Made by a program: the position numbers and the translations under genes
Notes under the pieces: model-generated
The model's input: only the letters and a program-made list of their open reading frames with translations
Databases searched by the model: none
Told to the model about the DNA's origin: nothing
NCBI RefSeq assembly: GCF_020552705.1
Contig: NZ_JAJBZG010000002.1
Coordinates: 310,001 to 374,000, forward strand
Length of the DNA stretch: 64,000 nucleotides
DNA from: Christiangramia sediminis
Lineage (GTDB): Bacteria; Bacteroidota; Bacteroidia; Flavobacteriales; Flavobacteriaceae
Reading direction: 5' to 3'
Shown: positions 1 to 64,000 of the stretch, in pieces
Numbering within the stretch: the stretch's first letter is position 1
Layout of the letters: every line of letters starts with the position of its first letter

Positions 1-217
1 GCTTACCCCTAAAGATAGTAATGCTGAGATCAAAAATATTTTACTGGGAATAGACAGCCAGACCAAACATATTTATAATCTTATCCAAACTCAGGAAAAT
101 GGTACAAAAGTGACCATTACCGTGAAAAGTTTTAAAACGGATCAGCCTTTGGCGAAAAATCTGTTTACCTTCAACAAAGACAGATATAGCGATTACTACA
201 TCAATAGATTAGATTAA
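1..217 (+). CDS. lolA: LolA-like outer-membrane lipoprotein carrier, C-terminal end (partial)
   Basis: The window opens inside a reading frame (codons from base 2) that ends at TAA 215-217, giving about 71 residues rich in beta-strand patterns (GIDSQTKHIYNL, GTKVTITVKSF) and ending INRLD. The short strand-turn-strand repeats and the position directly before an LptF/LptG permease fit the C-terminal half of LolA, the periplasmic chaperone that carries lipoproteins to the outer membrane. In Flavobacteriaceae the order ftsK-lolA-lptG-ribB is common (family knowledge). Only the tail is visible, so the family call rests on this tail plus synteny. The lptG start lies one base after its stop, so the two are almost certainly co-transcribed. 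Confidence 0.7.
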   Translation, partial: LTPKDSNAEIKNILLGIDSQTKHIYNLIQTQENGTKVTITVKSFKTDQPLAKNLFTFNKDRYSDYYINRLD

Positions 218-218
218 A

Positions 219-1667
219 TTGAAAATACTCGACCGGTACATACTAACCAGTTTTTTAAAAACATTTTTTTCGGTCTTTATCATACTCATGTTCATCTTTG
301 TACTCCAGACAATCTGGTTGTACATAGGTGAACTTGCTGGTAAAGACCTGGATGCAGAAGTTATTTTGAAATTCCTTTTGTATTTTTCCCCAAAACTGGT
401 ACCGCTCGTTTTACCGCTTACCATCCTGCTCACTTCCATAATGACCTTTGGTTCCTTTGCTGAAAATTATGAATTTGCAGCGATGAAATCTTCGGGTATT
501 TCACTTGGTCGCGCGATGCGAAGTCTAACGGTCTTTATTGTTTTTGTTAGTCTTATAGCTTTCTTTTTTGCCAATAATGTGATTCCTGCTGCGGAATTCA
601 AGTCAATAAATCTTCGGAAGAATATTGCACAACTAAAGCCTGCCATGGCCATTTCTGAAGGTATTTTTAATGACATAGGTACTTTCAACATCAAAGTAGA
701 AGATAAAACGGGTGAAAATGACCAGTATCTTACGGATGTGATCATTCATCAGAAAAAACAAACCGGAGGAAATACCACGGTTATAAAAGCAAAAGAAGGT
801 GAATTAGTAGGTAGTACAGAATCTGATGTACTCTCTTTAATATTAAAAGAAGGAAATTACTACGATGAAATAAAACCTTCAGATTACGAAAAGCGGAAGA
901 ACAAACCTTTTACCAAAAGTTATTTCGATGAATATGTGATCAACATAGATCTTTCAGATTTTAATAATGTTAACCTGGAAGATGAATCTTACAGTTCTAC
1001 TCACGGAATGCTTAAAATTTCAGAATTAGATGAAAGTATAGACTCGTTCTCTGTGGCTTACAATAACAAAATGGCTGAGTTTAAAGAATCTATGTATAAC
1101 CGAACAGGTGTAAAGACCATCAAAATAAATTATACTCCGAAGGATACCCTCATTGCTTTTGAGGACGGACTTCTATCCCACTACGACACCTACGATGCCG
1201 CTCAAATTGCAAATCTCGCGCTGGGTTCGGTAAATTCATCCTTAGCACACCTGGGAATGAAAAAGGTGGAATTTAAACGAAGTGTACAGCAGGTGAATAA
1301 GTTTGAGATCGCCCTGCATGAGAAATACGCGTTGTCGGTGGCATGTATAGTACTCTTCTTTGTAGGGGCGCCATTGGGAGCGATTATAAGAAAAGGAGGG
1401 ATTGGACTCCCAATAGTAGTAGCAATACTACTGTTTTTAACCTATCACTTCATAGGAATTTTTGCTAAAAATTCAGCGGAAGACGGTAGTGTTCCGGCTT
1501 TTATAGCCACATGGCTCTCCACTTTAATCATGTTACCACTGGGAATATATTTAACATACAGAGCCACGACAGATCAGGGTCTGTTTGTGTTCGACAATAT
1601 TCTGGAACCTTTCAAAAAACTCTTCAAAAAAGCCGGGCTTTTCAAGGACAAAAGTAAAACAGAATAA
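219..1667 (+). CDS. lptG: LptF/LptG family LPS export permease
   Basis: Inner-membrane permease of the Lpt machine that drives lipopolysaccharide from the inner membrane to the outer leaflet together with LptB. The 482-residue protein has the YjgP/YjgQ layout: three N-terminal membrane segments (about residues 12-34, 55-80, 97-119), a periplasmic beta-jellyroll-type middle (about 130-365), and three C-terminal segments (about 373-450) with the GAPLGAIIRKGG loop typical of the family. The start is TTG at 219; no in-frame ATG lies upstream and the sequence from there (MKILDRYILT) matches the usual family N-terminus. It follows lolA by one base. Whether it plays the LptF or the LptG role cannot be told from sequence alone; flavobacteria usually carry two such genes. 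Confidence 0.9.
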   Translation: MKILDRYILTSFLKTFFSVFIILMFIFVLQTIWLYIGELAGKDLDAEVILKFLLYFSPKLVPLVLPLTILLTSIMTFGSFAENYEFAAMKSSGISLGRAMRSLTVFIVFVSLIAFFFANNVIPAAEFKSINLRKNIAQLKPAMAISEGIFNDIGTFNIKVEDKTGENDQYLTDVIIHQKKQTGGNTTVIKAKEGELVGSTESDVLSLILKEGNYYDEIKPSDYEKRKNKPFTKSYFDEYVINIDLSDFNNVNLEDESYSSTHGMLKISELDESIDSFSVAYNNKMAEFKESMYNRTGVKTIKINYTPKDTLIAFEDGLLSHYDTYDAAQIANLALGSVNSSLAHLGMKKVEFKRSVQQVNKFEIALHEKYALSVACIVLFFVGAPLGAIIRKGGIGLPIVVAILLFLTYHFIGIFAKNSAEDGSVPAFIATWLSTLIMLPLGIYLTYRATTDQGLFVFDNILEPFKKLFKKAGLFKDKSKTE

Positions 1668-1668
1668 A

Positions 1669-1676
1669 TATCTTTG
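1669..1676 (+). promoter_or_regulatory. -7 promoter box for ribB
   Basis: TATCTTTG is a perfect match to the Bacteroidota sigma-A -7 consensus TAnnTTTG. It lies just after the lptG stop and about 20 bases before the ribB ATG. No clean TTG -33 element is visible. It implies that ribB can be transcribed independently of lptG. Confidence 0.6.
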
Positions 1677-1696
1677 CAGCCACAAAATTAGATGTT

Positions 1697-2845
1697 ATGG
1701 CTCAGGTAGAAAACAATCAATATTCAATAAAACTGGATAATATTCAGGAAGCCATTGATGATATTCGTGCCGGGAAGGTAATCATTGTGGTAGATGATAT
1801 TGATCGTGAAAATGAAGGTGACTTTTTAGCTGCTGCCGAAAAAGTTACACCTGAGATGATAAATTTTATGGCTACCCACGGTCGCGGACTTATTTGCGCA
1901 CCACTTACCGAAGCCAGATGTAATGAGCTGAAACTAGAAATGATGGTTGGTAATAATACCGATCCTATGGAAACAGCTTTTACTATTTCAGTTGATCTTA
2001 GAGGAAAAGGAGTTACCACAGGAATCTCTGCGGCCGATCGTGCTAAAACTGTCGAAGCTCTTATCGATCCTGAGATCAAACCACAGGATCTTAACAGGCC
2101 AGGACATATCTTTCCGCTCAAAGCAAAAGAAGGCGGAGTCTTAAGAAGAACAGGCCACACTGAAGCTGCCATTGACTTTGCCAGACTGGCTGGTTTTGAA
2201 CCGGCGGGAGTGATCGTGGAGATCATGAATGAAGATGGTACAATGGCCCGTCTACCTCAGTTAATGGAAGTCGCCAAAAAGTTCGATCTTAAAATTGTTT
2301 CTATCGAAGATCTGGTAGCCTATAGAATGCAACATGACTCTTTGATCGAAAAGAAAGAAGATTTTGAGCTGGACACGAGATTTGGAAAATTCAGATTACG
2401 AGCCTATAAGCAAACCACCAATTCTCAGGTACATGTGGCCTTAACCAAAGGTGCATGGAAATCAAATGAGGAAATTATGGTAAGGGTCAATTCTACCCTG
2501 GTAAACAATGATATTCTAGGTACGTTGACCAATAATGCCGACAAGAAGCTGGACAGTATGTTCAAAGCCATAAATGATGAAGGTCGTGGCGCTATTGTCT
2601 TTATTAATCCTGCAAACCAATCTCCCAATCTCTTAAACCGTCTTACAGAATTAAAGGAAAGTCAGAAAAAAGGAGAGATCAAAGCACCTCCGGTGAAAAT
2701 GGATAATAAGGATTTTGGAATTGGAGCCCAGATACTTCACGACCTCGAAATACATAAGATCAGGTTGCTTTCAAATACACAGCAAACCAAGCGTGTGGGG
2801 ATGATTGGATACGGACTTGAAATAACTGAATACGTAAATTATTAG
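1697..2845 (+). CDS. ribB: 3,4-dihydroxy-2-butanone-4-phosphate synthase with degenerate GTP cyclohydrolase II domain
   Basis: Riboflavin synthesis: converts ribulose 5-phosphate to 3,4-dihydroxy-2-butanone 4-phosphate plus formate. The N-terminal domain (about 10-210) keeps the acidic active-site motif DDIDRENEGDF at 33-43 and the RTGHTEA motif at 151-157. The second half (about 222-380) aligns with GTP cyclohydrolase II but has lost its chemistry: the three zinc cysteines (pattern C-x10-C-x-C in E. coli RibA) correspond to L268, N279 and A281, and the arginine expected just before the YG-x-GAQIL motif is missing (NKDFGIGAQIL). So the protein looks like RibBA but should act only as RibB, and a true RibA should be encoded elsewhere. 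The end overlaps the convergent nitroreductase gene by four bases. Confidence 0.92.
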   Translation: MAQVENNQYSIKLDNIQEAIDDIRAGKVIIVVDDIDRENEGDFLAAAEKVTPEMINFMATHGRGLICAPLTEARCNELKLEMMVGNNTDPMETAFTISVDLRGKGVTTGISAADRAKTVEALIDPEIKPQDLNRPGHIFPLKAKEGGVLRRTGHTEAAIDFARLAGFEPAGVIVEIMNEDGTMARLPQLMEVAKKFDLKIVSIEDLVAYRMQHDSLIEKKEDFELDTRFGKFRLRAYKQTTNSQVHVALTKGAWKSNEEIMVRVNSTLVNNDILGTLTNNADKKLDSMFKAINDEGRGAIVFINPANQSPNLLNRLTELKESQKKGEIKAPPVKMDNKDFGIGAQILHDLEIHKIRLLSNTQQTKRVGMIGYGLEITEYVNY

Positions 2846-3474
2846 TCTATTTCAATAATAACCTCATCCAGAGGTCTTCTTACCTTTTTAAATTTAGAGA
2901 ACATATCCTCTTCAGAACGATATCCAACCGGAAGAACGAGGACAGATCGTAAATTCTTAGCATGCAGATCCAGGAATTCATCATATTTCTCAGGTTCAAA
3001 ACCTTCCATGGGGCAGGCATCAATTTCTTCTGCAGCGCAAACAGTAAGCAAAGTTCCTAAAGCAAGATATGCCTGATTAATCGCCCAGGCTTCGATCTCT
3101 GCTACTTCTTTCGTCTTAAAATCATTGATAAGGAAATCATGAAATGGTTTAAGGATCTCTTCGGGAGTTTCCCGCACATGCTTTACCCTTTTAAAGTAAT
3201 TCGTAATAAAATCTTCATCTACCTTGTCTTCAATACAAATTACCATAACATGTGAAGCGGAATCCACCTGTTGCTGGTTCATAGAAAATTCACGCAGCTT
3301 TTTTTGAATTTCTTTATTAGAAATGATCAGCATTTTAAGGGGCTGAAGTCCGTAAGAGGTTGCGGTTAAATTAAAAGCCTGTTTTAAGACCTTTACTTTT
3401 TCCTGAGAAAGAATTTTGGTATCATCAAATTTCTTGGTCGCATAGCGCCAGTTCAAAGCTTTTATATTACTCAT
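2842..3474 (-). CDS. Nitroreductase family NAD(P)H-dependent FMN oxidoreductase
   Basis: Predicted cytosolic flavoprotein of 210 residues in the NfsB/nitroreductase group, which moves electrons from NAD(P)H to nitroaromatics, quinones or similar acceptors. The N-terminus NWRYATKKFD (about 8-17) is the FMN-binding signature of the family, and TATSYGLQPLKML (about 37-50) and the AEEIDACPMEGFEPEKY stretch (about 148-164) are typical of NfsB-type enzymes. The physiological substrate cannot be inferred. It is monocistronic, convergent with ribB (four-base overlap), and has its own promoter box 23 bases upstream of the ATG. Confidence 0.88.
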   Translation of the reverse strand: MSNIKALNWRYATKKFDDTKILSQEKVKVLKQAFNLTATSYGLQPLKMLIISNKEIQKKLREFSMNQQQVDSASHVMVICIEDKVDEDFITNYFKRVKHVRETPEEILKPFHDFLINDFKTKEVAEIEAWAINQAYLALGTLLTVCAAEEIDACPMEGFEPEKYDEFLDLHAKNLRSVLVLPVGYRSEEDMFSKFKKVRRPLDEVIIEID

Positions 3475-3496
3475 AACTCATTAAAATAATATTTTA

Positions 3497-3504
3497 CAAA
3501 TGTA
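3497..3504 (-). promoter_or_regulatory. -7 promoter box for the nitroreductase gene
   Basis: On the minus strand the sequence reads TACATTTG, an exact TAnnTTTG match, 23 bases upstream of the nitroreductase start. The -33 region lacks a clear TTG. Confidence 0.5.
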
Positions 3505-3598
3505 CACAATGTATAAGGTAACACTGGCGTTAGCGCATAAATTAATCTAATACATCAATTATTATGGCTATCTTCGGTAATCAATTCATCAATCTTTA

Positions 3599-4231
3599 AT
3601 GAAGCGGCTAAAAAAAATAATTCTGGCTTTCGTCATCGGTCTGGTACTGATCATTTTTGTAGTGCTTGGGATTGAAGCGATATTCCAGCGGCAAACGGCA
3701 GGACTTATTTATAGTGATATGTCTAATGTTCCTCCTGCCAGGACCGTTATCATACTTGGAGCCAGCGTGCATGCTGATGGTAAATTATCCCCCATTCTGC
3801 AGGATCGGGTAGATACAGCCATAAGATTATACAAAAATAACAAAGTGGAAAATTTTCTGGTTACAGGAGATCATAGAACCGACGATTACAATGAGGTCTC
3901 GGCAATGGTGAATTATCTTGAAGAAAAAGGAATCGACAAAAGTTTGATTATTTCAGATCATGCCGGGCTGGACACTTATGATAGCATGTACAGGGCTGGA
4001 AAATTATTTGATGTAGAAAGTGCCATTGTTGTTACTCAAAAGTTCCATCTTACCAGAACCCTGTTTATTGCAAAAAATCTTGGCCTGGATTACCGGGGAT
4101 TCGCTGCCGATCAAAGAGCTTATCAAACGGAATACAGACTCAAACAAAGGGAAAAATTAGCCAATCTCAAGGCACTCTGGGAGGTTTTATTGAAGAAAAA
4201 ACCACGCACTTTACAGGCGAGGCTAAATTAA
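3599..4231 (+). CDS. SanA/YdcF-like DUF218 membrane-anchored protein
   Basis: A 210-residue protein with one N-terminal membrane segment (about 7-27) followed by a periplasmic DUF218 domain: VIILGASVHADGKLS (about 50-64) is the family's nucleotide-binding-like opening, followed by RVDTAIRLY, FLVTGDH, and VVTQKFHLTRTL near 140-152. In E. coli the related SanA and ElyC influence envelope integrity and peptidoglycan or polysaccharide precursor handling; the exact biochemical role is not settled. SanA-type domain order (GA-x-V, then QKFHxxR) is the closest match. Monocistronic, between the nitroreductase and a small membrane protein. Confidence 0.82.
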   Translation: MKRLKKIILAFVIGLVLIIFVVLGIEAIFQRQTAGLIYSDMSNVPPARTVIILGASVHADGKLSPILQDRVDTAIRLYKNNKVENFLVTGDHRTDDYNEVSAMVNYLEEKGIDKSLIISDHAGLDTYDSMYRAGKLFDVESAIVVTQKFHLTRTLFIAKNLGLDYRGFAADQRAYQTEYRLKQREKLANLKALWEVLLKKKPRTLQARLN

Positions 4232-4307
4232 TCGCTCCCAGGCAACTAAGCTTGTCATTTGTTTTTTTGTTATATTAGAATACTACTAACTTCTAAAATC
4301 GAACAAT

Positions 4308-4664
4308 ATGATCCAGTGGTTAATTCATATTCTAATTGACGCTTTAGTTCTTCTTATTGCCGCAAAATTTTTAAGTAAAGTCCATTTAAACGGCTTTAAG
4401 TCTGCAATCATTGTGGCATTGATTATTGGAGTGCTTAGCTTTCTGTTAAGCTGGTTGCTAACAGCTATTCTCAATATAGCTACATTAGGTATCTTCTACT
4501 TCCTCGGAATTGGTTTTATCACCAGGGTTATTGCCTATGCCATAATCATTGAGATCGCTGATAAATTGACTTCAGACTTTAAGACAGACGGTTTTTGGCC
4601 TTCGCTATGGCTCGCTGTATTAATTGCTATTATAGGTGGAATTGTAGACGCAATTCTATTCTAA
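4308..4664 (+). CDS. Small four-helix membrane protein, phage-holin-4_2 / YvlD-like family
   Basis: A 118-residue, almost wholly hydrophobic protein with about four membrane segments (around 4-22, 30-55, 58-78, 95-117). The pattern resembles the Phage_holin_4_2/YvlD family, which is widespread on bacterial chromosomes and is not evidence of a phage. Typical members end a short way after a W-P-S-L-W-like motif, seen here as FWPSLWLAVL near 96-105. No function is established. No prophage genes are near. A strong terminator follows. Confidence 0.65.
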   Translation: MIQWLIHILIDALVLLIAAKFLSKVHLNGFKSAIIVALIIGVLSFLLSWLLTAILNIATLGIFYFLGIGFITRVIAYAIIIEIADKLTSDFKTDGFWPSLWLAVLIAIIGGIVDAILF

Positions 4665-4672
4665 ATATTCAT

Positions 4673-5794
4673 CTACCGGGTGAGATGCTTCACCCGGTTT
4701 TTTCTTCCCCACCATACTATAAAACCAGTTACAGGTAAAGAAGCCACAAAAAGGCTTAAAATAAAGGCGATGATCTTTCCTGTCATTCCAAAATACTGCC
4801 CGGTATGAATTCCATAACTCATTTCCTGCAGTTTCAGTCCGGTACTTTTACTTTTATATGGCTGACTTTGTAGTAGTTCAGCAGTCTGGGGATGAAAATA
4901 GTAATTAGATTGATGATCATAATCCAGAGATTCAGGATAGACTCCAGTTACCACAGGATGGTGATCTCCCTCTGTCCAAACAAAATACATATCATTATTT
5001 GGCAAAAGCTCTATTGTTTCATAGAACGCTATATCTACCGGATTTTCTGCAATTGGTGTTTTTTGCTCAATATCCTCCACATGATGATCACTTTCCACGT
5101 CTTCTCCAAAATTTCCGGCATAATAAATCCCTTCCTTAACCCAATCGTAAGAGAAATACAAACCTGTAATAGCTACAATTATTGCCAGAATATGAAGATA
5201 AAATCCACTAATATTATGCAGGTCGTAGTTAAGTCTTCTCCAACGGGCACTCCATTTAACCTTAAGGCTCTTTTTTAAATTCTTCAACTTTTTAGGCCAC
5301 CAGAGTATTACACCCGTTATCAACATCAAAATAAATATCAAGGTTGATATTCCAACTACCTGCCTGCCGATCTCCTCAGGTAGTAAAAGGTACATATGCA
5401 GAGATTTGACAATTTCGAAGAAATCTTGCGTGAAGTCCTGGGCATATAGAAACTCGCCGGTATAGGGGTTTAGATAGAAATAATAAGGAACCTCTTCATA
5501 TAGACCGTACACGGCAACGGGCCTGTCTTTTCCTGTGTACAACACAAAATCATCAGTTGCACCGGGGTAATTTTGTTGTACAACCTCCTTAATCTTTGAA
5601 GGCGCCATAAAAGCTTCCTGCTTGTTTTCTACGAACCGGTAATCATAGATAGCATCTTTTATCTCATCATGAAAAACATAGATGCATCCCGTTATGGCTA
5701 CGATAAACACGATAATTCCGGTAATAAGGCCTAACCAAAGATGAATTCGGCCGGCCCATTTTTTTAAGGTGTTATTCTTTTTCTTTTTTTTCAT
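4673..5794 (-). CDS. PepSY-associated transmembrane protein (iron/siderophore reduction candidate)
   Basis: A 373-residue inner-membrane protein of the PepSY_TM family. It has four main membrane segments (about 20-42, 140-165, 190-215, 340-362), a first periplasmic loop with a PepSY-like beta segment, and histidines on the membrane segments (H18 before LWLGLITG, HMYLLL, LHNISGFYLH, GIHTGQYFG). Proteins of this family next to siderophore receptors (for example FpvG/FoxB-like) act in reductive release of iron from siderophores in the periplasm. It lies 48 bp downstream of a TonB siderophore receptor in the same direction, but a terminator hairpin stands in that gap, so expression may be lower than that of the receptor. 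Confidence 0.85.
   Translation of the reverse strand: MKKKKKNNTLKKWAGRIHLWLGLITGIIVFIVAITGCIYVFHDEIKDAIYDYRFVENKQEAFMAPSKIKEVVQQNYPGATDDFVLYTGKDRPVAVYGLYEEVPYYFYLNPYTGEFLYAQDFTQDFFEIVKSLHMYLLLPEEIGRQVVGISTLIFILMLITGVILWWPKKLKNLKKSLKVKWSARWRRLNYDLHNISGFYLHILAIIVAITGLYFSYDWVKEGIYYAGNFGEDVESDHHVEDIEQKTPIAENPVDIAFYETIELLPNNDMYFVWTEGDHHPVVTGVYPESLDYDHQSNYYFHPQTAELLQSQPYKSKSTGLKLQEMSYGIHTGQYFGMTGKIIAFILSLFVASLPVTGFIVWWGRKNRVKHLTR
4675..4704 (+). terminator. Rho-independent terminator for the small membrane protein gene, embedded in the next gene's 3' end
   Basis: Perfect 9-bp arms ACCGGGTGA (4675-4683) and TCACCCGGT (4690-4698) with a 6-base loop, followed by a T run. The hairpin sits inside the last codons of the convergent PepSY gene (which ends at 4673), so the coding end of one gene doubles as the terminator of its neighbour. 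Confidence 0.8.
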
Positions 5795-5799
5795 AATAG

Positions 5800-5829
5800 A
5801 AAAAGGAGATCACCCTAAGAGCGATCTCC
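5800..5829 (-). terminator. Terminator or attenuator between the TonB receptor and PepSY genes
   Basis: Reading the minus strand, GGAGATC (5829-5823) pairs perfectly with GATCTCC (5811-5805) around an 11-base loop and is followed directly by TTTTTC. It is placed between the receptor stop and the PepSY ATG (5794), where an intrinsic terminator could lower read-through. Confidence 0.65.
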
Positions 5830-5842
5830 GGCTAATTAATTT

Positions 5843-8281
5843 CTAAAATTTATAAGTCAGCGCTGCTGCAAAATTTCTGGGAGCCTGCGGATTGATAGTT
5901 GACCAACCGTTGAAATAATCTTCGTTGGTAAGATTATTTAATTTGAGATTGATAGAAAATTTATCTACATCATAGAAAACCGCTGCGTTCAAGACTGTAT
6001 AGGATGGCAGGGTAAAAGTCCCGGCAGTATTCCTGTTAAATATCATATTTTCACTGGCATAATTTCCTCCAAATCCAATTCCAAAACCTTCAGCAATACC
6101 AGAGGTCAATCTATAACTGGCCCATAGGTTGGCAAGAGTTTCCGGTCCGGCAGATTCTGGTCTCCTTCCAAGAAAATCATCATTTGCGGCAGCTTCAGTA
6201 ACCTCACTGTCATTATGACTAAAACCTGCAACCAAATTCAGTCCGTCCACCGGGCTGGCCGTTAACCTTGCTTCAAAACCACGGCTGTATTGGGTCCCAT
6301 CCTGGGTAACTTCTATACCGCTACCTAAAACAATATTTTCAACTTGAATATCATAATAACTTAAGGTTGCGAAAACTCGGCCATTGAAAAAGTTAAGTTT
6401 TGTTCCTACTTCAAATTGAGTCGCATGTTCCGGGTCAAAAGTGATCCTTTGAGATTGTTGGGTTTCCTGATCAATAACTTCTGTAGGAGCCACATTACTA
6501 AAACCATCCATATAATTGGCAAATATCGATATCTTATCAATAATTGGCTGATACACTACACCAAATTTAGGAGAAAGCGCTGTCTGGCTGTTACTATCAT
6601 TTTCAAACTGATCTATTCTTAAACTGGCCATTGCAGATAACGCTGGAGTTATATTAAGAACATTAGAAACATAGGCACTGTAAAAGTCTTCCTTAGTAAT
6701 ACTGTTATTTCTAGCAGTATTTTGCAATAAACCATCAACGGCAGCTGTAGAAAGGATTCCGCTATCACCATTTGTTATGTAGTTTTCCTCTTCCGTAATT
6801 CCAAAAACACTTTCATTTACGTTTTGCAGACTGGCATTTCCTAAGTAAACCTGTCCGTTACCCACATATCCGCTGCCATTATCAATTATTTCCCTTTGAA
6901 AATAATCAAGACCGGCCACCATTCTGTTTCTCATTCCGAAGATCTCAAAATCACCGATAAAATTTTGCTGAAGATCTGTGGTTAGCGTAGTTGAATTTTG
7001 ATTATTCATAAATCTTGTAAAAACAACTCCTTCTTCCAGGCCTTCGGTAAACCTCGTAGATTCATATAAATAAGAGTAGTATCCTTTAGATTTCGCACTA
7101 CCACGTGAGATAACGGTTTGTGAGGTCCAGTTGTCTGACAATTCATAATTCATCTGTCCCTGGAGGCTGTATGTAGGATTCTCTAGCGTAAGGTCATTAC
7201 TAGTGTAAGACCTGTTCGTATTATAGTTCAATTCTTCAATATTGGTAGCTGTTAGAGGGGCACCCCTGTCTACAAAAAGCATGGTTGGATTTGTAGATTC
7301 CCCATTAAAGAATTCAGTATTTACAAAAAATGAAAGCCTGTCATTCACTTTATATTTTAGCGAGGGCGCCACGAAGAAAGATTTGGAAAAACCGGCATCC
7401 TGAAAAGAGTTCCTGGTTTGATACGCAGTATTTACACGCAAAGCTACATCACCTTCCTCATCAAGCGGAGTATTCACATCTGCCGCAACTCTGTTAAGAC
7501 CAAAACTGCCCAGAGTATAGCTTATATTTCCGCCGAAATATTCATATGGTTTTTTGGTGGTGATATTTATCAAACCTCCATAGGAAATAAGGCTGCTCCC
7601 GTATAGCGTACCCGATGGGCCTTTAATAACTTCTATATTTTCAATATTGGCAGGATCGGGGCTTCCATTGGTAAGGGCGGGAAGACCGTTTACCAGGCTA
7701 GGCTGCACGGGAAATCCTCTTAGAGCATAGTACCCGGCTCCATCTCCTCCCCGACCGGTAGATTCCCAAAGCTTGGTGATCCCGGAACTATTTTTCAAAG
7801 CATCATCAAAATTGGTAACAATTTGCTCGCTGAGAATTTCCGCGGTAATATTATCGTACACCTGAGGATTTTCAATATTTTTTAGAGGTAATTTGGAAAC
7901 ATATACACTTTTTTCGCGGTTAAACTTATTAGCATTTCCATTTCCTCGGATTAGTACTTCAGAGAGTTGCTCTTCTCCAGATTTTAGAGTGATATTAGGA
8001 AGACTGGTAGTTTCACCTGCCTTTACAGAGAAAGCTATCTCCTGAGATTTGTAACCCACATAAGAAATCCTTAAAAGATAATTGCCTACAGGAACATTCT
8101 CAATCTTAAAAGAACCATCTTCAAGGGTTTCGGTTCCTATTTCTGTGCCCTGAATATTGATATTAGCTTCAGAAATTCCATTAGCATCTACAGTGGTAAC
8201 TTTACCCTGAAGACTTCCGGAATTTTGTGCAAAACCGGCATAAGTAAAAAGCAAAGCGATGAGTAGTATTTTTTGATACAT
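5843..8281 (-). CDS. TonB-dependent siderophore receptor with carboxypeptidase-regulatory-like N-domain
   Basis: Outer-membrane transporter of 812 residues. A signal peptide (about 1-18, ending YAGFAQ) is followed by a carboxypeptidase-D regulatory-like beta domain (about 22-108), a plug domain (about 130-260, with GYYALRGFP, VEVIKGPSGTLYGSS-like signature and LINITTKKP), and a 22-strand barrel ending in the aromatic terminal residue AALTYKF. The RGFP and KGPSGTLYG signatures place it in the siderophore (FhuA/FhuE/FecA-like) branch and not the SusC glycan branch. It is followed by a PepSY membrane protein, supporting ferric-siderophore import. The ligand is not predictable. A promoter box and a candidate Fur site lie directly upstream. 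Confidence 0.93.
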   Translation of the reverse strand: MYQKILLIALLFTYAGFAQNSGSLQGKVTTVDANGISEANINIQGTEIGTETLEDGSFKIENVPVGNYLLRISYVGYKSQEIAFSVKAGETTSLPNITLKSGEEQLSEVLIRGNGNANKFNREKSVYVSKLPLKNIENPQVYDNITAEILSEQIVTNFDDALKNSSGITKLWESTGRGGDGAGYYALRGFPVQPSLVNGLPALTNGSPDPANIENIEVIKGPSGTLYGSSLISYGGLINITTKKPYEYFGGNISYTLGSFGLNRVAADVNTPLDEEGDVALRVNTAYQTRNSFQDAGFSKSFFVAPSLKYKVNDRLSFFVNTEFFNGESTNPTMLFVDRGAPLTATNIEELNYNTNRSYTSNDLTLENPTYSLQGQMNYELSDNWTSQTVISRGSAKSKGYYSYLYESTRFTEGLEEGVVFTRFMNNQNSTTLTTDLQQNFIGDFEIFGMRNRMVAGLDYFQREIIDNGSGYVGNGQVYLGNASLQNVNESVFGITEEENYITNGDSGILSTAAVDGLLQNTARNNSITKEDFYSAYVSNVLNITPALSAMASLRIDQFENDSNSQTALSPKFGVVYQPIIDKISIFANYMDGFSNVAPTEVIDQETQQSQRITFDPEHATQFEVGTKLNFFNGRVFATLSYYDIQVENIVLGSGIEVTQDGTQYSRGFEARLTASPVDGLNLVAGFSHNDSEVTEAAANDDFLGRRPESAGPETLANLWASYRLTSGIAEGFGIGFGGNYASENMIFNRNTAGTFTLPSYTVLNAAVFYDVDKFSINLKLNNLTNEDYFNGWSTINPQAPRNFAAALTYKF

Positions 8282-8295
8282 TATAAGTTTAAATT

Positions 8296-8316
8296 TATTT
8301 AGACTGATTACAAATA
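8296..8316 (-). promoter_or_regulatory. Candidate Fur-type operator upstream of the siderophore receptor
   Basis: An imperfect 21-bp palindrome with 5-bp arms TATTT and AAATA (plus strand TATTTAGACTGATTACAAATA split at its centre) lies 15-35 bases upstream of the receptor ATG, right at the predicted transcription start. Its place downstream of the -7 box fits iron-dependent repression. The assignment to Fur is inference from gene function. Confidence 0.4.
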
Positions 8317-8322
8317 GAAGTG

Positions 8323-8330
8323 CAAATCTA
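8323..8330 (-). promoter_or_regulatory. -7 promoter box for the siderophore receptor
   Basis: The minus strand reads TAGATTTG, an exact TAnnTTTG match, 42 bases upstream of the ATG. No TTG is seen at the expected -33 distance. Confidence 0.5.
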
Positions 8331-8469
8331 AACTTGAGAGTTGAGAATTAAAAGCCTATTTAGAATTATTTTAAATAAAATTAATGAAAAGACTGTATTT
8401 CAAATATTTATAAACACCAAGAATAGGTATTCGTTATAACCGGAATGTGAAATTTAATATGGAATTAAT

Positions 8470-8498
8470 TTGATTGACTAAGGTTTCGGTTACTTTTG
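8470..8498 (+). promoter_or_regulatory. Promoter for the HAD hydrolase gene
   Basis: TTG at 8470-8472, an 18-bp spacer, then TACTTTTG at 8491-8498, matching TTG-N(17-23)-TAnnTTTG. A possible TTG start codon at 8496 falls inside the -7 box, so translation must start later, at the ATG 8517. Confidence 0.65.
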
Positions 8499-8516
8499 AG
8501 CTTTCAAATTAATACT

Positions 8517-9311
8517 ATGATCAAACTTATTGTAACCGACGTTGACGGAACTTTGTTGAATGATAATCACGAGTTACATCCAGATTTCTGGAAAGTAGAA
8601 GAACAACTAACCAAAAAAGGGATTCTTTTCTCTATCGCCAGCGGTCGGCAATTCTATAATCTGGAAGCGAGGTTTGAAAAGATCAAAGATCGAACAATGT
8701 TCTTTGCTGAGAATGGAACTTATGTTTCGCATAAAGGAAAGGAATTATACGTGAATCCTATAGAAAAAACTGCCGCGATAGAATTTATAAAACTCGGCCG
8801 GAACCTGGAAAATACTCATCTGGTCTTATGCGGAAAAGATTCCGCATATATTGAAACGAATGACGAAGAATTCCAGAAAGAGATCTCGAAATTCTATGAA
8901 CGTCTAAAAGTTGTAGACGATCTAACTCAGGTAGAAGACACTTACTTAAAAGTGACCCTTTGTAATTTTGACGGGGTTGAAAATAACACCTTCCCGCATT
9001 TTGTAAATTATACTGATAGATTCAAAGTTGCAATTGCTGCGAAAGTTTTTATCGATATCACTGCTCTCGATGCGAACAAAGGAAACGCGATTAGAGATAT
9101 TCAAAAAGAACTAAATATTACCCCGGAAGAAACCCTGGTTTTTGGTGACTATCTTAATGATCTCGAAATGATGAAGGTGGCAAAACATAGCTATGCCATG
9201 AAAAATGCCCATCCGGAAATTTTACAGGCAAGTAATTTTGTGACCACCCATGATAATAATGATAATGGGGTTCTTAGAACTATTGAATCTCTTGGTTTAT
9301 TGAAGGCCTAA
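8517..9311 (+). CDS. Cof-type HAD-superfamily phosphatase
   Basis: Cytosolic phosphatase of 264 residues in the Cof/YidA class, which dephosphorylates sugar phosphates and related metabolites, including flavin and PLP precursors in some members. Motif I is DVDGTLL with nucleophile D8 and acid D10; motif II lies at SIASGRQF; motif III lysine is in DANKG; motif IV is FGDYLNDLEM. The large alpha/beta cap (about 85-190) is of the C2B kind. The ATG at 8517 is chosen because the upstream TTG lies within the promoter. It ends with a four-base overlap with the convergent gene. Substrate unknown. Confidence 0.9.
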   Translation: MIKLIVTDVDGTLLNDNHELHPDFWKVEEQLTKKGILFSIASGRQFYNLEARFEKIKDRTMFFAENGTYVSHKGKELYVNPIEKTAAIEFIKLGRNLENTHLVLCGKDSAYIETNDEEFQKEISKFYERLKVVDDLTQVEDTYLKVTLCNFDGVENNTFPHFVNYTDRFKVAIAAKVFIDITALDANKGNAIRDIQKELNITPEETLVFGDYLNDLEMMKVAKHSYAMKNAHPEILQASNFVTTHDNNDNGVLRTIESLGLLKA

Positions 9312-10072
9312 TTTACAATGATATTGGTCTTATCCAGACCCGTATTACCTGTTAAAGGATCATAGGCATAGATCAATATATCATAAAGCCCTTTTTCCAG
9401 ACTTATATCGGCCTTAAAAGTGCTCGGCTTATCTTTCTGTGTCATCGCAACTTCCTTAGATTCTCCTTCAGAATTTGTGATGATGGCTTTAACTTCGTAT
9501 TGATTGGCATCCCAGATCCCATCTTTAGTAACAGGACAACCGCACATCATTACGATATTTGCCTTTAATTCAATATTTTCAGAGGAAGCTATCCTTTCAT
9601 GTGTTTGCGGACTTAAAATATCCACCACGAATCCCGGTATATCCAGCACTACTCCATCACCAGCAATATCTTTACCAGGAATAACCCAAAGCTGGGTGCT
9701 GCTCATCACCTCAGCCTGTTTCTTGTTTACCGGAGCATAGGCTTCAATTGTAATGAATTTTGGCTTTTTAATATTTAAACCGGCATTGAATCCTGCCGTG
9801 TTCTCATCTGAAAGATTTTCACCCCGCTTCCAATCCTGATTCATTATTATATCAGTGTTTCCCGTGCTACCGGAAGTTATACCCTCAGCCATTACTTCTC
9901 CTGTTAAGGCATCTTTCACTAAAATCTTTGCTCCCCCAATAGACGAACCAATGAATTTAGCATCTTTTGCTTTAGCCCGTATCATTACATTGGTTTCCTG
10001 AGCATAAAGACTGGAAGAAAATGCTGCAAGAAATAAGACAAAAAATAGCCGGTAAAAATTAATGCTTTTCAT
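9308..10072 (-). CDS. Secreted protein of unknown function
   Basis: A 254-residue protein that I do not recognise. It starts with a clean signal peptide (about 1-21, cleaved after SSSLYA) and is otherwise strand-rich with Ig-like spacing; two or three beta-sandwich segments are likely (about 25-125 and 140-250). A cysteine pair CGC near 176-178 is notable. Two possible ATG starts lie three codons apart (10081 and 10072); the second gives the standard MKS signal peptide start. It lies 36-45 bp downstream of an L,D-transpeptidase in the same direction and likely shares its transcript, so a cell-envelope role is plausible but unproven. The gap contains a 13-bp direct repeat (10092-10104 and 10108-10120). 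Confidence 0.75.
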   Translation of the reverse strand: MKSINFYRLFFVLFLAAFSSSLYAQETNVMIRAKAKDAKFIGSSIGGAKILVKDALTGEVMAEGITSGSTGNTDIIMNQDWKRGENLSDENTAGFNAGLNIKKPKFITIEAYAPVNKKQAEVMSSTQLWVIPGKDIAGDGVVLDIPGFVVDILSPQTHERIASSENIELKANIVMMCGCPVTKDGIWDANQYEVKAIITNSEGESKEVAMTQKDKPSTFKADISLEKGLYDILIYAYDPLTGNTGLDKTNIIVN

Positions 10073-10116
10073 AAGTATCAATGTTTACCGGCTAATTTAA
10101 TTAAAATCTAATTTAA

Positions 10117-11058
10117 TTAAGCTTTGGCTAATTCAGCTTCAGCATTTTTCGAAGCTATATTGTGAAAATTCTTAGGATCTGACTGATATTTCTGAATATA
10201 TCCTTCAAGGGTATTTATCTCTTCCTGGGTAAGATCATTTGCTTTCATATTCTGTGAAAGGTTTATCCAGGGTTTATCTGATTGATAATCATATTCTCCA
10301 AATACCATAAAGGGCGTTCCATTTCGGGCAATTTTTGAACCTTCTACGTCCCACATATTTGCCCAGTTAAAGATATACTTGGCATCATCCATATATAATC
10401 TTACACATCCATGACTTGCCGGGTAACCTGGCAATGCATATTGGTGAACCCCTACTCCTTCAAAATTCATAAAGTTGAAATAATAAGGTAATATCCAGGA
10501 TTCATCTACGGTACTTACTTTACGCTTAGCCTTATAATTTCCGTAATTGAGTCCATTGGGTGTTTTGGTTGAACTTTTTCCAGTACTTACCGGGCCCCAT
10601 TTTACTAATTCTCCATTTTCATACAATCCAAACGCCTGAACTCTTTGAGAAATAAGGACCGTTTTAGGGATGCACTGTAAGAAATTTATATTTTCAGGGA
10701 AGGGACTGTAGGCATTAAATTCATCAGAAGGACAATCTGGGATAACAATTGGTCTTTCTGGTCTTAATCTGTTCTTTTCTATACGGTTTAAAGCTAAAAT
10801 AGTTTTTAACTGGTCTTCAGAATAGTTATTTATCAGACTATCTATTTGTTCTCTGGTCTTCAACGAATCTACCGTATAACTAAGGTCTTTTCTGTAAATT
10901 TTTGCTTCTTTCTTTATAACCGGATTCTTCATACTCAATGTTTCTGACTGAGTAACTGAGGAAGGCTCTATGACCTGGGTATTAGAATTACATGCATAAA
11001 AAAGCGCAGACCCCACAATTAATAAAGAAATCTTTTTTAAGGCACAAAGGCGTCTCAT
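10117..11058 (-). CDS. L,D-transpeptidase (YkuD domain), probable lipoprotein
   Basis: Periplasmic peptidoglycan-modifying enzyme of 313 residues. A hydrophobic N-terminus ends at C23 (ALFYAC), a loose Bacteroidota lipobox. The YkuD catalytic domain spans about 130-255; H205 and the S215-H216-G217-C218-x-R220 motif hold the nucleophile cysteine C218 and its partners. Such enzymes form 3-3 cross-links in peptidoglycan or attach proteins to it. The N-terminal region (25-125) has no recognised domain. The C-terminal tail (about 265-313) is helical and rich in charged residues. A secreted protein of unknown function follows in the same direction. Confidence 0.9.
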   Translation of the reverse strand: MRRLCALKKISLLIVGSALFYACNSNTQVIEPSSVTQSETLSMKNPVIKKEAKIYRKDLSYTVDSLKTREQIDSLINNYSEDQLKTILALNRIEKNRLRPERPIVIPDCPSDEFNAYSPFPENINFLQCIPKTVLISQRVQAFGLYENGELVKWGPVSTGKSSTKTPNGLNYGNYKAKRKVSTVDESWILPYYFNFMNFEGVGVHQYALPGYPASHGCVRLYMDDAKYIFNWANMWDVEGSKIARNGTPFMVFGEYDYQSDKPWINLSQNMKANDLTQEEINTLEGYIQKYQSDPKNFHNIASKNAEAELAKA

Positions 11059-11714
11059 CTTGAATAGTAGTTTAGGTTGTTGATGTGAATTTAAAAACCA
11101 AACCAGGGTGATGATGCCAATAAAGAGTTAAGGCTTTGTTTACTTTATGATAATTAACCGTTTTTAAGATTGGTAGGAAAAAGTTTACCTTAAAATTTTC
11201 AGAAAAATTAACTAAATCTTAGAATTTATAAAGTCTTTAAATTCTACGAATTTTTATAAGATTATATTCCTCATAAAAGTAAATATAAGAATGTTATTTA
11301 AAATTTTCCAGCGTTAAAAGAATTACTAATATCGTATAAAAATTTAACTATGAGATTAGTGAAAATGACAATTTAATTTACTTAATTTATTGATTATTAG
11401 ACATTTATTTTTATTGTAATTCGATTGATTAAGGAATTCATTTCCGGACTTTTGATCTTTAGGAAATCGATATTAAAAGTCGTCTATGGTGTAGATAACC
11501 GGGAAATTAAGCTGATTTCCAATTTCCCACCCCCTCCCAGTATTTTCAATCCGTTATTCTTTTCTGGAAACGGATCATACTCTATTAATTTTCAAGAAAA
11601 GTTTCTTCGGAAACAATGTCTTTATTTCCTGTTTTAGATAAAGCTAATTGAAAATAATTCTTCCCCTTCTATAATACCTACAATTTATTTGTTAGTCATG
11701 TTCAACAAAAATCA
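11059..11714. other. Gene-free AT-rich stretch between divergent genes
   Basis: About 650 bp with no supportable gene. It must hold promoters for the L,D-transpeptidase (minus) and possibly the lipoprotein gene (plus), but I see no clean TAnnTTTG box. Contents that stand out: a perfect 9-bp inverted repeat (11220-11228 and 11238-11246), long A/T tracts, and a short C-rich patch near 11527-11538. A 70-codon TTG-started frame at 11425-11637 has composition unlike a gene and was not called. Confidence 0.6.
11220..11246. repeat. Inverted repeat in intergenic region
   Basis: TAGAATTTA (11220-11228) and TAAATTCTA (11238-11246) form perfect 9-bp arms around a 9-base spacer. There is no following T run, so it is more likely a protein-binding site or cruciform than a terminator. 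Confidence 0.5.
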
Positions 11715-12845
11715 ATGAAAACAATTACCAAACTAGGTCTTTCCCTCCTGCTGATAGCTATATCATTTAGTTGTTCAGAGGATGATGAAATGAATACCGT
11801 GACAGAAAATGCAGCTTACACGGTTATACGATTTGGAGAAGAGCAAACTATCGCTGAAAATGAAGGTCAAAAGGAAATCATAATCCCTTTTGATAAAGCA
11901 GCTCATTCCTCGGGACAGATTGATCTAAAACTAATTACAGGCGGGGCTATAATGTTCCAGACTATTCCCGAAATGATTGATGGAGTAATAAGTCTTCAGG
12001 TTAATGAAGGAGATCCATTTGCTTCATTTACTATTATTCCAATTAATGATGAGATCGTTTCAAATTTCAGTAGTCTTATTTTTTCTATAAACAGTTTAAG
12101 TGAAGGTTTTAGAAAAGGAAATAATAATAATCTTAATGTAGGAATCCTTGATGACGAATTAAGTGGCATGCCCAGATCCTATATCATTAATACTGATAAT
12201 GGAAGTGTAATGCAGGAATATTTTTATAATGCTGAAATGAAATTACTCAAAATTGAAAATACTTTTCTTAATAGCTGGGATTGGAAGGAAATTTCGACTT
12301 TTTATTATTCTGAAGATTCCAGGCTTAGTAAAATGACCTCTACCAGTAAATATGATGGAATGGAAGCCGAAAATGCAACGGAAACTTTCTATTTCTGGGA
12401 GAATGATTTAATCACAAGGTCTGAAAGGATCGTAGATGGAATAAAAACTGCCTATACTATTTATGAGTACGATAATAACAAAAACATAAGTAAGAAAACT
12501 GATTACAATTTACACTCCCCTGAAGAATATAAGCTTTCCTATATATATATTTATAAATATAATGAAGAGGGTAATCTAATTGAAGAAAGTTCTTCTTTCC
12601 ATTATGAAGGAAATGTGGAATCGAAAATAATTTTAACTTATGAAAATTATAGTAGTCATTTAAATCCTTTCCCTATCAAAAATATAATACCCGGAATTTC
12701 AGTTCAGAAAAATTTACCTGGAATTATGAAATATGATGCAGGAGATGGAATATCAATTTATAATTATACCTATGAGTTTGATGAAGAGGGCAAGGTGATT
12801 AAAAGAATTACTCCGTATGAGACTGCTATTTTCGCCTATCATTAA
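11715..12845 (+). CDS. Lipoprotein with Calx-beta-like N-domain and YD-like repeats, unknown function
   Basis: A 376-residue predicted outer-membrane or surface lipoprotein. The lipobox ends at C20 (ISFSCSEDDE) and the following acidic residues resemble the Bacteroidota lipoprotein export signal for surface display. Residues about 34-150 have the spacing of a Calx-beta/cell-adhesion sandwich (ending NDEIVS and GILDDE). Residues about 160-376 carry loosely repeated tyrosine-rich segments (YFYNAEMKLLKIE, YEYDNNKNISKKT, YKYNEEGNLIEES, YEFDEEGKVIKRI) like RHS/YD repeats that form a beta-helix. No enzyme motif is visible. It stands alone between a long gene-free region and a terminator, and looks like an accessory gene. 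Confidence 0.7.
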   Translation: MKTITKLGLSLLLIAISFSCSEDDEMNTVTENAAYTVIRFGEEQTIAENEGQKEIIIPFDKAAHSSGQIDLKLITGGAIMFQTIPEMIDGVISLQVNEGDPFASFTIIPINDEIVSNFSSLIFSINSLSEGFRKGNNNNLNVGILDDELSGMPRSYIINTDNGSVMQEYFYNAEMKLLKIENTFLNSWDWKEISTFYYSEDSRLSKMTSTSKYDGMEAENATETFYFWENDLITRSERIVDGIKTAYTIYEYDNNKNISKKTDYNLHSPEEYKLSYIYIYKYNEEGNLIEESSSFHYEGNVESKIILTYENYSSHLNPFPIKNIIPGISVQKNLPGIMKYDAGDGISIYNYTYEFDEEGKVIKRITPYETAIFAYH

Positions 12846-12862
12846 AAATTAAATACTCAAAC

Positions 12863-12895
12863 AAAAAGGCCTTGCTTGAGCGGGGCCTTTTTCAT
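12863..12895 (+). terminator. Rho-independent terminator
   Basis: AAAAAGGCC (12863-12871) pairs with GGCCTTTTT (12884-12892) around a 12-base loop, downstream of the lipoprotein gene. Confidence 0.75.
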
Positions 12896-12945
12896 TTATA
12901 TTAATTAGTTTTTAAAAATTGATTAATTTAAAGGAAAATCCATCA

Positions 12946-14025
12946 ATGGAAAACAGAAGAAAATTTCTCAAAAAATCAGGAATCCTGCTTAGTGCAACTT
13001 TACTTCCTTTTCCAGGATGTATCGTAAATAATTCAGAAAAAAAATTAGGAGTGGCTCTGGTAGGTCTTGGTTACTACAGCACCGATCTTCTGGCTCCAGC
13101 TTTGCAGCTAACAGATCATTGTGAACTTAAAGGAATAGTGACCGGGAGCCCGGAAAAAATTCCGGTATGGCAGAAAAGATACGGCATCAAAGATTCCAAT
13201 ATCTATAACTATGAAAATATGCACGAGATTGCCAATAATGATGAGATCGATGTAATCTATATTGTCTTGCCCACAGGTCTTCATGCTGTATATGCCATTA
13301 AAGCGGCCAATACCGGAAAACATGTCTGGTGTGAGAAACCTATGGCCAGAACTGCTAAAGAATGTCAACAAATTATTGATGCCTGTAATAAGAATAAGGT
13401 AAAACTATCTATAGGGTATAGAATGCAGCATGAAAAGAATACTCAAACAATCATGAAGTTGGCGGAAACCAAACCTTATGGAGATATAAATCGAGTTATC
13501 TCTGAAGCCGGCTATAATGGAGGTACAATAAACCCTTGGAAACTTAAAAAAGAAATGGGAGGAGGTGCAATTTATGACATGGGAGTTTATAGCATTAATG
13601 CCGCCAGATATTCTACAGGAATGGAACCCATCGCTGTTACCGCCACTCAATCTACTAACCGGCCCGAAATCTTCACAGAGGTCGATGAAACCACCTCCTT
13701 TCAGCTCGAATTCCCTAACGGAATTATTATTGACGGGAAGACCAGTTTCGGAGAAAATTTAAATAACCTGGAGGTCACTGCTAAAGAAGGCTGGTATTAT
13801 TTAAGACCTATGCAGTCCTATTCAGGAGTCCGCGGGGAGACTAGCGATGGAAAGATCCTGAAGCCTATGGGAAAAAATCAGCAGGCCGTACAAATGGATG
13901 ACGATGCCCTGGCTATAATAAATAACAAACCGGTTCTGGTCCCGGGGGAGGAAGGAATGAAAGATATTCATATAGTTCAAAAGATTAATGAAGCGGCAGC
14001 GAAGGCTGAGCGGATTCTAATATAA
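12946..14025 (+). CDS. Gfo/Idh/MocA family oxidoreductase with export signal
   Basis: NAD(P)-dependent sugar-type oxidoreductase of 359 residues. The N-terminus MENRRKFLKKSG followed by a hydrophobic stretch (about 13-27) is a Tat-like signal, common in periplasmic members of this family. The Rossmann fold opens with VALVGLGYYS (about 35-44), and the CEKPMA motif (about 130-135) carries the conserved EKP lysine; a C-terminal alpha/beta sheet domain follows. The ATG at 12946 is preferred to a TTG nine codons upstream because it places the RR motif at the very start. It resembles glucose-fructose oxidoreductase-like proteins; substrate unknown. It is followed by the arsenic operon but with a separate regulatory region, so a link to arsenic is not implied. 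Confidence 0.87.
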   Translation: MENRRKFLKKSGILLSATLLPFPGCIVNNSEKKLGVALVGLGYYSTDLLAPALQLTDHCELKGIVTGSPEKIPVWQKRYGIKDSNIYNYENMHEIANNDEIDVIYIVLPTGLHAVYAIKAANTGKHVWCEKPMARTAKECQQIIDACNKNKVKLSIGYRMQHEKNTQTIMKLAETKPYGDINRVISEAGYNGGTINPWKLKKEMGGGAIYDMGVYSINAARYSTGMEPIAVTATQSTNRPEIFTEVDETTSFQLEFPNGIIIDGKTSFGENLNNLEVTAKEGWYYLRPMQSYSGVRGETSDGKILKPMGKNQQAVQMDDDALAIINNKPVLVPGEEGMKDIHIVQKINEAAAKAERILI

Positions 14026-14058
14026 TTTTCAAAATTAATTTTGCCAGAAAAAGGATTC

Positions 14059-14078
14059 ATCGTAATATTGCAATATAT
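14059..14078. promoter_or_regulatory. Candidate ArsR operator 1
   Basis: ATCGTAATA (14059-14067) opens a symmetric region with the perfect 12-bp palindrome ATATTGCAATAT (14065-14076), just upstream of the arsR start. The same ATCGTAATA word recurs before the next gene at 14441. ArsR-type repressors bind AT-rich dyads of about this size at their own promoter. Confidence 0.5.
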
Positions 14079-14086
14079 AGTTGAAT

Positions 14087-14422
14087 ATGGGCGTTACTAA
14101 AACAGATTTATTTACACAGGAACAAAACGAGCTGGCGAATTTAGCTAAAGCCTTTGCACATCCTGCTCGTGTAGCCATTCTCCAGTATCTATTAGCATCT
14201 AATAAATGTATAAATGGAGACCTCGTAAATGAATTAGGGCTGGCCCAGGCAACCATTAGTCAGCATTTAAGAGAACTAAAAAATATAGGCCTTATTCAGG
14301 GTAATATTGAAGGTGCTTCCATGAGCTATTGTATAAATCCTGAAAAATGGCAGAGTGTACAACAACTTTTTAATGGCATGTTCGATCAAATTGAAAACTG
14401 TGACCCGGGCGAATGCTGCTAA
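14087..14422 (+). CDS. arsR: ArsR-family metalloregulator
   Basis: A 111-residue winged-helix repressor. The HTH core is LANLAKAFAHPARVAILQYL then ELGLAQATISQHLRELKNIGLI (about 16-75). Cysteines at about 41 (NKC), 82 (SYC) and the C-terminal CDPGECC cluster (about 104-111) could form the As(III) or metal sensor; their arrangement differs from the ELCVCDL type of E. coli ArsR and belongs to a C-terminal-cysteine type. ATG at 14087 is preferred to TTG at 14081. It leads an operon with DUF6428, arsenate reductase and ACR3 genes and should repress it until arsenite binds. Confidence 0.9.
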   Translation: MGVTKTDLFTQEQNELANLAKAFAHPARVAILQYLLASNKCINGDLVNELGLAQATISQHLRELKNIGLIQGNIEGASMSYCINPEKWQSVQQLFNGMFDQIENCDPGECC

Positions 14423-14440
14423 AAAAATTTAATAAATAAC

Positions 14441-14456
14441 ATCGTAATAATACGAT
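14441..14456. promoter_or_regulatory. Candidate ArsR operator 2
   Basis: ATCGTAATAATACGAT is a 16-bp dyad with arms ATCGTA and TACGAT, in the 49-bp gap between arsR and the DUF6428 gene; a further CGAT follows at 14461. It shares ATCGTAATA with the site ahead of arsR. This suggests a second regulated promoter for the resistance genes themselves. Confidence 0.5.
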
Positions 14457-14471
14457 AAAACGATAACCCTT

Positions 14472-14936
14472 ATGAAACTTTCAGAATTTACTAATCAGTT
14501 ATCCAGATTAAGAGAAATCGCTTTCGAACTTCCAAACGGTAATTTGGTGCCGGAGCATTTTCACGTTACTGAAGTTGGAAAAATAAGCAAGTCTTTTATT
14601 GACTGTGGAGGAACTTTAAGAGATGAAGAAAAAGTGTCTTTTCAACTTTGGGAAGAAAACGATTATAACCACCGTCTACATCCGGATAAACTGATCAAGA
14701 TCATAGATCTGGCGAAAGATAAACTCCATTTACCAGACGCAGAGATCGAGGTGGAATATCAGGGAGAGAGTATTAATAAATTCAGTCTTGAATTCGACGG
14801 TAAGAACTTTCTTCTGGTCAACACCCAAACCGATTGTCTGGCCAGAGAAAAATGTGGTGTCCCGGCACAAAAACCAAAAATGAAATTATCTGAACTTCAA
14901 AATTCTGCCTGTTCTCCTAATTCAGGTTGCTGCTAA
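14472..14936 (+). CDS. DUF6428 family protein of arsenic operons
   Basis: A 154-residue soluble protein. I recognise it as the small protein found between arsR and the arsenate reductase in many Bacteroidota arsenic clusters (DUF6428); its function is not known. Visible features: HFHVTEVGKISKSFIDCGG (about 29-47) with H29, H31 and C45, an acidic middle, a conserved histidine pair (NHRLHPDKL, about 66-74), and a cysteine-rich tail with C127, C133, C146 and the terminal CC. Cysteine and histidine content fits As(III) handling, for instance as a metallochaperone, but this is inference. It lies 9 bp before the arsenate reductase gene. Confidence 0.75.
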   Translation: MKLSEFTNQLSRLREIAFELPNGNLVPEHFHVTEVGKISKSFIDCGGTLRDEEKVSFQLWEENDYNHRLHPDKLIKIIDLAKDKLHLPDAEIEVEYQGESINKFSLEFDGKNFLLVNTQTDCLAREKCGVPAQKPKMKLSELQNSACSPNSGCC

Positions 14937-14945
14937 AATCTATAT

Positions 14946-15563
14946 ATGTCACAGACAAACTTATATCCTGACTTAAAGAAAAAACTGGAAGTTTTAAATA
15001 AACTGGAAGTTCCTTCTTACCGCAAAGAAGTTCTAAATCCCCTGATCAATTTTATACAAAAGGAAAAAGACTCAGGAAATCAGATTCAACTCAATTTTAT
15101 CTGTACGCATAATTCCAGGCGCAGTCAGTTAGGACAGGTTTGGGCAAAGGCTATTTCAGCTCATAACGGGATAGACACCGACTGCTTTTCCGGCGGAACT
15201 GAAGAAACTGCCTTCTTTAAAAATGCCATCGATGCTTTAAGGAGAGCGGGATTCAGGATAAATTCTGAAGCAGGTGAAAATCCTCATTCTGAAGTTTTTT
15301 ATTCCGAAGAGCAAAAACCTGTGGTCTGCTACTCTAAAGTTTACGATGCTCCGGAAAATCCGTCTGAAAATTTTGCAGCGGTGATGACCTGTTCTCATGC
15401 CGATGAAAACTGTCCTTTTATTCCCGGTTCAAAAGCCAGGATAGCGCTGGATTATAATGATCCTAAAGAATTTGATGATACTCCCTTGGCAGAAAAGAAA
15501 TATAATGAACGCAGTGATCAGATCGGTTCAGAAATGATCTATGTATTTGAAAATATAAAATAG
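14946..15563 (+). CDS. arsC: Arsenate reductase of the low-molecular-weight phosphatase type
   Basis: Cytosolic enzyme of 205 residues predicted to reduce arsenate to arsenite. The P-loop CTHNSRRS runs from C53 to S60 (C-x5-R-S with R59), followed by a second cysteine pair C149 and C156 (TCSHADENC) that would relay the disulfide, and an aspartate-rich [10 protein letters not shown] loop (about 169-178). This is the thioredoxin-coupled ArsC layout, with an N-terminal extension of about 45 residues before the P-loop, as in Bacteroidota homologues often labelled protein-tyrosine-phosphatase. Its place between DUF6428 and the arsenite pump supports the arsenate role. It ends one base before the acr3 ATG. 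Confidence 0.88.
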
Positions 15564-15564
15564 C

Positions 15565-16611
15565 ATGGCAAAAAAACTAAATTACCTGGATAAGAATCTC
15601 ACGTTATGGATCTTTCTGGCCATGGGTCTGGGGGTGGGATTAGGTTATTTAATTCCCTCAATTCCTGAAAACATAAATTCTTATAGCTCCGGAACCACCA
15701 ATATCCCTATTGCTATAGGCCTTATTCTAATGATGTATCCTCCATTGGCCAAGGTAAAATACAGGTTGTTGCCGAAAGTCTTTAAAAATGTAAAGATTTT
15801 AAGCATCTCGCTGGTTCTAAACTGGATCATAGGACCATTTTTAATGTTCTTTCTGGCAATACTATTTCTGCAGGATCATCCTGAATATATGGTTGGACTA
15901 ATCCTAATTGGGCTGGCCCGTTGTATCGCTATGGTTCTGGTCTGGAATGACCTTGCCGAAGGCAGCAGCGAATATGGCGCAGGACTGGTCGCACTTAATA
16001 GTATCTTCCAGGTTTTTGCCTATAGCTTTTATGCATGGCTGTTTATAACCTGGCTTCCGCCTCTTTTCGGATTTGATGGTGCCATTGTAGATATTTCAAT
16101 CGCTACCATTGCTGAAAGTGTAGCAATTTATCTTGGAATTCCTTTTGCCCTAGGCATCCTTAGCCGAGTAATATTAGTGAAACTAAAAGGCGAAAACTGG
16201 TATGAGAACAAATTTATTCCCACCATATCTCCATTGACCCTTATTGCGCTGCTATTTACCATAATTCTTATGTTCTCATTAAAAGGGGAACTTATCGTAG
16301 AGATCCCAATGGATGTTGTTAGAATTGCCATTCCGTTATTGATCTATTTCAGCCTGATGTTTCTTATAAGTTTCTTTTTAAGCAAAGCTCTGGGCGCTTC
16401 TTACGAAAAGAATGCTTCTATATCTTTCACCGCTGCAGGAAACAATTTTGAACTAGCCATCGCGGTGGCTATTGCGATATTCGGCTTGAACAGTGGTCAG
16501 GCATTTACAGGGGTTATTGGCCCACTGGTAGAAGTTCCAGCACTGATATTACTGGTAAGAGTATCTTTCTGGTTAAGGAAAAAGTTTTATAGAGATCTGG
16601 CAAAAACATAA
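15565..16611 (+). CDS. arsB: ACR3-family arsenite efflux permease
   Basis: Inner-membrane As(OH)3 exporter of 348 residues with ten predicted membrane segments. The two functional residues of ACR3 are in place: C120 in [14 protein letters not shown] (about 118-131) and E323 in [10 protein letters not shown] (about 319-328). The NNFELAIA stretch near 293-300 is the family's second discontinuous-helix region. It is the last gene of the arsR-DUF6428-arsC-ACR3 operon and starts one base after arsC. The symbol arsB is used in the broad sense; the protein is ACR3, not the ArsB NhaD-like antiporter. Confidence 0.93.
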
Positions 16612-16618
16612 TTTAAGA

Positions 16619-17107
16619 TCATATAGAAGCGAGCAGGGATTCGAGATCCAAAGCACGGGTATACATATTCAAAGTATCATCTTCATTTTGAGGCCATTCT
16701 TCTCTCGGTTTATCCCAGTATAGTTCTATTCCATTCCCATCAGGATCATCAAGGTAGATCGCTTCTGAAACCCCATGATCTGCAGCACCGGAAAGCGGAT
16801 AGGCCTTTTCAAAAAGCCTTTTCACTACTGCTGCAAGATCCTTTCTTGTTGGATAAAGAATCGCGGCATGGAACAAACCTACGCCAGATTTTGAGGCTTT
16901 GTCTCCTCCTTCGCTATGCCAGGTATTTAGTCCAATATGATGATGGTAGCCTCCTGCGGAAAGAAAAACAGCCTGATCTCCCATTCTTTGGGTGATCTCA
17001 AAACCCAGGATATCCCTGTAAAATTTCAGAGCTTTTTCAATATTGGAAACTTTTAAATGTACGTGGCCAATTCTGGTTTCAGCAGGAACTTTATACTTAT
17101 AAGACAT
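16619..17107 (-). CDS. VOC-family (glyoxalase/extradiol dioxygenase fold) protein
   Basis: A 162-residue protein of the vicinal oxygen chelate superfamily, closest in style to CatE/YfiE-like proteins. GHVHLKVSNIEKALKFYRDILGF (about 14-36, shown in part as RIGHVHLKV) gives the first metal histidine, the second module has GLFHAAILYPTRKDL (about 77-91), and GNGIELYWDK (about 124-133) provides the final glutamate ligand. The catalysed reaction is unknown. It is convergent with the arsenite pump gene (7 bp between stops), so it is not in the arsenic operon, though some VOC proteins (ArsI) do act on organoarsenicals; the CC-ligand pair of ArsI is absent here. Confidence 0.82.
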   Translation of the reverse strand: MSYKYKVPAETRIGHVHLKVSNIEKALKFYRDILGFEITQRMGDQAVFLSAGGYHHHIGLNTWHSEGGDKASKSGVGLFHAAILYPTRKDLAAVVKRLFEKAYPLSGAADHGVSEAIYLDDPDGNGIELYWDKPREEWPQNEDDTLNMYTRALDLESLLASI

Positions 17108-17158
17108 GGTTTTTTTCTTTAAATTTAAGTAAGATTTATTTTAATTAATAAGAACATC

Positions 17159-17659
17159 ATGGAAGATAAGAACAAACCAGATTGGACAAGCTTCACCGTT
17201 AATCTTCCTCTGGATCAACCAAAGGAAAAAATTATTAATTCCTGGATGTCCCAGAACGAACTTGAAAAATGGTTTCTAAAACTTGCAGAATTTAGAACTT
17301 CTAAGGGAGAGATTCGTAAAAGACAGGAAGTATTTCATCCCGGCGACACCTACAGGTGGCAATGGTTTGGCTGGCCGGAAAGCGTAGAAGAGCATGGAGA
17401 AATCTTAAAACCCAAAGAAGGTGAGTTTTTAAGATTCATTTTTGGTAAAGCAGGCACAGTTGCCGTTAAGATTGTTGAGGAGAACAAACAGACCGTATTA
17501 AAACTAACTCAGGAAAATATTCCTGTGGACGAACATTCTAAAATGAATTTTTACGTAGGTTGTAAAACAGGCTGGACCTTTTATATGCTGAATCTTAAAT
17601 CTAACCTTCAGTCCGGGCCCGATCTTAGAAATAAACGCAGTGAATTGCAGATGGACTGA
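17159..17659 (+). CDS. SRPBCC/AHSA1-like hydrophobic-ligand domain protein
   Basis: A 166-residue soluble protein of the START/AHSA1 helix-grip fold. The opening strand FTVNLPLDQPKEKIINSWM (about 12-30), the WFLKLAEF turn, and the strand series HPGDTYRWQWFGW and EFLRFIFG through TVLKLTQEN and the C-terminal helix (about 125-160, GCKTGWTFYMLNL) match family topology. Members bind small hydrophobic ligands; no specific role can be assigned. It is divergent from the VOC gene with about 50 bp between starts. Just after its stop is an 8-bp inverted repeat (17652-17659 and 17679-17686) with no T run. Confidence 0.78.
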   Translation: MEDKNKPDWTSFTVNLPLDQPKEKIINSWMSQNELEKWFLKLAEFRTSKGEIRKRQEVFHPGDTYRWQWFGWPESVEEHGEILKPKEGEFLRFIFGKAGTVAVKIVEENKQTVLKLTQENIPVDEHSKMNFYVGCKTGWTFYMLNLKSNLQSGPDLRNKRSELQMD

Positions 17660-17690
17660 TTTAGCTTACGTCTAAAATTCAGTCCACCCT

Positions 17691-17765
17691 ATGAAAATTA
17701 GAGAATTAGAACTTCTGATTTTTTTGGAATATTATAACTTTTCAAAAACTTCAAATCTTCTATAA
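17691..17765 (+). pseudogene. Possible remnant of a LysR-type regulator N-terminus
   Basis: A 24-codon frame, MKIRELELLIFLEYYNFSKT then SNLL and a stop, resembles the opening of the LysR helix-turn-helix domain (x-x-R-x-L-x-x-F...NFSKA-x-x-L). Nothing recognisable follows in any frame before the next gene at 17809. It may be a decayed fragment or chance. Confidence 0.2.
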
Positions 17766-17808
17766 AATTATAGATTTAGATTCCGAAAATTAACCTAACA
17801 GAATCTAG

Positions 17809-19095
17809 ATGAAAAAAGTTCTTGCAGTAATAGCAATACTTTTAATTGTATTCATTGTGCTTATTTACTGGTCGGTTTCCAGTACGAATAAAGAATTTAA
17901 AACCTGTGAAATAAAGAGTTTCGAAGACCTGGAAAATATCGATTTTAGAAAGCATGATTCTGTGTTGCTTGCTCCCAATAGTCTCTACGAAGGAAATATT
18001 CTGAAAGAATTTATGCAGGGAGAGAACTACAGAAAAACCTGGGCGACTCCTATTCAGTTTCCTATTGTATTTCTGGACACTTTAAAGGGCGGACTAACAA
18101 TTCTAAAAGAAGGAGGCGGAAAGCAAACTCATTCCCTCAAACTGGTAAATCCTCAAGGCATCACCTTTACCCTGAGGAGCGTAGCAAAAGATCCCCAAAA
18201 ATTAATTCCGGAAATAGCAGAAGATCTCGGTCTGGAAAATATTATAGTAGATGGGATTTCTGCACAACATCCTTATGGCGCTATTCTAGCCGCTAAACTT
18301 TCAGAAATTGTAGGTGTCTTACACACACATCCATCTATGTACTTTCTTCCAAAACAGGATTTGCTCGGAAAGTATAATGAGAAGTACGGGAACCGTTTAT
18401 ATCTCCTGGAATATGAAACTGAAAGTAAAAAGAACTGGACTTCTTACGAGAATGTAAATGAGATTATTGAAACAAAAGCCCTGCAGGAGCTAAAGCAAAA
18501 AGAAGGAAAGAATCTAAGTATAAACAGAGCGGCTTTGATAAGAACCCGTCTATTCGACCTGCTTATAGGAGATTGGGACCGGCATGCAGAACAATGGGGC
18601 TGGGTTTTAAAGGAAAACGAAGGTAAAATTGAAGCAATTCCTCTGGCCGGCGATCGCGATAACGCTTTTTTTAATCCTGGCGGGGTGATCCCTACCATCA
18701 TAACCAATAAAAATGTGGAACCGCTGGTAAGACCTTTCGAGATGAAAATTGATCATATGCCCGGGTTGGTGTATCCTTTCGACAGATATTTTCTTATAGA
18801 TACTCCAAAAGAGATTTATATAGAACAGGCCAAAGCGCTTCAAAATGCATTAACCAATGCCAAAATTGACGATTCTTTTAAAGTCTGGCCCAAAGAAATT
18901 TCAAAGCTAGACCGGGCAGAGATCAGTGAAAAGCTCAGAAGCAGAAGAGATCATCTCGTCGAATATGCCGAAGCATTTCAGTCTGTAATTCAGGAAAAAG
19001 GAAAGCTTAACGAAGCTCTAAAAGGATCGGAAAAAGCAGAAATTAGTCCCGAACTCCTCCCCTGTTTTGAATGTGGAGTAAATTCTTCAAATTAA
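17809..19095 (+). CDS. Membrane-anchored protein with Fam20/HipA-like kinase signature
   Basis: A 428-residue protein with one N-terminal membrane anchor (about 4-23), the rest probably periplasmic. The core has features of an atypical kinase fold: a glycine-rich segment GGGKQTHSL (102-110), a strand with FTLRS (120-124), a helix region, then LIGDWDRHAEQWGW (252-265) followed 16 residues later by LAGDRDNAF (279-287). The paired G-(N/D)-x-D-R-H and D-x-x-x-x-F motifs match in kind the catalytic loop and metal-binding motif of Fam20C and HipA. I also recall this domain at the C-terminus of some Bacteroidota surface metallophosphatases (knowledge, not checked). Function here is unproven; it could phosphorylate exported proteins or be a pseudokinase. 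A CFECG motif ends the chain. It stands alone ahead of a secreted esterase. Confidence 0.6.
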   Translation: MKKVLAVIAILLIVFIVLIYWSVSSTNKEFKTCEIKSFEDLENIDFRKHDSVLLAPNSLYEGNILKEFMQGENYRKTWATPIQFPIVFLDTLKGGLTILKEGGGKQTHSLKLVNPQGITFTLRSVAKDPQKLIPEIAEDLGLENIIVDGISAQHPYGAILAAKLSEIVGVLHTHPSMYFLPKQDLLGKYNEKYGNRLYLLEYETESKKNWTSYENVNEIIETKALQELKQKEGKNLSINRAALIRTRLFDLLIGDWDRHAEQWGWVLKENEGKIEAIPLAGDRDNAFFNPGGVIPTIITNKNVEPLVRPFEMKIDHMPGLVYPFDRYFLIDTPKEIYIEQAKALQNALTNAKIDDSFKVWPKEISKLDRAEISEKLRSRRDHLVEYAEAFQSVIQEKGKLNEALKGSEKAEISPELLPCFECGVNSSN

Positions 19096-19141
19096 TTTTT
19101 TAAGTTCTATTTTTGAAACAAGCATTTTAACCAGGCCATTC

Positions 19142-19948
19142 ATGAAGATAAAATTCACTTTTTTTATTCTAAGCATATTTATCAGCTTCAATTCAATTGC
19201 CCAAAGTACGGCTTCTTCAAATGTCAGCCATTTTGAAATTGAAGCGCCGCAGCTGGATATTATCAAAAAGATCTGGATCTATCTACCAAAAAGCTATAGC
19301 AATTCAGATAAAAGATATCCAGTGATCTATATGCACGATGCGCAAAATCTGTTCGATAACAAAACTTCTTTTGTGGGTGAATGGAAGGTAGATGAAGCTC
19401 TTGATAGTCCAGATTCTAAAGAAGCAATCATCGTGGGTATTGAACATGGCGGAGATAAAAGAATTGATGAATTAACTCCCTTTCCTCATGAAAAATATGG
19501 AGGAGGAAAAGCAAATGCCTATCTTGATTTTCTGCTTGAAAATTTGAAACCACATATTGACAGTACTTACAGAAGCTTACCGGGTTATGAAAATACCGGT
19601 ATTTTCGGTTCATCTTTAGGCGGACTTATCTCTTTCTACGCTGCTTTAAAATATCCGGAGAGCTTTGGGATGATTGGAGCCTACTCGCCTTCTTTCTGGT
19701 TCAATGATAAGATCTATGATTTTACTGAAGAAGCTGAATTAAACCCCAACACTAAATTTTACTTTTTAGCCGGTACTGCTGAATCTGAAGAGATGGTTCC
19801 TGACCTGAAAAAGATGATCGGTCTATTAATGGAAAAAGGAATGAAAACTGAAAATTTCAAGCTAAAGTACGTAGAAGGTGGCGAGCATAATGAAACGATG
19901 TGGAGCAAAAACTTTCCCGAAACCTATCTTTGGTTAATGCAGAAATAA
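19142..19948 (+). CDS. Secreted alpha/beta-hydrolase, enterochelin-esterase (IroE/Esterase D)-like
   Basis: A 268-residue exported esterase. The signal peptide spans about 1-20 (SFNSIAQ). The core shows YPVIYMHDAQNLF (about 59-71), the nucleophile elbow G156-S157-S158-L159-G160 with S158 as the probable nucleophile, and a C-terminal GGEHNETMW holding the likely catalytic histidine. The fold matches the putative-esterase family that includes siderophore esterases (Fes/IroE) and feruloyl or acetyl-xylan esterases. Its neighbours, a small NTF2-like secreted protein and a cupin, follow within 11 bp and 0 bp and probably share its transcript. Substrate not predictable. Confidence 0.82.
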   Translation: MKIKFTFFILSIFISFNSIAQSTASSNVSHFEIEAPQLDIIKKIWIYLPKSYSNSDKRYPVIYMHDAQNLFDNKTSFVGEWKVDEALDSPDSKEAIIVGIEHGGDKRIDELTPFPHEKYGGGKANAYLDFLLENLKPHIDSTYRSLPGYENTGIFGSSLGGLISFYAALKYPESFGMIGAYSPSFWFNDKIYDFTEEAELNPNTKFYFLAGTAESEEMVPDLKKMIGLLMEKGMKTENFKLKYVEGGEHNETMWSKNFPETYLWLMQK

Positions 19949-19958
19949 ATTATTCGAG

Positions 19959-20453
19959 ATGAAAAATATTCTTACCTGTCTAATCGCTCTTCATCTGTTC
20001 TATGCAATTTCTGCACAGGAAAGTCATGATTCCAATTTATTCAAACAACTCAAATCAAGAGATAGCCTGTTGTTTGATCTGGGATTCAATAAGTGTAAAA
20101 TTGAGGCATTTGAGATGTTTATAAGTGAAGATCTGGAATTCTATCACGACCAGGGCGGTTTAAGCAACAGTAAAGAAGATTTTTTAAATGCTGTTAAGAA
20201 AAATATTTGTGCAATTCCAGATAAGAAACCTATTAGAAAACTTATTCCTGAAAGCCTGGAAGTTTATCCTTTATATGAAAATGGTAAATTATATGGAGCG
20301 ATCCAGAAAGGGAATCACGATTTTTACATACAAGAACCAGATAAGGAAGTCTACAAAACCAGTTCGGCAAAATTCACCCATATTTGGATCCTTGTAAATA
20401 ATGAATGGATCTTAAAACGTGTTTTAAGTTACGATCACAAAAGTCCTGAATAA
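19959..20453 (+). CDS. Secreted NTF2-like (DUF4440) protein
   Basis: A 164-residue protein with a signal peptide (about 1-20, ending AISAQ) and an NTF2/SnoaL-type cone fold: LKSRDSLLFDLGFNKC (about 28-43), the SEDLEFYHDQGGLS strand-loop (about 52-65), a FLNAVKKNIC helix, and the final HIWILVNNEWILKRVLSYDHK strands. Such proteins may bind or isomerise small molecules, but this subgroup is uncharacterised. It lies 10 bp after the esterase and its stop is directly followed by the cupin ATG. Confidence 0.75.
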   Translation: MKNILTCLIALHLFYAISAQESHDSNLFKQLKSRDSLLFDLGFNKCKIEAFEMFISEDLEFYHDQGGLSNSKEDFLNAVKKNICAIPDKKPIRKLIPESLEVYPLYENGKLYGAIQKGNHDFYIQEPDKEVYKTSSAKFTHIWILVNNEWILKRVLSYDHKSPE

Positions 20454-20813
20454 ATGGAAAAAGTAAATGTAAATGAAAAATTTAAAATGTTCTCAGACCA
20501 CTGGAATCCAAGAATTGTGGGTGAACTTAATGGACAGCAGGTAAAACTGGCTAAACTTAAAGGCGAATTTATCTGGCACTCCCATGAAGCAGAAGATGAA
20601 ATGTTCTGGATCGTAAAAGGAAAGCTGAAAATTGAATTCAGAGATAGAACCGTGGAACTTCAGGAAAATGAATTTTTTATAGTGCCGCGTGGTGTTGAAC
20701 ACCGTCCCATTGCCGAAGAAGAAGTACAGGTAATGCTCTTTGAACCTGCTTCAACTCAACATACCGGAAAGGAAAAACATCAGCTTACCAATAATGATCA
20801 GAAACATCTTTAG
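20454..20813 (+). CDS. Small cupin-domain protein
   Basis: A single-domain cupin of 119 residues. Metal-site residues are seen in WHSHEAEDEMFWIVKGKLKIE: H41, H43 with E48, and the second histidine motif is FFIVPRGVEHRP (about 75-86). Such proteins can be dioxygenases, isomerases or binding proteins; no substrate is evident. Its ATG directly abuts the preceding stop (TAA-ATG), giving translational coupling with the esterase-NTF2 genes, which suggests a small metabolic unit. Confidence 0.82.
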   Translation: MEKVNVNEKFKMFSDHWNPRIVGELNGQQVKLAKLKGEFIWHSHEAEDEMFWIVKGKLKIEFRDRTVELQENEFFIVPRGVEHRPIAEEEVQVMLFEPASTQHTGKEKHQLTNNDQKHL

Positions 20814-20909
20814 ACTATTCGATAATCTCAGAATATAGATAATTACTTCCATTTTTTGTATATTCAACTGAGCTTAAACCAACCAATTAGTTAACTAACA
20901 CTACAGAAA

Positions 20910-22814
20910 ATGAAAAAAATTAATTTCTTATTTCTTCTCTTTGCCGCAGGCCTTTTTGCGCAAGATCAGGAAAAACCAAAAGAGTACAGTATTGAACAAT
21001 TTTACGAAAATACCCGCATTGGTGGCGGAAGCTTCTCGGCTGACGAATCTAAACTTCTAATTAGCAGCGATAAATCTGGGATCTTCAATCTTTTTGAGAT
21101 CAATATTGCTGATGGCACTCAAACTGCAGTCACCAATTCTAAAGAAGAATCTTTCTTTGCGGTAGATTATGTCCCTAATAGTGAGAATATACTTTATTCC
21201 GCAGATAAGGGTGGGAATGAGATAGATCATATCTATCTTCTAAAACCAGATGGGACCTCAAAAGACCTAACCCCGGGAGAAAATGAAAAAGCAAATTTTG
21301 CAGGCTGGAGTGGAGACAAACAATACATGTATTATCTCTCGAATAAAAGAAATCCACAATTTTTCGATCTCTATAGAATGAAAACAGGTGTGTGGGAACC
21401 GGAATTACTTTATGAAAATACAGAAGGTTATTCAGTTTCAGGCATTTCAGCATCAGGAAAACATCTCGCGCTGGCAAAACCGATCACTACCAGCGAAAAT
21501 AAACTCTTTTTACTGAACAGGGAGAATGGGGAAATGACCGAAATTTCCAAACCCGGTTTTAATTACAGTCCAACCGGTTTCAATAAAGATGAAACAGAAC
21601 TTTATTATACCACCAATCATGGAGGGGAATTCAGCCGATTAATGTCTTTCAACTTAGAGAGCAAAGAATCTAAAGTTATTTATGAGACCAACTGGGACGT
21701 AATGTACAGTAACCTTAGCGAAAATGACACTTATAGAGTCATTGCCATAAATGAAGATGGAGCAAATAAACTAATTCTTTGGGAAAACGCAACTAAAACG
21801 CCCATGGAGCTTCCCGAAATAAAAGATGGCAACATCGTGTCTGCCAGTTTTTCTGAAAGTGAAGATCTTTTAAGGCTCACCGTGGGAACTTCAAAAACTC
21901 CCAATAATATTTATGTTTATAATATAAAGACCAAAGAACTTAAAAAACTCACCAGCACTCTAAACCCTGAAATTGATCCTAATGATCTTGTTTCAGCAGA
22001 AGTGGTGAGATATAAATCTTTTGACGGACTCGAAATTCCAGCAATTTATTATAACCCACTAAATGCTACTGCCGATAATAAGAAACCTGCATTAGTTTGG
22101 GTCCACGGCGGTCCCGGCGGACAATCCCGAGTTGGATATTCTGCTTTAATCCAATACCTGGTAAATCACGGTTATGCGGTTCTAGCGGTTAATAACCGAG
22201 GTAGCAGCGGGTATGGCGCTAGTTTTTATAAGATGGATGATAAGAACCACGGGGAAAAAGACCTTCAGGATGTCATTTATGGAAAAAAATGGCTGGAATC
22301 CCAGGATTACATTAATAAAGACCAGATCGGAATTATTGGCGGAAGTTATGGCGGATATATGACCATGGCCGCTATGACTTTTGAACCAGATGAATTTGAG
22401 GTAGGCGTGAATATTTTTGGGGTAACTAACTGGTTGAGAACCCTGAGATCTATTCCGCCATACTGGGAATCCTTTAAGAACGCTTTGTATGAAGAATTAG
22501 GAGATCCCACCACCAAGGATTCTATTAGACTTAGAAAAATCTCTCCCCTTTTCCATGCTGAAAATGTAAAAAATCCAATCATGGTATTACAGGGAGCTAA
22601 TGATCCGCGTGTGCTACAGGTTGAATCTGATGAAATAGTAGAAGCTGTAAAAGCAAATGATGTTCCTGTGGAATACATGGTATTTCCTGATGAAGGACAT
22701 GGTTTTATTAAAAAAGAAAATGAGATAAAAGGCTATAGACAAATCCTGAGCTTTCTTGATAAGTATTTACGGGATGAAGATGTATCTATGCCTGAAAAAG
22801 CATTAAAAGATTAA
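20910..22814 (+). CDS. Secreted S9-family prolyl oligopeptidase / acylaminoacyl-peptidase
   Basis: A 634-residue exported serine peptidase. A signal peptide (about 1-17, GLFAQ) is followed by a beta-propeller (about 25-365, WD40-like PD40 repeats) and a C-terminal alpha/beta-hydrolase domain (about 375-630). The catalytic triad can be read directly: S479 in GGSYGGYM, D565 in GANDPRV, H597 in DEGHGF. Such enzymes cleave peptides, often after proline or alanine, or release acylated residues; they usually act in the periplasm. It has its own upstream region of about 100 bp and no operon partners in the same direction except the MFS gene 63 bp on. Confidence 0.92.
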   Translation: MKKINFLFLLFAAGLFAQDQEKPKEYSIEQFYENTRIGGGSFSADESKLLISSDKSGIFNLFEINIADGTQTAVTNSKEESFFAVDYVPNSENILYSADKGGNEIDHIYLLKPDGTSKDLTPGENEKANFAGWSGDKQYMYYLSNKRNPQFFDLYRMKTGVWEPELLYENTEGYSVSGISASGKHLALAKPITTSENKLFLLNRENGEMTEISKPGFNYSPTGFNKDETELYYTTNHGGEFSRLMSFNLESKESKVIYETNWDVMYSNLSENDTYRVIAINEDGANKLILWENATKTPMELPEIKDGNIVSASFSESEDLLRLTVGTSKTPNNIYVYNIKTKELKKLTSTLNPEIDPNDLVSAEVVRYKSFDGLEIPAIYYNPLNATADNKKPALVWVHGGPGGQSRVGYSALIQYLVNHGYAVLAVNNRGSSGYGASFYKMDDKNHGEKDLQDVIYGKKWLESQDYINKDQIGIIGGSYGGYMTMAAMTFEPDEFEVGVNIFGVTNWLRTLRSIPPYWESFKNALYEELGDPTTKDSIRLRKISPLFHAENVKNPIMVLQGANDPRVLQVESDEIVEAVKANDVPVEYMVFPDEGHGFIKKENEIKGYRQILSFLDKYLRDEDVSMPEKALKD

Positions 22815-22877
22815 TTTAGCGGGATAGCTAAAGCAAATGAAACAGGTAATATCCAGTAAGAACATAATTTCAAATTT

Positions 22878-24062
22878 TTGAAAATACCTTCCCGGATATT
22901 GCCTGTTATCGTTTTTGCGCAATTCTGTTGCACCTCTTTATGGTTTGCAGGCAATGCGGTAATGCCAGACCTTCTTAGGGAATTCACCCTTGATCCTGAT
23001 GCTCTTGGCCATTTAACATCTGCAGTTCAGTTTGGATTTATTGCCGGAACCTTAAGTTTTGCCTTTCTTACTATTTCAGACAGGTTTTCACCTTCAAAAG
23101 TTTTCTTTTTTTGCGCTATAGCAGGAGCTATTTTTAACCTGGGCGCCTTATTTGAAAACAATAATCTTTTCAGTTTATTATTACTCCGTTTTTTTACCGG
23201 TTTTGCACTGGCAGGTATTTATCCTGTGGGAATGAAGATCGCTGCAGATTACTTTGAAAAAGGCCTGGGCAGATCGCTGGGTTACCTGGTAGGGGCATTG
23301 GTTTTGGGAACGGCATTCCCACATCTATTAAAAGAAGTTTCAGGAAATAATGATCTTGAGTGGAGATATGTCATTTACCTCACTTCTACTCTGGCGGTTA
23401 CCGGAGGAATTTTAATCTTGATGTTAGTACCCAATGGGCCATTTCGCACAGCTCGGAAAATCCCAGATCCCGGTCTCATTTTTAAAATATTTAAAAAGTC
23501 GAACTTTCGTTCAGCTGCATTTGGGTATTTCGGGCATATGTGGGAATTATACGCATTCTGGGCCTTTATTCCGGTAATACTGGCCTTTTATAAAAACCTT
23601 CATCCCGAGGTGGATTTCAGTATTCCCTTTCTATCGTTCCTCGTAATTGGTCTTGGAGGAATTGGCTGCATCTTAGGAGGGTTCATTTCCGAAAAGAAAG
23701 GAGTAAAAATAACGGCAGGTTCAGCACTTTTTCTATCCGGACTTTGCTGCCTTATCTCACCATTGATTTTTTACTTAAGTTCAGAATATATACTTTTTGC
23801 ATTTTTAATATTCTGGGGTTTGGTGGTAGTAGCTGATTCTCCTCTCTTCTCTACCCTTGTCGCCCAAAACGCTTCTGCTGAATCCAGGGGTACCGCGTTG
23901 ACGATCGTAAATTGTATTGGTTTTAGCATTACTATTTTCAGTATTCAATTAGTGACCTACCTAATGGGATTTTTATCTCCGGCATATATTTTCCTCTTTT
24001 TGGCCCTGGGACCTGCATTTGGATTAGTAGCACTTTTCAAAAGTAAAAGTGCCGTAAAATGA
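22878..24062 (+). CDS. MFS transporter
   Basis: A 394-residue inner-membrane carrier with 12 predicted helices in two halves. The first half opens FAQFCCTSLWFAGNAVMPDLL and has the loop-2/3 SDRFSPSKVF region typical of MFS proteins; the second half starts near residue 205 (FKKSNFRSAAFGYFGHMW). The start is TTG at 22878 with no ATG before the hydrophobic N-terminus. It resembles nitrate/cyanate or drug-type MFS carriers in length, but substrate is unknown. It follows the S9 peptidase by 63 bp. Confidence 0.85.
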   Translation: MKIPSRILPVIVFAQFCCTSLWFAGNAVMPDLLREFTLDPDALGHLTSAVQFGFIAGTLSFAFLTISDRFSPSKVFFFCAIAGAIFNLGALFENNNLFSLLLLRFFTGFALAGIYPVGMKIAADYFEKGLGRSLGYLVGALVLGTAFPHLLKEVSGNNDLEWRYVIYLTSTLAVTGGILILMLVPNGPFRTARKIPDPGLIFKIFKKSNFRSAAFGYFGHMWELYAFWAFIPVILAFYKNLHPEVDFSIPFLSFLVIGLGGIGCILGGFISEKKGVKITAGSALFLSGLCCLISPLIFYLSSEYILFAFLIFWGLVVVADSPLFSTLVAQNASAESRGTALTIVNCIGFSITIFSIQLVTYLMGFLSPAYIFLFLALGPAFGLVALFKSKSAVK

Positions 24063-24096
24063 TTAAATTCATAGGAAACTCATTAATTAAGACCCT

Positions 24097-24551
24097 ATGA
24101 AAATTGAGGCCGATTCTCCAGAAGAATATATCAGCAAGGTTCCTGAAGAAAGAACAGCGCAAATGAATAAGCTACGGGCTGAATTAAAAATAATCTTCCG
24201 GAAGGTTTTGAGGAAAGAATGAGTTACGGAATGATTGGTTATGTGATTCCGCATTCCATTTACCCGGAAGGCTATCATTGTGATCCATTACTCCCGCTTC
24301 CGTTTATGAACCTGGCCTCTCAAAAGAATTATATTGCCGTTTACCATTCAGGAGTATATGCTAATAAAGAAATGCATGATTGGTTTGTGAGTGAATATAT
24401 AAAGAGAACTGGTAAAAAACCCGATATGGGCAAAAGTTGCCTCAGACTCAAAAACATGGACAATATTCCATTTGAATTGATCGGGGAGCTCTCTTCAAAA
24501 ATAAGCCCGCAGCAATGGATATCTACCTATGAGAAAGCTATAAAAAAGTAG
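24097..24551 (+). pseudogene. DUF1801 protein gene broken by a one-base deletion
   Basis: The frame from ATG 24097 (MKIEADSPEEYISKVPEERT) stops at 24220-24222, while the matching C-terminal part (MSYGMIGYVIPHSIYPEGYH onward) runs in another frame to 24551. If one A were added to the A5 run at 24186-24190 the two join into one DUF1801 protein: the frame then reads NNLPEGFEERMSYG. Homologues have this uninterrupted. So either the gene is a pseudogene, it uses programmed slippage, or the base is an assembly error. DUF1801 proteins are small proteins of unknown function with an iron-chaperone (frataxin-like, YdhG) fold. Confidence 0.75.
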
Positions 24552-24869
24552 ATTTATTAAATCTTAAATGAATGGGAATATATACCATTTTTCAATCCTT
24601 GTGTAGAAGCCAAGGAAAGAATATGAGGAATATTTCCTGAGAAAACTTTGAAAAAGATAGACAAGGTGGCAGACGCTTATAAGAAATTTATTCTTTTAAA
24701 ATGAAATTATCAGAGTTATAGCCTGAATTAGCTCATATCCTTATGTAGAGCGGTTCCCAGTTGTTAAAGCTTCATTAAGAATTAATTTCAGCATCATAAA
24801 ATTATGGAAGTCCCAAATTATAGGCATAGCCTTTGCACTATAAGTATCAAACATTAAAATTATAGAAAA
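24552..24869. other. Intergenic stretch with a coding-like remnant
   Basis: About 320 bp with no intact gene. One frame (roughly 24634-24704) reads PEKTLKKIDKVADAYKKFIL and then stops; it looks like a real C-terminus but has no start and stops lie close upstream, so it may be a relic of a decayed gene. A promoter-like word TAGCCTTTG at 24826-24834 (one base longer than the -7 consensus) lies ahead of the DUF4168 gene. Confidence 0.35.
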
Positions 24870-25334
24870 ATGAAGAAGTTTTTTAGTAGTCTGTTATTTG
24901 TAGTCGCTGTAGGAACGGCATCAGTAACGGCCCAATCTACAACAATACCACAACAACAGGAATCAATTGAAGTAAGTGATGCTGAACTGACTCAATTTGC
25001 TGAAGTTTTTCAGAAAATGAGAATGATGAACCAGGAAGCTCAAAAGGAAATGATGGCAACGGTTCAAAATGAAGATTTTGAACTTGAAAGATTCAATGAG
25101 ATTCATCAGGCTGAAATGGATCCAAATAAGGAAGTAGAAACTTCTGCTGAAGAAGACAAGAAATATAAGGCTGTAGTTTCTGAACTTGAAAAAATGCAAC
25201 CTGAATTCCAGAAAAAGATGCAGGCAGTGATCACTGAAAGTGATCTAAGTATGGAAAGATATCAGCAATTAGCTATGGCCCTAAGGTCTGATGCTGAACT
25301 TCAGCAAAGACTTCAGGAAATTATGAAGAGCTAG
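24870..25334 (+). CDS. Secreted DUF4168 domain protein
   Basis: A 154-residue periplasmic helical protein. Signal peptide about 1-21 (SVTAQ); the rest is charged and helical, with two related segments: VSDAELTQFAEVFQKMRMMN (about 35-54) and a second similar region ending SMERYQQLAMALRSD (about 131-145), as in DUF4168. Function unknown; members are abundant stress-type proteins in some bacteria. It is followed by a strong terminator, so it is monocistronic. Confidence 0.8.
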   Translation: MKKFFSSLLFVVAVGTASVTAQSTTIPQQQESIEVSDAELTQFAEVFQKMRMMNQEAQKEMMATVQNEDFELERFNEIHQAEMDPNKEVETSAEEDKKYKAVVSELEKMQPEFQKKMQAVITESDLSMERYQQLAMALRSDAELQQRLQEIMKS

Positions 25335-25357
25335 AGCTTTTAAATATTACGATTTAG

Positions 25358-25390
25358 AAAGCAGGTTTTAAAACCTGCTTTTTTTGTTTT
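25358..25390 (+). terminator. Rho-independent terminator after DUF4168 gene
   Basis: Perfect 12-bp inverted repeat AAAGCAGGTTTT (25358-25369) and AAAACCTGCTTT (25370-25381), with a T-rich tail through 25390. Confidence 0.85.
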
Positions 25391-25482
25391 TAATATGGAA
25401 GACCTATAATTTAAGTCTATTTTAAAACTTGAAAATCCTTAAGGCATCAATTTTGTCGTATTTTGGTAAGTAATTAATTAAT

Positions 25483-26142
25483 ATGGTGAGCCTTTACACA
25501 AAAACATTTTTTGTATTCTTTTTTTTGATTTCTCTACCGGCTTGCTATGCCCAGCAATCAACCATGCAACAAAAAGATAGTTTAGAATTTAGCAATAAAA
25601 TTGTACCCGATATAATCTGGCGGGAAACCTATGTAGCTCTTTCTCATTATCCTGAATTAAAAGATACTCCCATTGAAATTAGGTTTAAGAAAAATATAAA
25701 AAAGTCTTTTATGCAGGCTCAGCCAAAAATTAGCGGACTTTTTAAAAATCGTAAGAATAGAAGTTACTTTATCTTCATCAACGAAAAATTCAAAATCGAA
25801 GATGAAATATTTGATGTCACTACCGTACCCTCAGAGGTATTAATTGGATGGATAGGGCATGAATTAGGTCATATCATGGATTATAGAGATAGATCTGCCC
25901 TTGACCTCATGTGGTTTGGAGTAAAGTATGTGACTTCAAAAAATTACATTCGGGAAGCTGAAAGAGCGGCAGATACTTATGCTGTTAATCATGGCCTGGG
26001 TGAAAACATCATAGCCACTAAAGATTTTATTTTAAATCATTCGAAACTTTCAGACACCTACAAGAATAGAATTGAAGACCTCTACCTCTCACAGGAAGAG
26101 ATCATGGTTCTAATCGATGAAATTCATGAAGAAACAGATTAA
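25483..26142 (+). CDS. Secreted zinc metalloprotease-like protein (gluzincin HELGH)
   Basis: A 219-residue exported protein with a signal peptide (about 1-23) and a zinc-peptidase signature: H126-E127-L-G-H130, and E160 with D164 in REAERAAD 30 residues on, the arrangement expected for a gluzincin's third ligand. The MDYRDRSALDLMWFG loop between them lies about where membrane-associated M48-like proteins interact with the membrane. No other known family was recognised, so it is annotated by motif. The stop overlaps the convergent GH3-family gene by four bases. Confidence 0.7.
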   Translation: MVSLYTKTFFVFFFLISLPACYAQQSTMQQKDSLEFSNKIVPDIIWRETYVALSHYPELKDTPIEIRFKKNIKKSFMQAQPKISGLFKNRKNRSYFIFINEKFKIEDEIFDVTTVPSEVLIGWIGHELGHIMDYRDRSALDLMWFGVKYVTSKNYIREAERAADTYAVNHGLGENIIATKDFILNHSKLSDTYKNRIEDLYLSQEEIMVLIDEIHEETD

Positions 26143-27674
26143 CTAGTTGCTCCCTGGTCTTTCAGGAAATTTTCCCATTTTTCCAGTTTTTCCTCATTCA
26201 TTACTTTTTCCATTTTAACCTGGCCTCCTTTTTTCTTATTAAGGGCATTCCATTCATGAAATAAGTTAGGATCTATAGTGGTCACCTTCACTCCTTTTAA
26301 TGCTTTTCCTCTGGCCACCTTGTAATTCTTATTCGCACTTTTCAGAGCATTATCCAGGGCTTCAGCAAGATTATCATCTTCTACTTTATCTTCAGTCCCC
26401 AAATACCAGTAATGGTAATATTCGCCATCCTCTGCTCTTTTTGCAGCGACCACAAATTCTGGAATCTTTATATCGAATTGATCTTCTAACTCCTGTACAG
26501 CATCATTCATCTTATTTACTGAAAGCTGGGATCCAACCACGTTCAAAAAGAATTTAGTTCTACCGGTAATTCTTATCTCGTGTTTTTCCTTATCGGTAAA
26601 CTTGATGGTGTCACCAATTAAGTATCGCCATGCCCCACTTACTGTAGAAATTAGCAGCACATAATCCTGTTCTTCTTCTACATCTGCCAGTGAAATTACT
26701 GGTGCATCATCGGTAATAGATCCATCCTGGTTAATATATTCAGCTTTAAAAGGAACAAATTCGAAATAAATTCCGTTATCCAGGATCAGTTTCATGGCAT
26801 GTGTATCCGGTCTGTTCTGGATCGCTAAAAATCCTTCGGAAGCAAGATAAGTATCAATCACCTGTACAGGTTTTCCTAATAACGCATTGAAACTTTTTTC
26901 ATAAGGTTCAAAAGCAACCCCTCCAGAAGTATAGACCTGTAGATTTGGCCAGATCTCGTGGATATTATCTACTTTGTGGTATTCAATTACCTTTTTCAGC
27001 ATCAATTCCATCCAGGATGGAATTCCACTTAATGCTCCTATATCCCACTCTTTTGCATTTTCGGCAATTTTCTGAACTCGATCGTCCCATTCATCTATTT
27101 TAGAAATCTCTTCACCGGGTTTGTAATAACTTCTAAACCAAAATGGAATATTACTGGCGCTAATTCCGCTAATTTCACCTTCCTGATGATCTCCTTCTTT
27201 TTGAAGATCTGTAGAACTTCCAAGCATCATGATCTCTTTCTCAAAAAAGTCGGGTGGCAGATCAAAATTGCTAAGTGCACCAACCTGTTTGATCCCGGCT
27301 TTACGAATAGATTCCATCATTTCATCGGTAACCGGAATCCTTTTACTACTTTTTCCAGTGGTACCAGAACTCAAAGCAAAATAAGGTGGTTTCCCCGGCC
27401 AGGTAACATTCTCTTCTCCTTCATGATATTTATGCCACCACTCCTTATCTATTTTATTGTAGTCAAAATATGGAATCCTTTTAGAAAATTCCAGCTGAAT
27501 ATTTTCTGACTCTAAGATCTCCTCAAATTTGTAATGCTTACCAAATGAGGTATCCTTAGCCTTTTTCAATAGACCGAGCAATACCTCTTCCTGATTTTTC
27601 TCTGCTTCTCCCTCTGTGGTAAAACTTTCTTTTAGGTCTATAAGACTTTTAATAATAGATCCGAATATCGCCAT
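26139..27674 (-). CDS. GH3-family acyl-acid-amido synthetase-like protein
   Basis: A 511-residue ANL-type adenylate-forming enzyme of the GH3 family, known from plants for joining amino acids to jasmonate or auxin; bacterial roles are unknown. Visible landmarks: ALSSGTTGKSSKRIPVTDEM (about 90-109) is the phosphate-binding loop, the middle YTSGGVAFEPYEKSF (about 249-263) and the YLASEGFLA segment (about 276-284) are GH3-typical, and WRYLIGDTIKFTD (about 348-360) is the adenylation hinge region. Length matches the bacterial family. Monocistronic and convergent with the metalloprotease gene. Confidence 0.85.
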   Translation of the reverse strand: MAIFGSIIKSLIDLKESFTTEGEAEKNQEEVLLGLLKKAKDTSFGKHYKFEEILESENIQLEFSKRIPYFDYNKIDKEWWHKYHEGEENVTWPGKPPYFALSSGTTGKSSKRIPVTDEMMESIRKAGIKQVGALSNFDLPPDFFEKEIMMLGSSTDLQKEGDHQEGEISGISASNIPFWFRSYYKPGEEISKIDEWDDRVQKIAENAKEWDIGALSGIPSWMELMLKKVIEYHKVDNIHEIWPNLQVYTSGGVAFEPYEKSFNALLGKPVQVIDTYLASEGFLAIQNRPDTHAMKLILDNGIYFEFVPFKAEYINQDGSITDDAPVISLADVEEEQDYVLLISTVSGAWRYLIGDTIKFTDKEKHEIRITGRTKFFLNVVGSQLSVNKMNDAVQELEDQFDIKIPEFVVAAKRAEDGEYYHYWYLGTEDKVEDDNLAEALDNALKSANKNYKVARGKALKGVKVTTIDPNLFHEWNALNKKKGGQVKMEKVMNEEKLEKWENFLKDQGATS

Positions 27675-27908
27675 TTAGTTATATGATTTTTTTGGAATGT
27701 TAAATCTAAAAATACCCTCAGAGACCTACTAAAGATTACCAAATATTTAACGGGGCTAAAAAGTAGTAATAGCCTTACAGCTTGTTTAATATTAATAGGA
27801 AACAAATTAGAAAACGTTAAAAATCCTTCATTTACGATGAAAAACAAAAAATAACTGTAATATTTACAAATTAAACCGAATCTCTAACTTTTACCCTACA
27901 AATCTTCT

Positions 27909-28496
27909 ATGGACCAAATTTCACCAAACACCCAATCCAGGTACAAAATGATCTCTTATGAGCAGGCTTCTCCTCAGGTAAGAGAAATCTATGATGATAC
28001 AAAAAAAACCTTGCAACTTCCTTTTGTTTTAAACTGGTTTAAGTGCCAGGGAGATAATGAAGTTCTATTAAAGGGAAACTGGAGCAAATTAAAAAATACT
28101 TTAATGGAAGGCCAGGTTCCAAACGTATTAAAACAGCTAATCATTTATAACGTTTCCAAGCAAAGAGGATGTAATTATTGTTCTCATGCGCATGGAATTT
28201 TCGCAGATAGTATGAGTTCCATGATATCTGAAGAAGATGGCTTCAGAGCTACTCAAAGTTTAAACTCTCCATCGATGCCTGTTAGTTATAAAACCGCCAT
28301 CCAGGTAGTTACCAAAGCAGCCCTGGAGCACTCTGAAATTTCAGAAGAAGATTTTACCGAACTTGAAAATGCAGGTTTTACCTCTAGAGAAATTCAGGAA
28401 TTAATGGCTCAGGCTGACCTTGTGAATATGCTGAATACGATTGCCGACGTATCTGGGATCAAAATAGATAATGAATTGCTTGAAACTCCTCAATAG
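27909..28496 (+). CDS. Carboxymuconolactone decarboxylase / AhpD-like protein
   Basis: A 195-residue all-helical protein of the AhpD superfamily. The C88-x2-C91-x3-H95 motif (CNYCSHAH) carries the redox cysteines used by AhpD-like alkylhydroperoxidase-type enzymes. This suggests peroxide detoxification or a related thiol redox role; the partner peroxidase is not in the window. It is followed 21 bp later by the GAF-DHp gene, so all four genes 27909-29989 may form one transcript. Confidence 0.83.
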   Translation: MDQISPNTQSRYKMISYEQASPQVREIYDDTKKTLQLPFVLNWFKCQGDNEVLLKGNWSKLKNTLMEGQVPNVLKQLIIYNVSKQRGCNYCSHAHGIFADSMSSMISEEDGFRATQSLNSPSMPVSYKTAIQVVTKAALEHSEISEEDFTELENAGFTSREIQELMAQADLVNMLNTIADVSGIKIDNELLETPQ

Positions 28497-28517
28497 GAAA
28501 TTTCAGTCAATATCCTA

Positions 28518-29387
28518 ATGAGTGATATTTTCCAAAATACCTCCCAGCTTTATAGAATAACCTATGAAGCTTATTCAAAATTTGCCAATGATATAAATCG
28601 CTGTGCAGATCTTGAAGAGGTTGCTGAAGTATGTAAAACCCACCTGAAATATTTACTTAATTTCAGGATCATCAGGATGACGATATACCAGGGAGACAAA
28701 TTATTCTTTTTTGAACAATTCGGTACTAAGATCTGGTTCGATCTTAGGGAAGAATCTCAATTATTTCCTTACGAAAAAGAATTATTAGAAAAAGGAATTC
28801 CACTTATTACCAATGAAATTCCTGATGAACTTATAAGAAACAAAGTTTCCTTAGACTCTTTGTATGATCCTGTACTCTGGGGATGGTGCTTTAATAAACA
28901 TGAAAGAAAAGTATTAGTATCTTTGCTCGCCGATCAGAAAAAGACATTTTCTATTGGTGATGTGGAAATCCTGAAATTAATAGTGGATTGCATTCAGGCT
29001 AAATTTAGCGAGATATACCTGAAGCGACAGCTTGCTATCCAGAACAGGAACCTTTCTGAAGCTTATGATACCATTAAATCCAAAAATCTGGAGATTGAAA
29101 ATATCGTAGAGAATCAAAAGCAGACTATTAAAGAAAGGACCCATGAGATCGTTGAGAAAAATAAGAAGCTCCTGCATATTTTAGCTTTAAATTCTCACAG
29201 CATTCGGGAACCACTATCAAGAATCCAGGGAATTATTCAGCTTTTTGAATTTATGGATGATAAAGAGTGTAGAGCAGAGTTAATCCCAAAACTTGAAACG
29301 ACAGTGGAGGAGATGGATGAAATATTAAAAGAAGTTGTTGATATGGCATCAAAAGAGTTGATGGAATTAAAGGCCAAAGATTTATGA
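28518..29387 (+). CDS. GAF-DHp histidine phosphotransfer protein lacking an ATPase domain
   Basis: A 289-residue cytosolic protein that looks like a histidine kinase without its engine. An N-terminal GAF-like sensor spans about 20-168, a coiled coil (about 170-220) leads to a DHp helix with N225-S226-H227-S228-I-R-E-P232, the phospho-accepting histidine region, and a second DHp helix (about 250-289). The protein then ends; the ATPase (HATPase_c) domain with its N, G1 and G2 boxes is absent. So it cannot autophosphorylate by itself and may act as a Spo0B-like phosphotransferase or a dominant regulator of the adjoining response regulator, whose ATG overlaps its stop. It could also be truncated, but its clean end and four-base overlap argue for a stable gene. 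Confidence 0.75.
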   Translation: MSDIFQNTSQLYRITYEAYSKFANDINRCADLEEVAEVCKTHLKYLLNFRIIRMTIYQGDKLFFFEQFGTKIWFDLREESQLFPYEKELLEKGIPLITNEIPDELIRNKVSLDSLYDPVLWGWCFNKHERKVLVSLLADQKKTFSIGDVEILKLIVDCIQAKFSEIYLKRQLAIQNRNLSEAYDTIKSKNLEIENIVENQKQTIKERTHEIVEKNKKLLHILALNSHSIREPLSRIQGIIQLFEFMDDKECRAELIPKLETTVEEMDEILKEVVDMASKELMELKAKDL

Positions 29388-29752
29388 AAAAGATCTATTT
29401 AGTAGACGATCAGCCTATTTCAAATTTTATCACCAAAAAGTTATTGGAACTTGAAGGTTTTGAAGGTTCTGTAGAAGATTTTACAGATCCTACCAAGGCT
29501 TTCCAATCGGTAGCCAAAGAGGAAGGCGCCTTAATTTTTCTTGATCTAAATATGCCGGATATGGATGGCTGGGAATTTTTAGAAGCATTAAAGAAAAATA
29601 ATATTTTTCATCGCATTATCATTCTTACCTCCAGTACCAGTAAAATAGATAAAGAAAAGGCAAAAGAGTATTCAAATGTTATAAAATACATGGTTAAACC
29701 CATGAATAAGAAAAAGATTTCTGAACTTTCAGAATACTTAAAAGCTTCCTAG
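29384..29752 (+). CDS. Single-domain response regulator (CheY-like)
   Basis: A 122-residue receiver domain. The acidic pair D8-D9, phospho-acceptor D54 (IFLDLNMPDMDG), switch residues T82-S83 and K105 (MVKPMN) are all present. No output domain is attached, so signalling must be by protein contact or by phosphorelay. It overlaps the preceding DHp gene by four bases and precedes the DUF3820 gene by 3 bp. Confidence 0.93.
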   Translation: MKKIYLVDDQPISNFITKKLLELEGFEGSVEDFTDPTKAFQSVAKEEGALIFLDLNMPDMDGWEFLEALKKNNIFHRIIILTSSTSKIDKEKAKEYSNVIKYMVKPMNKKKISELSEYLKAS

Positions 29753-29755
29753 ATT

Positions 29756-29989
29756 TTGCCGGCTCCAGACCCACAAAAGCTCCTTGAACTTGCTTACGCG
29801 AAAATGCATTTTGGCAAGTATAAAGATTATTATTTATCTGATATTCCAGAACCTTATTATGTATGGTTTCGGCAGAAGGGTTTTCCACCTGGAAAGCTGG
29901 GCGACCAGATGCAGCAGGTTTACGAATTAAAGATAAACAGTCTGGAAGGCCTGTTGAGGCAGATAAGAAAAAAGTATCCAAAACCCTAA
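29756..29989 (+). CDS. DUF3820 family small protein
   Basis: A 77-residue protein, start TTG at 29756. It has the DUF3820 core: MHFGKYKDYYLSDIPEPYYVW (about 17-37, shown in part) with the FGKYK motif and a hydrophobic WF pair, ending in a basic helix (INSLEGLLRQIRKKY). The same module occurs at the C-terminus of the exonuclease encoded at 62552-63328. In other bacteria the family is annotated as a putative quorum-sensing-regulated virulence factor, but its biochemistry is unknown. Its tight link to the response regulator suggests co-expression. Confidence 0.75.
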   Translation: MPAPDPQKLLELAYAKMHFGKYKDYYLSDIPEPYYVWFRQKGFPPGKLGDQMQQVYELKINSLEGLLRQIRKKYPKP

Positions 29990-30084
29990 TTTCAGTAATC
30001 ATCAGCTGTTAAAAAGCTCTTAATAATAGCTTTCCAAATTAGCGGCTTTTTCTATTCTTCTTTGTAATTTAGCGCCCTGAATAA

Positions 30085-31749
<1,665 letters not shown>

Positions 31750-31796
31750 AAACTGGCCGTTTTTTTGACCAAAGGAAGAATAAGCAAAATTAAATA

Positions 31797-33647
31797 ATGG
31801 AAGAAAAGAAAATAGACGTACAATCCATCATTGGATTTATACTAATTGGGGGAATTCTTTTATGGATGCTCTACAATAATACTCCTGAAGAAACCGAAAC
31901 AGAAGATGCCACTACAACCGAACAGGTTGAATCTTCAACTAAGGAGAATCAAGTTGCTACTGAAGAATCTGCAAACAGACAGCCCAATGACTCCACAGCA
32001 CTTGCCGATGCGCAACGCCGCCTGGGATCTTTTGGATATTCCGAAACCTTATCATCAGCACAGGGAGGCACAACTACCATTGAAAATGATCTTCTAATTT
32101 TAAAGATCGCTAATAAAGGTGGTTATATTGAAGAAGCTCGCCTAAAAAATTATAAGACCTACGATTCTATTCCGGTTTACCTAATAAAAGACGGGAACTC
32201 TTCTTTAAATATGAGTTTTACTACCACAGACGGTAGAACACTAAATACAGAAAATTTATTTTTTGAACCTGAACTTACCGATAATAATGGTAACCAGATA
32301 CTTTCCATGAAACTTAAGGTTTCTGAAGATGAGTATCTGGAATATCGCTATGCTATGCGTCCGGGAGAATATATGTTAGATTTTAGCATACGTTCGCAGG
32401 GTCTAACAGGTGTTTTGAATAGCGCTGAAACTCCTACCCTGGACTGGAAACTTAAAGGCTTCCGTCACTCAAAAAGTATTTCTTATGAAAATAATTATAC
32501 CGATCTTATTTACGAATATGATGGGGGTGATGACGACAGTGTTACCGATGGGGAAGATGAAGATGAAAATATTAGTTATATCGCCTACAGACAACACTTT
32601 TTCTCTTCTATTCTTTTAACAGATAATCCTTTTACAACAAGTAGTTTTAAAGTTAAAAATTTGGTGGAAGATGAAGAAGTTGATACTGTTTTCACCAAGA
32701 CTTTCGCCTCTACCATTCCATTGGAATTAAAAGCAGGTGAACTAAACTATAATATGAATTGGTATTATGGTCCTTCAGATTATAAGATCTTAAATGATTA
32801 TGATCGAAACCTTGATGAAATCATTCCTTTGGGATGGGGAATTTTTGGATGGATCAATAAATATCTTTTTATTCCGTTTTTCGCTTTCTTGGCGGGAGTG
32901 CTTCCTAGTTATGGACTGGCGATCATTGCGATGACCATTGTAGTTAGAATTGTATTATCTCCGGTTACCTATAAATCTTATTTGTCCCAGGCTAAAATGA
33001 AGATATTAAAACCTGAGATCAATGAACTTAATGAGAAGTACAAGGATAATGCAATGAAAAAGCAACAGGAAACTATGAAGCTTTATAGCAAGGCGGGAGC
33101 CAGCCCTATGAGTGGATGTTTACCGGCTTTAATGCAAATCCCAGTATTCTATGCTTTATTCCAGTTTTTCCCAAGTGCTTTCCAGTTAAGACAGAAAAGC
33201 TTCTTATGGGCAGATGACCTTTCCAGCTATGATGTAATTGCGGAATTACCATTTCACATTCCATTCTACGGAGACCACGTGAGTTTGTTCCCGATATTAG
33301 CTTCTGTAGCCATTTTCATCTATATGATGATGACTACCGGGCAGAGTATGCAGGCTAATCAGCAACCGGGAATGCCTAATATGAAATTTTTAATGTACCT
33401 GTCTCCTTTAGTAATGTTGATATTCTTCAATAACTATGCTAGTGGACTTTCGCTTTATTATTTCACTTCCAACCTTATTACCATTGGTATTATGCTGGTA
33501 ATAAAATATGCGATCATAGATGAAGATAAAATTCATGCTAAGATTCAGGAAAACAAGAAAAAACCTAAAAAGCAAAACAGGTTTACCAGAAAGTTCCAGG
33601 AAATGATGGAGCAGGCTGAAGAACAGCAGAAAAAACAAAAGAAGTAA
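31797..33647 (+). CDS. yidC: Membrane protein insertase YidC
   Basis: Inserts and folds inner-membrane proteins, alone or with SecYEG. At 616 residues it has the Gram-negative form: an N-terminal membrane segment (about 10-25), a large periplasmic beta-sandwich (about 60-345), and the conserved core of five membrane segments (about 350-580). The groove arginine is in VVRIVLSPVTYKSY (about 381-394), and the cytoplasmic coiled-coil loop and SGCLPALMQIPVFYALFQFF segment (about 439-458) are intact. The tail is basic and lysine-rich, suited to ribosome contact. A bidirectional terminator follows. Confidence 0.96.
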   Translation: MEEKKIDVQSIIGFILIGGILLWMLYNNTPEETETEDATTTEQVESSTKENQVATEESANRQPNDSTALADAQRRLGSFGYSETLSSAQGGTTTIENDLLILKIANKGGYIEEARLKNYKTYDSIPVYLIKDGNSSLNMSFTTTDGRTLNTENLFFEPELTDNNGNQILSMKLKVSEDEYLEYRYAMRPGEYMLDFSIRSQGLTGVLNSAETPTLDWKLKGFRHSKSISYENNYTDLIYEYDGGDDDSVTDGEDEDENISYIAYRQHFFSSILLTDNPFTTSSFKVKNLVEDEEVDTVFTKTFASTIPLELKAGELNYNMNWYYGPSDYKILNDYDRNLDEIIPLGWGIFGWINKYLFIPFFAFLAGVLPSYGLAIIAMTIVVRIVLSPVTYKSYLSQAKMKILKPEINELNEKYKDNAMKKQQETMKLYSKAGASPMSGCLPALMQIPVFYALFQFFPSAFQLRQKSFLWADDLSSYDVIAELPFHIPFYGDHVSLFPILASVAIFIYMMMTTGQSMQANQQPGMPNMKFLMYLSPLVMLIFFNNYASGLSLYYFTSNLITIGIMLVIKYAIIDEDKIHAKIQENKKKPKKQNRFTRKFQEMMEQAEEQQKKQKK

Positions 33648-33652
33648 AAATA

Positions 33653-33678
33653 AAAAGCCCGGTTCTCACCGGGCTTTT
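33653..33678. terminator. Bidirectional terminator between yidC and the fasciclin gene
   Basis: AAAAGCCCGG (33653-33662) pairs with CCGGGCTTTT (33669-33678) around 6 bases. A/T tracts on both sides make it able to end transcripts from both convergent genes. Confidence 0.85.
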
Positions 33679-33703
33679 AAATTCAAACAATTAAAAAAAC
33701 AAA

Positions 33704-34750
33704 TTACTCTAAAGTTGGCAATAGAACCATATCTATAGCGTGAATCACACCATTTGTAGCCTGCACATCTGCAGCCACTACCGTAGATATTCCATCATTA
33801 ACATCAGTAATACTAACATTACCATCTCCATCTACATTAATAGTAATATCTTCCCCTTGCAATGTAGTTACCACCATTCCATCTGTAAGCTCATCTGAGG
33901 TTACATAATCTTCAGTAATTACATGATATTGTAAAACCGAAGTCAGTGTGGCTGAATCTATATCATCAAGAGATTCTGCTTCCAGATCTTCCAGCAATGC
34001 CGTAAATGCGTCATCAGTTGGAGCAAAGATCGTAAAGGGAGCCGGAGCATCAGTAGATTGCAGTGTGGTGACCAGTTCTTCTCTTGTGAGCGCTGTCGCT
34101 AGAGAAGAAAAAGTAGGATCGGCAGTGGCAAACGTAGTAACATCAGGCAATCCAATTACGGCATCAACCGCATGAATAACACCGTTGTCAACTTCATTGT
34201 CTGCAGAAGTAACTGTGCTCATTCCATTAAGCACCACTCCATCTGAAGTGTCTACATATAAACTTACATTTTCCCCATCAGGACCTGCTTCTGCCATACT
34301 TTCGATATAACCGGTGCTAAGATCTGAAGACATAACTATACCAGTCTGAACATGATTCATCAAAACCAGAGTCAACAAATCTGTTGGAACATCCTCCAAG
34401 GTTGCAAAACCATTAGCTTCTAAAAATGCATCAAATGCGGCATTATTTGGTGCGAATACAGTAAATTCAGTATCCCCATCCAAAGTTTCGATTAAATCTG
34501 CCGCTTCTAAGGCCGCTCCAAGAGATGAATAATCGTCATTACTATTAACGAAATCTACAATAGTATTACTTTCTGCAGTACCATCATCATCAGGGTCTGG
34601 GTCAGGATCTGGATCTGGCGTAGGTTCTGGAGTAACTGTTCCTGTCTCACCTCCTGGATCGAATAGATCATCTTCACTACATGCGCTAAACGAAAAAGAA
34701 ATAAGAAGCGCCAAAAATGTTAACTTGGCATTTTTTAAAATAAAATTCAT
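33704..34750 (-). CDS. Fasciclin (FAS1) domain lipoprotein, two domains
   Basis: A 348-residue surface-adhesion type lipoprotein. The signal peptide ends at C24 (FSACSEDD), followed by a Pro/Asp linker (about 40-57), then two FAS1 domains (about 62-205 and 207-347). Each has the FTVFAPNNAAF or FTIFAPTDDAF H1-type motif and the GVIHAVDAVI/GVIHAIDMVL H2-type motif. FAS1 domains mediate cell adhesion or matrix binding; there is no enzyme motif. Monocistronic and convergent with yidC. Confidence 0.88.
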   Translation of the reverse strand: MNFILKNAKLTFLALLISFSFSACSEDDLFDPGGETGTVTPEPTPDPDPDPDPDDDGTAESNTIVDFVNSNDDYSSLGAALEAADLIETLDGDTEFTVFAPNNAAFDAFLEANGFATLEDVPTDLLTLVLMNHVQTGIVMSSDLSTGYIESMAEAGPDGENVSLYVDTSDGVVLNGMSTVTSADNEVDNGVIHAVDAVIGLPDVTTFATADPTFSSLATALTREELVTTLQSTDAPAPFTIFAPTDDAFTALLEDLEAESLDDIDSATLTSVLQYHVITEDYVTSDELTDGMVVTTLQGEDITINVDGDGNVSITDVNDGISTVVAADVQATNGVIHAIDMVLLPTLE

Positions 34751-34838
34751 AATTCTAAGTTTAAGTTATTGATTAGTTTTTGATTTTTTGTAAAAGTAAA
34801 ACCAATCATAATAATTTTTTGTTTAATATTTGTTAATT

Positions 34839-35504
34839 ATGGTTAAACAGCTTGAAATTTTAACATTAATACTCTTATTTCCAGTTATTTGTATATCTCA
34901 AATTAATCAATTTGACGACCAGGGACGCCGAAATGGACCCTGGAAAGTCAATTTTGAAGGCACTAATAAGCCTAAATTTGAAGGTGCATTTCAGAATGGA
35001 AAGGAAACCGGAATTTTTAAGTTCTATAAAAAAGGATTTTATGAACATCCAACTGCGATAATGGATTTTGAGAAGGCTCAGGATTCGGTTCATGTTACTT
35101 ATTACACTCAAAAGGGGAAACCTATAAGCGAGGGTATGATGTTAGAGAAAAAAAGGGAAGGAAAATGGATATACTATCATCAAAAATCGGATAGTATCAT
35201 GATGACTGAAATCTATAAAAATGATAAATTGGATGGTCTCCAAAAGACCTACTTCCCTAACGGAAAACTAGCAGAAAAGACCAAGTACCTAAATGGTGAA
35301 AAAGATGGGGAAAGTTTTATTTATGCAGATAACGGAAAGGTCACCAAAGAATTACATTATAAAAAAGGAGAATTACATGGCCCGGCCAATTATTATACCC
35401 CTGAAGGAATAAAAACAATCGAGGGTCAATATACCGAAGGACGTAAAAGCGGGAACTGGAAATATTTCTCTGAGGGAAAATTAGAAAGAGAGGAAGATTA
35501 TTAA
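34839..35504 (+). CDS. Secreted MORN-repeat (YwqK-like) protein
   Basis: A 221-residue exported protein with a signal peptide (about 1-19, ICISQ) and MORN-type repeats of about 20 residues: GRRNGPWKVNFEG, GKETGIFKFYKKG, KREGKWIYYHQK, DKLDGLQKTYFPNGKLAEKT, GEKDGESFIY, GELHGPANYY, GRKSGNWKYFSEG. Database names such as toxin-antitoxin YwqK family exist for such sequences, but there is no toxin partner here and the signal peptide argues against a cytosolic antitoxin. ATG at 34839 is chosen over TTG three codons upstream. Function unknown. Confidence 0.75.
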   Translation: MVKQLEILTLILLFPVICISQINQFDDQGRRNGPWKVNFEGTNKPKFEGAFQNGKETGIFKFYKKGFYEHPTAIMDFEKAQDSVHVTYYTQKGKPISEGMMLEKKREGKWIYYHQKSDSIMMTEIYKNDKLDGLQKTYFPNGKLAEKTKYLNGEKDGESFIYADNGKVTKELHYKKGELHGPANYYTPEGIKTIEGQYTEGRKSGNWKYFSEGKLEREEDY

Positions 35505-35512
35505 TAAATGAA

Positions 35513-35520
35513 TATATTTG
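35513..35520 (+). promoter_or_regulatory. -7 promoter box for the lipocalin-like lipoprotein gene
   Basis: TATATTTG, an exact TAnnTTTG match, 21 bases before the ATG at 35541. Confidence 0.5.
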
Positions 35521-35540
35521 AATAACTAAAATATCTACTT

Positions 35541-35942
35541 ATGAAAAAGTTTTTAATTCTATTATTATCAATAACACTTTTCACTGCTTGCAGCGATGAT
35601 GATTCCGATACAAATGATGGTACCGAAATAGTAGGAAAATGGTTTCTCGAATCTTTAAGACCAGTTGGTGGTGATAATACGCTTAATAGTTGCAATCAGG
35701 ACTCCTACATAGAATTCAATTCTGACGGTACAGGCAGCTCTGAGTTTTTTGAAGAAACTGAAACTGGATGTGAGTCTGAGGGTGTGGATTCAGGAAACTG
35801 GTCTTATAATGGTGGTAATAGTTATACTATTGTTGTACCTAACTTTGGGAGTACTACCGGAAATGTAAATTTTACCGGTGATAATCAATTCATTTTTACA
35901 AGCCCTGAACTACCAGGTGTAGAAGTTGTTTTTGTAAAATAA
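35541..35942 (+). CDS. Lipocalin-like (DUF) lipoprotein
   Basis: A 133-residue lipoprotein with C17 lipobox (FTACSDDDS). The mature part begins IVGKWFLESL (about 30-39), the typical lipocalin GxW strand, and carries further strands with DSYIEFNSDGTG and NSYTIVV, as in the lipocalin_5-like family of Bacteroidota. It has a C51-C73 pair that could form a disulfide. No ligand is known. It has its own promoter and terminator. Confidence 0.75.
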   Translation: MKKFLILLLSITLFTACSDDDSDTNDGTEIVGKWFLESLRPVGGDNTLNSCNQDSYIEFNSDGTGSSEFFEETETGCESEGVDSGNWSYNGGNSYTIVVPNFGSTTGNVNFTGDNQFIFTSPELPGVEVVFVK

Positions 35943-35964
35943 CAAATCTCTATCATTCTTATAT

Positions 35965-35991
35965 AAAAGGTGGCTTTCGCCACCTTTTTTT
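35965..35991 (+). terminator. Rho-independent terminator
   Basis: AAAAGGTGGC (35965-35974) and GCCACCTTTT (35979-35988) with a TTTC loop and T tail, downstream of the lipocalin-like gene. Confidence 0.85.
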
Positions 35992-35997
35992 ATTTCG

Positions 35998-36005
35998 TAA
36001 TTTTG
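35998..36005 (+). promoter_or_regulatory. -7 promoter box for mnmA
   Basis: TAATTTTG, an exact TAnnTTTG match, right after the preceding terminator and 55 bases upstream of the mnmA ATG. A TTG -33 element is not evident. Confidence 0.5.
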
Positions 36006-36059
36006 TGCCCGCTAATCCGACTCTTTAATCGGACTTAGAAAAGGTATAATTTAAACAGA

Positions 36060-37247
36060 ATGAAAAAAGTTGTTGTCGGTTTATCCGGAGGTGTAGATTC
36101 AAGTGTTTCCGCTTATCTTTTAAAGGAACAGGGCTATGAAGTGATCGGGCTATTCATGAAGAACTGGCACGATGATTCTGTGACCATTTCAGATGAATGT
36201 CCATGGCTGGATGACAGTAATGACGCCATGATGGTGGCCGATAAACTTGGTATTCCTTTTCAAACGGTAGATCTCAGTGAACAATATAAAGAGCGTATCG
36301 TGGATTATATGTTCAACGAATATGAAAAAGGTCGCACCCCCAATCCTGATGTGCTGTGCAACCGGGAGATCAAATTTGATGTATTCATGAAGATCGCGCT
36401 TTCTCTTGGAGCCGATTATGTTGCTACAGGCCATTATTGCCGAAAAGCAGAATTTGAAAAAGAGGGAGAAACAATCTATCAGCTACTTTCAGGAAAAGAT
36501 AATAATAAAGATCAGTCTTATTTCCTTTGCCAGTTAACACAGGAGCAACTTTCCAGAACCCTCTTCCCTATCGGGGAATTACAAAAATCTGAAGTAAGAA
36601 AGATCGCTGCAGAACAAAACCTGGTTACTGCTGAAAAGAAGGATTCTCAGGGACTTTGTTTTATAGGAAAAGTGAGACTTCCTGATTTCCTTCAACAGAA
36701 GTTGAAGCCAAAAGAAGGGGTGATCGTGGAAGTGCCTGCTGAAAATAATTCGTATACCGCTGAAGACCTCCATTTCCAATCGAAAATTGATGAATTGAGA
36801 CATCTCTCCAAAAAATTCAATTATCAGCTTGAAGATGGAAAAGTGGTAGGAAAACATCAGGGAGCACATTATTTTACTAAAGGTCAGCGTAAAGGACTTG
36901 CGGTTGGTGGTACTCCAGAGCCTTTATTTGTAATAGATACCGATGTTGAAGAAAACGTGATCTATACCGGTCAGGGGAAAGATCATCCGGGAATTTACCG
37001 CCAGGGACTTTTTATAGCTCAGGAAGAAGTTCACTGGGTTCGTAAAGACCTTGCGATTGGCAATGATGAGGAGTTAAGGCTAAAAGCCAGAATCAGATAT
37101 CGCCAGCCGCTGCAGGATGCTACACTTTACCAAACCGAAAATGGTATGTATGTGATTTTTGATGAGCCCCAGGCTTCTATTACAGAGGGACAATTCGTGG
37201 CCTGGTATAAGGATGAAGAGTTGTTAGGTTCTGGAGTTATTTCGTAA
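36060..37247 (+). CDS. mnmA: tRNA 2-thiouridine(34) synthase MnmA
   Basis: Adds sulfur to C2 of uridine 34 in tRNA-Glu, -Gln and -Lys. The 395-residue enzyme opens with the PP-loop [10 protein letters not shown] (about 5-14), carries the first catalytic cysteine C100 in NPDVLCN and the second C200 in GLCFIG, and continues into the tRNA-binding central and barrel domains (about 210-390). Bacteroidota MnmA sequences are typically of this length. The gene is monocistronic with the subtilase gene 22 bp downstream. Confidence 0.96.
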
Positions 37248-37269
37248 ATTGGTGTCTTAGAGCCCTTTC

Positions 37270-38865
37270 ATGCAAAGATTTTTCTTGATCTTTTTATTTA
37301 TCACCTGTTTTTCTTATTCACAGGAGGAGCATGCATGGATCTATTTTAAAGAAAAGCCTAATGTAGAGGCAGCTCTAAATGATCCTTCCACTATTCTAAG
37401 TGCGAAGGCTATTCAGCGGAAAGAACTTCGCAGAACTCCTATTGATGAAAGGGATGTCCCGGTGAATGAAGAATATATTACTATTGTCAAATCCCGGGAA
37501 AACATTTCGGTAAAGGCAAAATCGAAATGGCTGAATTGTGTTCATGTCCTAGGAACTGTTCAGGATATTTCAAAACTAGCAGAGCTGGAGTTTGTTTCTG
37601 GAATTGAATTTGCCAGTAATAATTTGAATTCCAGAGCTTCAACTGAAGCTCAAAAAATCACTAATAAATTAGAAAGCAATATAGATTTCAGCTACGGTCT
37701 GGCGGCAAACCAGACCGAAATGCTGAATACCGATTATCTTCATGAAAATGATTATACCGGCGACGGAATTACCATTGCAGTATTGGATGCGGGATTTCCA
37801 AATGTAAATACTATTGGAGCTTTTGAAAGATTGCGGTCGGCAGGTAAACTTCTGGGTGGCTATGATTTCCCCAATAGATCTGAAAACTATAATAATCCTG
37901 AACTGAGTAATCACGGCACGCTGGTACTTTCTAATATGGCAGGTTTTATTGAAGGACGTTTTGTGGGAACAGCTCCTGGTGCTTCTTACTATTTATTCCG
38001 GACAGAGATTGGCCCCACCGAAACTCCTGTGGAAGAAACTTACTGGGTAGAAGCTGTAGAAAGGGCCGACAGCCTGGGAGTTGACCTTATAAATACTTCT
38101 TTAGGCTATACCCTTTTTGATGATCCTGATTATAGTTATACTCCTGAAGATATGGATGGAGAAACCGCTTTTATTTCCCGTGGCGCCAATATAGCAACAG
38201 AAAAAGGTCTTCTCGTGGTTGTTTCCACTGGAAATCGTGGCGATGAAGATTATTTTAAGATAATTGGAGCACCTGCAGATGCCAATGTACTTAGCGTGGG
38301 AGCTGTAGATAAGAACGGGAATTATGCTGCTTTCAGTTCCCTGGGTCCTTCTGCAGATGGCCGGGTAAAACCAGATGTTTCTGCCCAGGGATTGGAGATC
38401 GTAGCGATAGATGAATTCAATAATATGGTGCAGGCCAGTGGGACGTCATTCGCCTCCCCTATTCTTGCCGGTTCAGTGGCGAGTTTCTGGCAGGTAGATC
38501 CAAGTTTGACCAATCTTGAAGTAATGCAACTTGTAAGAGAGGTTTCGAGTCTTTACAGCAATCCAAATATCAACCTTGGCTATGGAATCCCTGATTTTAG
38601 AGATGCACTCTCTAAGCTTATTGAGAACACTGAAAATAGTGAAGCGCTTTTTTTATATCAGAATCCTGTAGAAAATGAACTCAGGTTTAATAATCCTACG
38701 ACTCAAAGCTATAAGGTCACTCTATTTGATACGTTGGGACGGATCATTTTAAAAAGAGAACAGGTTCAGAATGAAATAGATCTTTCAGGTTTTTCCAGAG
38801 GAATTTATATTGCTATGTTTGAACAAAATAATTCAAGACAATCATTTCTTATCATTAAAAAATAA
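37270..38865 (+). CDS. S8 subtilisin-like peptidase with type IX secretion sorting domain
   Basis: A 531-residue exported serine peptidase. Signal peptide about 1-17 (CFSYSQ). The catalytic triad is D173 (AVLDAGF), H215 (NHGTLVLS) and S393 (GTSFASPI). The C-terminal 75 residues (VENELRFNNP, then FDTLGRIILKR, DLSGFSRGIYIAMF) form a Por/T9SS type A sorting domain, so the protease should be moved across the outer membrane by the Por system and released or attached to the surface. Its start overlaps nothing; the next gene begins with its last base (TAATG overlap). Confidence 0.93.
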   Translation: MQRFFLIFLFITCFSYSQEEHAWIYFKEKPNVEAALNDPSTILSAKAIQRKELRRTPIDERDVPVNEEYITIVKSRENISVKAKSKWLNCVHVLGTVQDISKLAELEFVSGIEFASNNLNSRASTEAQKITNKLESNIDFSYGLAANQTEMLNTDYLHENDYTGDGITIAVLDAGFPNVNTIGAFERLRSAGKLLGGYDFPNRSENYNNPELSNHGTLVLSNMAGFIEGRFVGTAPGASYYLFRTEIGPTETPVEETYWVEAVERADSLGVDLINTSLGYTLFDDPDYSYTPEDMDGETAFISRGANIATEKGLLVVVSTGNRGDEDYFKIIGAPADANVLSVGAVDKNGNYAAFSSLGPSADGRVKPDVSAQGLEIVAIDEFNNMVQASGTSFASPILAGSVASFWQVDPSLTNLEVMQLVREVSSLYSNPNINLGYGIPDFRDALSKLIENTENSEALFLYQNPVENELRFNNPTTQSYKVTLFDTLGRIILKREQVQNEIDLSGFSRGIYIAMFEQNNSRQSFLIIKK

Positions 38866-39812
38866 TGCCTACTAACAATAGAATCACGCAACTCTTTAAT
38901 ATAAAATACCCATTAATCCAGGCCGGGATGATCTGGGCCAGCGGATGGAAACTGGCAAGCGCCGTATCTAATGCCGGCGGACTCGGAATTATCGGGTCCG
39001 GCTCTATGTATCCGGAGATTTTAAAAGAGCATATTCAAAAATGTAAAAAAGCTACAGATAAACCTTTTGCTGTAAATGTGCCTATGCTTTATCCGGAAAT
39101 CGATAAGATCATACAGATCATTATTGATGAAGGTGTAAAGATCGTTTTTACCTCGGCTGGAAATCCTAAGACCTGGACCAAACATTTGCAGGAACATGGG
39201 ATAAAAGTTGTTCATGTAGTAAGCAGCGTGAAATTTGCGATGAAATCTGAAGAAGCCGGAGTAGACGCTGTGGTTGCTGAAGGCTTTGAAGCCGGCGGTC
39301 ATAATGGTCGGGATGAAACTACCACTTTCACCCTTATTCCCATGGTAAAAGAAAAAATATCAATTCCTTTAATTGCTGCCGGTGGTATCGCTACCGGGAG
39401 AGGGATGCTGGCAGCCATGGTTCTTGGTGCCGATGCCGTACAGATTGGTAGCCGATTTGTGGCCACCCCGGAAGCCTCTTCTCATAAGAACTTCAAGGAA
39501 ATGGTCGTTAAAGCCCAGGAAGGAGACACGGTGCTCACCTTAAAAGAACTTGCCCCGGTTCGTCTCTTGAAGAATAAATTTTATGAAGACGTTCAAAATC
39601 TCTATTCTAAAGCTCCCAGTAAAGAAGATCTTATAGAATTATTAGGTCGTGCCAGGGCGAAAAAAGGAATGTTTGAAGGTGATCTTGAAGAGGGTGAACT
39701 TGAAATCGGTCAGATCTCAGGACTTATTCATGATATTAAACCGGCTGCAGAAATTGTAGAGGAGATCATCACTGATTTTCAGAAAGTTAAAGAAGAAGTC
39801 AGCAAACTTTAA
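38865..39812 (+). CDS. Nitronate monooxygenase / FMN-dependent 2-nitropropane dioxygenase-like
   Basis: A 315-residue TIM-barrel FMN enzyme. YPLIQAGMIWASGWKLA (about 14-30), NAGGLGIIGSG (about 36-46), the EGFEAGGHNG loop with a conserved histidine (about 139-148), and AAGGIATGRGMLAAMVLGADAVQIGSRF (about 167-194) are the family's FMN-phosphate and active-site regions. Related FabK reduces enoyl-ACP, so a fatty-acid role is a less likely alternative. The ATG overlaps the subtilase stop by one base, indicating coupling, though a functional link is not evident. Confidence 0.88.
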   Translation: MPTNNRITQLFNIKYPLIQAGMIWASGWKLASAVSNAGGLGIIGSGSMYPEILKEHIQKCKKATDKPFAVNVPMLYPEIDKIIQIIIDEGVKIVFTSAGNPKTWTKHLQEHGIKVVHVVSSVKFAMKSEEAGVDAVVAEGFEAGGHNGRDETTTFTLIPMVKEKISIPLIAAGGIATGRGMLAAMVLGADAVQIGSRFVATPEASSHKNFKEMVVKAQEGDTVLTLKELAPVRLLKNKFYEDVQNLYSKAPSKEDLIELLGRARAKKGMFEGDLEEGELEIGQISGLIHDIKPAAEIVEEIITDFQKVKEEVSKL

Positions 39813-39815
39813 TCT

Positions 39816-40361
39816 TTAATTGGAGTATTCTTCTAGTTTTTCTAATTCTTCGGCAACAAATTTTCTCCATTTCAGTTCTTCCGATCTGTTTTCACTATGG
39901 GAAGTTTCTTTATCAAACTTATTTTGCATGGAAACTCTTTCAGACTCGATTCTATTATAAAGTCTTTTAAGATCCTGTCGAATGTTCCTCCCTATTTCAT
40001 AATCTTGAAGGGCTTTTCTCAGTTTTCTAGCATGTAATTCTGAAATATCGAAATGCAGCTGTTCATGCGCCAGCAAATATTCTTCATTCTTAATTTCTTT
40101 TACCCACGAAAGATTAGGATAAAAATTGGTGAAAACCTCGTGCAATAGTACAGGCACCCCGGAAGCAGTACTATAATTCCAGCTATAACTAATTCCAGAA
40201 TTTGTATTTGCCGAGTAAGAATTTGAGTTACCCGGTTCAGCCTTGAAATCTTCCCAGGTGAGAAGCCTTTCCTGCTGCCATTGAATCTTCTCCTGTTCTT
40301 CCTGAGAAAAACCCAGTACCGAAATTGCCAGAAAGAAGATGGAAAAACTTAAGCTTTTCAT
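39816..40361 (-). CDS. Secreted DUF922-type zinc protease-like protein
   Basis: A 181-residue exported protein with signal peptide (about 1-19). The opening LLTWEDFKAEPG (about 33-44) is the DUF922 signature, and the H-E-Q-L-H motif in LLAHEQLHFDISELHARKL (about 93-112) is a zinc-binding HExxH site. DUF922 proteins are predicted secreted Zn-dependent peptidases. It overlaps the OsmC gene by four bases and is the last gene of the guaA operon. Confidence 0.8.
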   Translation of the reverse strand: MKSLSFSIFFLAISVLGFSQEEQEKIQWQQERLLTWEDFKAEPGNSNSYSANTNSGISYSWNYSTASGVPVLLHEVFTNFYPNLSWVKEIKNEEYLLAHEQLHFDISELHARKLRKALQDYEIGRNIRQDLKRLYNRIESERVSMQNKFDKETSHSENRSEELKWRKFVAEELEKLEEYSN

Positions 40362-40759
40362 GAATAGGTAAAAGATATATCCTTAGCAATATCTGGGTGT
40401 AAACTTTCTAAGACTGGACAGGTTCTGCCGGTATTTTCTATAATTTTGGTCTCCTTTTCAGTATATGAAGTTGGAAATTTAATTTTAACCTCGATCCGTG
40501 ATATTCTTCGTGGTTCTGCCGCCATCGTTTTAGTGACTTCTGCTGATGCTCCGTCCATATTGATCCCCAAAGATTCAGCCTTAATTCCCATTACTGTTAA
40601 CATACAGGTAGCTAAAGCATTTGCTACTGTATCTGTAGGTGAAAATGCCTCACCTTTCCCGTGATTATCTACGGGAGCATCGGTAATCATTTTAGATCCG
40701 CTCTGGAGATGTTCAGATTCGGTCCTTAATCCACCAAGATATTTTACTCTAGAGGTCAT
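40358..40759 (-). CDS. OsmC/Ohr-family peroxidase-like protein
   Basis: A 133-residue protein of the OsmC/Ohr fold. The two redox cysteines are at C52 (LATCMLTVMG) and C114 (GRTCPVLES), as required for thiol-dependent hydroperoxide reduction. It could protect against organic peroxides. It overlaps both neighbours (LysM gene by 11 bases, DUF922 gene by four), so translation is likely coupled. Confidence 0.9.
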   Translation of the reverse strand: MTSRVKYLGGLRTESEHLQSGSKMITDAPVDNHGKGEAFSPTDTVANALATCMLTVMGIKAESLGINMDGASAEVTKTMAAEPRRISRIEVKIKFPTSYTEKETKIIENTGRTCPVLESLHPDIAKDISFTYS

Positions 40760-42734
40760 TTGCTTCGCTTATGGTAAGATCTTCATTTAACTGTAAAATA
40801 TAGAGTGCATTGTTGGTATATCCACCCCCGGCATTTGGCATATAATGGAATTTACTTTCATAATATTCGGTATATCCCGGGTACTTCTCAAAAGACTCAT
40901 AAAGATCTTTAGCAGAAGCAAGCCTTAATAGTACATCCAACGTAAGATCATAGCCTCTTAAAGCATATTTATTAGGCTCAATATTGAATCTGCTTTTATA
41001 GTCTTCAACAAAATCTTCAGAAAGCTCTGTATCATACTCCTTGTCTACGGAAGGATAACGGAATTTTAACTTACCCAAATGGTTATTAGAAATGATATCG
41101 CTCTCATAAACACTATTCTTATTAGTGGTCAATAAAGTGATATTATGCTTTCTGGCCAGCCTGTTCAGCGCAGAAGTAACACTGCTCACCAAATTGATAT
41201 TATCTGACTCCAGAATTATCCAGTTTTCACCATCAGTCATCATTTCAGCCAGTTTAGCTTCTGAAACGAAATTACTACTCGGATTAATATTTCTTGCTGA
41301 AGGAAGTGCATTATTCAATTCACTTTTGATCTTAAATGATTTTCCGTCAGCGATGATAACAACATTTTTTCCGGGAGCATTTCTGGAAAGGTAATCCAGC
41401 ATTGCTTTCTGAGTAAGTTCATCCCCGGGATTTGACTGAAAAAGGTTCCTGTAGCCTCTCATACTTCTATTAGAAAGCGGATTGATCACCGGAATGTTCT
41501 TACTTTCCAGTCTCGAGGCCGCAGCTTCAGAAGTTTCTTTAAGAAATGGTCCAATTACTACATCTATATTATTAAAATTGTTCGAGTTAATAATATTTGT
41601 GACTTCAGAAGCATTCCGTTTAGTATCGTAAACTTTCAAATTTGTAGAAATGCCCATAGATTTTGCTTTATCTACCGCCATAAGCACCCCACTGTAAAAA
41701 TCCAGTGAAATTCTAATCACTTTTTCATTGAGAATGGCATTTTTATAGGTTGCGATGGAATCTTCCTCAACCTTATTTAAATGATACGGCAACATTAATG
41801 CTATTTCCTTGGTGCTACGGTTATCAATGGATTTACTAAGGTCCATTTTAGTATCAGCTTTTTCACCGCTACCAGTATAGGCATCATTATCTATTTCTTC
41901 GCCGTCCTTATCATTCTTAGGAACTTTTAAGACCATCCCAAACTTTAATCCTTCTTTCAATGCGGGGTTCAATTGCTTTAATGAATCCTGGCTTACTCCA
42001 AAACGCTCCGATAAGCTATATAAAGTTTCCTGTGGTTTCACCTCGTAGAACCTGAATCTTTCATCGGTAATAATCACCGGCTCATCATCCAGAACATCTG
42101 TTCCTACTCTAATCATCATTCCTGGTTGCAGTACTTCCACCCTTGGATTTAATGCTTCCAGTTCTTTTACAGTCATCCCATATTTTCTGGCAATTCCGTA
42201 TCTGGTTTCTTTTGGCAGAACGATATGTTCCCGTGTACTTGAGATCTGCTGTTCCTGAGGTTTGCTGTTAACAACAGGCTTGGTGGAAGGCGGAGTATTT
42301 TCAGCTACTACCGATCGCTGAGGAGAAGCAGTTCCTGAAGGAATTCTAATGGTTTCCCCCATTTGTAATTCTTCGGAATAGAGCTGTTTATTATATCTCT
42401 TTATATCATCAATACTAACATTGTATTGTTTGGATAAACTATAAAGCGTTTCTTTTTTCTTTACCGTGTGTTCTGTAAACTGGGTAGTACCAGCAACTTC
42501 CGATTTTGGAGAATTACTAGATTCTCCAACCGGAATTACAAGTTTCTCATTAACACCTATTCCCTCCCGTGCATCCGGGTTTAATTTGTATATATCTTCC
42601 TCATCTATATTATAGCTTTGAGATATACTGAACACGGTTTCCCCTTTTTTTACAGTGTGGTATTTATAAGACTGGGCATTCGCCGAAGTAGCATAAATTT
42701 GAAAAAGAAAACATATAACAAAAAGGTACTTCAT
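40749..42734 (-). CDS. Four-LysM protein with periplasmic-binding-type I domain
   Basis: A 661-residue exported protein. Signal peptide about 1-20; four LysM peptidoglycan-binding modules (about 25-69, 88-133, 169-212, 229-273), each with the TVKKGETxxSIS-type start; then a type I periplasmic-binding-like domain (about 308-650, with IALMLPYHL, YSGVLMAVDKA, VVIGPFLKE). The layout of a cell-wall anchor joined to a binding-protein-like domain recalls LpoA/YraM, an activator of peptidoglycan synthases, but that role is inference. It follows guaA with about 33 bp between, so it is transcribed with guaA and ahead of the OsmC gene. Confidence 0.85.
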   Translation of the reverse strand: MKYLFVICFLFQIYATSANAQSYKYHTVKKGETVFSISQSYNIDEEDIYKLNPDAREGIGVNEKLVIPVGESSNSPKSEVAGTTQFTEHTVKKKETLYSLSKQYNVSIDDIKRYNKQLYSEELQMGETIRIPSGTASPQRSVVAENTPPSTKPVVNSKPQEQQISSTREHIVLPKETRYGIARKYGMTVKELEALNPRVEVLQPGMMIRVGTDVLDDEPVIITDERFRFYEVKPQETLYSLSERFGVSQDSLKQLNPALKEGLKFGMVLKVPKNDKDGEEIDNDAYTGSGEKADTKMDLSKSIDNRSTKEIALMLPYHLNKVEEDSIATYKNAILNEKVIRISLDFYSGVLMAVDKAKSMGISTNLKVYDTKRNASEVTNIINSNNFNNIDVVIGPFLKETSEAAASRLESKNIPVINPLSNRSMRGYRNLFQSNPGDELTQKAMLDYLSRNAPGKNVVIIADGKSFKIKSELNNALPSARNINPSSNFVSEAKLAEMMTDGENWIILESDNINLVSSVTSALNRLARKHNITLLTTNKNSVYESDIISNNHLGKLKFRYPSVDKEYDTELSEDFVEDYKSRFNIEPNKYALRGYDLTLDVLLRLASAKDLYESFEKYPGYTEYYESKFHYMPNAGGGYTNNALYILQLNEDLTISEANDL

Positions 42735-42767
42735 TATGATCTATTTAGGTTGAAATGGTATACTCTA

Positions 42768-44297
42768 TTATTCCCACTCAATGGTTGCCGGTGGCTTTGA
42801 ACTAATGTCATACACCACTCTATTAACGCCTTTAACCCGGTTAATTATTGTATTAGATGTCTTTTGTAAAAATTCATAAGGTAAATTCACCCAGTCTGCA
42901 GTCATCCCGTCAGTTGACTCAACAGCTCTAAGGGCCACTACCTGCTCGTAAGTTCTTTCGTCTCCCATTACTCCAACCGACTGAATTGGTAAAAGGATCG
43001 CTCCTGCCTGCCAGACTTTATCATATAGCATCCAGTCTCTTAAGCCCTGGATAAAAATATGATCTACTTCCTGAAGTATCCGAACTTTTTCTGCGGTAAT
43101 ATCGCCTAGGATCCTGATCGCAAGACCTGGACCTGGAAATGGATGCCTTCCTAACAAGGTCTTATCTATTCCCAGTTCTTTTCCTACTCGCCTTACTTCA
43201 TCTTTAAACAACATACGTAAAGGTTCTACCACTTTCAGTTTCATAAAGTCCGGCAATCCACCTACATTATGGTGTGATTTAATGGTCACCGAAGGTCCGT
43301 TTACTGAAACTGACTCAATAACATCAGGATAAATAGTTCCTTGTGCAAGGTATACTACGTCTTTGATCTCATGAGCTTCATCATCAAATACTTCAATAAA
43401 AGTATTCCCGATGGCCTTACGTTTTTCTTCAGGATCACTTAATCCTTTAAGAGCATCCAAGAAACGTGCCGAAGCATCCACCCCTTTTACATTAAGCCCC
43501 ATATGTTTATATTGATCCAGAACGCTTTCAAACTCATTCTTTCGCAATAATCCGTTATTTACAAATATGCAATAAAGATTCTTTCCAATCGCTTTATGCA
43601 GAAGAACTGCGGCAACCGTAGAATCCACGCCTCCACTTAATCCAAGTACCACTTTATCATCACCGATCTTCTCCTGTAATTCTGAAACGGTAAGATCAAC
43701 AAATGCGCCGGGTGTCCAGCTCTGTTCTGTTCCGGAGATCTTTACCAGGAAATTTTCCAGCAATTGTTTTCCATCGGTAGAATGGTAAACTTCCGGATGA
43801 AATTGAATCGCATAGGTCTCTTCCCCATCAATTCTGTAGGCAGCATTCAAAACATCTGTAGTACTGGCCAGTCTAACCGCGTTTTCAGGAAGCTGGATAA
43901 TAGAATCACTGTGGCTCATCCACACTTGTGAGTTCTCTTTGATATTTTCAAATAATGGCTCGGCATCTTTTATAACAGAAAGATTTGCCCTCCCAAATTC
44001 CCTGGTATCTGAAGGTTCAACTTTTCCTCCGGAAAAATGTGCCAGGTATTGAGCTCCATAACAAACTGCCAGAACAGGTAATTTTCCTCTAATTTGAGAA
44101 AGATCTGGATGTGGTGCATCTTCAGCTCTTACTGAAAATGGACTTCCGGAAAGAATTACCGATTTAAAACCTGAGAGATCCTCTGGAATTTTGTGATAAG
44201 GATAAATTTCGCAGTAGATATTAAGCTCTCTAACTCGCCGCGCGATAAGCTGGGTGTACTGCGAGCCAAAGTCTAGGATGAGTACGTTGTTTTGCAT
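42768..44297 (-). CDS. guaA: GMP synthase (glutamine-hydrolysing)
   Basis: Converts XMP to GMP. The 509-residue enzyme starts [13 protein letters not shown] at ATG 44297, the standard GuaA N-terminus; a TTG/ATG extension upstream is less likely. Class I amidotransferase: C79 in VCYGAQYL and the HPE pair in [11 protein letters not shown]-pyrophosphatase domain with [10 protein letters not shown] (about 217-226); C-terminal dimerisation domain ending PPATIEWE. It leads a minus-strand operon with the LysM, OsmC and DUF922 genes. A -7 box lies only four bases upstream of the ATG, implying a leaderless transcript. Confidence 0.96.
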
Positions 44298-44300
44298 GCG

Positions 44301-44308
44301 CAAAAATA
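44301..44308 (-). promoter_or_regulatory. -7 promoter box for guaA
   Basis: The minus strand reads TATTTTTG, an exact TAnnTTTG match, with a TTG 22 bp further upstream. The predicted transcription start falls at or next to the guaA ATG (44297), leaving almost no 5' leader. Confidence 0.55.
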
Positions 44309-44380
44309 GGAAATTGAGAAAAAATGAATGCAAGGGATTTAATAAAATTTCTATATTTAATAAAGCATAAATATACTTTC

Positions 44381-45106
44381 ATGAAATACTTAAGCGCAGT
44401 CATTTTTTCTATCGCTATAGTTCTTGCAGCCTGGTTTTTAGGAGATTCCTATGTATCCAGGGCTAATCCAGACGGCGTTATTTCGGTAACAGGTTCAGGC
44501 AGTGAAAATTTTGATTCAGACCTCATCGTATGGGAAGGTAGATTTAGCAGGATGAATCCTAATTTGGAACAGGCTTATAATCAATTGAATCGCGATAAAG
44601 AAATAGTAAGAAACTATCTTATGGAGCAGGGTATTAAATCTGAAAATATCGTTTTCAATTCAGTCCAAACCAATGAGCAGCGAGAGAACCAGTATCAAAA
44701 TGGTAATTTTACAGGGAGTATTTTTATGGGTTATGAGTTAATCCAGCCGGTTAAGATTGAATCTTCTGAAGTTGAATTGATAGAAGGTGTTTCCAGAGAA
44801 ATCACTGAATTACTAAATAAAGGAGTCCAGTTCAACTCCTCACCTCCAAGATATTATTATACAAAAATCGCTGATCTTAAAATAGAAATGATCTCTAAAG
44901 CTACTGAAGATGCCAGGCTTAGAGCAGAAAAAATTGCCGCGAATAGTGGGGAGAAATTGGGAGATCTAAAAAGTGCCAATATGGGTGTTTTCCAGATTAC
45001 CGGACAGAACAGCGGCGAAGATTATAGCTGGAGCGGAGCCTATAATACCGCAGATAAAAATAAAACAGCCTCAATTACCATGAGACTGGAATATGAAATT
45101 GATTAA
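44381..45106 (+). CDS. SIMPL (DUF541) domain protein
   Basis: A 241-residue exported or membrane-anchored protein. From the ATG at 44381 a membrane segment (about 5-22) is followed by the SIMPL domain: ISVTGSGSENFDSDLIVWEG (about 36-55, shown in part), YNQLNRDKEIVRNYLMEQGI, and the C-terminal AEKIAANSGEKLGDLKS segment. ORF track starts further upstream were rejected because they run through the guaA promoter. SIMPL proteins are periplasmic and of unknown function. It is divergent from guaA. Confidence 0.85.
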   Translation: MKYLSAVIFSIAIVLAAWFLGDSYVSRANPDGVISVTGSGSENFDSDLIVWEGRFSRMNPNLEQAYNQLNRDKEIVRNYLMEQGIKSENIVFNSVQTNEQRENQYQNGNFTGSIFMGYELIQPVKIESSEVELIEGVSREITELLNKGVQFNSSPPRYYYTKIADLKIEMISKATEDARLRAEKIAANSGEKLGDLKSANMGVFQITGQNSGEDYSWSGAYNTADKNKTASITMRLEYEID

Positions 45107-45211
45107 TTTCACCTTCATGCTTTATTTTATAACAATTTTACTTTTTACTTAAGTTTTTATTTAGAAAATGTACCATAATTTTAATACTACCCCATTGACA
45201 ATTAAAAAGTT

Positions 45212-45346
45212 ATGGAAAACCATGATGAAAAAACAAGGCACAAACGCAGCATTTGGCTTTTAAATCCTGCAAGAACTCGTGAGAATATTTTCATCTATAT
45301 TCTTATAATAATACTCGTCATCCTAATAGCCTATTTTATATTATAA
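45212..45346 (+). CDS. Small single-pass membrane protein, 44 residues
   Basis: ATG 45212 to TAA 45344-45346 encodes a short basic segment (ENHDEKTRHKRSIWLLNPAR) followed by a strongly hydrophobic helix (NIFIYILIIILVILIAYFIL). A charged N-terminus and one clean C-terminal membrane helix with well-spaced start and stop support a real small membrane protein. It lies 105 bp after the SIMPL gene. No family recognised. Confidence 0.5.
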   Translation: MENHDEKTRHKRSIWLLNPARTRENIFIYILIIILVILIAYFIL

Positions 45347-45349
45347 ATA

Positions 45350-46714
45350 CTATCCTAAAGTAGCCAGGATTTCGTCAATATCTTTCTCTGTAGTATCAGG
45401 ATTAATAAAACAAAAACGCACCACACTTTCTTCTTTCCAGATAGATGGAGTCACCAATGCAAATCCGGAATTATGATTTCTATAGGTCCAGTCCCTATAA
45501 TCCTCGGCTGTCCAGCCTTTTCTTTTAAAAAGCACTACAGATAAACTTGCCGGTCTCATCAGTTCCAGATTTTCATTTTGCTCAACCTTATCTGCTGCGA
45601 TCTTCGCAAGTTCAATTCCGCGTTCTATGGCTTCCTTGTATTTATTGGTTCCGTGCATGGCCAGGGAAAACCATAATGGCATTCCTCTCAATCTTCTTGT
45701 AAGCTGTATTTGATAATCTGCAGGATTGAAACCTTGGGCACCTTCATCTTTAAAGATTTCCAGATAAGCTCCTTTTTGAGAATGTGCTTTTTTAGCCAGT
45801 TCCAGATTCTTATAAATAATTGCTCCACAGTCATAAGGCGAAAACAACCATTTATGCGGATCTATAGTTATACTATCTGCTTTTTCAATTCCATCGAATA
45901 AATGCCGTACAGAATTAGCTGCGAGTGCTCCTCCACCATAAGCACAATCTACATGAAACCAAACATTTTCATTTTCACAAACCTCAGCTATCCCTTTGAG
46001 ATCATCAATGATCCCGGCATTGGTAGTCCCTCCGGTCGCCACTACCGCAAAAAGTCTGTTTCTATCCTTTTTACTTAGATTACTGATCGTCTTTTGTAAT
46101 TCTTCGCCCGATAGAAATTCCTCGCCTGAATCTATTAAATGCACATCTGCGTCCATGACTTTGGCCATCGATTTAATAGAACTATGTGCACCCGTAGAAG
46201 TTACTAACAATGCACGTTCTTTGGCCTGTTCTGGTTTTTGCTCTCTCCATTCTTCTCTTGCGGTCACCAAAGCAGAAAGATTTGCAGCGGTCCCTCCACT
46301 GGTAAATACACCAAATGCGCCTTCCGGAAGTTTTGTTAACGAAACCAGCCATTTCATGGCCTGATTTTCACAAAAGATCCCTCCTGCTCCTTCCATCCAG
46401 TAAGCACCGTGAATACTGGAAGCCGAAGTCACAAGGTCAAACATAATAGCTGCCCTAGTGGGTGCTGCAGGTACGAAAGCCAAGTGACGCGGGTGATCAA
46501 TAGGCACCGTTGCTTTCACCAGGACATCCCGGAATAATTGAAAAGCATTTTCCCCACCTATACCTTCAGGGGTAATAGTTTCTCCAACAATTCTAAGAAG
46601 ATCTTCTTCTTTTTTCGGGGAACCTAATTCCGGGGTGACATTAGAGATACGATCTATGGTATATTTCATGACATCCAGAGTCATTTCTACCAGGTCCATA
46701 TCTATGGTATGCAT
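45350..46714 (-). CDS. Group II PLP-dependent amino-acid decarboxylase
   Basis: A 454-residue fold-type I enzyme. The PLP lysine is K288 in DPHKWLF, D256 in FHVDCAYGG binds the pyridine nitrogen, and FTSGGTAANLSAL (about 137-149) is the cofactor phosphate loop. This group includes aromatic-amino-acid, glutamate, diaminobutyrate and tyrosine decarboxylases; which amine is made cannot be read from sequence. The ATG at 46714 is preferred to a TTG at 46729, which would overlap the bshC coding end. It starts 4 bp after bshC, so it is likely co-transcribed. Confidence 0.9.
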   Translation of the reverse strand: MHTIDMDLVEMTLDVMKYTIDRISNVTPELGSPKKEEDLLRIVGETITPEGIGGENAFQLFRDVLVKATVPIDHPRHLAFVPAAPTRAAIMFDLVTSASSIHGAYWMEGAGGIFCENQAMKWLVSLTKLPEGAFGVFTSGGTAANLSALVTAREEWREQKPEQAKERALLVTSTGAHSSIKSMAKVMDADVHLIDSGEEFLSGEELQKTISNLSKKDRNRLFAVVATGGTTNAGIIDDLKGIAEVCENENVWFHVDCAYGGGALAANSVRHLFDGIEKADSITIDPHKWLFSPYDCGAIIYKNLELAKKAHSQKGAYLEIFKDEGAQGFNPADYQIQLTRRLRGMPLWFSLAMHGTNKYKEAIERGIELAKIAADKVEQNENLELMRPASLSVVLFKRKGWTAEDYRDWTYRNHNSGFALVTPSIWKEESVVRFCFINPDTTEKDIDEILATLG

Positions 46715-46718
46715 TCTA

Positions 46719-48332
46719 TTATTTTCCAAAAGTCAAAATTTTAAAGTTAGCTTCCAGCGGATCTAATTCCTCCATGAGTTTATGGATCAGTTCTTCTCCA
46801 TATTCAGCATAAAATTCAGAAAAATTGGTTTGTCTTTCCTGCAAGCTACGGTTCGGAAAAAGATCGTTCTGAAGTTCTGCTATCCTTTCTACTTCATCCT
46901 TTAATTTTCTTTTCTGAGCCTTAAGCAGTCTTTTTTCAAGATTATCGAGGCCTTTTAATTGCTTTACTTCCTGGGCTTTTACCGCGCCGATAAAAGATTC
47001 ATCCGTTTGTTCAGCCAGTTCGTACATATGTTGAAACTGTGTTACCAGGTGCTCTTTCTGAGAAGAAAAATCAATATCGATATTAGAGATCTTCCTCACT
47101 TTCCTATTGATTAGTTCGTGTTGTTTCAGAAATAATTCCTGCAAAGAAATATTTAATCTTTCACGCTTATCATTTTGTTTTGCCGTTTGCAATAAAGCCG
47201 AATTTCGAAGTAAAAGCATGGGAAAAGTAACATTTTCAGCTTCAAACAAAGATTTCAATTCCAGCCAGTAGGCTAGCTCTCCGCCTCCACCTATATAACT
47301 AAGATTGGGCAGGATCACTTCCTGGTACAGGGGCCTCATCATCACATTGGGACTAAAACGTTCCGGATGATCATTTAATTCCTGAAGAATTTCCTCCCTG
47401 CTCCAGGTAATTTCAGTTTCATGAACAAAATAATGGCCCTCTTTTTCGATGATCCTTTCCCGGATTTCATTAGTAAGGTAAAACAGATTGATTTCACGCG
47501 GGTTCACCTGGATAGAATAGCCAAGCTCATTTATTTTCTCAAGAGTTTTAGTCGTCTGTTTATATGAAACCTGCTCTGTAAGCTCATTTTTTAACTTCGG
47601 AATAAAATGTTTTTTTAATCGTTTATCTCCGGCTGCCAGGACCACCAATCCATATTGAGCAAAAATCTCATTCGCAATATAACGGGTAGCATCGGTAAGG
47701 TTATCGTGTTCAAGATAGCCTTTCTTAAAAAGATCTTTAAGATATTCAGCATTTTCACCACCCCCTATTTCTGCTGAAAAAAGCTTAAAAACTTCATCCA
47801 ATCCATCGGTAGAAAGTCCTCCAACCGCTGTTTTCTCAGCTCTTTTATCGGCATTATTCCATTTGAACTTTTTTCCATTCAAATTAAAGAAATTAATTTC
47901 CTCAAAATCATGATCTTCGGTTGCCATCCAGTAAACTGGCACGAAATCATTTTCTGGATACATTTGTTTAAGCCGTTTGGTAAGATTTATGGTGGAAACT
48001 ATCTTATAAAGGAAATATAAAGGTCCGGTAAATAGATTGAGTTGATGACCGGTAACTACCGTAAAGGAATTTCCAGATTCTAAGGCTTCAATATTTGCCT
48101 GAGTGGCATCAGAAATTTTAAGTTCTGAATACTGGTCATTTAGCACTTTTACCAGGTCTTTCCGGATGCTATGATCATAGCTTTTTTTCTTCTCGTTTAT
48201 CTGAGCTTCAAAATTTTCTATTTTCGGAAAACGGGTATAGAATTCATCTAATTCTTTTCTTTCAGATAGATAATCAAGAATTAAGGGAGTAAAATAATTG
48301 GTTTCGGGATACGAAATACAATCAGTTGGCAT
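46719..48332 (-). CDS. bshC: Bacillithiol biosynthesis cysteine-adding enzyme BshC
   Basis: Adds cysteine to glucosaminyl-malate in the last step of bacillithiol synthesis. The 537-residue protein begins MPTDCISYPETNYFT at the ATG 48332; a TTG 21 bases upstream lies within the promoter box and is rejected. Landmarks: TVVTGHQLNLFTGPLYFLYK (about 91-110, shown as TGHQLNLFTGP), YWMATEDHDFEEI (about 133-145), and YIGGGGELAYWLELKS (about 345-360), as in the BshC family, with a long C-terminal coiled coil. It confirms use of bacillithiol by the host. The decarboxylase gene follows directly. Confidence 0.95.
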   Translation of the reverse strand: MPTDCISYPETNYFTPLILDYLSERKELDEFYTRFPKIENFEAQINEKKKSYDHSIRKDLVKVLNDQYSELKISDATQANIEALESGNSFTVVTGHQLNLFTGPLYFLYKIVSTINLTKRLKQMYPENDFVPVYWMATEDHDFEEINFFNLNGKKFKWNNADKRAEKTAVGGLSTDGLDEVFKLFSAEIGGGENAEYLKDLFKKGYLEHDNLTDATRYIANEIFAQYGLVVLAAGDKRLKKHFIPKLKNELTEQVSYKQTTKTLEKINELGYSIQVNPREINLFYLTNEIRERIIEKEGHYFVHETEITWSREEILQELNDHPERFSPNVMMRPLYQEVILPNLSYIGGGGELAYWLELKSLFEAENVTFPMLLLRNSALLQTAKQNDKRERLNISLQELFLKQHELINRKVRKISNIDIDFSSQKEHLVTQFQHMYELAEQTDESFIGAVKAQEVKQLKGLDNLEKRLLKAQKRKLKDEVERIAELQNDLFPNRSLQERQTNFSEFYAEYGEELIHKLMEELDPLEANFKILTFGK

Positions 48333-48350
48333 AAATTTTAATTGTGTTTG

Positions 48351-48358
48351 CAAAGATA
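48351..48358 (-). promoter_or_regulatory. -7 promoter box for bshC
   Basis: The minus strand reads TATCTTTG, an exact TAnnTTTG match, 19 bases upstream of the bshC ATG 48332. It decides the start: a TTG-started longer frame would begin inside the box. Confidence 0.6.
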
Positions 48359-48446
48359 TCGAAGATAGGGATTTTATTCTCTAAATTTTAGTTAATTCAA
48401 GCCTAGATGCTATCTTTACTCGGCTTACTTGAAACTATTACATGAA

Positions 48447-50936
48447 ATGAAAAAACTTTACAGCTTAATCCCTATTTTATTATTAAGTATCCACTTAATA
48501 ACTGCCCAACAAATTAAAAGTCCTTCAGAATTTCTGGGATATGAATTAGGAAGCCAGTTTTCCCGCCATGCAGATGTTGTTAATTACTTCAATCATGTGG
48601 CCGAAAATTCTGGATTAGTCCAGTATCATAATTATGGAAAAACCAATGAACGACGTCCTCTCACCTACGCCATCATCACTTCAGAAGAAAATATAGCGAA
48701 TCTGGAAAATATAAGAAAATCTCATTTAACCAGTGCCGGAATTGGGAATGCAGGAGAAAATTCAGATAAAGCCATCGTCTGGTTAAGTTATAATGTACAC
48801 GGAAATGAAGCTTCCAGTACCGAAGCAGCTATGAAAACCCTTTTCAATCTTATCACCGAAAAAAAGGACTGGCTTAAAAATACCATTGTGATCATGGATC
48901 CCTGTGTGAATCCTGATGGGAGAGACCGGTATGCTAACTGGTACAACCAGGTAAAGACTGAACCATATAATATTTCCCAGAAAGCCACGGAACATCATGA
49001 ACCATGGCCGGGAGGAAGACCAAACCATTATCTATTCGATCTCAACCGCGACTGGGCCTGGGCTACCCAAATTGAAACTCAAGAAAGATTAAAAATATAC
49101 AATCAATGGTTACCCCATATACATGTAGATTTTCATGAGCAGGGAATTAATGAACCTTACTATTTTGCACCGGCTGCAGAACCTTTACATGAAGTGATCA
49201 CTCCTTTCCAGAGAGATTTCCAGACGAGAATTGGAAAAAATCATGCCCAATATTTTGACAAAGAAGGATGGTTATACTTCACCGGGGAGCGATTTGATCT
49301 TCTTTATCCAAGTTATGGTGACACCTATCCAACTTATATGGGCGCTATCGGGATGACCTACGAAAAAGCCGGAAATGGCCGTGCAGGCCTGGGAATTAAA
49401 ACCGATGAGGGTTATGTTTTAACCCTGAAAGATCGTTTGGAACACCATTATACTACAGGCCTTTCTACTATAGAGGTTGCTTCAAAAAACGCTTCAGAAC
49501 TAAATAAGGAATTCATGAATTATTTTAGTGATGAGGAATTTGAATATAAAAGTTATGCGCTTAACGGAAGTCCTGATAAGATTAATTCTTTAAAAAAATT
49601 ATTAGACAGGCACGACATACAGTATGGGAATTCGAATTCAGGAAAAATAAATGGTTATAATTTCAGGAATAACAGGAGTGGGAGTCTAAATACTAATAAT
49701 AACACGCTGGTAGTATCTACCAATCAACCTAAAGGGAAAATGGTAAAAGTGCTTTTTGAGCCACAGACCAAATTGATGGATTCCCTTACTTACGACATCA
49801 CCGCCTGGAGCTTACCTTATGCCTACGGTTTAGATGCCGTGGCCAGCAATAAGATCATTTCGGGTTCTGGGAAACAGGAAGATGTAAATATCCAGAATTC
49901 TGCGAATCCTAATGGAGCAGGATATATCACCAAATGGAATAGTATGCAGGATGCTCAGTTTCTGGCCGATCTTATTAAAAATGACATAAAAGTCCGTTTT
50001 AGTGAAGTTCCCTTTGAAAGCAACGGACAAAAATTTGCACCGGGAAGTATCCTTATCACTAAAAGTGATAACCGGGAAATCGAAAATTTCGATTCACAGG
50101 TTATTGAAATGGCAAATAAGCATGAACGTCAGCTTTTGACTGCAGAAACCAGTTTTGCAGGAAGCGGTCCCGACTTTGGATCTTCTGAGATCAAGATCAT
50201 CAATGAGCAAAAAATCGGACTTTTAAAAGGAGATGAAGTTTCTTCCCTTAATTTCGGAGAGATATGGTATTTCTTCGAGCAGGATCTAAACTATCCTGTC
50301 ACCCCAATCAACACTGACTATTTCAGCAGAATAGACCTTCATGATCTGGATGTATTGATCATGCCGGAAGGTTGGTACAGTGATTTTATGGATGAAAAAA
50401 CCTTAAACAAGATCTCCTCCTGGGTAAAAGATGGGGGAAAACTTATCGCTGTGGGAAGTGCCGTGGGAACTTTCAATAAAAAAGAAGGTTTCGGACTCAA
50501 AGAAAATAAAAAGCCTGAAAAAGATTCCACCGCCACAGACGCTAATCTTATCCCCTATGCTAAAAGAGAGCGGGAGAGCATCAAAAACATGATCACCGGA
50601 AGTATCATTAAAACTAAAGTTGATAATACTCACCCGTTGGCTTTTGGTTACGAAGTTGATTATTTCACCCTGAAATTAAGCAGTGACAGCTATTCCTTGT
50701 TAAACGATGGCTACAATGTTTCTTATATCCGGGAGCCGCAAGTTGTTGCTGGATTTGCGGGAAGTGAAGCTGCTAAAAACTTAAAGAATTCTTTGGTGTT
50801 CGGTGAAGTGCCTATGGGGAATGGAAGCATTATTTATATGGTGGATAATCCTTTATTCCGTGCTTTCTGGGAGAATGGAAAGCTCTTTTTTGCCAATGCG
50901 ATCTTCTTTACCAATAACACTGGTTACGATTACTAA
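48447..50936 (+). CDS. Secreted M14-family zinc carboxypeptidase with C-terminal GATase-like region
   Basis: An 829-residue exported peptidase. From ATG 48447 the signal peptide spans about 1-20 (ITAQQ). The M14 domain has H118-G-N-E121 (first two zinc ligands), H230 in HVDFHEQG as the third, and E in MTYEKAGNG (about 305-313) as a possible catalytic glutamate. The C-terminal half (about 380-829) is a large alpha/beta region with a class I glutamine-amidotransferase-like fold (VLIMPEGWYSDFMDEKTL, KLIAVGSAVG), typical of Bacteroidota M14 proteins. Substrate unknown. It is followed 15 bp later by an M16 peptidase, so the two likely act together in periplasmic peptide processing. Confidence 0.88.
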   Translation: MKKLYSLIPILLLSIHLITAQQIKSPSEFLGYELGSQFSRHADVVNYFNHVAENSGLVQYHNYGKTNERRPLTYAIITSEENIANLENIRKSHLTSAGIGNAGENSDKAIVWLSYNVHGNEASSTEAAMKTLFNLITEKKDWLKNTIVIMDPCVNPDGRDRYANWYNQVKTEPYNISQKATEHHEPWPGGRPNHYLFDLNRDWAWATQIETQERLKIYNQWLPHIHVDFHEQGINEPYYFAPAAEPLHEVITPFQRDFQTRIGKNHAQYFDKEGWLYFTGERFDLLYPSYGDTYPTYMGAIGMTYEKAGNGRAGLGIKTDEGYVLTLKDRLEHHYTTGLSTIEVASKNASELNKEFMNYFSDEEFEYKSYALNGSPDKINSLKKLLDRHDIQYGNSNSGKINGYNFRNNRSGSLNTNNNTLVVSTNQPKGKMVKVLFEPQTKLMDSLTYDITAWSLPYAYGLDAVASNKIISGSGKQEDVNIQNSANPNGAGYITKWNSMQDAQFLADLIKNDIKVRFSEVPFESNGQKFAPGSILITKSDNREIENFDSQVIEMANKHERQLLTAETSFAGSGPDFGSSEIKIINEQKIGLLKGDEVSSLNFGEIWYFFEQDLNYPVTPINTDYFSRIDLHDLDVLIMPEGWYSDFMDEKTLNKISSWVKDGGKLIAVGSAVGTFNKKEGFGLKENKKPEKDSTATDANLIPYAKRERESIKNMITGSIIKTKVDNTHPLAFGYEVDYFTLKLSSDSYSLLNDGYNVSYIREPQVVAGFAGSEAAKNLKNSLVFGEVPMGNGSIIYMVDNPLFRAFWENGKLFFANAIFFTNNTGYDY

Positions 50937-50951
50937 AATTAAAAATAGAAT

Positions 50952-53777
50952 ATGAAATTTATAAGATCATTTATCATTCTATTATTCCTTGGTGCGGTAA
51001 GTTCAGTTATCGGTCAGGATAATAAAGAAAACTTTTCAGTTGATTTTGAAACTTTTAATCTTGAAAACGGCTTAAAAGTAATTCTGCATCAGGACAAATC
51101 AGATCCTGTGGTAGCAGTGGCCTTAACTGCACATGTAGGCTCCGCAAGAGAGAAAGAAAGCAGAACAGGTTTTGCACATTTATTTGAACATCTTCTCTTT
51201 CTGGAATCTGAAAACCTGGGAAAAGGTGGATTGGATAAATTAAGCGCGAGAATTGGAGGATCGGGAGCTAATGGTTCTACCAGCCGCGACCGAACCAATT
51301 ACTTTCAAACGGTCCCTAAAGATGCTCTGGAAAAAATGATCTGGGCTGAAGCTGATAAACTCGGTTTTTTTATCAATACTGTTACAGAACCTGTTCTAGC
51401 CAAAGAAAAACAGGTGGTGAAAAACGAAAAAAGACAGGCTGTGGATAACCGTCCTTACGGCCACACCTTTTATGTAGTGGATAGAAATTTGTACCCACAG
51501 GGTCATCCTTATAACTGGCAGGTGATTGGAAGCCTGGAAGATCTTCAGAATGCCACTTTACAGGATGTAAAAGATTTCTATAATAAATGGTATGTTCCCA
51601 ACAACGTGATCCTGACTATTTCCGGCGATTTTAATAAAGAACAGGCAAAAGAATGGGTACATAAATATTTTGACGAAATAGAACGCGGCTCTGATATTGC
51701 CGAACTGGAAAAGCAACCTGTAAATCTTACAGAATCTAAAAGACTTTACCACGAAGATAATTTCGCCAAGTTGCCAGAATTAACACTTACCTGGCCATCG
51801 GTTTATTCTTATCATGAAGATTCTTTCGCTCTGGAAATCCTTTCGAATTATCTGGCTGAAGGAAAAAATGCCCCACTTTATAAAAAACTGGTGGAAGAAA
51901 AGCAGCTTACCAGTAATGTAAGTATGTTCAACTATACTTCTGAGCTGGCGGGACAGCTGATGCTTCAGGTTAGAGCTTACGATGGAAAAGACCTCGATTC
52001 GGTAAAAATTGCCATTGATGAAACTTTTGCTGAATTTGAAAAAAATGGCATTCCGCAGAAAGATCTCAAGAGAATAAAAGCCGGACTGGAAACAGATTTC
52101 TATAATTCTATTTCAAGTGTACTGGGCAAAGGATTTCAATTAGCACAATATGAGATCTTCGCCAAAGACCCTAATTTTATTAATAAAGAGATTGATAAAA
52201 TGCTGGCCGTAACTGGAGAGGATGTAATGAACCTATTTAAAAAATATGTTGCTAATAAAAATTATGTCGCCACGAGTTTTGTCCCAAAAGACCAATTAGA
52301 TCTGGCCCTTGAAAATTCTGAAAAAGCAGAAGTTATTGAGGAAAAGATCGTGGAAGGAGCCGAAGAAAAATTTGATGCAAATCAAGAAGTAACTTATGAA
52401 AAGACTCCTTCAAGTTTTGACAGAAGTATTGAACCTCCTTATCAGGGTAAACCAGAGTTGAGTATTCCTGAAATCTGGGATGCACGCATGCCTTCAGGAA
52501 TGAAGATCATGGGGATCACAAATACGGAAGTCCCGGTGGTTCAATTTAGCCTGGAAATGAAGGGTGGACAACTTCTAGAGCGTCCTGCGAAAGCCGGAGT
52601 ATCAAATATGCTTGCCAATATGATGACGAAAGGTACTGCTAAAAAGACACCGGCTGAGCTGGAAGAAGCTATTGAACTTTTAGGTGCTTCTATCTATGTA
52701 AATGCCAGTGAGGAAAAAATCACGATTTCTGGAAATACTTTAGCGAAAAATTTTGCAGAAACCATGGAATTGGTCAGAGAGATCTTATTGGAGCCAAGGT
52801 GGGATGAGAAGGAATTTGAACTAGTTAAGCAAAGAACACTGAGTCGCTTAAAGGAAGAAAAAGGGGATCCAAATGCCATTGCACAAAATGAGTTCAAGAA
52901 ACTTATTTATGGAGAAAACAGCATCCTTTCTTACAATGAGCTTGGAACTGCAGAAACGGTTGAAAATTTAAATATTGAGGATCTGAAGAATTATTATGAA
53001 GAGAATCTTTCGCCCTTAGCTGCAACTTTTATGACAGTTGGAGCTATTGAAAAAGCTGAGGCAGTAAATTCTGTGAAAGCAATTTCTGCGAACTGGGCTC
53101 CAAAAAATATTGATTTCCCGGAGGTCCCTGAATTTGAACTTCCGGAAAGATCCAAAGTGTATTTTTATGATGTTCCGGGAGCCAAACAATCTGTATTTGC
53201 TTTTGGAGCGCCGGCACTTTCAGCAAAAGATAACAATTTCTATCCTGCGGAGGTTATGAATTATCGCCTTGGGGGTGGAGGTTTTGCTTCCAGATTAACC
53301 CAGGAACTTAGAGAAGGAAAGGGTTATACCTATGGAATCCGGTCCAGGTTTGCAGACCAATCATATATTGGTCCGTTTATGATCAGCAGTGGCGTTAGAT
53401 CTAATATTACTTACGAAGCGGCAGAATTGGTGAGAGATATTTTAAAAGAATATCCTGAAACATTTTCCCAGGATGATCTTGATGTCACTAAAAGTTATAT
53501 GATTAAAAGTAACGCCAGAAGGTTTGAAACTCTTGGCGCAAAATTAGATATGTTGCGTGAAATTAGCGATTACGGGTATGAATATGATTATATTAAAGAT
53601 CGGGAGCAAAAGGTAGAGGAAATGAGCGTTATGGATATTCAGGATCTTGCAAAGAAGTATATAAATCCTGAAAGAATGTTTTATCTCATCGTTGGTGATG
53701 CCGAAACCCAACTGGATAAACTTGAAGCACTGGGATATGGAAAACCTGTTTTACTAAATGAAAACAGTGAAAATTAA
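50952..53777 (+). CDS. Secreted M16-family metallopeptidase (full-length, two halves)
   Basis: A 941-residue exported insulinase-type peptidase. Signal peptide about 1-22. The inverted zinc motif H76-L-F-E79-H80 lies in the first half, with the distal glutamate about 76 residues on (KNEKRQ). The second half (about 505-941) repeats the fold without the zinc site (PVVQFSLEMKGGQL, then YRLGGGGFASRLTQELREGKGYTYGIRS). One-chain two-half M16 proteins usually degrade peptides of about 10-70 residues. It is paired with the M14 gene 15 bp upstream and ends before a terminator. Confidence 0.93.
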   Translation: MKFIRSFIILLFLGAVSSVIGQDNKENFSVDFETFNLENGLKVILHQDKSDPVVAVALTAHVGSAREKESRTGFAHLFEHLLFLESENLGKGGLDKLSARIGGSGANGSTSRDRTNYFQTVPKDALEKMIWAEADKLGFFINTVTEPVLAKEKQVVKNEKRQAVDNRPYGHTFYVVDRNLYPQGHPYNWQVIGSLEDLQNATLQDVKDFYNKWYVPNNVILTISGDFNKEQAKEWVHKYFDEIERGSDIAELEKQPVNLTESKRLYHEDNFAKLPELTLTWPSVYSYHEDSFALEILSNYLAEGKNAPLYKKLVEEKQLTSNVSMFNYTSELAGQLMLQVRAYDGKDLDSVKIAIDETFAEFEKNGIPQKDLKRIKAGLETDFYNSISSVLGKGFQLAQYEIFAKDPNFINKEIDKMLAVTGEDVMNLFKKYVANKNYVATSFVPKDQLDLALENSEKAEVIEEKIVEGAEEKFDANQEVTYEKTPSSFDRSIEPPYQGKPELSIPEIWDARMPSGMKIMGITNTEVPVVQFSLEMKGGQLLERPAKAGVSNMLANMMTKGTAKKTPAELEEAIELLGASIYVNASEEKITISGNTLAKNFAETMELVREILLEPRWDEKEFELVKQRTLSRLKEEKGDPNAIAQNEFKKLIYGENSILSYNELGTAETVENLNIEDLKNYYEENLSPLAATFMTVGAIEKAEAVNSVKAISANWAPKNIDFPEVPEFELPERSKVYFYDVPGAKQSVFAFGAPALSAKDNNFYPAEVMNYRLGGGGFASRLTQELREGKGYTYGIRSRFADQSYIGPFMISSGVRSNITYEAAELVRDILKEYPETFSQDDLDVTKSYMIKSNARRFETLGAKLDMLREISDYGYEYDYIKDREQKVEEMSVMDIQDLAKKYINPERMFYLIVGDAETQLDKLEALGYGKPVLLNENSEN

Positions 53778-53800
53778 AATTTTATAAAAGCTTTAAGTAT

Positions 53801-53828
53801 GGCGGAAACTAAAGTTTCCGCCTTTTTT
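53801..53828 (+). terminator. Rho-independent terminator after the M16 gene
   Basis: GGCGGAAACT (53801-53810) and AGTTTCCGCC (53813-53822) form a perfect 10-bp stem around AA, followed by TTTTTT. Confidence 0.88.
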
Positions 53829-53873
53829 ATATCTTCTACTCAGTAAATTGAACACCAACAGAAATTTAAAAAT

Positions 53874-54566
53874 TTGTCTAAGAAACTCTCCTATATTGTA
53901 ACCGGAAGTATTGTGGCCGGTTTAATTCTTTTATATTTTTTATATCCCCCTTTTCAAGGGTTTATCAATGAAACCTGGCAGATCCTCTGGAGCGAAGATG
54001 AAACAAAGATCCGGAATCACTTTAAAAGTTTTGGTTTTTGGGGACCCATTGCAATAATAATTGTAATGGTTCTGCAGATCTTTCTCGTGGTTTTTCCATC
54101 CTGGTTGCCTATGATCGTTGCGGTACTTGCTTACGGCTTTTGGGGTGGCGCTCTAATATCTATTGTCGGGGTTTTCTGTGCATCCAGTATTGCCTTTTAT
54201 ATCGGAAAATGGCTCGGTGAAGATCACCTGGAAAAGATCATGGGAAAATCAAAAAACAAGAAGGTCGAATACTGGGTTTCTGAATATGGCTTCTGGACCA
54301 TCGCCATTTTCAGGATCTCTCCTTTTCTTTCAAATGATGCCATTAGCATAGTAGCAGGAATGTTAAGTATGAAATATCGCAAGTTTATTTTAGCGACATT
54401 AACAGGTATTATACCGCTTTCCTTCGCTATCGCATATTTTGGTCAGGATACAGATACCCTGAAAAATGGTTTATACTGGATTGGCGGTGCCGGAATAGTA
54501 ATTTATGGGATCTATGTTTATATCGATTATAGAAAAGGGAAAAAAGAAAAAATTAGTCAGTCCTAA
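53874..54566 (+). CDS. TVP38/TMEM64 (DedA-like) membrane protein
   Basis: A 230-residue inner-membrane protein of the SNARE-associated DedA/TVP38 family, related to lipid scramblases. It has about five membrane segments: one N-terminal (about 8-24), then GPIAIIIVMVLQIFLVVFPS (about 53-72), an extended region with FWGGALISIVGVFCASSIAFYIGKW (about 88-113), and FWTIAIFRISPFLSNDAISIVAGMLSMKYRKF (about 141-172, shown in part), with the typical R-x-x-P. The start is TTG 53874. It overlaps the convergent hypothetical gene by 14 bases. Confidence 0.85.
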   Translation: MSKKLSYIVTGSIVAGLILLYFLYPPFQGFINETWQILWSEDETKIRNHFKSFGFWGPIAIIIVMVLQIFLVVFPSWLPMIVAVLAYGFWGGALISIVGVFCASSIAFYIGKWLGEDHLEKIMGKSKNKKVEYWVSEYGFWTIAIFRISPFLSNDAISIVAGMLSMKYRKFILATLTGIIPLSFAIAYFGQDTDTLKNGLYWIGGAGIVIYGIYVYIDYRKGKKEKISQS

Positions 54567-54969
54567 AGCTTGCTCTTAATTTTTCAAGATCTTTTTCCGA
54601 ATAGCCTTTCAAAGAGGCCATAGTTCCCTGAGCATTGGGTGCTTTAATGATCAAATTATTCCTGGTTACAGTTATAGCCGGGGTCTTATCTATTTTGTAG
54701 GAATGAATTTTTCCCTGAGTTGGTTTATAGATCAACACTTCATCATCCCATTCTAGAAATTCTGAGTTATCACCGCGATATGCCATATAGAAATATGAAA
54801 TAGCAAGAAGGAAATAAACAGAGGCCATTACCAGGTTAAATATTGAAAAGTCTTCTGAACTAAAATGATTATTCAATAGGTAAAAGATACCCATGATTAG
54901 CCACAAGCCTCCAAAAACTGAAGAATAATTTCTCTTGAAAAAATTTAGCTTTTTATTTATCCTAGTCAT
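54553..54969 (-). CDS. Two-helix membrane protein with a PH-like tail, unknown function
   Basis: A 138-residue protein with two membrane segments (about 18-34 and 43-65) and a strand-rich C-terminal domain (about 73-135, LEWDDEVLIYKPTQGKIHSYK) of bacterial PH-like pattern. I do not recognise a family. It starts 7 bp after rimO ends in the same direction, so it may be the last gene of a rimO transcript. Its end overlaps the convergent TVP38 gene by 14 bases. Confidence 0.7.
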   Translation of the reverse strand: MTRINKKLNFFKRNYSSVFGGLWLIMGIFYLLNNHFSSEDFSIFNLVMASVYFLLAISYFYMAYRGDNSEFLEWDDEVLIYKPTQGKIHSYKIDKTPAITVTRNNLIIKAPNAQGTMASLKGYSEKDLEKLRASFRTD

Positions 54970-54976
54970 TTAATTT

Positions 54977-56329
54977 TTAGGAAGTTCTAACTTTTATCTC
55001 TTTACGTTTTGGCTTTTCTGTAGTAACATTTAAAGGTTCTCCGTAAAGGTCAAAATCGGCAGCTTCTGTGATCTTTACTTCATAATAATCACCGGTCTTC
55101 AGATATACTGAAGTTGCGTCGATCAAAACCTCATTATCCACATCTGGAGAATCAAATTCGGTACGACCTACAAAGTAATTTCCTTCCTTACGATCAATTA
55201 CTACATTAAAAACTTCTCCAATTTTCTGCTGATTCAATTCCCAGGAAATTTGAGACTGAATTTCCATAATTTCATTCGCCCTTTCCTGCTTTACTTCCTG
55301 AGGAACATTGTCTTCAAGGTTATAAGCATGCGTATTTTCTTCATGAGAATAGGTAAAACAACCCAGTCTTTCAAAACGCATTTCCTTTACCCATTCTTTT
55401 AATTCCTGAAAATGCTCTTCAGTTTCTCCCGGGTATCCAACAATTAGCGTGGTTCTAATGGCCATTTCAGGCACAGTTTTTCTGAATTCCTTCAGTAGTT
55501 TAGTCGTCTTTTCATGAGTGGTTCCACGTCGCATAGACTTCAGAAGATCGTCTGAAATATGTTGAAGTGGAATATCGAGATAATTACAAACTTTAGGCTC
55601 TCTTTTCATGACATCCAGCACATCCATCGGGAAACCAGTAGGAAAAGCATAATGCAATCTTATCCATTCAATTCCTTCAACCTTTACCAGGTTTTCAAGT
55701 AATTCGGCAAGATTTCGTTTCTTATAAAGATCAAGACCATAATAAGTAAGGTCCTGAGCGATCAATATCAATTCTTTTACTCCATTGGCCGCCAGCTTTT
55801 CAGCCTCAGTCACCAGATTTTCTATAGGAGTGGATTTGTGTCCTCCTCTCATTAGTGGGATCGCGCAAAATGAACATGGGCGATCACAACCTTCAGCAAT
55901 CTTCAGGTAAGCATAATTCTTAGGAGTGGTGGTAATACGCTCTCCAATAAGTTCATGCTTGTAATCAGCTTCCAGAGCTGAAAGAAGTCCCGGAAGTTCT
56001 GTAGTTCCAAAATACTGGTCTACATCTGGAATTTCTTTTTGAAGATCTGGCTTGTATCGCTCACTTAAACAACCGGTTACAAAAACCTTATCTACATCTC
56101 CCTGTTGCTTTTTTTCAACAAACTCCAGAATCGTATTTACCGACTGTTCCTTGGCATTATCTATAAAACCACAGGTATTTATCACTACAATATTTCCATC
56201 CTCTTCATGCACCACGTCCTTGTCGTTAGCCTTCAGCTGTCCCATCAAAACTTCAGAGTCGTAAACATTCTTGCTACAACCAAGGGTTACCACGTTGATC
56301 CTGTTCTTTTTTAGTGACTTCGTCCTCAT
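54977..56329 (-). CDS. rimO: Ribosomal protein S12 methylthiotransferase RimO
   Basis: Radical-SAM enzyme of 450 residues that adds a methylthio group to Asp89 of ribosomal protein S12. The N-terminal UPF0004 domain (about 8-115) has cysteines in TLGCSKN, NTCGF and TGCLSER for an auxiliary cluster; the radical-SAM CxxxCxxC is in AEGCDRPCSFCAIP (about 139-152); a TRAM domain ends the protein. The ATG at 56329 is chosen; a TTG at 56350 is too close to the promoter. It has its own -7 box. In this family of bacteria rimO often lies near ftsY, as here. Confidence 0.95.
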   Translation of the reverse strand: MRTKSLKKNRINVVTLGCSKNVYDSEVLMGQLKANDKDVVHEEDGNIVVINTCGFIDNAKEQSVNTILEFVEKKQQGDVDKVFVTGCLSERYKPDLQKEIPDVDQYFGTTELPGLLSALEADYKHELIGERITTTPKNYAYLKIAEGCDRPCSFCAIPLMRGGHKSTPIENLVTEAEKLAANGVKELILIAQDLTYYGLDLYKKRNLAELLENLVKVEGIEWIRLHYAFPTGFPMDVLDVMKREPKVCNYLDIPLQHISDDLLKSMRRGTTHEKTTKLLKEFRKTVPEMAIRTTLIVGYPGETEEHFQELKEWVKEMRFERLGCFTYSHEENTHAYNLEDNVPQEVKQERANEIMEIQSQISWELNQQKIGEVFNVVIDRKEGNYFVGRTEFDSPDVDNEVLIDATSVYLKTGDYYEVKITEAADFDLYGEPLNVTTEKPKRKEIKVRTS

Positions 56330-56382
56330 AAACTTTCTACTTTTTAGCAATGATTATTTCCGAAGAAAAACCAAAGCGGGTG

Positions 56383-56390
56383 CAAAGATA
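56383..56390 (-). promoter_or_regulatory. -7 promoter box for rimO
   Basis: The minus strand reads TATCTTTG, an exact TAnnTTTG match, 54 bases upstream of the rimO ATG. A 16-bp palindrome at 56392-56407 (AATCTAA-AA-TTAGATT) lies just upstream of it, between the -33 and -7 positions. Confidence 0.55.
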
Positions 56391-56434
56391 CAATCTAAAA
56401 TTAGATTTACCTGAAAGTCTTTAAATTGAAGATT

Positions 56435-56719
56435 TTATGAGAAATATTCATGCAGCTGAAGCATCCACTCCCTTTCATAATACCTTACAATACTTATCAA
56501 TATCACCACGGCAATAACATAGGCCCAGTGATAAGAATTTCTTTTTACCATAAAGGCACCAACTACGGCAAACAAAAGATAAGGTAAGGACAAGATAAGA
56601 TTGGGAAGTACCCAGGCACCCCCAAACATCGCAATCACTTTCATAATCACATAAAAGATGCTGTAGAAGAAAATGATCTTAGAAATGAGAACAAGATATC
56701 TTTGAGAATTACTACTCAT
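56435..56719 (-). CDS. Small three-helix membrane protein
   Basis: A 94-residue protein with three predicted membrane segments (about 10-32, 38-58, 66-84). No family recognised. It overlaps the end of the amidase gene by eight bases on the same strand, so it is translated from the amidase transcript. Possible membrane role unknown. Confidence 0.65.
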   Translation of the reverse strand: MSSNSQRYLVLISKIIFFYSIFYVIMKVIAMFGGAWVLPNLILSLPYLLFAVVGAFMVKRNSYHWAYVIAVVILISIVRYYEREWMLQLHEYFS

Positions 56720-58349
56720 TATAGTTTACAGGCGTTTTTCTTCTTTTTGAATTCTTTTCGAAAATATAGGCGAATTGAAGCAATTGTTCTTCAGTAAAAG
56801 GTTTTCCTATAATGGTTAATCCCATAGGTTTATTTTCTGAAGTATAGCCCATAGGAACAGTGATCGCCGGATATTTAGCAACCGCAGCATAGCCTGCATG
56901 ATAATTATTTATAGATAATACCGCATCCAGATTATGTTCCTTCATCGGTTTTTCAAAGAATGTTGTTCCGTTTCTTTTTAAGGTGTCTTTTATCGCGGCA
57001 AATTCTTTTTCGGAAGCTGAATCTTTTACGATACCTAAAAATAATGCCTGACCATAAGGTGCCCTGTTCGATGAATCCTCATCATTATATGCTACAACAT
57101 CCTGAACGTTTTTATAACCTACTTCTCCCCCGTAATTTTTTAAATATGCCGGAAGATCCTTTTTCATATCAAGGTTTAAAAGTCTTAGAAAATTGGGAAG
57201 GTCAATATCTTCTGACTCAAATTCAACGATCTCTGCACCGGCATTCTTAAGGTCATTAATGGCTCTCACATAAAGAGAATCTTCCATCAAAGCTTTGATC
57301 GCACCCAGGCGCTTTCCTTTAAGATCAGTTTTCTCCAGATTTGAATAATAATTCCCTTGCTTCTTTTCGGAAGTTCTTGAAGCCGGATCTGCATTATCTA
57401 CTCCGGCCATGGCATCTAAAAGAATAGCATTATCTACAACAAATTTTGTAATAGGTCCCGGAGTATCCAATGTGCTTGAGATTGGAACAATCCCTCCCCT
57501 GCTCAAAACACCTATTGTTGGTTTTATTCCAACCACCGAATTTGAACTTGCGGGAGACAAAATTGAACCGGAAGTTTCAGAGCCCACAGCTACCGGAGCA
57601 ATATTGGCTGCTACCGCAACTCCGCTTCCCGAACTTGAACCACCTGTATCATGCACTTTTCTTCCATAAGGATTCAGCGTTTGACCTCCAAGCGTGGAGA
57701 AACCATTTGGACAGCCTTCACAGAAAAAGTTAGCCCATTCACTCAGGTTCGCCTTTCCCAGGATCAATGCTCCATTCTCTTTTAATCGTTTTACAATAAA
57801 AGCATCTTCAGTCTGGTTATTTTGAAGCGCCACAGATCCCGCCGTTGTCGGCATCGCAGTAGTATTAATATTATCTTTTAAAAGAACCGGGATCCCGAAA
57901 ATTGGATGTTGATTTGAAACTTTACTTTTTTGCTGATCTTTTTCCCTAGCCTCTTTTATCAAATTAGGGTTTAAAGAGATCACAGAGTTCAGAGAAAACT
58001 CATTTTCACGGTCATATTCACTTATTCTAGTCAGATAAAATAAAGACAGTTCTTCATAAGTAAGTTTATCTTCATTGATTGCCTGCTGAATTTCAGGAAT
58101 AGATTTTTCAAAGACCAATGCCTTTACTTCTTCGTATACTTCAGTGGAGAATTCTGAAAGATCTGCTTCAAAAGGTTTCCAAAGACTATCATTATCAATG
58201 ATCTTTGGGTCAACTTGTTTAAATTCTATCTCTTCAACATTGGTCGTTGAGTCAGATTTAACCTGAACCTCTTCAGAATTGTTTTCAGATTTATCATTTT
58301 TACAGCTTATAAAAACAAGAGCGACAATAAAAAATACTATTTTCTTCAT
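56712..58349 (-). CDS. Amidase-signature family lipoprotein
   Basis: A 545-residue lipoprotein, lipobox C16 (VFISCKND). Amidase-signature Ser-cisSer-Lys triad: lysine in PVLLKDNIN (about 150-158), the cis-serine in GGSSSGSGVAVAAN (about 236-249), and the nucleophile serine about 24 residues on in GSETSGSI. Amidases of this family hydrolyse a wide range of amides; periplasmic lipoprotein forms are common in Bacteroidota. Followed by a small membrane-protein gene with an eight-base overlap. Downstream of ftsY by 54 bp in the same direction. Confidence 0.88.
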   Translation of the reverse strand: MKKIVFFIVALVFISCKNDKSENNSEEVQVKSDSTTNVEEIEFKQVDPKIIDNDSLWKPFEADLSEFSTEVYEEVKALVFEKSIPEIQQAINEDKLTYEELSLFYLTRISEYDRENEFSLNSVISLNPNLIKEAREKDQQKSKVSNQHPIFGIPVLLKDNINTTAMPTTAGSVALQNNQTEDAFIVKRLKENGALILGKANLSEWANFFCEGCPNGFSTLGGQTLNPYGRKVHDTGGSSSGSGVAVAANIAPVAVGSETSGSILSPASSNSVVGIKPTIGVLSRGGIVPISSTLDTPGPITKFVVDNAILLDAMAGVDNADPASRTSEKKQGNYYSNLEKTDLKGKRLGAIKALMEDSLYVRAINDLKNAGAEIVEFESEDIDLPNFLRLLNLDMKKDLPAYLKNYGGEVGYKNVQDVVAYNDEDSSNRAPYGQALFLGIVKDSASEKEFAAIKDTLKRNGTTFFEKPMKEHNLDAVLSINNYHAGYAAVAKYPAITVPMGYTSENKPMGLTIIGKPFTEEQLLQFAYIFEKNSKRRKTPVNYNE

Positions 58350-58402
58350 TCAGGAAATTTTATTTGCAGGAATTAAATGAACATTCCCGGATAATATTGA
58401 GC

Positions 58403-59356
58403 TTATTTAAAAAATGAATCTACAAATTCGTATTTATTGAATACCTGCAGATCTTCAATTCCTTCTCCTACACCAATATATTTTACAGGGATTTTAAACT
58501 GATCGCTGATACCTATAACCACTCCACCTTTTGCTGTACCATCAAGTTTGGTAACCGCCAGGGCAGTAACCTCTGTAGCCGCAGTGAACTGCTTGGCCTG
58601 CTCAAAAGCATTCTGGCCGGTTGAACCATCCAGTACCAAAAGAACTTCATGGGGAGCATCGGGAATGGTTTTCTGCATCACCCTTTTCACCTTGGTAAGT
58701 TCATTCATAAGGTTCACTTTATTATGAAGCCTTCCAGCAGTATCTATCAATACCACATCGGCGTTCATTTTAACGGCACTCTGAACTGTATCAAAGGCCA
58801 CGGAAGCTGGATCACTTCCCATTTTTTGTTTGATGATAGGCACATCTGTTCTATCTGCCCATATCTGGAGCTGATCTATTGCTGCAGCTCTAAAAGTATC
58901 TGCAGCACCGAGAACGACTTTCTTTCCTTTACTTTTAAACTGGTGGGCAAGTTTTCCAATTGTTGTAGTTTTTCCAACACCATTCACTCCTACCACCATG
59001 ATTACATAAGGCTTCTTATTTTGAGGAATATCAATATCTGAATCTTCCCCGGTATTTGTTTCTGAAAGTAAAGCAGCGATCTCTTCGCGGAGTATTTTAT
59101 TCAACTCATCTGTACCCAGATATTTATCCCTGGCTACTCTCTCTTCTATTCTATTGATGATCTTTATGGTAGTGGTAACTCCAACATCACTACTTACCAA
59201 TACATTTTCCAAATCATCCAGAACCTCTTCATCAACCTTATCTTTTCCGGCGACAGCCTTGCTCATCTTGTCGAAGAAACTGGTTTTGGATTTTTCTAAA
59301 CCTTTATCAAGGTTTTCCTTTTTCTCTTTATTAAATATCTTTTTAAATAAACTCAT
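58403..59356 (-). CDS. ftsY: Signal recognition particle receptor FtsY
   Basis: SRP receptor GTPase of 317 residues. The N domain (about 22-95) is followed by the G domain with G1 GVNGVGKTT (about 123-131), DTFRAAA (about 154-160), G3 DTAGR (about 205-209), G4 TKLDGTAKGG (about 267-276). The acidic A domain is short (about 1-20), as usual in Bacteroidota. It is downstream of the DUF4295 gene, separated by a terminator, and in the standard synteny rpmB-rpmG-DUF4295-ftsY. Confidence 0.96.
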   Translation of the reverse strand: MSLFKKIFNKEKKENLDKGLEKSKTSFFDKMSKAVAGKDKVDEEVLDDLENVLVSSDVGVTTTIKIINRIEERVARDKYLGTDELNKILREEIAALLSETNTGEDSDIDIPQNKKPYVIMVVGVNGVGKTTTIGKLAHQFKSKGKKVVLGAADTFRAAAIDQLQIWADRTDVPIIKQKMGSDPASVAFDTVQSAVKMNADVVLIDTAGRLHNKVNLMNELTKVKRVMQKTIPDAPHEVLLVLDGSTGQNAFEQAKQFTAATEVTALAVTKLDGTAKGGVVIGISDQFKIPVKYIGVGEGIEDLQVFNKYEFVDSFFK

Positions 59357-59429
59357 TTTTGGTTTGGCTGGGTTAAAAACAAAGGAAGGTCAAGCCTTCT
59401 ATAATGCGGCAATAAATATACATAAAAAG

Positions 59430-59466
59430 AAAAAGCCGTCCAGAAATAAATCCAGGACGGCTTTTT
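59430..59466. terminator. Terminator between the ribosomal protein genes and ftsY
   Basis: AAAAAGCCGTCC (59430-59441) pairs perfectly with GGACGGCTTTTT (59455-59466) around a 13-base loop. It ends the minus-strand rpmB-rpmG-DUF4295 transcript; the T tracts on both sides would also allow a plus-strand function. Confidence 0.85.
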
Positions 59467-59497
59467 AAGATTATTTAAAATCGTTTGTGAACGATTC

Positions 59498-59647
59498 TTA
59501 CTTCTTCAAGAAGTCGTTTACGTCTTCCGGAGCCATGATTTGTTCTACAAATGTGTAGGCACCGGTTTTCTCAGATTTAACCATTTTTATTGCTTTGGTT
59601 AATCTTTTAGATCCTGTTTGAATAGATGCTACTGATTTCTTTGCCAT
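59498..59647 (-). CDS. DUF4295 small basic protein
   Basis: A 49-residue protein MAKKSVASIQTGSKRL onward to EDVNDFLKK. It matches the DUF4295 family that follows rpmG in Bacteroidota; members are short, basic and of unknown function, probably ribosome-associated. The strict place in a ribosomal-protein operon and the lysine-rich composition support a translational role. It starts seven bases after the rpmG stop and precedes a terminator. Confidence 0.85.
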   Translation of the reverse strand: MAKKSVASIQTGSKRLTKAIKMVKSEKTGAYTFVEQIMAPEDVNDFLKK

Positions 59648-59654
59648 GACTCAA

Positions 59655-59837
59655 TTATTTTATTTCTTTATGAACCGTCATTTTCTTAAGAATTGGGTTG
59701 AATTTCTTCAACTCGATTCTATCCGGTGTATTCTTCTTATTTTTCGTAGTAATATATCTTGAAGTACCTGGTTGTCCAGAAGTCTTATGCTCTGTACACT
59801 CTAGGATTACCTGAACTCTGTTACCTTTCTTTGCCAT
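59655..59837 (-). CDS. rpmG: 50S ribosomal protein L33
   Basis: A 60-residue large-subunit protein starting [17 protein letters not shown], with the typical [27 protein letters not shown] core (shown in part). It has one cysteine only (C14), so it is the zinc-free (C-) paralogue. Between rpmB and DUF4295. Confidence 0.97.
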
Positions 59838-59863
59838 TGTGAAATATTTTTAGGTGCTAAGGA

Positions 59864-60103
59864 TTATTTCTGAAGAAACCCTTTTGCTTTAGCTTCCTTA
59901 ATTACGGCAGAAATGCCTTTTTTATTGATATCTTTTAATGCAGACGTACACACTTTAAGTGTTACCCATCTGTCTTCTTCAGGAATAAAGAAACGTTTCT
60001 TCACCAAGTTGGCGTTGAATTTACGTTTAGTCTTATTCATGGCGTGAGAAACATTATTCCCAACCATTGCTCTTTTCCCGGTAAGTTCACAAACTCTTGA
60101 CAT
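59864..60103 (-). CDS. rpmB: 50S ribosomal protein L28
   Basis: A 79-residue protein starting [20 protein letters not shown], with the [20 protein letters not shown] core typical of L28. Only C5 and C52 are present, so it lacks the CxxC zinc pair of some L28 proteins. First gene of the minus-strand operon rpmB-rpmG-DUF4295. Confidence 0.97.
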
Positions 60104-60139
60104 TGCTCTATACTTTTCTCGTTATTTCAAAACAGGCTG

Positions 60140-60170
60140 CAAATTAACGATTTTTTTACCTAACCGGCAA
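60140..60170 (-). promoter_or_regulatory. Promoter for the rpmB operon
   Basis: On the minus strand TTG (60170-60168), a 21-bp spacer and TAATTTG (60146-60140), which is the -7 consensus with one spacer base fewer. It lies 37 bases upstream of the rpmB ATG. The 160 bp between it and cinA hold no gene; a short in-frame stretch of about 26 codons near 60190-60270 (minus strand) was not called. Confidence 0.45.
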
Positions 60171-60331
60171 CTAATTCAAAAAAAATATTTTACACTTGAA
60201 ATAATTCTTTTAAATCCTCGTTCAGCTCCTGTTTCATCGCTGTTCCGGCTGCAAAAATAAGATTTTTAATCTATATAAATCAAGGGAAAATTATCTGAAT
60301 ATTTTAATTGTTTTTAGTAAGGATCTGAAAA

Positions 60332-61591
60332 TCAATTAGCATCTTTCATTTTAATGATACTTTGCTGAAGTAATTCCATGGCCTTATTCACAGATTTACC
60401 GATCACTTTTTCACGATGATTCCCAAAATTAAATTCGTGAGCCATAACTCCATTTGGGGTTGCGATACCAATAAAAACAGTCCCTAAGCCCGCATCACTA
60501 TCTCCCTTTGTGGGACCAGCATTGCCAGTGGTAGAAATTGAAAATTCTGAATGAAATTTTTTCTGAGCGCCTTCTGCCATTGCCTTGGCCACTTCAGCAC
60601 TTACCACCGAAAATTTTTCTATCAATTCTTTTGAAACACCTAAAAGCTCTGTTTTAGTTTCGGTTGAATAACAAACAATGCTTCCTTTAAACGAAGCTGA
60701 AGATCCGGGTGCTCTGGTAAATTTCGAAGCAAGCCTGCCTCCGGTACAACTTTCAGCAGTAGATAGCGTCCAGCCTTTTTCAGCCAGCATTCTGCCAATG
60801 ATCACTTCTATAGGCTCATCCTCTTCAAAACCATAAATTATATCGCCAATATATTCGTATAAAGCGGTAATCTGGTTATTTATTAAATCCCATAAATGAT
60901 CTTCATTATCACCGCGTGCTGATAACCTCAATCTAACTTTTCCCAAATTTGGCAGGTAGGCAAGTTTTATGTTCTCTGGGAGATTATCTTCCCATTCTTC
61001 TATCTTTTCAGCAATAGCACTTTCTCCAAGTCCGTAAGTGATTACCGTTTTGTGCAGGATAACCGGTCGGGAATAATTCTTGATCAGTCGGGGAATTACC
61101 TCTCTTTCCATAAGTCCCTTCATCTCGTAAGGGACCCCTGGCATAGAAATAAATACTTTTCCCTTGTCTTCAAACCACATTCCCGCAGCGGTGCCAAACT
61201 CGTTATGCAGCGCAGTAGCTTTTGAAGGTAATAATGCCTGATTACGGTTAAGATCTGAAATAGGTGTATCTATGTATTTATCAAAAAGATATTCTATATG
61301 TTTTAAAACTTCCTCATTACGAACCAGCTTATCATCAAAAAATTCGCACAGGCATTTTTTAGTAATATCATCTTTTGTGGGACCAAGGCCACCAGTAATA
61401 ATGATGATATCAGCTCTTTGTGAAGCTTCTTTTAAACTCTGCAGAATATGTTCACGTTCGTCCTGAATAGAAGTTATCTGATAAACGCTTACACCTATCT
61501 TATTAAGTTCTTTAGAGATATATGCTGAGTTGGTATCAATAATCTGACCGATAAGAATTTCATCTCCAATGGTGATTATTTCAGCTTTCAT
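60332..61591 (-). CDS. cinA: CinA-family protein with PncC-type amidohydrolase domain
   Basis: A 419-residue protein of two parts. The N-terminal MoaB-like/CinA domain (about 1-170) opens [21 protein letters not shown] (shown in part) and contains [10 protein letters not shown]. The C-terminal domain (about 255-415) has [13 protein letters not shown], the nicotinamide mononucleotide deamidase (PncC) serine motif. CinA links DNA competence and NAD recycling; the NMN deamidase role is the better established. Its start overlaps the Hpt gene's stop by four bases; last gene of an operon with the exonuclease, FAH and Hpt genes. Confidence 0.93.
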
Positions 61592-61929
61592 TCTAATTCA
61601 AAATCTCGTTTAAGCGCAACTGCTGCAACATTAACCTTCTTCGCGATAGTTTCTCCCGCTTCTGGCACCTCATCTTTTCTCTGACCCTGCTTGGACCAGG
61701 CTTCAATGACCTTTATCTGTTCCATCAAATTCAAGCCAAAAAGCTGAAGATTTGGCTTCATTTTATGAGCATACTGGTAGGCAAGTGACGGATTATCATT
61801 ACCTATAGCTTCATTCATTGAGGCTACATCTGGCGGAATCTCTTCCAGGAAAGTCTGTACTACTACGAGCATGAATTCCTCATCCCCGCCGGCCATTTCT
61901 TTTACTTCATCAAGATTATAGCTACTCAT
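61588..61929 (-). CDS. Stand-alone Hpt domain protein
   Basis: A 113-residue four-helix phosphotransfer protein. H55 in [16 protein letters not shown] is the phospho-histidine, in the usual HxxKxx context with G65 four residues after L62. No sensor or receiver is joined to it. Such proteins shuttle phosphate between a hybrid kinase and a response regulator; none lies next to it, so its partners are elsewhere (an ATPase-less DHp protein and a CheY-like protein are at 28.5-29.8 kb). It lies in an operon of exonuclease, FAH and cinA genes. Confidence 0.85.
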
Positions 61930-61937
61930 TCAATTGG

Positions 61938-62552
61938 TTATTTTACTTTGATCGAAAACATTTTATGCTCTTCCAGAAAGCCGGTCAACCTATCTTCGGG
62001 AGAGACTTTGCCTACGCCGGCGGGCGTTCCAGTAAAAATGACATCCCCGATCTTTAGGGTGAAATACGTCGAAATATAAGCAATTAATTCATCAATTTTC
62101 CAAAGCATATGAGAGGTATTGCCCTTCTGCACAACCACCTCATTTTTTTTCAGGCTAAAATTCAGATCATTCACATCACCCAATTCACTCTTATCCAGCC
62201 ATTTATTTCCTATCACGGCAGCCCCATCAAAAGCTTTGGATTTCTCCCATGGTAAGCCTTTTTCCTTTAATTTTTGCTGAAGATCCCTCGCCGTAAAATC
62301 TATTCCGAGGCCAATTTCATCATAATATTTATGGGCGAACTTCTCCTGGATATGCTTTCCTATCTTTTTTATCTTCACCAGGACCTCCACTTCATAGTGA
62401 ACCTCGTTTGAAAAATCAGGAATAAAAAATGGTTGTTTTTTCAATAAAATGGAAGTATCTGGTTTCTGAAATATTACAGGTTCTTCCGGTTTTTCGTTCT
62501 TTAATTCTGAAATATGATCGGTATAATTACGGCCAATACAAATAATCTTCAT
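61938..62552 (-). CDS. Fumarylacetoacetate hydrolase (FAH) family protein
   Basis: A 204-residue compact FAH-fold enzyme. Metal ligands are the E-x-E of VHYEVEVLVKI (about 71-81) and the acidic aspartate in GIDFTARDLQQ (about 93-103); FTGTPAGVGKVSPEDRL (about 171-187) is the signature near the C-terminus. Family members split C-C bonds, decarboxylate oxaloacetate or hydrolyse acylpyruvates, and YcgM-like acylpyruvase is the closest in length. It overlaps the exonuclease stop by one base and precedes the Hpt gene by eight. Confidence 0.87.
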   Translation of the reverse strand: MKIICIGRNYTDHISELKNEKPEEPVIFQKPDTSILLKKQPFFIPDFSNEVHYEVEVLVKIKKIGKHIQEKFAHKYYDEIGLGIDFTARDLQQKLKEKGLPWEKSKAFDGAAVIGNKWLDKSELGDVNDLNFSLKKNEVVVQKGNTSHMLWKIDELIAYISTYFTLKIGDVIFTGTPAGVGKVSPEDRLTGFLEEHKMFSIKVK

Positions 62553-63328
62553 TAGCTAAGCTTATTGTTCAGTTTGCGAAGTTTGATCGCGGTAAGTACT
62601 TTCTTGGTGTATAATGGAAAATCTGCATTCTGTATCCAACCGAAATATCCCGGCTCCTCTTCAAGTACCTGCTCTACATGTTTACCTTTATACTTTCCGA
62701 AAGAAAATACTTCCTTGCCTTTTTTATCAAAGCTGATAAATCCGGCAAAATCGGCAAATTTTCTTCTTGAGCTAAAATCTGCCAGCCACTTCATATCATT
62801 CTCAAGATCTTCGTACTTATCTAATTGAGATTTCAAGACCTCGTAGGTAGCCTCGGTATCGGCCTCGGCCCCGTGAGCGCCTTCGAGTTCCTTACCGCAA
62901 TAAAACTGATAAGCCGCAGATAAAGTACGCTGCTCTTTTTTATGGAAGATGGTCTGTACATCCACAGCAACCACATTCTTCATTTCAAAATCTATGTCTG
63001 CTCGCAACAACTCCTCCACTAAAAGCGGAATATCAAATCGGTTGGAGTTATACCCCCCAAGATCACAGCCTTTAATAAGATCATGAATTTTTTGACCCAG
63101 TTCTTTAAAGGTTGGCTCATTTACAACTTTTTCATTGGTGATCCCATGTATGGCAATAACCTCTGCCGGAATTTCGCGTTCGGGATTTACCAACCAGGTA
63201 TGACTCTCCTTATTCCCATTTGGAAACACTTTGAGGATAGCAATTTCAACAATCCTATCTTTAGAAATGTTGGTACCTGTAGTTTCCAGATCAAAAAAAC
63301 AAATGGGTTTGGTAAGCTTAAGATCCAT
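62552..63328 (-). CDS. DEDDh 3'-5' exonuclease with C-terminal DUF3820 module
   Basis: A 258-residue nuclease of the DnaQ/DNA polymerase III epsilon fold. ExoI FFDLETTG (D13, E15), ExoII region GYNSNRFDIPLL with D near 100, and ExoIII HGAEADTEATYEV (about 154-166) supply the DEDDh residues. The C-terminal 60 residues hold FGKYKGKHVEQVL (about 211-223) and a WIQNADFPLYTK stretch, the same DUF3820 module as the small gene at 29756. It may be a repair, proofreading or RNA-processing exonuclease. It is the first gene of the operon with FAH, Hpt and cinA. Confidence 0.9.
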   Translation of the reverse strand: MDLKLTKPICFFDLETTGTNISKDRIVEIAILKVFPNGNKESHTWLVNPEREIPAEVIAIHGITNEKVVNEPTFKELGQKIHDLIKGCDLGGYNSNRFDIPLLVEELLRADIDFEMKNVVAVDVQTIFHKKEQRTLSAAYQFYCGKELEGAHGAEADTEATYEVLKSQLDKYEDLENDMKWLADFSSRRKFADFAGFISFDKKGKEVFSFGKYKGKHVEQVLEEEPGYFGWIQNADFPLYTKKVLTAIKLRKLNNKLS

Positions 63329-63411
63329 ATTTTAAAATTTCAGTAAAGTTAGTATAATTTGATAGTTTGCTTAAAATTAAAACCATGAATTAAGCTAAAA
63401 TTTGTTTTCTG

Positions 63412-63443
63412 AAAAAAGAAAAAGCCACGCAGAACGTGGCTTT
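63412..63443 (-). terminator. Terminator of the E2 gene
   Basis: On the minus strand AAAGCCACG and CGTGGCTTT (63443-63435 and 63429-63421) form a 9-bp stem with a 5-base loop, then TTCTTTTTTC. It lies just downstream of the E2 stop at 63467. Confidence 0.8.
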
Positions 63444-63466
63444 GTAGAATATAAGTATTTAAAATA

Positions 63467-64000
63467 TTATATTTCCCTGTTCTTATCGAAACCTTCAAGA
63501 TACTGTGCTACCCGCTGTACAAATTGTCCACCCAGGGCACCATTTACCACTCTGTGATCGTAACTATGAGATAGGATCATCTTGTAACGGATTCCTATAA
63601 AATCACCGTCTGGAGTTTCAATTACCGCAGGCATTTTTCTAATGGCTCCCAGTGCAAGGATCCCAACCTGAGGCTGGTTGATAATAGGAGTTCCCATGAT
63701 ACTTCCAAAAGTACCTACGTTGGTAACCGTATAAGTTCCACCCTGAATATCGTCTGGTTTAAGTTTATTCTGTCTTGCCCGGTTGGCAAGATCATTTACT
63801 GCCTTGGCCATTCCCACAAGATTTAGTCGGTCTGCATTTCTTATGACAGGAACTATGAGGTTACCATCTGGTAAAGCTGCGGCCATCCCAAGATTGATAT
63901 TTTTCTTCTTGATCACTTTGGTAGCGTCTTCATTTACCGAAATATTTACCATCGGGAAATCACGGATCGCTTTAGCGACGGCTTCCATGAATATTGGAGT
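63467..64000 (-). CDS. 2-oxo acid dehydrogenase E2 acyltransferase, C-terminal part (partial)
   Basis: The gene runs off the window end; the visible 177 residues are the catalytic core of a dihydrolipoamide acyltransferase. Landmarks: NLGMAAALPDGNLIVPVIRNA (about 36-56 of this part, shown in part), GGTYTVTNVGTFGS (substrate channel), and YDHRVVNGALGGQF, the catalytic motif HxxxDG with N for D. Asn at this place is also found in active E2 enzymes (for example A. vinelandii acetyltransferase), so it does not by itself indicate loss of activity. Whether it belongs to pyruvate, 2-oxoglutarate or branched-chain dehydrogenase cannot be told. Confidence 0.88.
   Translation of the reverse strand, partial: TPIFMEAVAKAIRDFPMVNISVNEDATKVIKKKNINLGMAAALPDGNLIVPVIRNADRLNLVGMAKAVNDLANRARQNKLKPDDIQGGTYTVTNVGTFGSIMGTPIINQPQVGILALGAIRKMPAVIETPDGDFIGIRYKMILSHSYDHRVVNGALGGQFVQRVAQYLEGFDKNREI

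Follow-up and report, generated by a model that had tools for sequence, protein, structure and literature searches.

A membrane-anchored protein of Christiangramia sediminis with a predicted kinase-like fold, and its relatives in Bacteroidota

The Fam20 secretory kinases work outside the cytoplasm and carry the residues D-R-H in the catalytic loop. In kinases, the active-site elements follow one another as glycine loop, β3, αC, catalytic loop and DFG motif; the fold also serves the transfer of AMP or glutamate, as in SelO and SidJ. According to the available part of a report on CotH (PMC7821199), this protein is distantly related to Fam20C and is a working kinase, of which the D228Q and D251A forms are inactive. 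A quite different group, the 'Metallo' subfamily of Omp85 proteins, combines PF00149 with an Omp85 barrel (Heinz and Lithgow 2014; PMC4104836). In the available portions of that paper, PF00149 is labelled a metalloprotease and the word 'kinase' does not appear; Metallo is there reported as conserved at genus level only, and 'noNterm' barrels as similar to the Metallo barrels.

Here we analyze a protein, P0001, encoded in a stretch of 64,000 nucleotides from Christiangramia sediminis (the window; NCBI RefSeq assembly GCF_020552705.1, contig NZ_JAJBZG010000002.1, positions 310,001 to 374,000). All P0001 features are given below in window coordinates and lie on the + strand. The protein is encoded by an intact 428-aa open reading frame at 17809–19095 and has an MKK start, some 20 hydrophobic residues and then a soluble domain. 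The hydrophobic stretch (residues about 4–23; 17818–17877) has a mean Kyte–Doolittle hydropathy of 3.05 over the 19 residues from residue 4, and residues 2–24 form a single helix in both structural models described below, which bears out the single N-terminal membrane anchor of a preliminary description of this DNA. Because MKK precedes the anchor, the positive-inside rule would place the N-terminus inside and the C-terminus outside. No significant Pfam or NCBIfam match was found for P0001, the best chance matches being TarH (E 0.013) and EbpS (E 0.23). The C-terminus carries the sequence CFEC (residues 419–422; 19063–19074), in a stretch modelled with low confidence; all 23 anchored relatives share this CxxC tail, as CFEC or CFDC, which might form a disulfide, bind a metal or serve for attachment.

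Two AlphaFold2 models were obtained, one from 23 sequences (model 1; mean pLDDT 82, pTM 0.81) and one from 55 more diverse sequences (model 2; mean pLDDT 89, pTM 0.85). In Foldseek searches of the PDB, all matches with E up to 0.001 were kinase-like, six for model 1 and 17 for model 2. The top match for both was CtkA, the HipA-like kinase of Helicobacter pylori (PDB entries 3akj, 3akk and 3akl), with E values of 1.4e-6 and 1.2e-5, respectively; it was followed by HipA (4.5e-4) and CotH (1.1e-3) for model 1, and by HipA (3tpv, 1.3e-4) and type II phosphatidylinositol 4-kinase (PI4K-II, 2.4e-4) for model 2. The Foldseek TM-scores were modest, about 0.3–0.5, and we therefore read these as distant matches inside the kinase-like superfamily rather than as membership of the listed families. 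VIA-align, used as a second look at the candidates proposed by Foldseek, gave Z scores of 14.5 for CotH and 13.5 for PI4K-II with model 1. With model 2, the scores were 14.6 for PI4K-II beta (251 aligned residues, 4.4 Å), 14.2 for CotH (256, 4.3 Å), 13.2 for CtkA (234, 4.4 Å), 11.6 for actin-fragmin kinase, 11.2 for HipA (219, 4.7 Å) and 10.6 for the Golgi casein kinase (221, 4.8 Å); the Fam20 entries and the Golgi casein kinase together span 10.4–10.6. CotH and Fam20 are absent among the 50 Foldseek matches listed for model 2, but VIA-align does find them. Predicted viral proteins annotated as PI3/4-kinases or Ser/Thr kinases matched the P0001 model as well; the best match (E 2.5e-7), from an uncultured phage, is annotated as having a PI3/4-kinase domain. 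The predicted models thus display the two-lobe fold of the protein-kinase-like (PKL) superfamily, within residues about 82–397 (18052–18999), the range aligned in the structural comparisons; a kinase-like fold had already been proposed from the sequence, and the matches to CotH, CtkA, HipA, Fam20 and PI3/PI4 kinases agree with that proposal.

Three segments singled out earlier, GGGKQTHSL (102–110; 18112–18138), LIGDWDRHAEQWGW (252–265; 18562–18603) and LAGDRDNAF (279–287; 18643–18669), are indeed found at these positions, and their structural surroundings in model 2 resemble those of kinase motifs. Strands 97–103 and 108–113 flank GGGKQTHS, with GGG at 102–104, so that this segment takes the place of the glycine-rich loop. 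R123 lies at the end of strand 3 (119–124) and K127 just beyond it (18175–18189); in the place of the usual β3 Lys, they are candidates for binding the nucleotide phosphates. There follows an αC-like helix, 143–152 (18235–18264), bearing D148, a candidate partner of R123 and K127. Helix 240–253 runs into GDWDRHAEQ of the catalytic loop, where D257 is the candidate base, and strands 263–270 and 273–280 lead to GDRDNAF, the putative DFG-like metal-binding motif with D282 and D284. The order of these motifs is glycine loop, β3, αC, catalytic loop and DFG. In related kinases, an Asn of the catalytic loop stands where P0001 has Q262.

Conservation was assessed in 148 aligned rows from 145 reading frames, after eight pieces shorter than 250 aa had been dropped; merging identical domains left 135 distinct ones, P0001 included. 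Two residues, D250 and R379, are present in 135/135 and D255 in 133/135. Among the putative active-site residues, K127 is kept in 132/135, R123 in 128/135, D148 in 129/135 (with E at that position in four), D257 in 127/135, H259 in 124/135, Q262 in 128/135, D282 in 129/135 and D284 in 128/135, and in the glycine loop G102 and G103 each in 129/135, Q106 in 125/135 and G104 in 107/135. All seven of R123, K127, D257, H259, Q262, D282 and D284 occur together in 121 domains; the other 14 depart in at least one of them, and no member of the anchored clade is among these. K105 is a lysine in 22 of the 135 domains, which rules it out as the catalytic lysine and leaves R123 and K127 as the candidate basic residues. 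The preliminary description had named K105 or R123 as residues that might line up with catalytic ones, and of these two R123 stays a candidate. An Arg as basic active-site residue has also been proposed for the predicted kinase Lani_1194 in the available part of PMC9758233.

For profile comparisons with hhalign, 54 family rows and 19 of 20 loci each for CotH and HipA were used; L066 and L083, of which the flanks are cut and which have no stop-free frame, were left out. GDWDRH and the D-R-D-x-A-F motif aligned with both motifs of CotH at a score of 34.6, compared with 23.0 for the best of 60 column permutations and 16.3 for the reversed profile; hhalign itself, however, assigns a probability of only 21%, with E 0.001. 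The corresponding score with HipA was 16.9, which 11 of 60 permutations reach, and CotH against HipA, as a yardstick, gave 19.3. When the family profile was searched against PDB sequences, CtkA again came first, with E 0.0034, or more weakly with a broader alignment (E 0.023); when CtkA is aligned without gaps, the second motif falls one residue out of register. The motif order, the secondary structure and the alignments with CotH and CtkA agree with the placing of D257 and of D282/D284 in the catalytic loop and the DFG-like motif put forward earlier.

P0001 resembles CotH (PF08757; PDB 5jd9 and 5jda) in fold and in the alignment of both motifs. Their identity in structural alignments is, however, 9–13%, and PF08757 matches neither P0001 at E up to 10 nor anything in the whole genome. 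CotH is a spore-coat protein, whereas P0001 is membrane-anchored and has relatives with a phosphoesterase and a barrel; we therefore speak of likeness to CotH and not of family membership. CtkA shows 12–15% identity to P0001, with a sequence alignment limited to the C-terminal part, and has Asn in the catalytic loop where P0001 has Gln. The HipA toxin kinases (PF07804) share the fold, with Z about 11, but not the sequence profile, where the comparison is no better than permutations, and PF07804 has no match in P0001 or in the whole genome. The PI4K-II enzymes, similar in fold at Z 13.2–14.6 over both models, have about 10% identity and are absent from the sequence-profile matches. Fam20 (5xoo, 5xom, 4kqa and 4kqb; Z 10.4–10.7 over both models) ranks below CotH, PI4K-II and CtkA, and the Fam20C Pfam profile is not among the four families matched by P0001 at E up to 10. 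Judging from the models, P0001 most likely belongs on the CotH/PI4K/CtkA-like side of the superfamily.

A sample of 247 Bacteroidota genomes gave the domain in 91, among them that of P0001. This genome holds three copies, P0001 and two large paralogs (L025 and L026), so that the 'single-gene candidate' of the preliminary description turns out to be a member of a large family, in its anchored branch. The scan of one genome per species and plasmid searches (five records) returned matches in Bacteroidota only. Classed by stop-to-stop frame length, 72 of the 135 domains lie in frames of about 1200–1370 aa, with some 360–500 residues ahead of the domain; 32 lie in frames of 855–963 aa, seven in frames of 502–586 aa and 24 in short ones. 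In the large examples tested, a calcineurin-like phosphoesterase precedes the domain and an Omp85-like barrel follows it. PF00149 scores above its cut-off in L025 and just below it in L019 (20.7 vs 21.5 bits), and Omp85 exceeds its Pfam threshold in both L019 and L020; the NCBIfam model Omp85_fam matches L025, L026, L019 and L020, each below its cut-off. In L026 (G000:C1:624699-625724), the kinase-like motifs are kept but PF00149 finds no match, and the phosphoesterase part seems to have degenerated. Across the class, both the GDNxY-like and the GNHD-like phosphoesterase patterns are kept in 62 of 72 large proteins, while in seven all four of the patterns tried are missing.

This make-up, a PF00149-type part and an Omp85-like barrel, is that of the Metallo proteins, and we infer that the large relatives are Metallo proteins (PMC4104836, in its available part) with a kinase-like domain in the middle, matched by make-up rather than by accession. 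The relatives of 855–963 aa would fit the noNterm group of the same available text (PMC4104836). The domain is phylum-wide in our sample, in contrast to the genus-level conservation given there for Metallo, and P0001, unlike Metallo, has neither PF00149 nor an Omp85 barrel. In one genome (G055, locus L100), the parts are encoded by three consecutive genes, one for the kinase-like part (545 aa), one for a protein with PF00149 (403 aa) and one for a protein with Omp85 (395 aa), the latter two both scoring above cut-off; 13 bases separate the genes at one junction, and at the other they overlap by four. This split version of the parts of the fusion supports a joint function. The genes upstream of the set (L100:6051-10097) resemble, by eye, ABC-transport genes.

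Some members of the family have degenerate motifs. Adjacent paralogs occur in two genomes of one genus (L097:5433-7055 and 7192-8778; L098:5126-10151), and in each case one with the degenerate catalytic loop GDWSRR stands beside intact copies, perhaps as a pseudokinase/kinase pair. L158 and L159 have ADFGKH in place of the catalytic-loop motif. In L172, L173 and L176, of the 855–963 aa class, the glycine loop is lost and RHY replaces DRD; to go by these residues, this group is likely non-catalytic. Fam20A is a pseudokinase partner of Fam20C, and the motif changes suggest that the degenerate paralogs may be pseudokinase partners too.

The scan of one genome per species yielded 23 relatives of P0001, 18 of which are in Christiangramia, Gramella or Salegentibacter, with 62–75% identity to P0001; 17 of these have the full or nearly full short form (423–430 aa), and L018 is a contig-edge piece. 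The five more distant relatives measure 362, 858, 864, 864 and 1220 aa. Within the genus, all 24 genomes examined have a match and 21 the full-length short form, including two (G255 and G264) in which the match extends beyond the terminal stop codon. As to the others, G266 has a contig-edge part of the anchored gene and G265, 73% complete, has no short form. In G253, a genome that is 99% complete, the anchored gene is a 50-residue remnant with a stop (G253:C1:2347039-2347188), from which it follows that the gene can be lost. The ratio dN/dS was 0.05–0.13 in those seven of nine anchored-clade pairs for which dS was measurable; in the other two, which include the gene of the window itself, dS was saturated. 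With relatives of the same form and low dN/dS elsewhere in the clade, the P0001 reading frame is more than chance.

In a quickly built tree, supported by SH-aLRT values without bootstrap, all 23 of the anchored short proteins fall into a single clade on a long stem (SH-aLRT 100), and this clade groups with 37 rows, 36 of them of the large class, at SH-aLRT 93, below the 95 mark. L022 is the one of the 24 short-class members outside the clade; long-branch warnings attach to L022 with L099 and to L170 with L174. In the phylum sample, all six genomes with the short form also carry at least one large protein. To judge by sequence, P0001 looks like a domain-only branch that has lost, or never had, the phosphoesterase and the barrel, and that retains its active site on an inner-membrane anchor.

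Inspection of the surroundings of the gene gave little indication of its role. The eight neighbours tested are ArsR, an LMWPc-like protein (below cut-off), an SBF transporter, a glyoxalase, AHSA1, an esterase, a DUF4440-like protein (below cut-off) and a cupin; neither a phosphoesterase of the PF00149 kind nor a HipB-like gene was found among them. Upstream, at 14081–16611, lie the genes for the ArsR regulator, the low-molecular-weight-phosphatase-like protein and the SBF-family transporter, probably for arsenic resistance. Of 13 Christiangramia/Gramella loci, 11 retain them, L013 being without them and L018 beginning inside the gene, but none of five Salegentibacter loci does. A conserved operon around P0001 is rejected on these counts, and the neighbours accordingly tell little about function. 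No RNA element reached the gathering score at 16500–20500. A phage origin was likewise rejected: the large paralog L025 has no match in the phages collection, and alignment A2 (P0001 and 54 others, thinned to less than 62% identity and chosen so as to exclude 13 rows with degenerate motifs) gave 55 pattern matches in viral_contigs, none of them confirmed. The best PHROGs match had E 0.037. The PADLOC family PDC-M03A showed weak matches to the catalytic loop, at best E 9.8e-6 over 33 residues, which is too short for P0001 to be filed as defence; the matched segment (residues 241–273; 18529–18627) is a hint of kinase-likeness in a candidate defence family. Riemerella OMP76 is considered unrelated, since the available part of PMC10281475 describes it as TonB-receptor-like. 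Among the matches listed from the open-licence literature, judged by title and start of abstract, none describes the domain.

The reading of P0001 as a phosphotransferase has its computed basis in the predicted fold, the order of the motifs, the conservation of the active site and the kinship with barrel fusions. With moderate confidence, and relying on the models, we regard it as an atypical PKL-fold phosphotransferase, held at the inner membrane by its anchor and with the catalytic domain in the periplasm, and it is probably active as an extracytoplasmic enzyme; the barrel-bearing relatives imply an extracytoplasmic location, in line with the periplasmic or surface one suggested in the preliminary description. 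In such an enzyme, a nucleotide with Mg would be bound between the lobes, beneath the GGGxQT loop, its phosphates held by R123 and/or K127, braced by D148. D257 would act as the base and D282, together with D284 and Q262, would hold the metal, and the phosphate would pass to an acceptor in the cell envelope, be it a protein, lipid or glycan. In the relatives, the calcineurin-like phosphoesterase, on the same chain or from the next gene, could remove the phosphate group, and the Omp85-type barrel would fix the kinase–phosphoesterase pair at the outer membrane; P0001 would then be the kinase-only, inner-membrane branch of this barrel-bearing family. The periplasm is presumably poor in ATP, which makes the phosphate donor the weakest point of the mechanism. 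The apparent replacement of the usual β3 Lys by Arg and of the loop Asn by Gln also counts against this reading.

The same features invite other explanations. A member of this family could phosphorylate a membrane lipid head group or a surface sugar, much as PI4K-II enzymes do with phosphoinositides. We hold this lipid or envelope-glycan kinase possible, though doubtful: PI4K-II tops the comparison with model 2, the forms inspected have a hydrophobic segment at the N-terminus or a barrel of the Omp85 type, and Legionella families that cluster with FAM20 and CotH may act on lipids, according to the available part of PMC9758233. However, the structural scores of PI4K-II and CotH are tied, the profile comparison, made with CotH and HipA only, beats permutations for CotH, and the rank of a fold does not tell the acceptor. 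A different chemistry on the same fold, whether the AMP transfer known from SelO or some other modification that depends on a nucleotide, would suit R123 and Q262, which are atypical in the way seen in non-kinase members of the fold. It appears unlikely to us, as both Asp motifs, taken as whole motifs, can be aligned with their counterparts in CotH, a working kinase (PMC7821199, in its available part).

P0001 might instead be a pseudokinase that binds a nucleotide or phosphorylated ligand for sensing or scaffolding. There is no obvious source of ATP in the periplasm, and degenerate paralogs exist, with GDWSRR in L097 and L098 and RHY in L172, L173 and L176; yet the anchored clade keeps all seven key residues, which mere binding need not require, and we consider a purely ligand-binding role improbable. 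That the fold is not a kinase fold at all and the motifs arose by chance would agree with the weak sequence matches to kinases and the silence of Pfam and NCBIfam, but it is very hard to reconcile with two AlphaFold2 models and two aligners that agree on kinase-like folds, and with a viral library that also yields predicted kinase proteins; we give it hardly any weight.

Beyond the phosphotransferase reading of P0001 itself, we put forward, tentatively and as an unlikely whole, a system of reversible extracytoplasmic phosphorylation in Bacteroidota. It would comprise a kinase and a phosphatase on one barrel protein or in split genes, P0001 as an inner-membrane, kinase-only copy and, in some genomes, pseudokinase copies, and it would target envelope proteins, lipids or glycans. 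The domain, without a Pfam or NCBIfam match in the proteins tested, is nonetheless present in more than a third of the Bacteroidota genomes sampled, and in proteins that resemble a described but unexplained Omp85 subfamily it takes up the region that separates the phosphoesterase from the barrel. Whether Bacteroidota carry out extracytoplasmic phosphorylation, and with which phosphate donor, has become a testable question; the findings on this family suggest that these bacteria may both attach phosphate groups and take them off again outside the cytoplasm.
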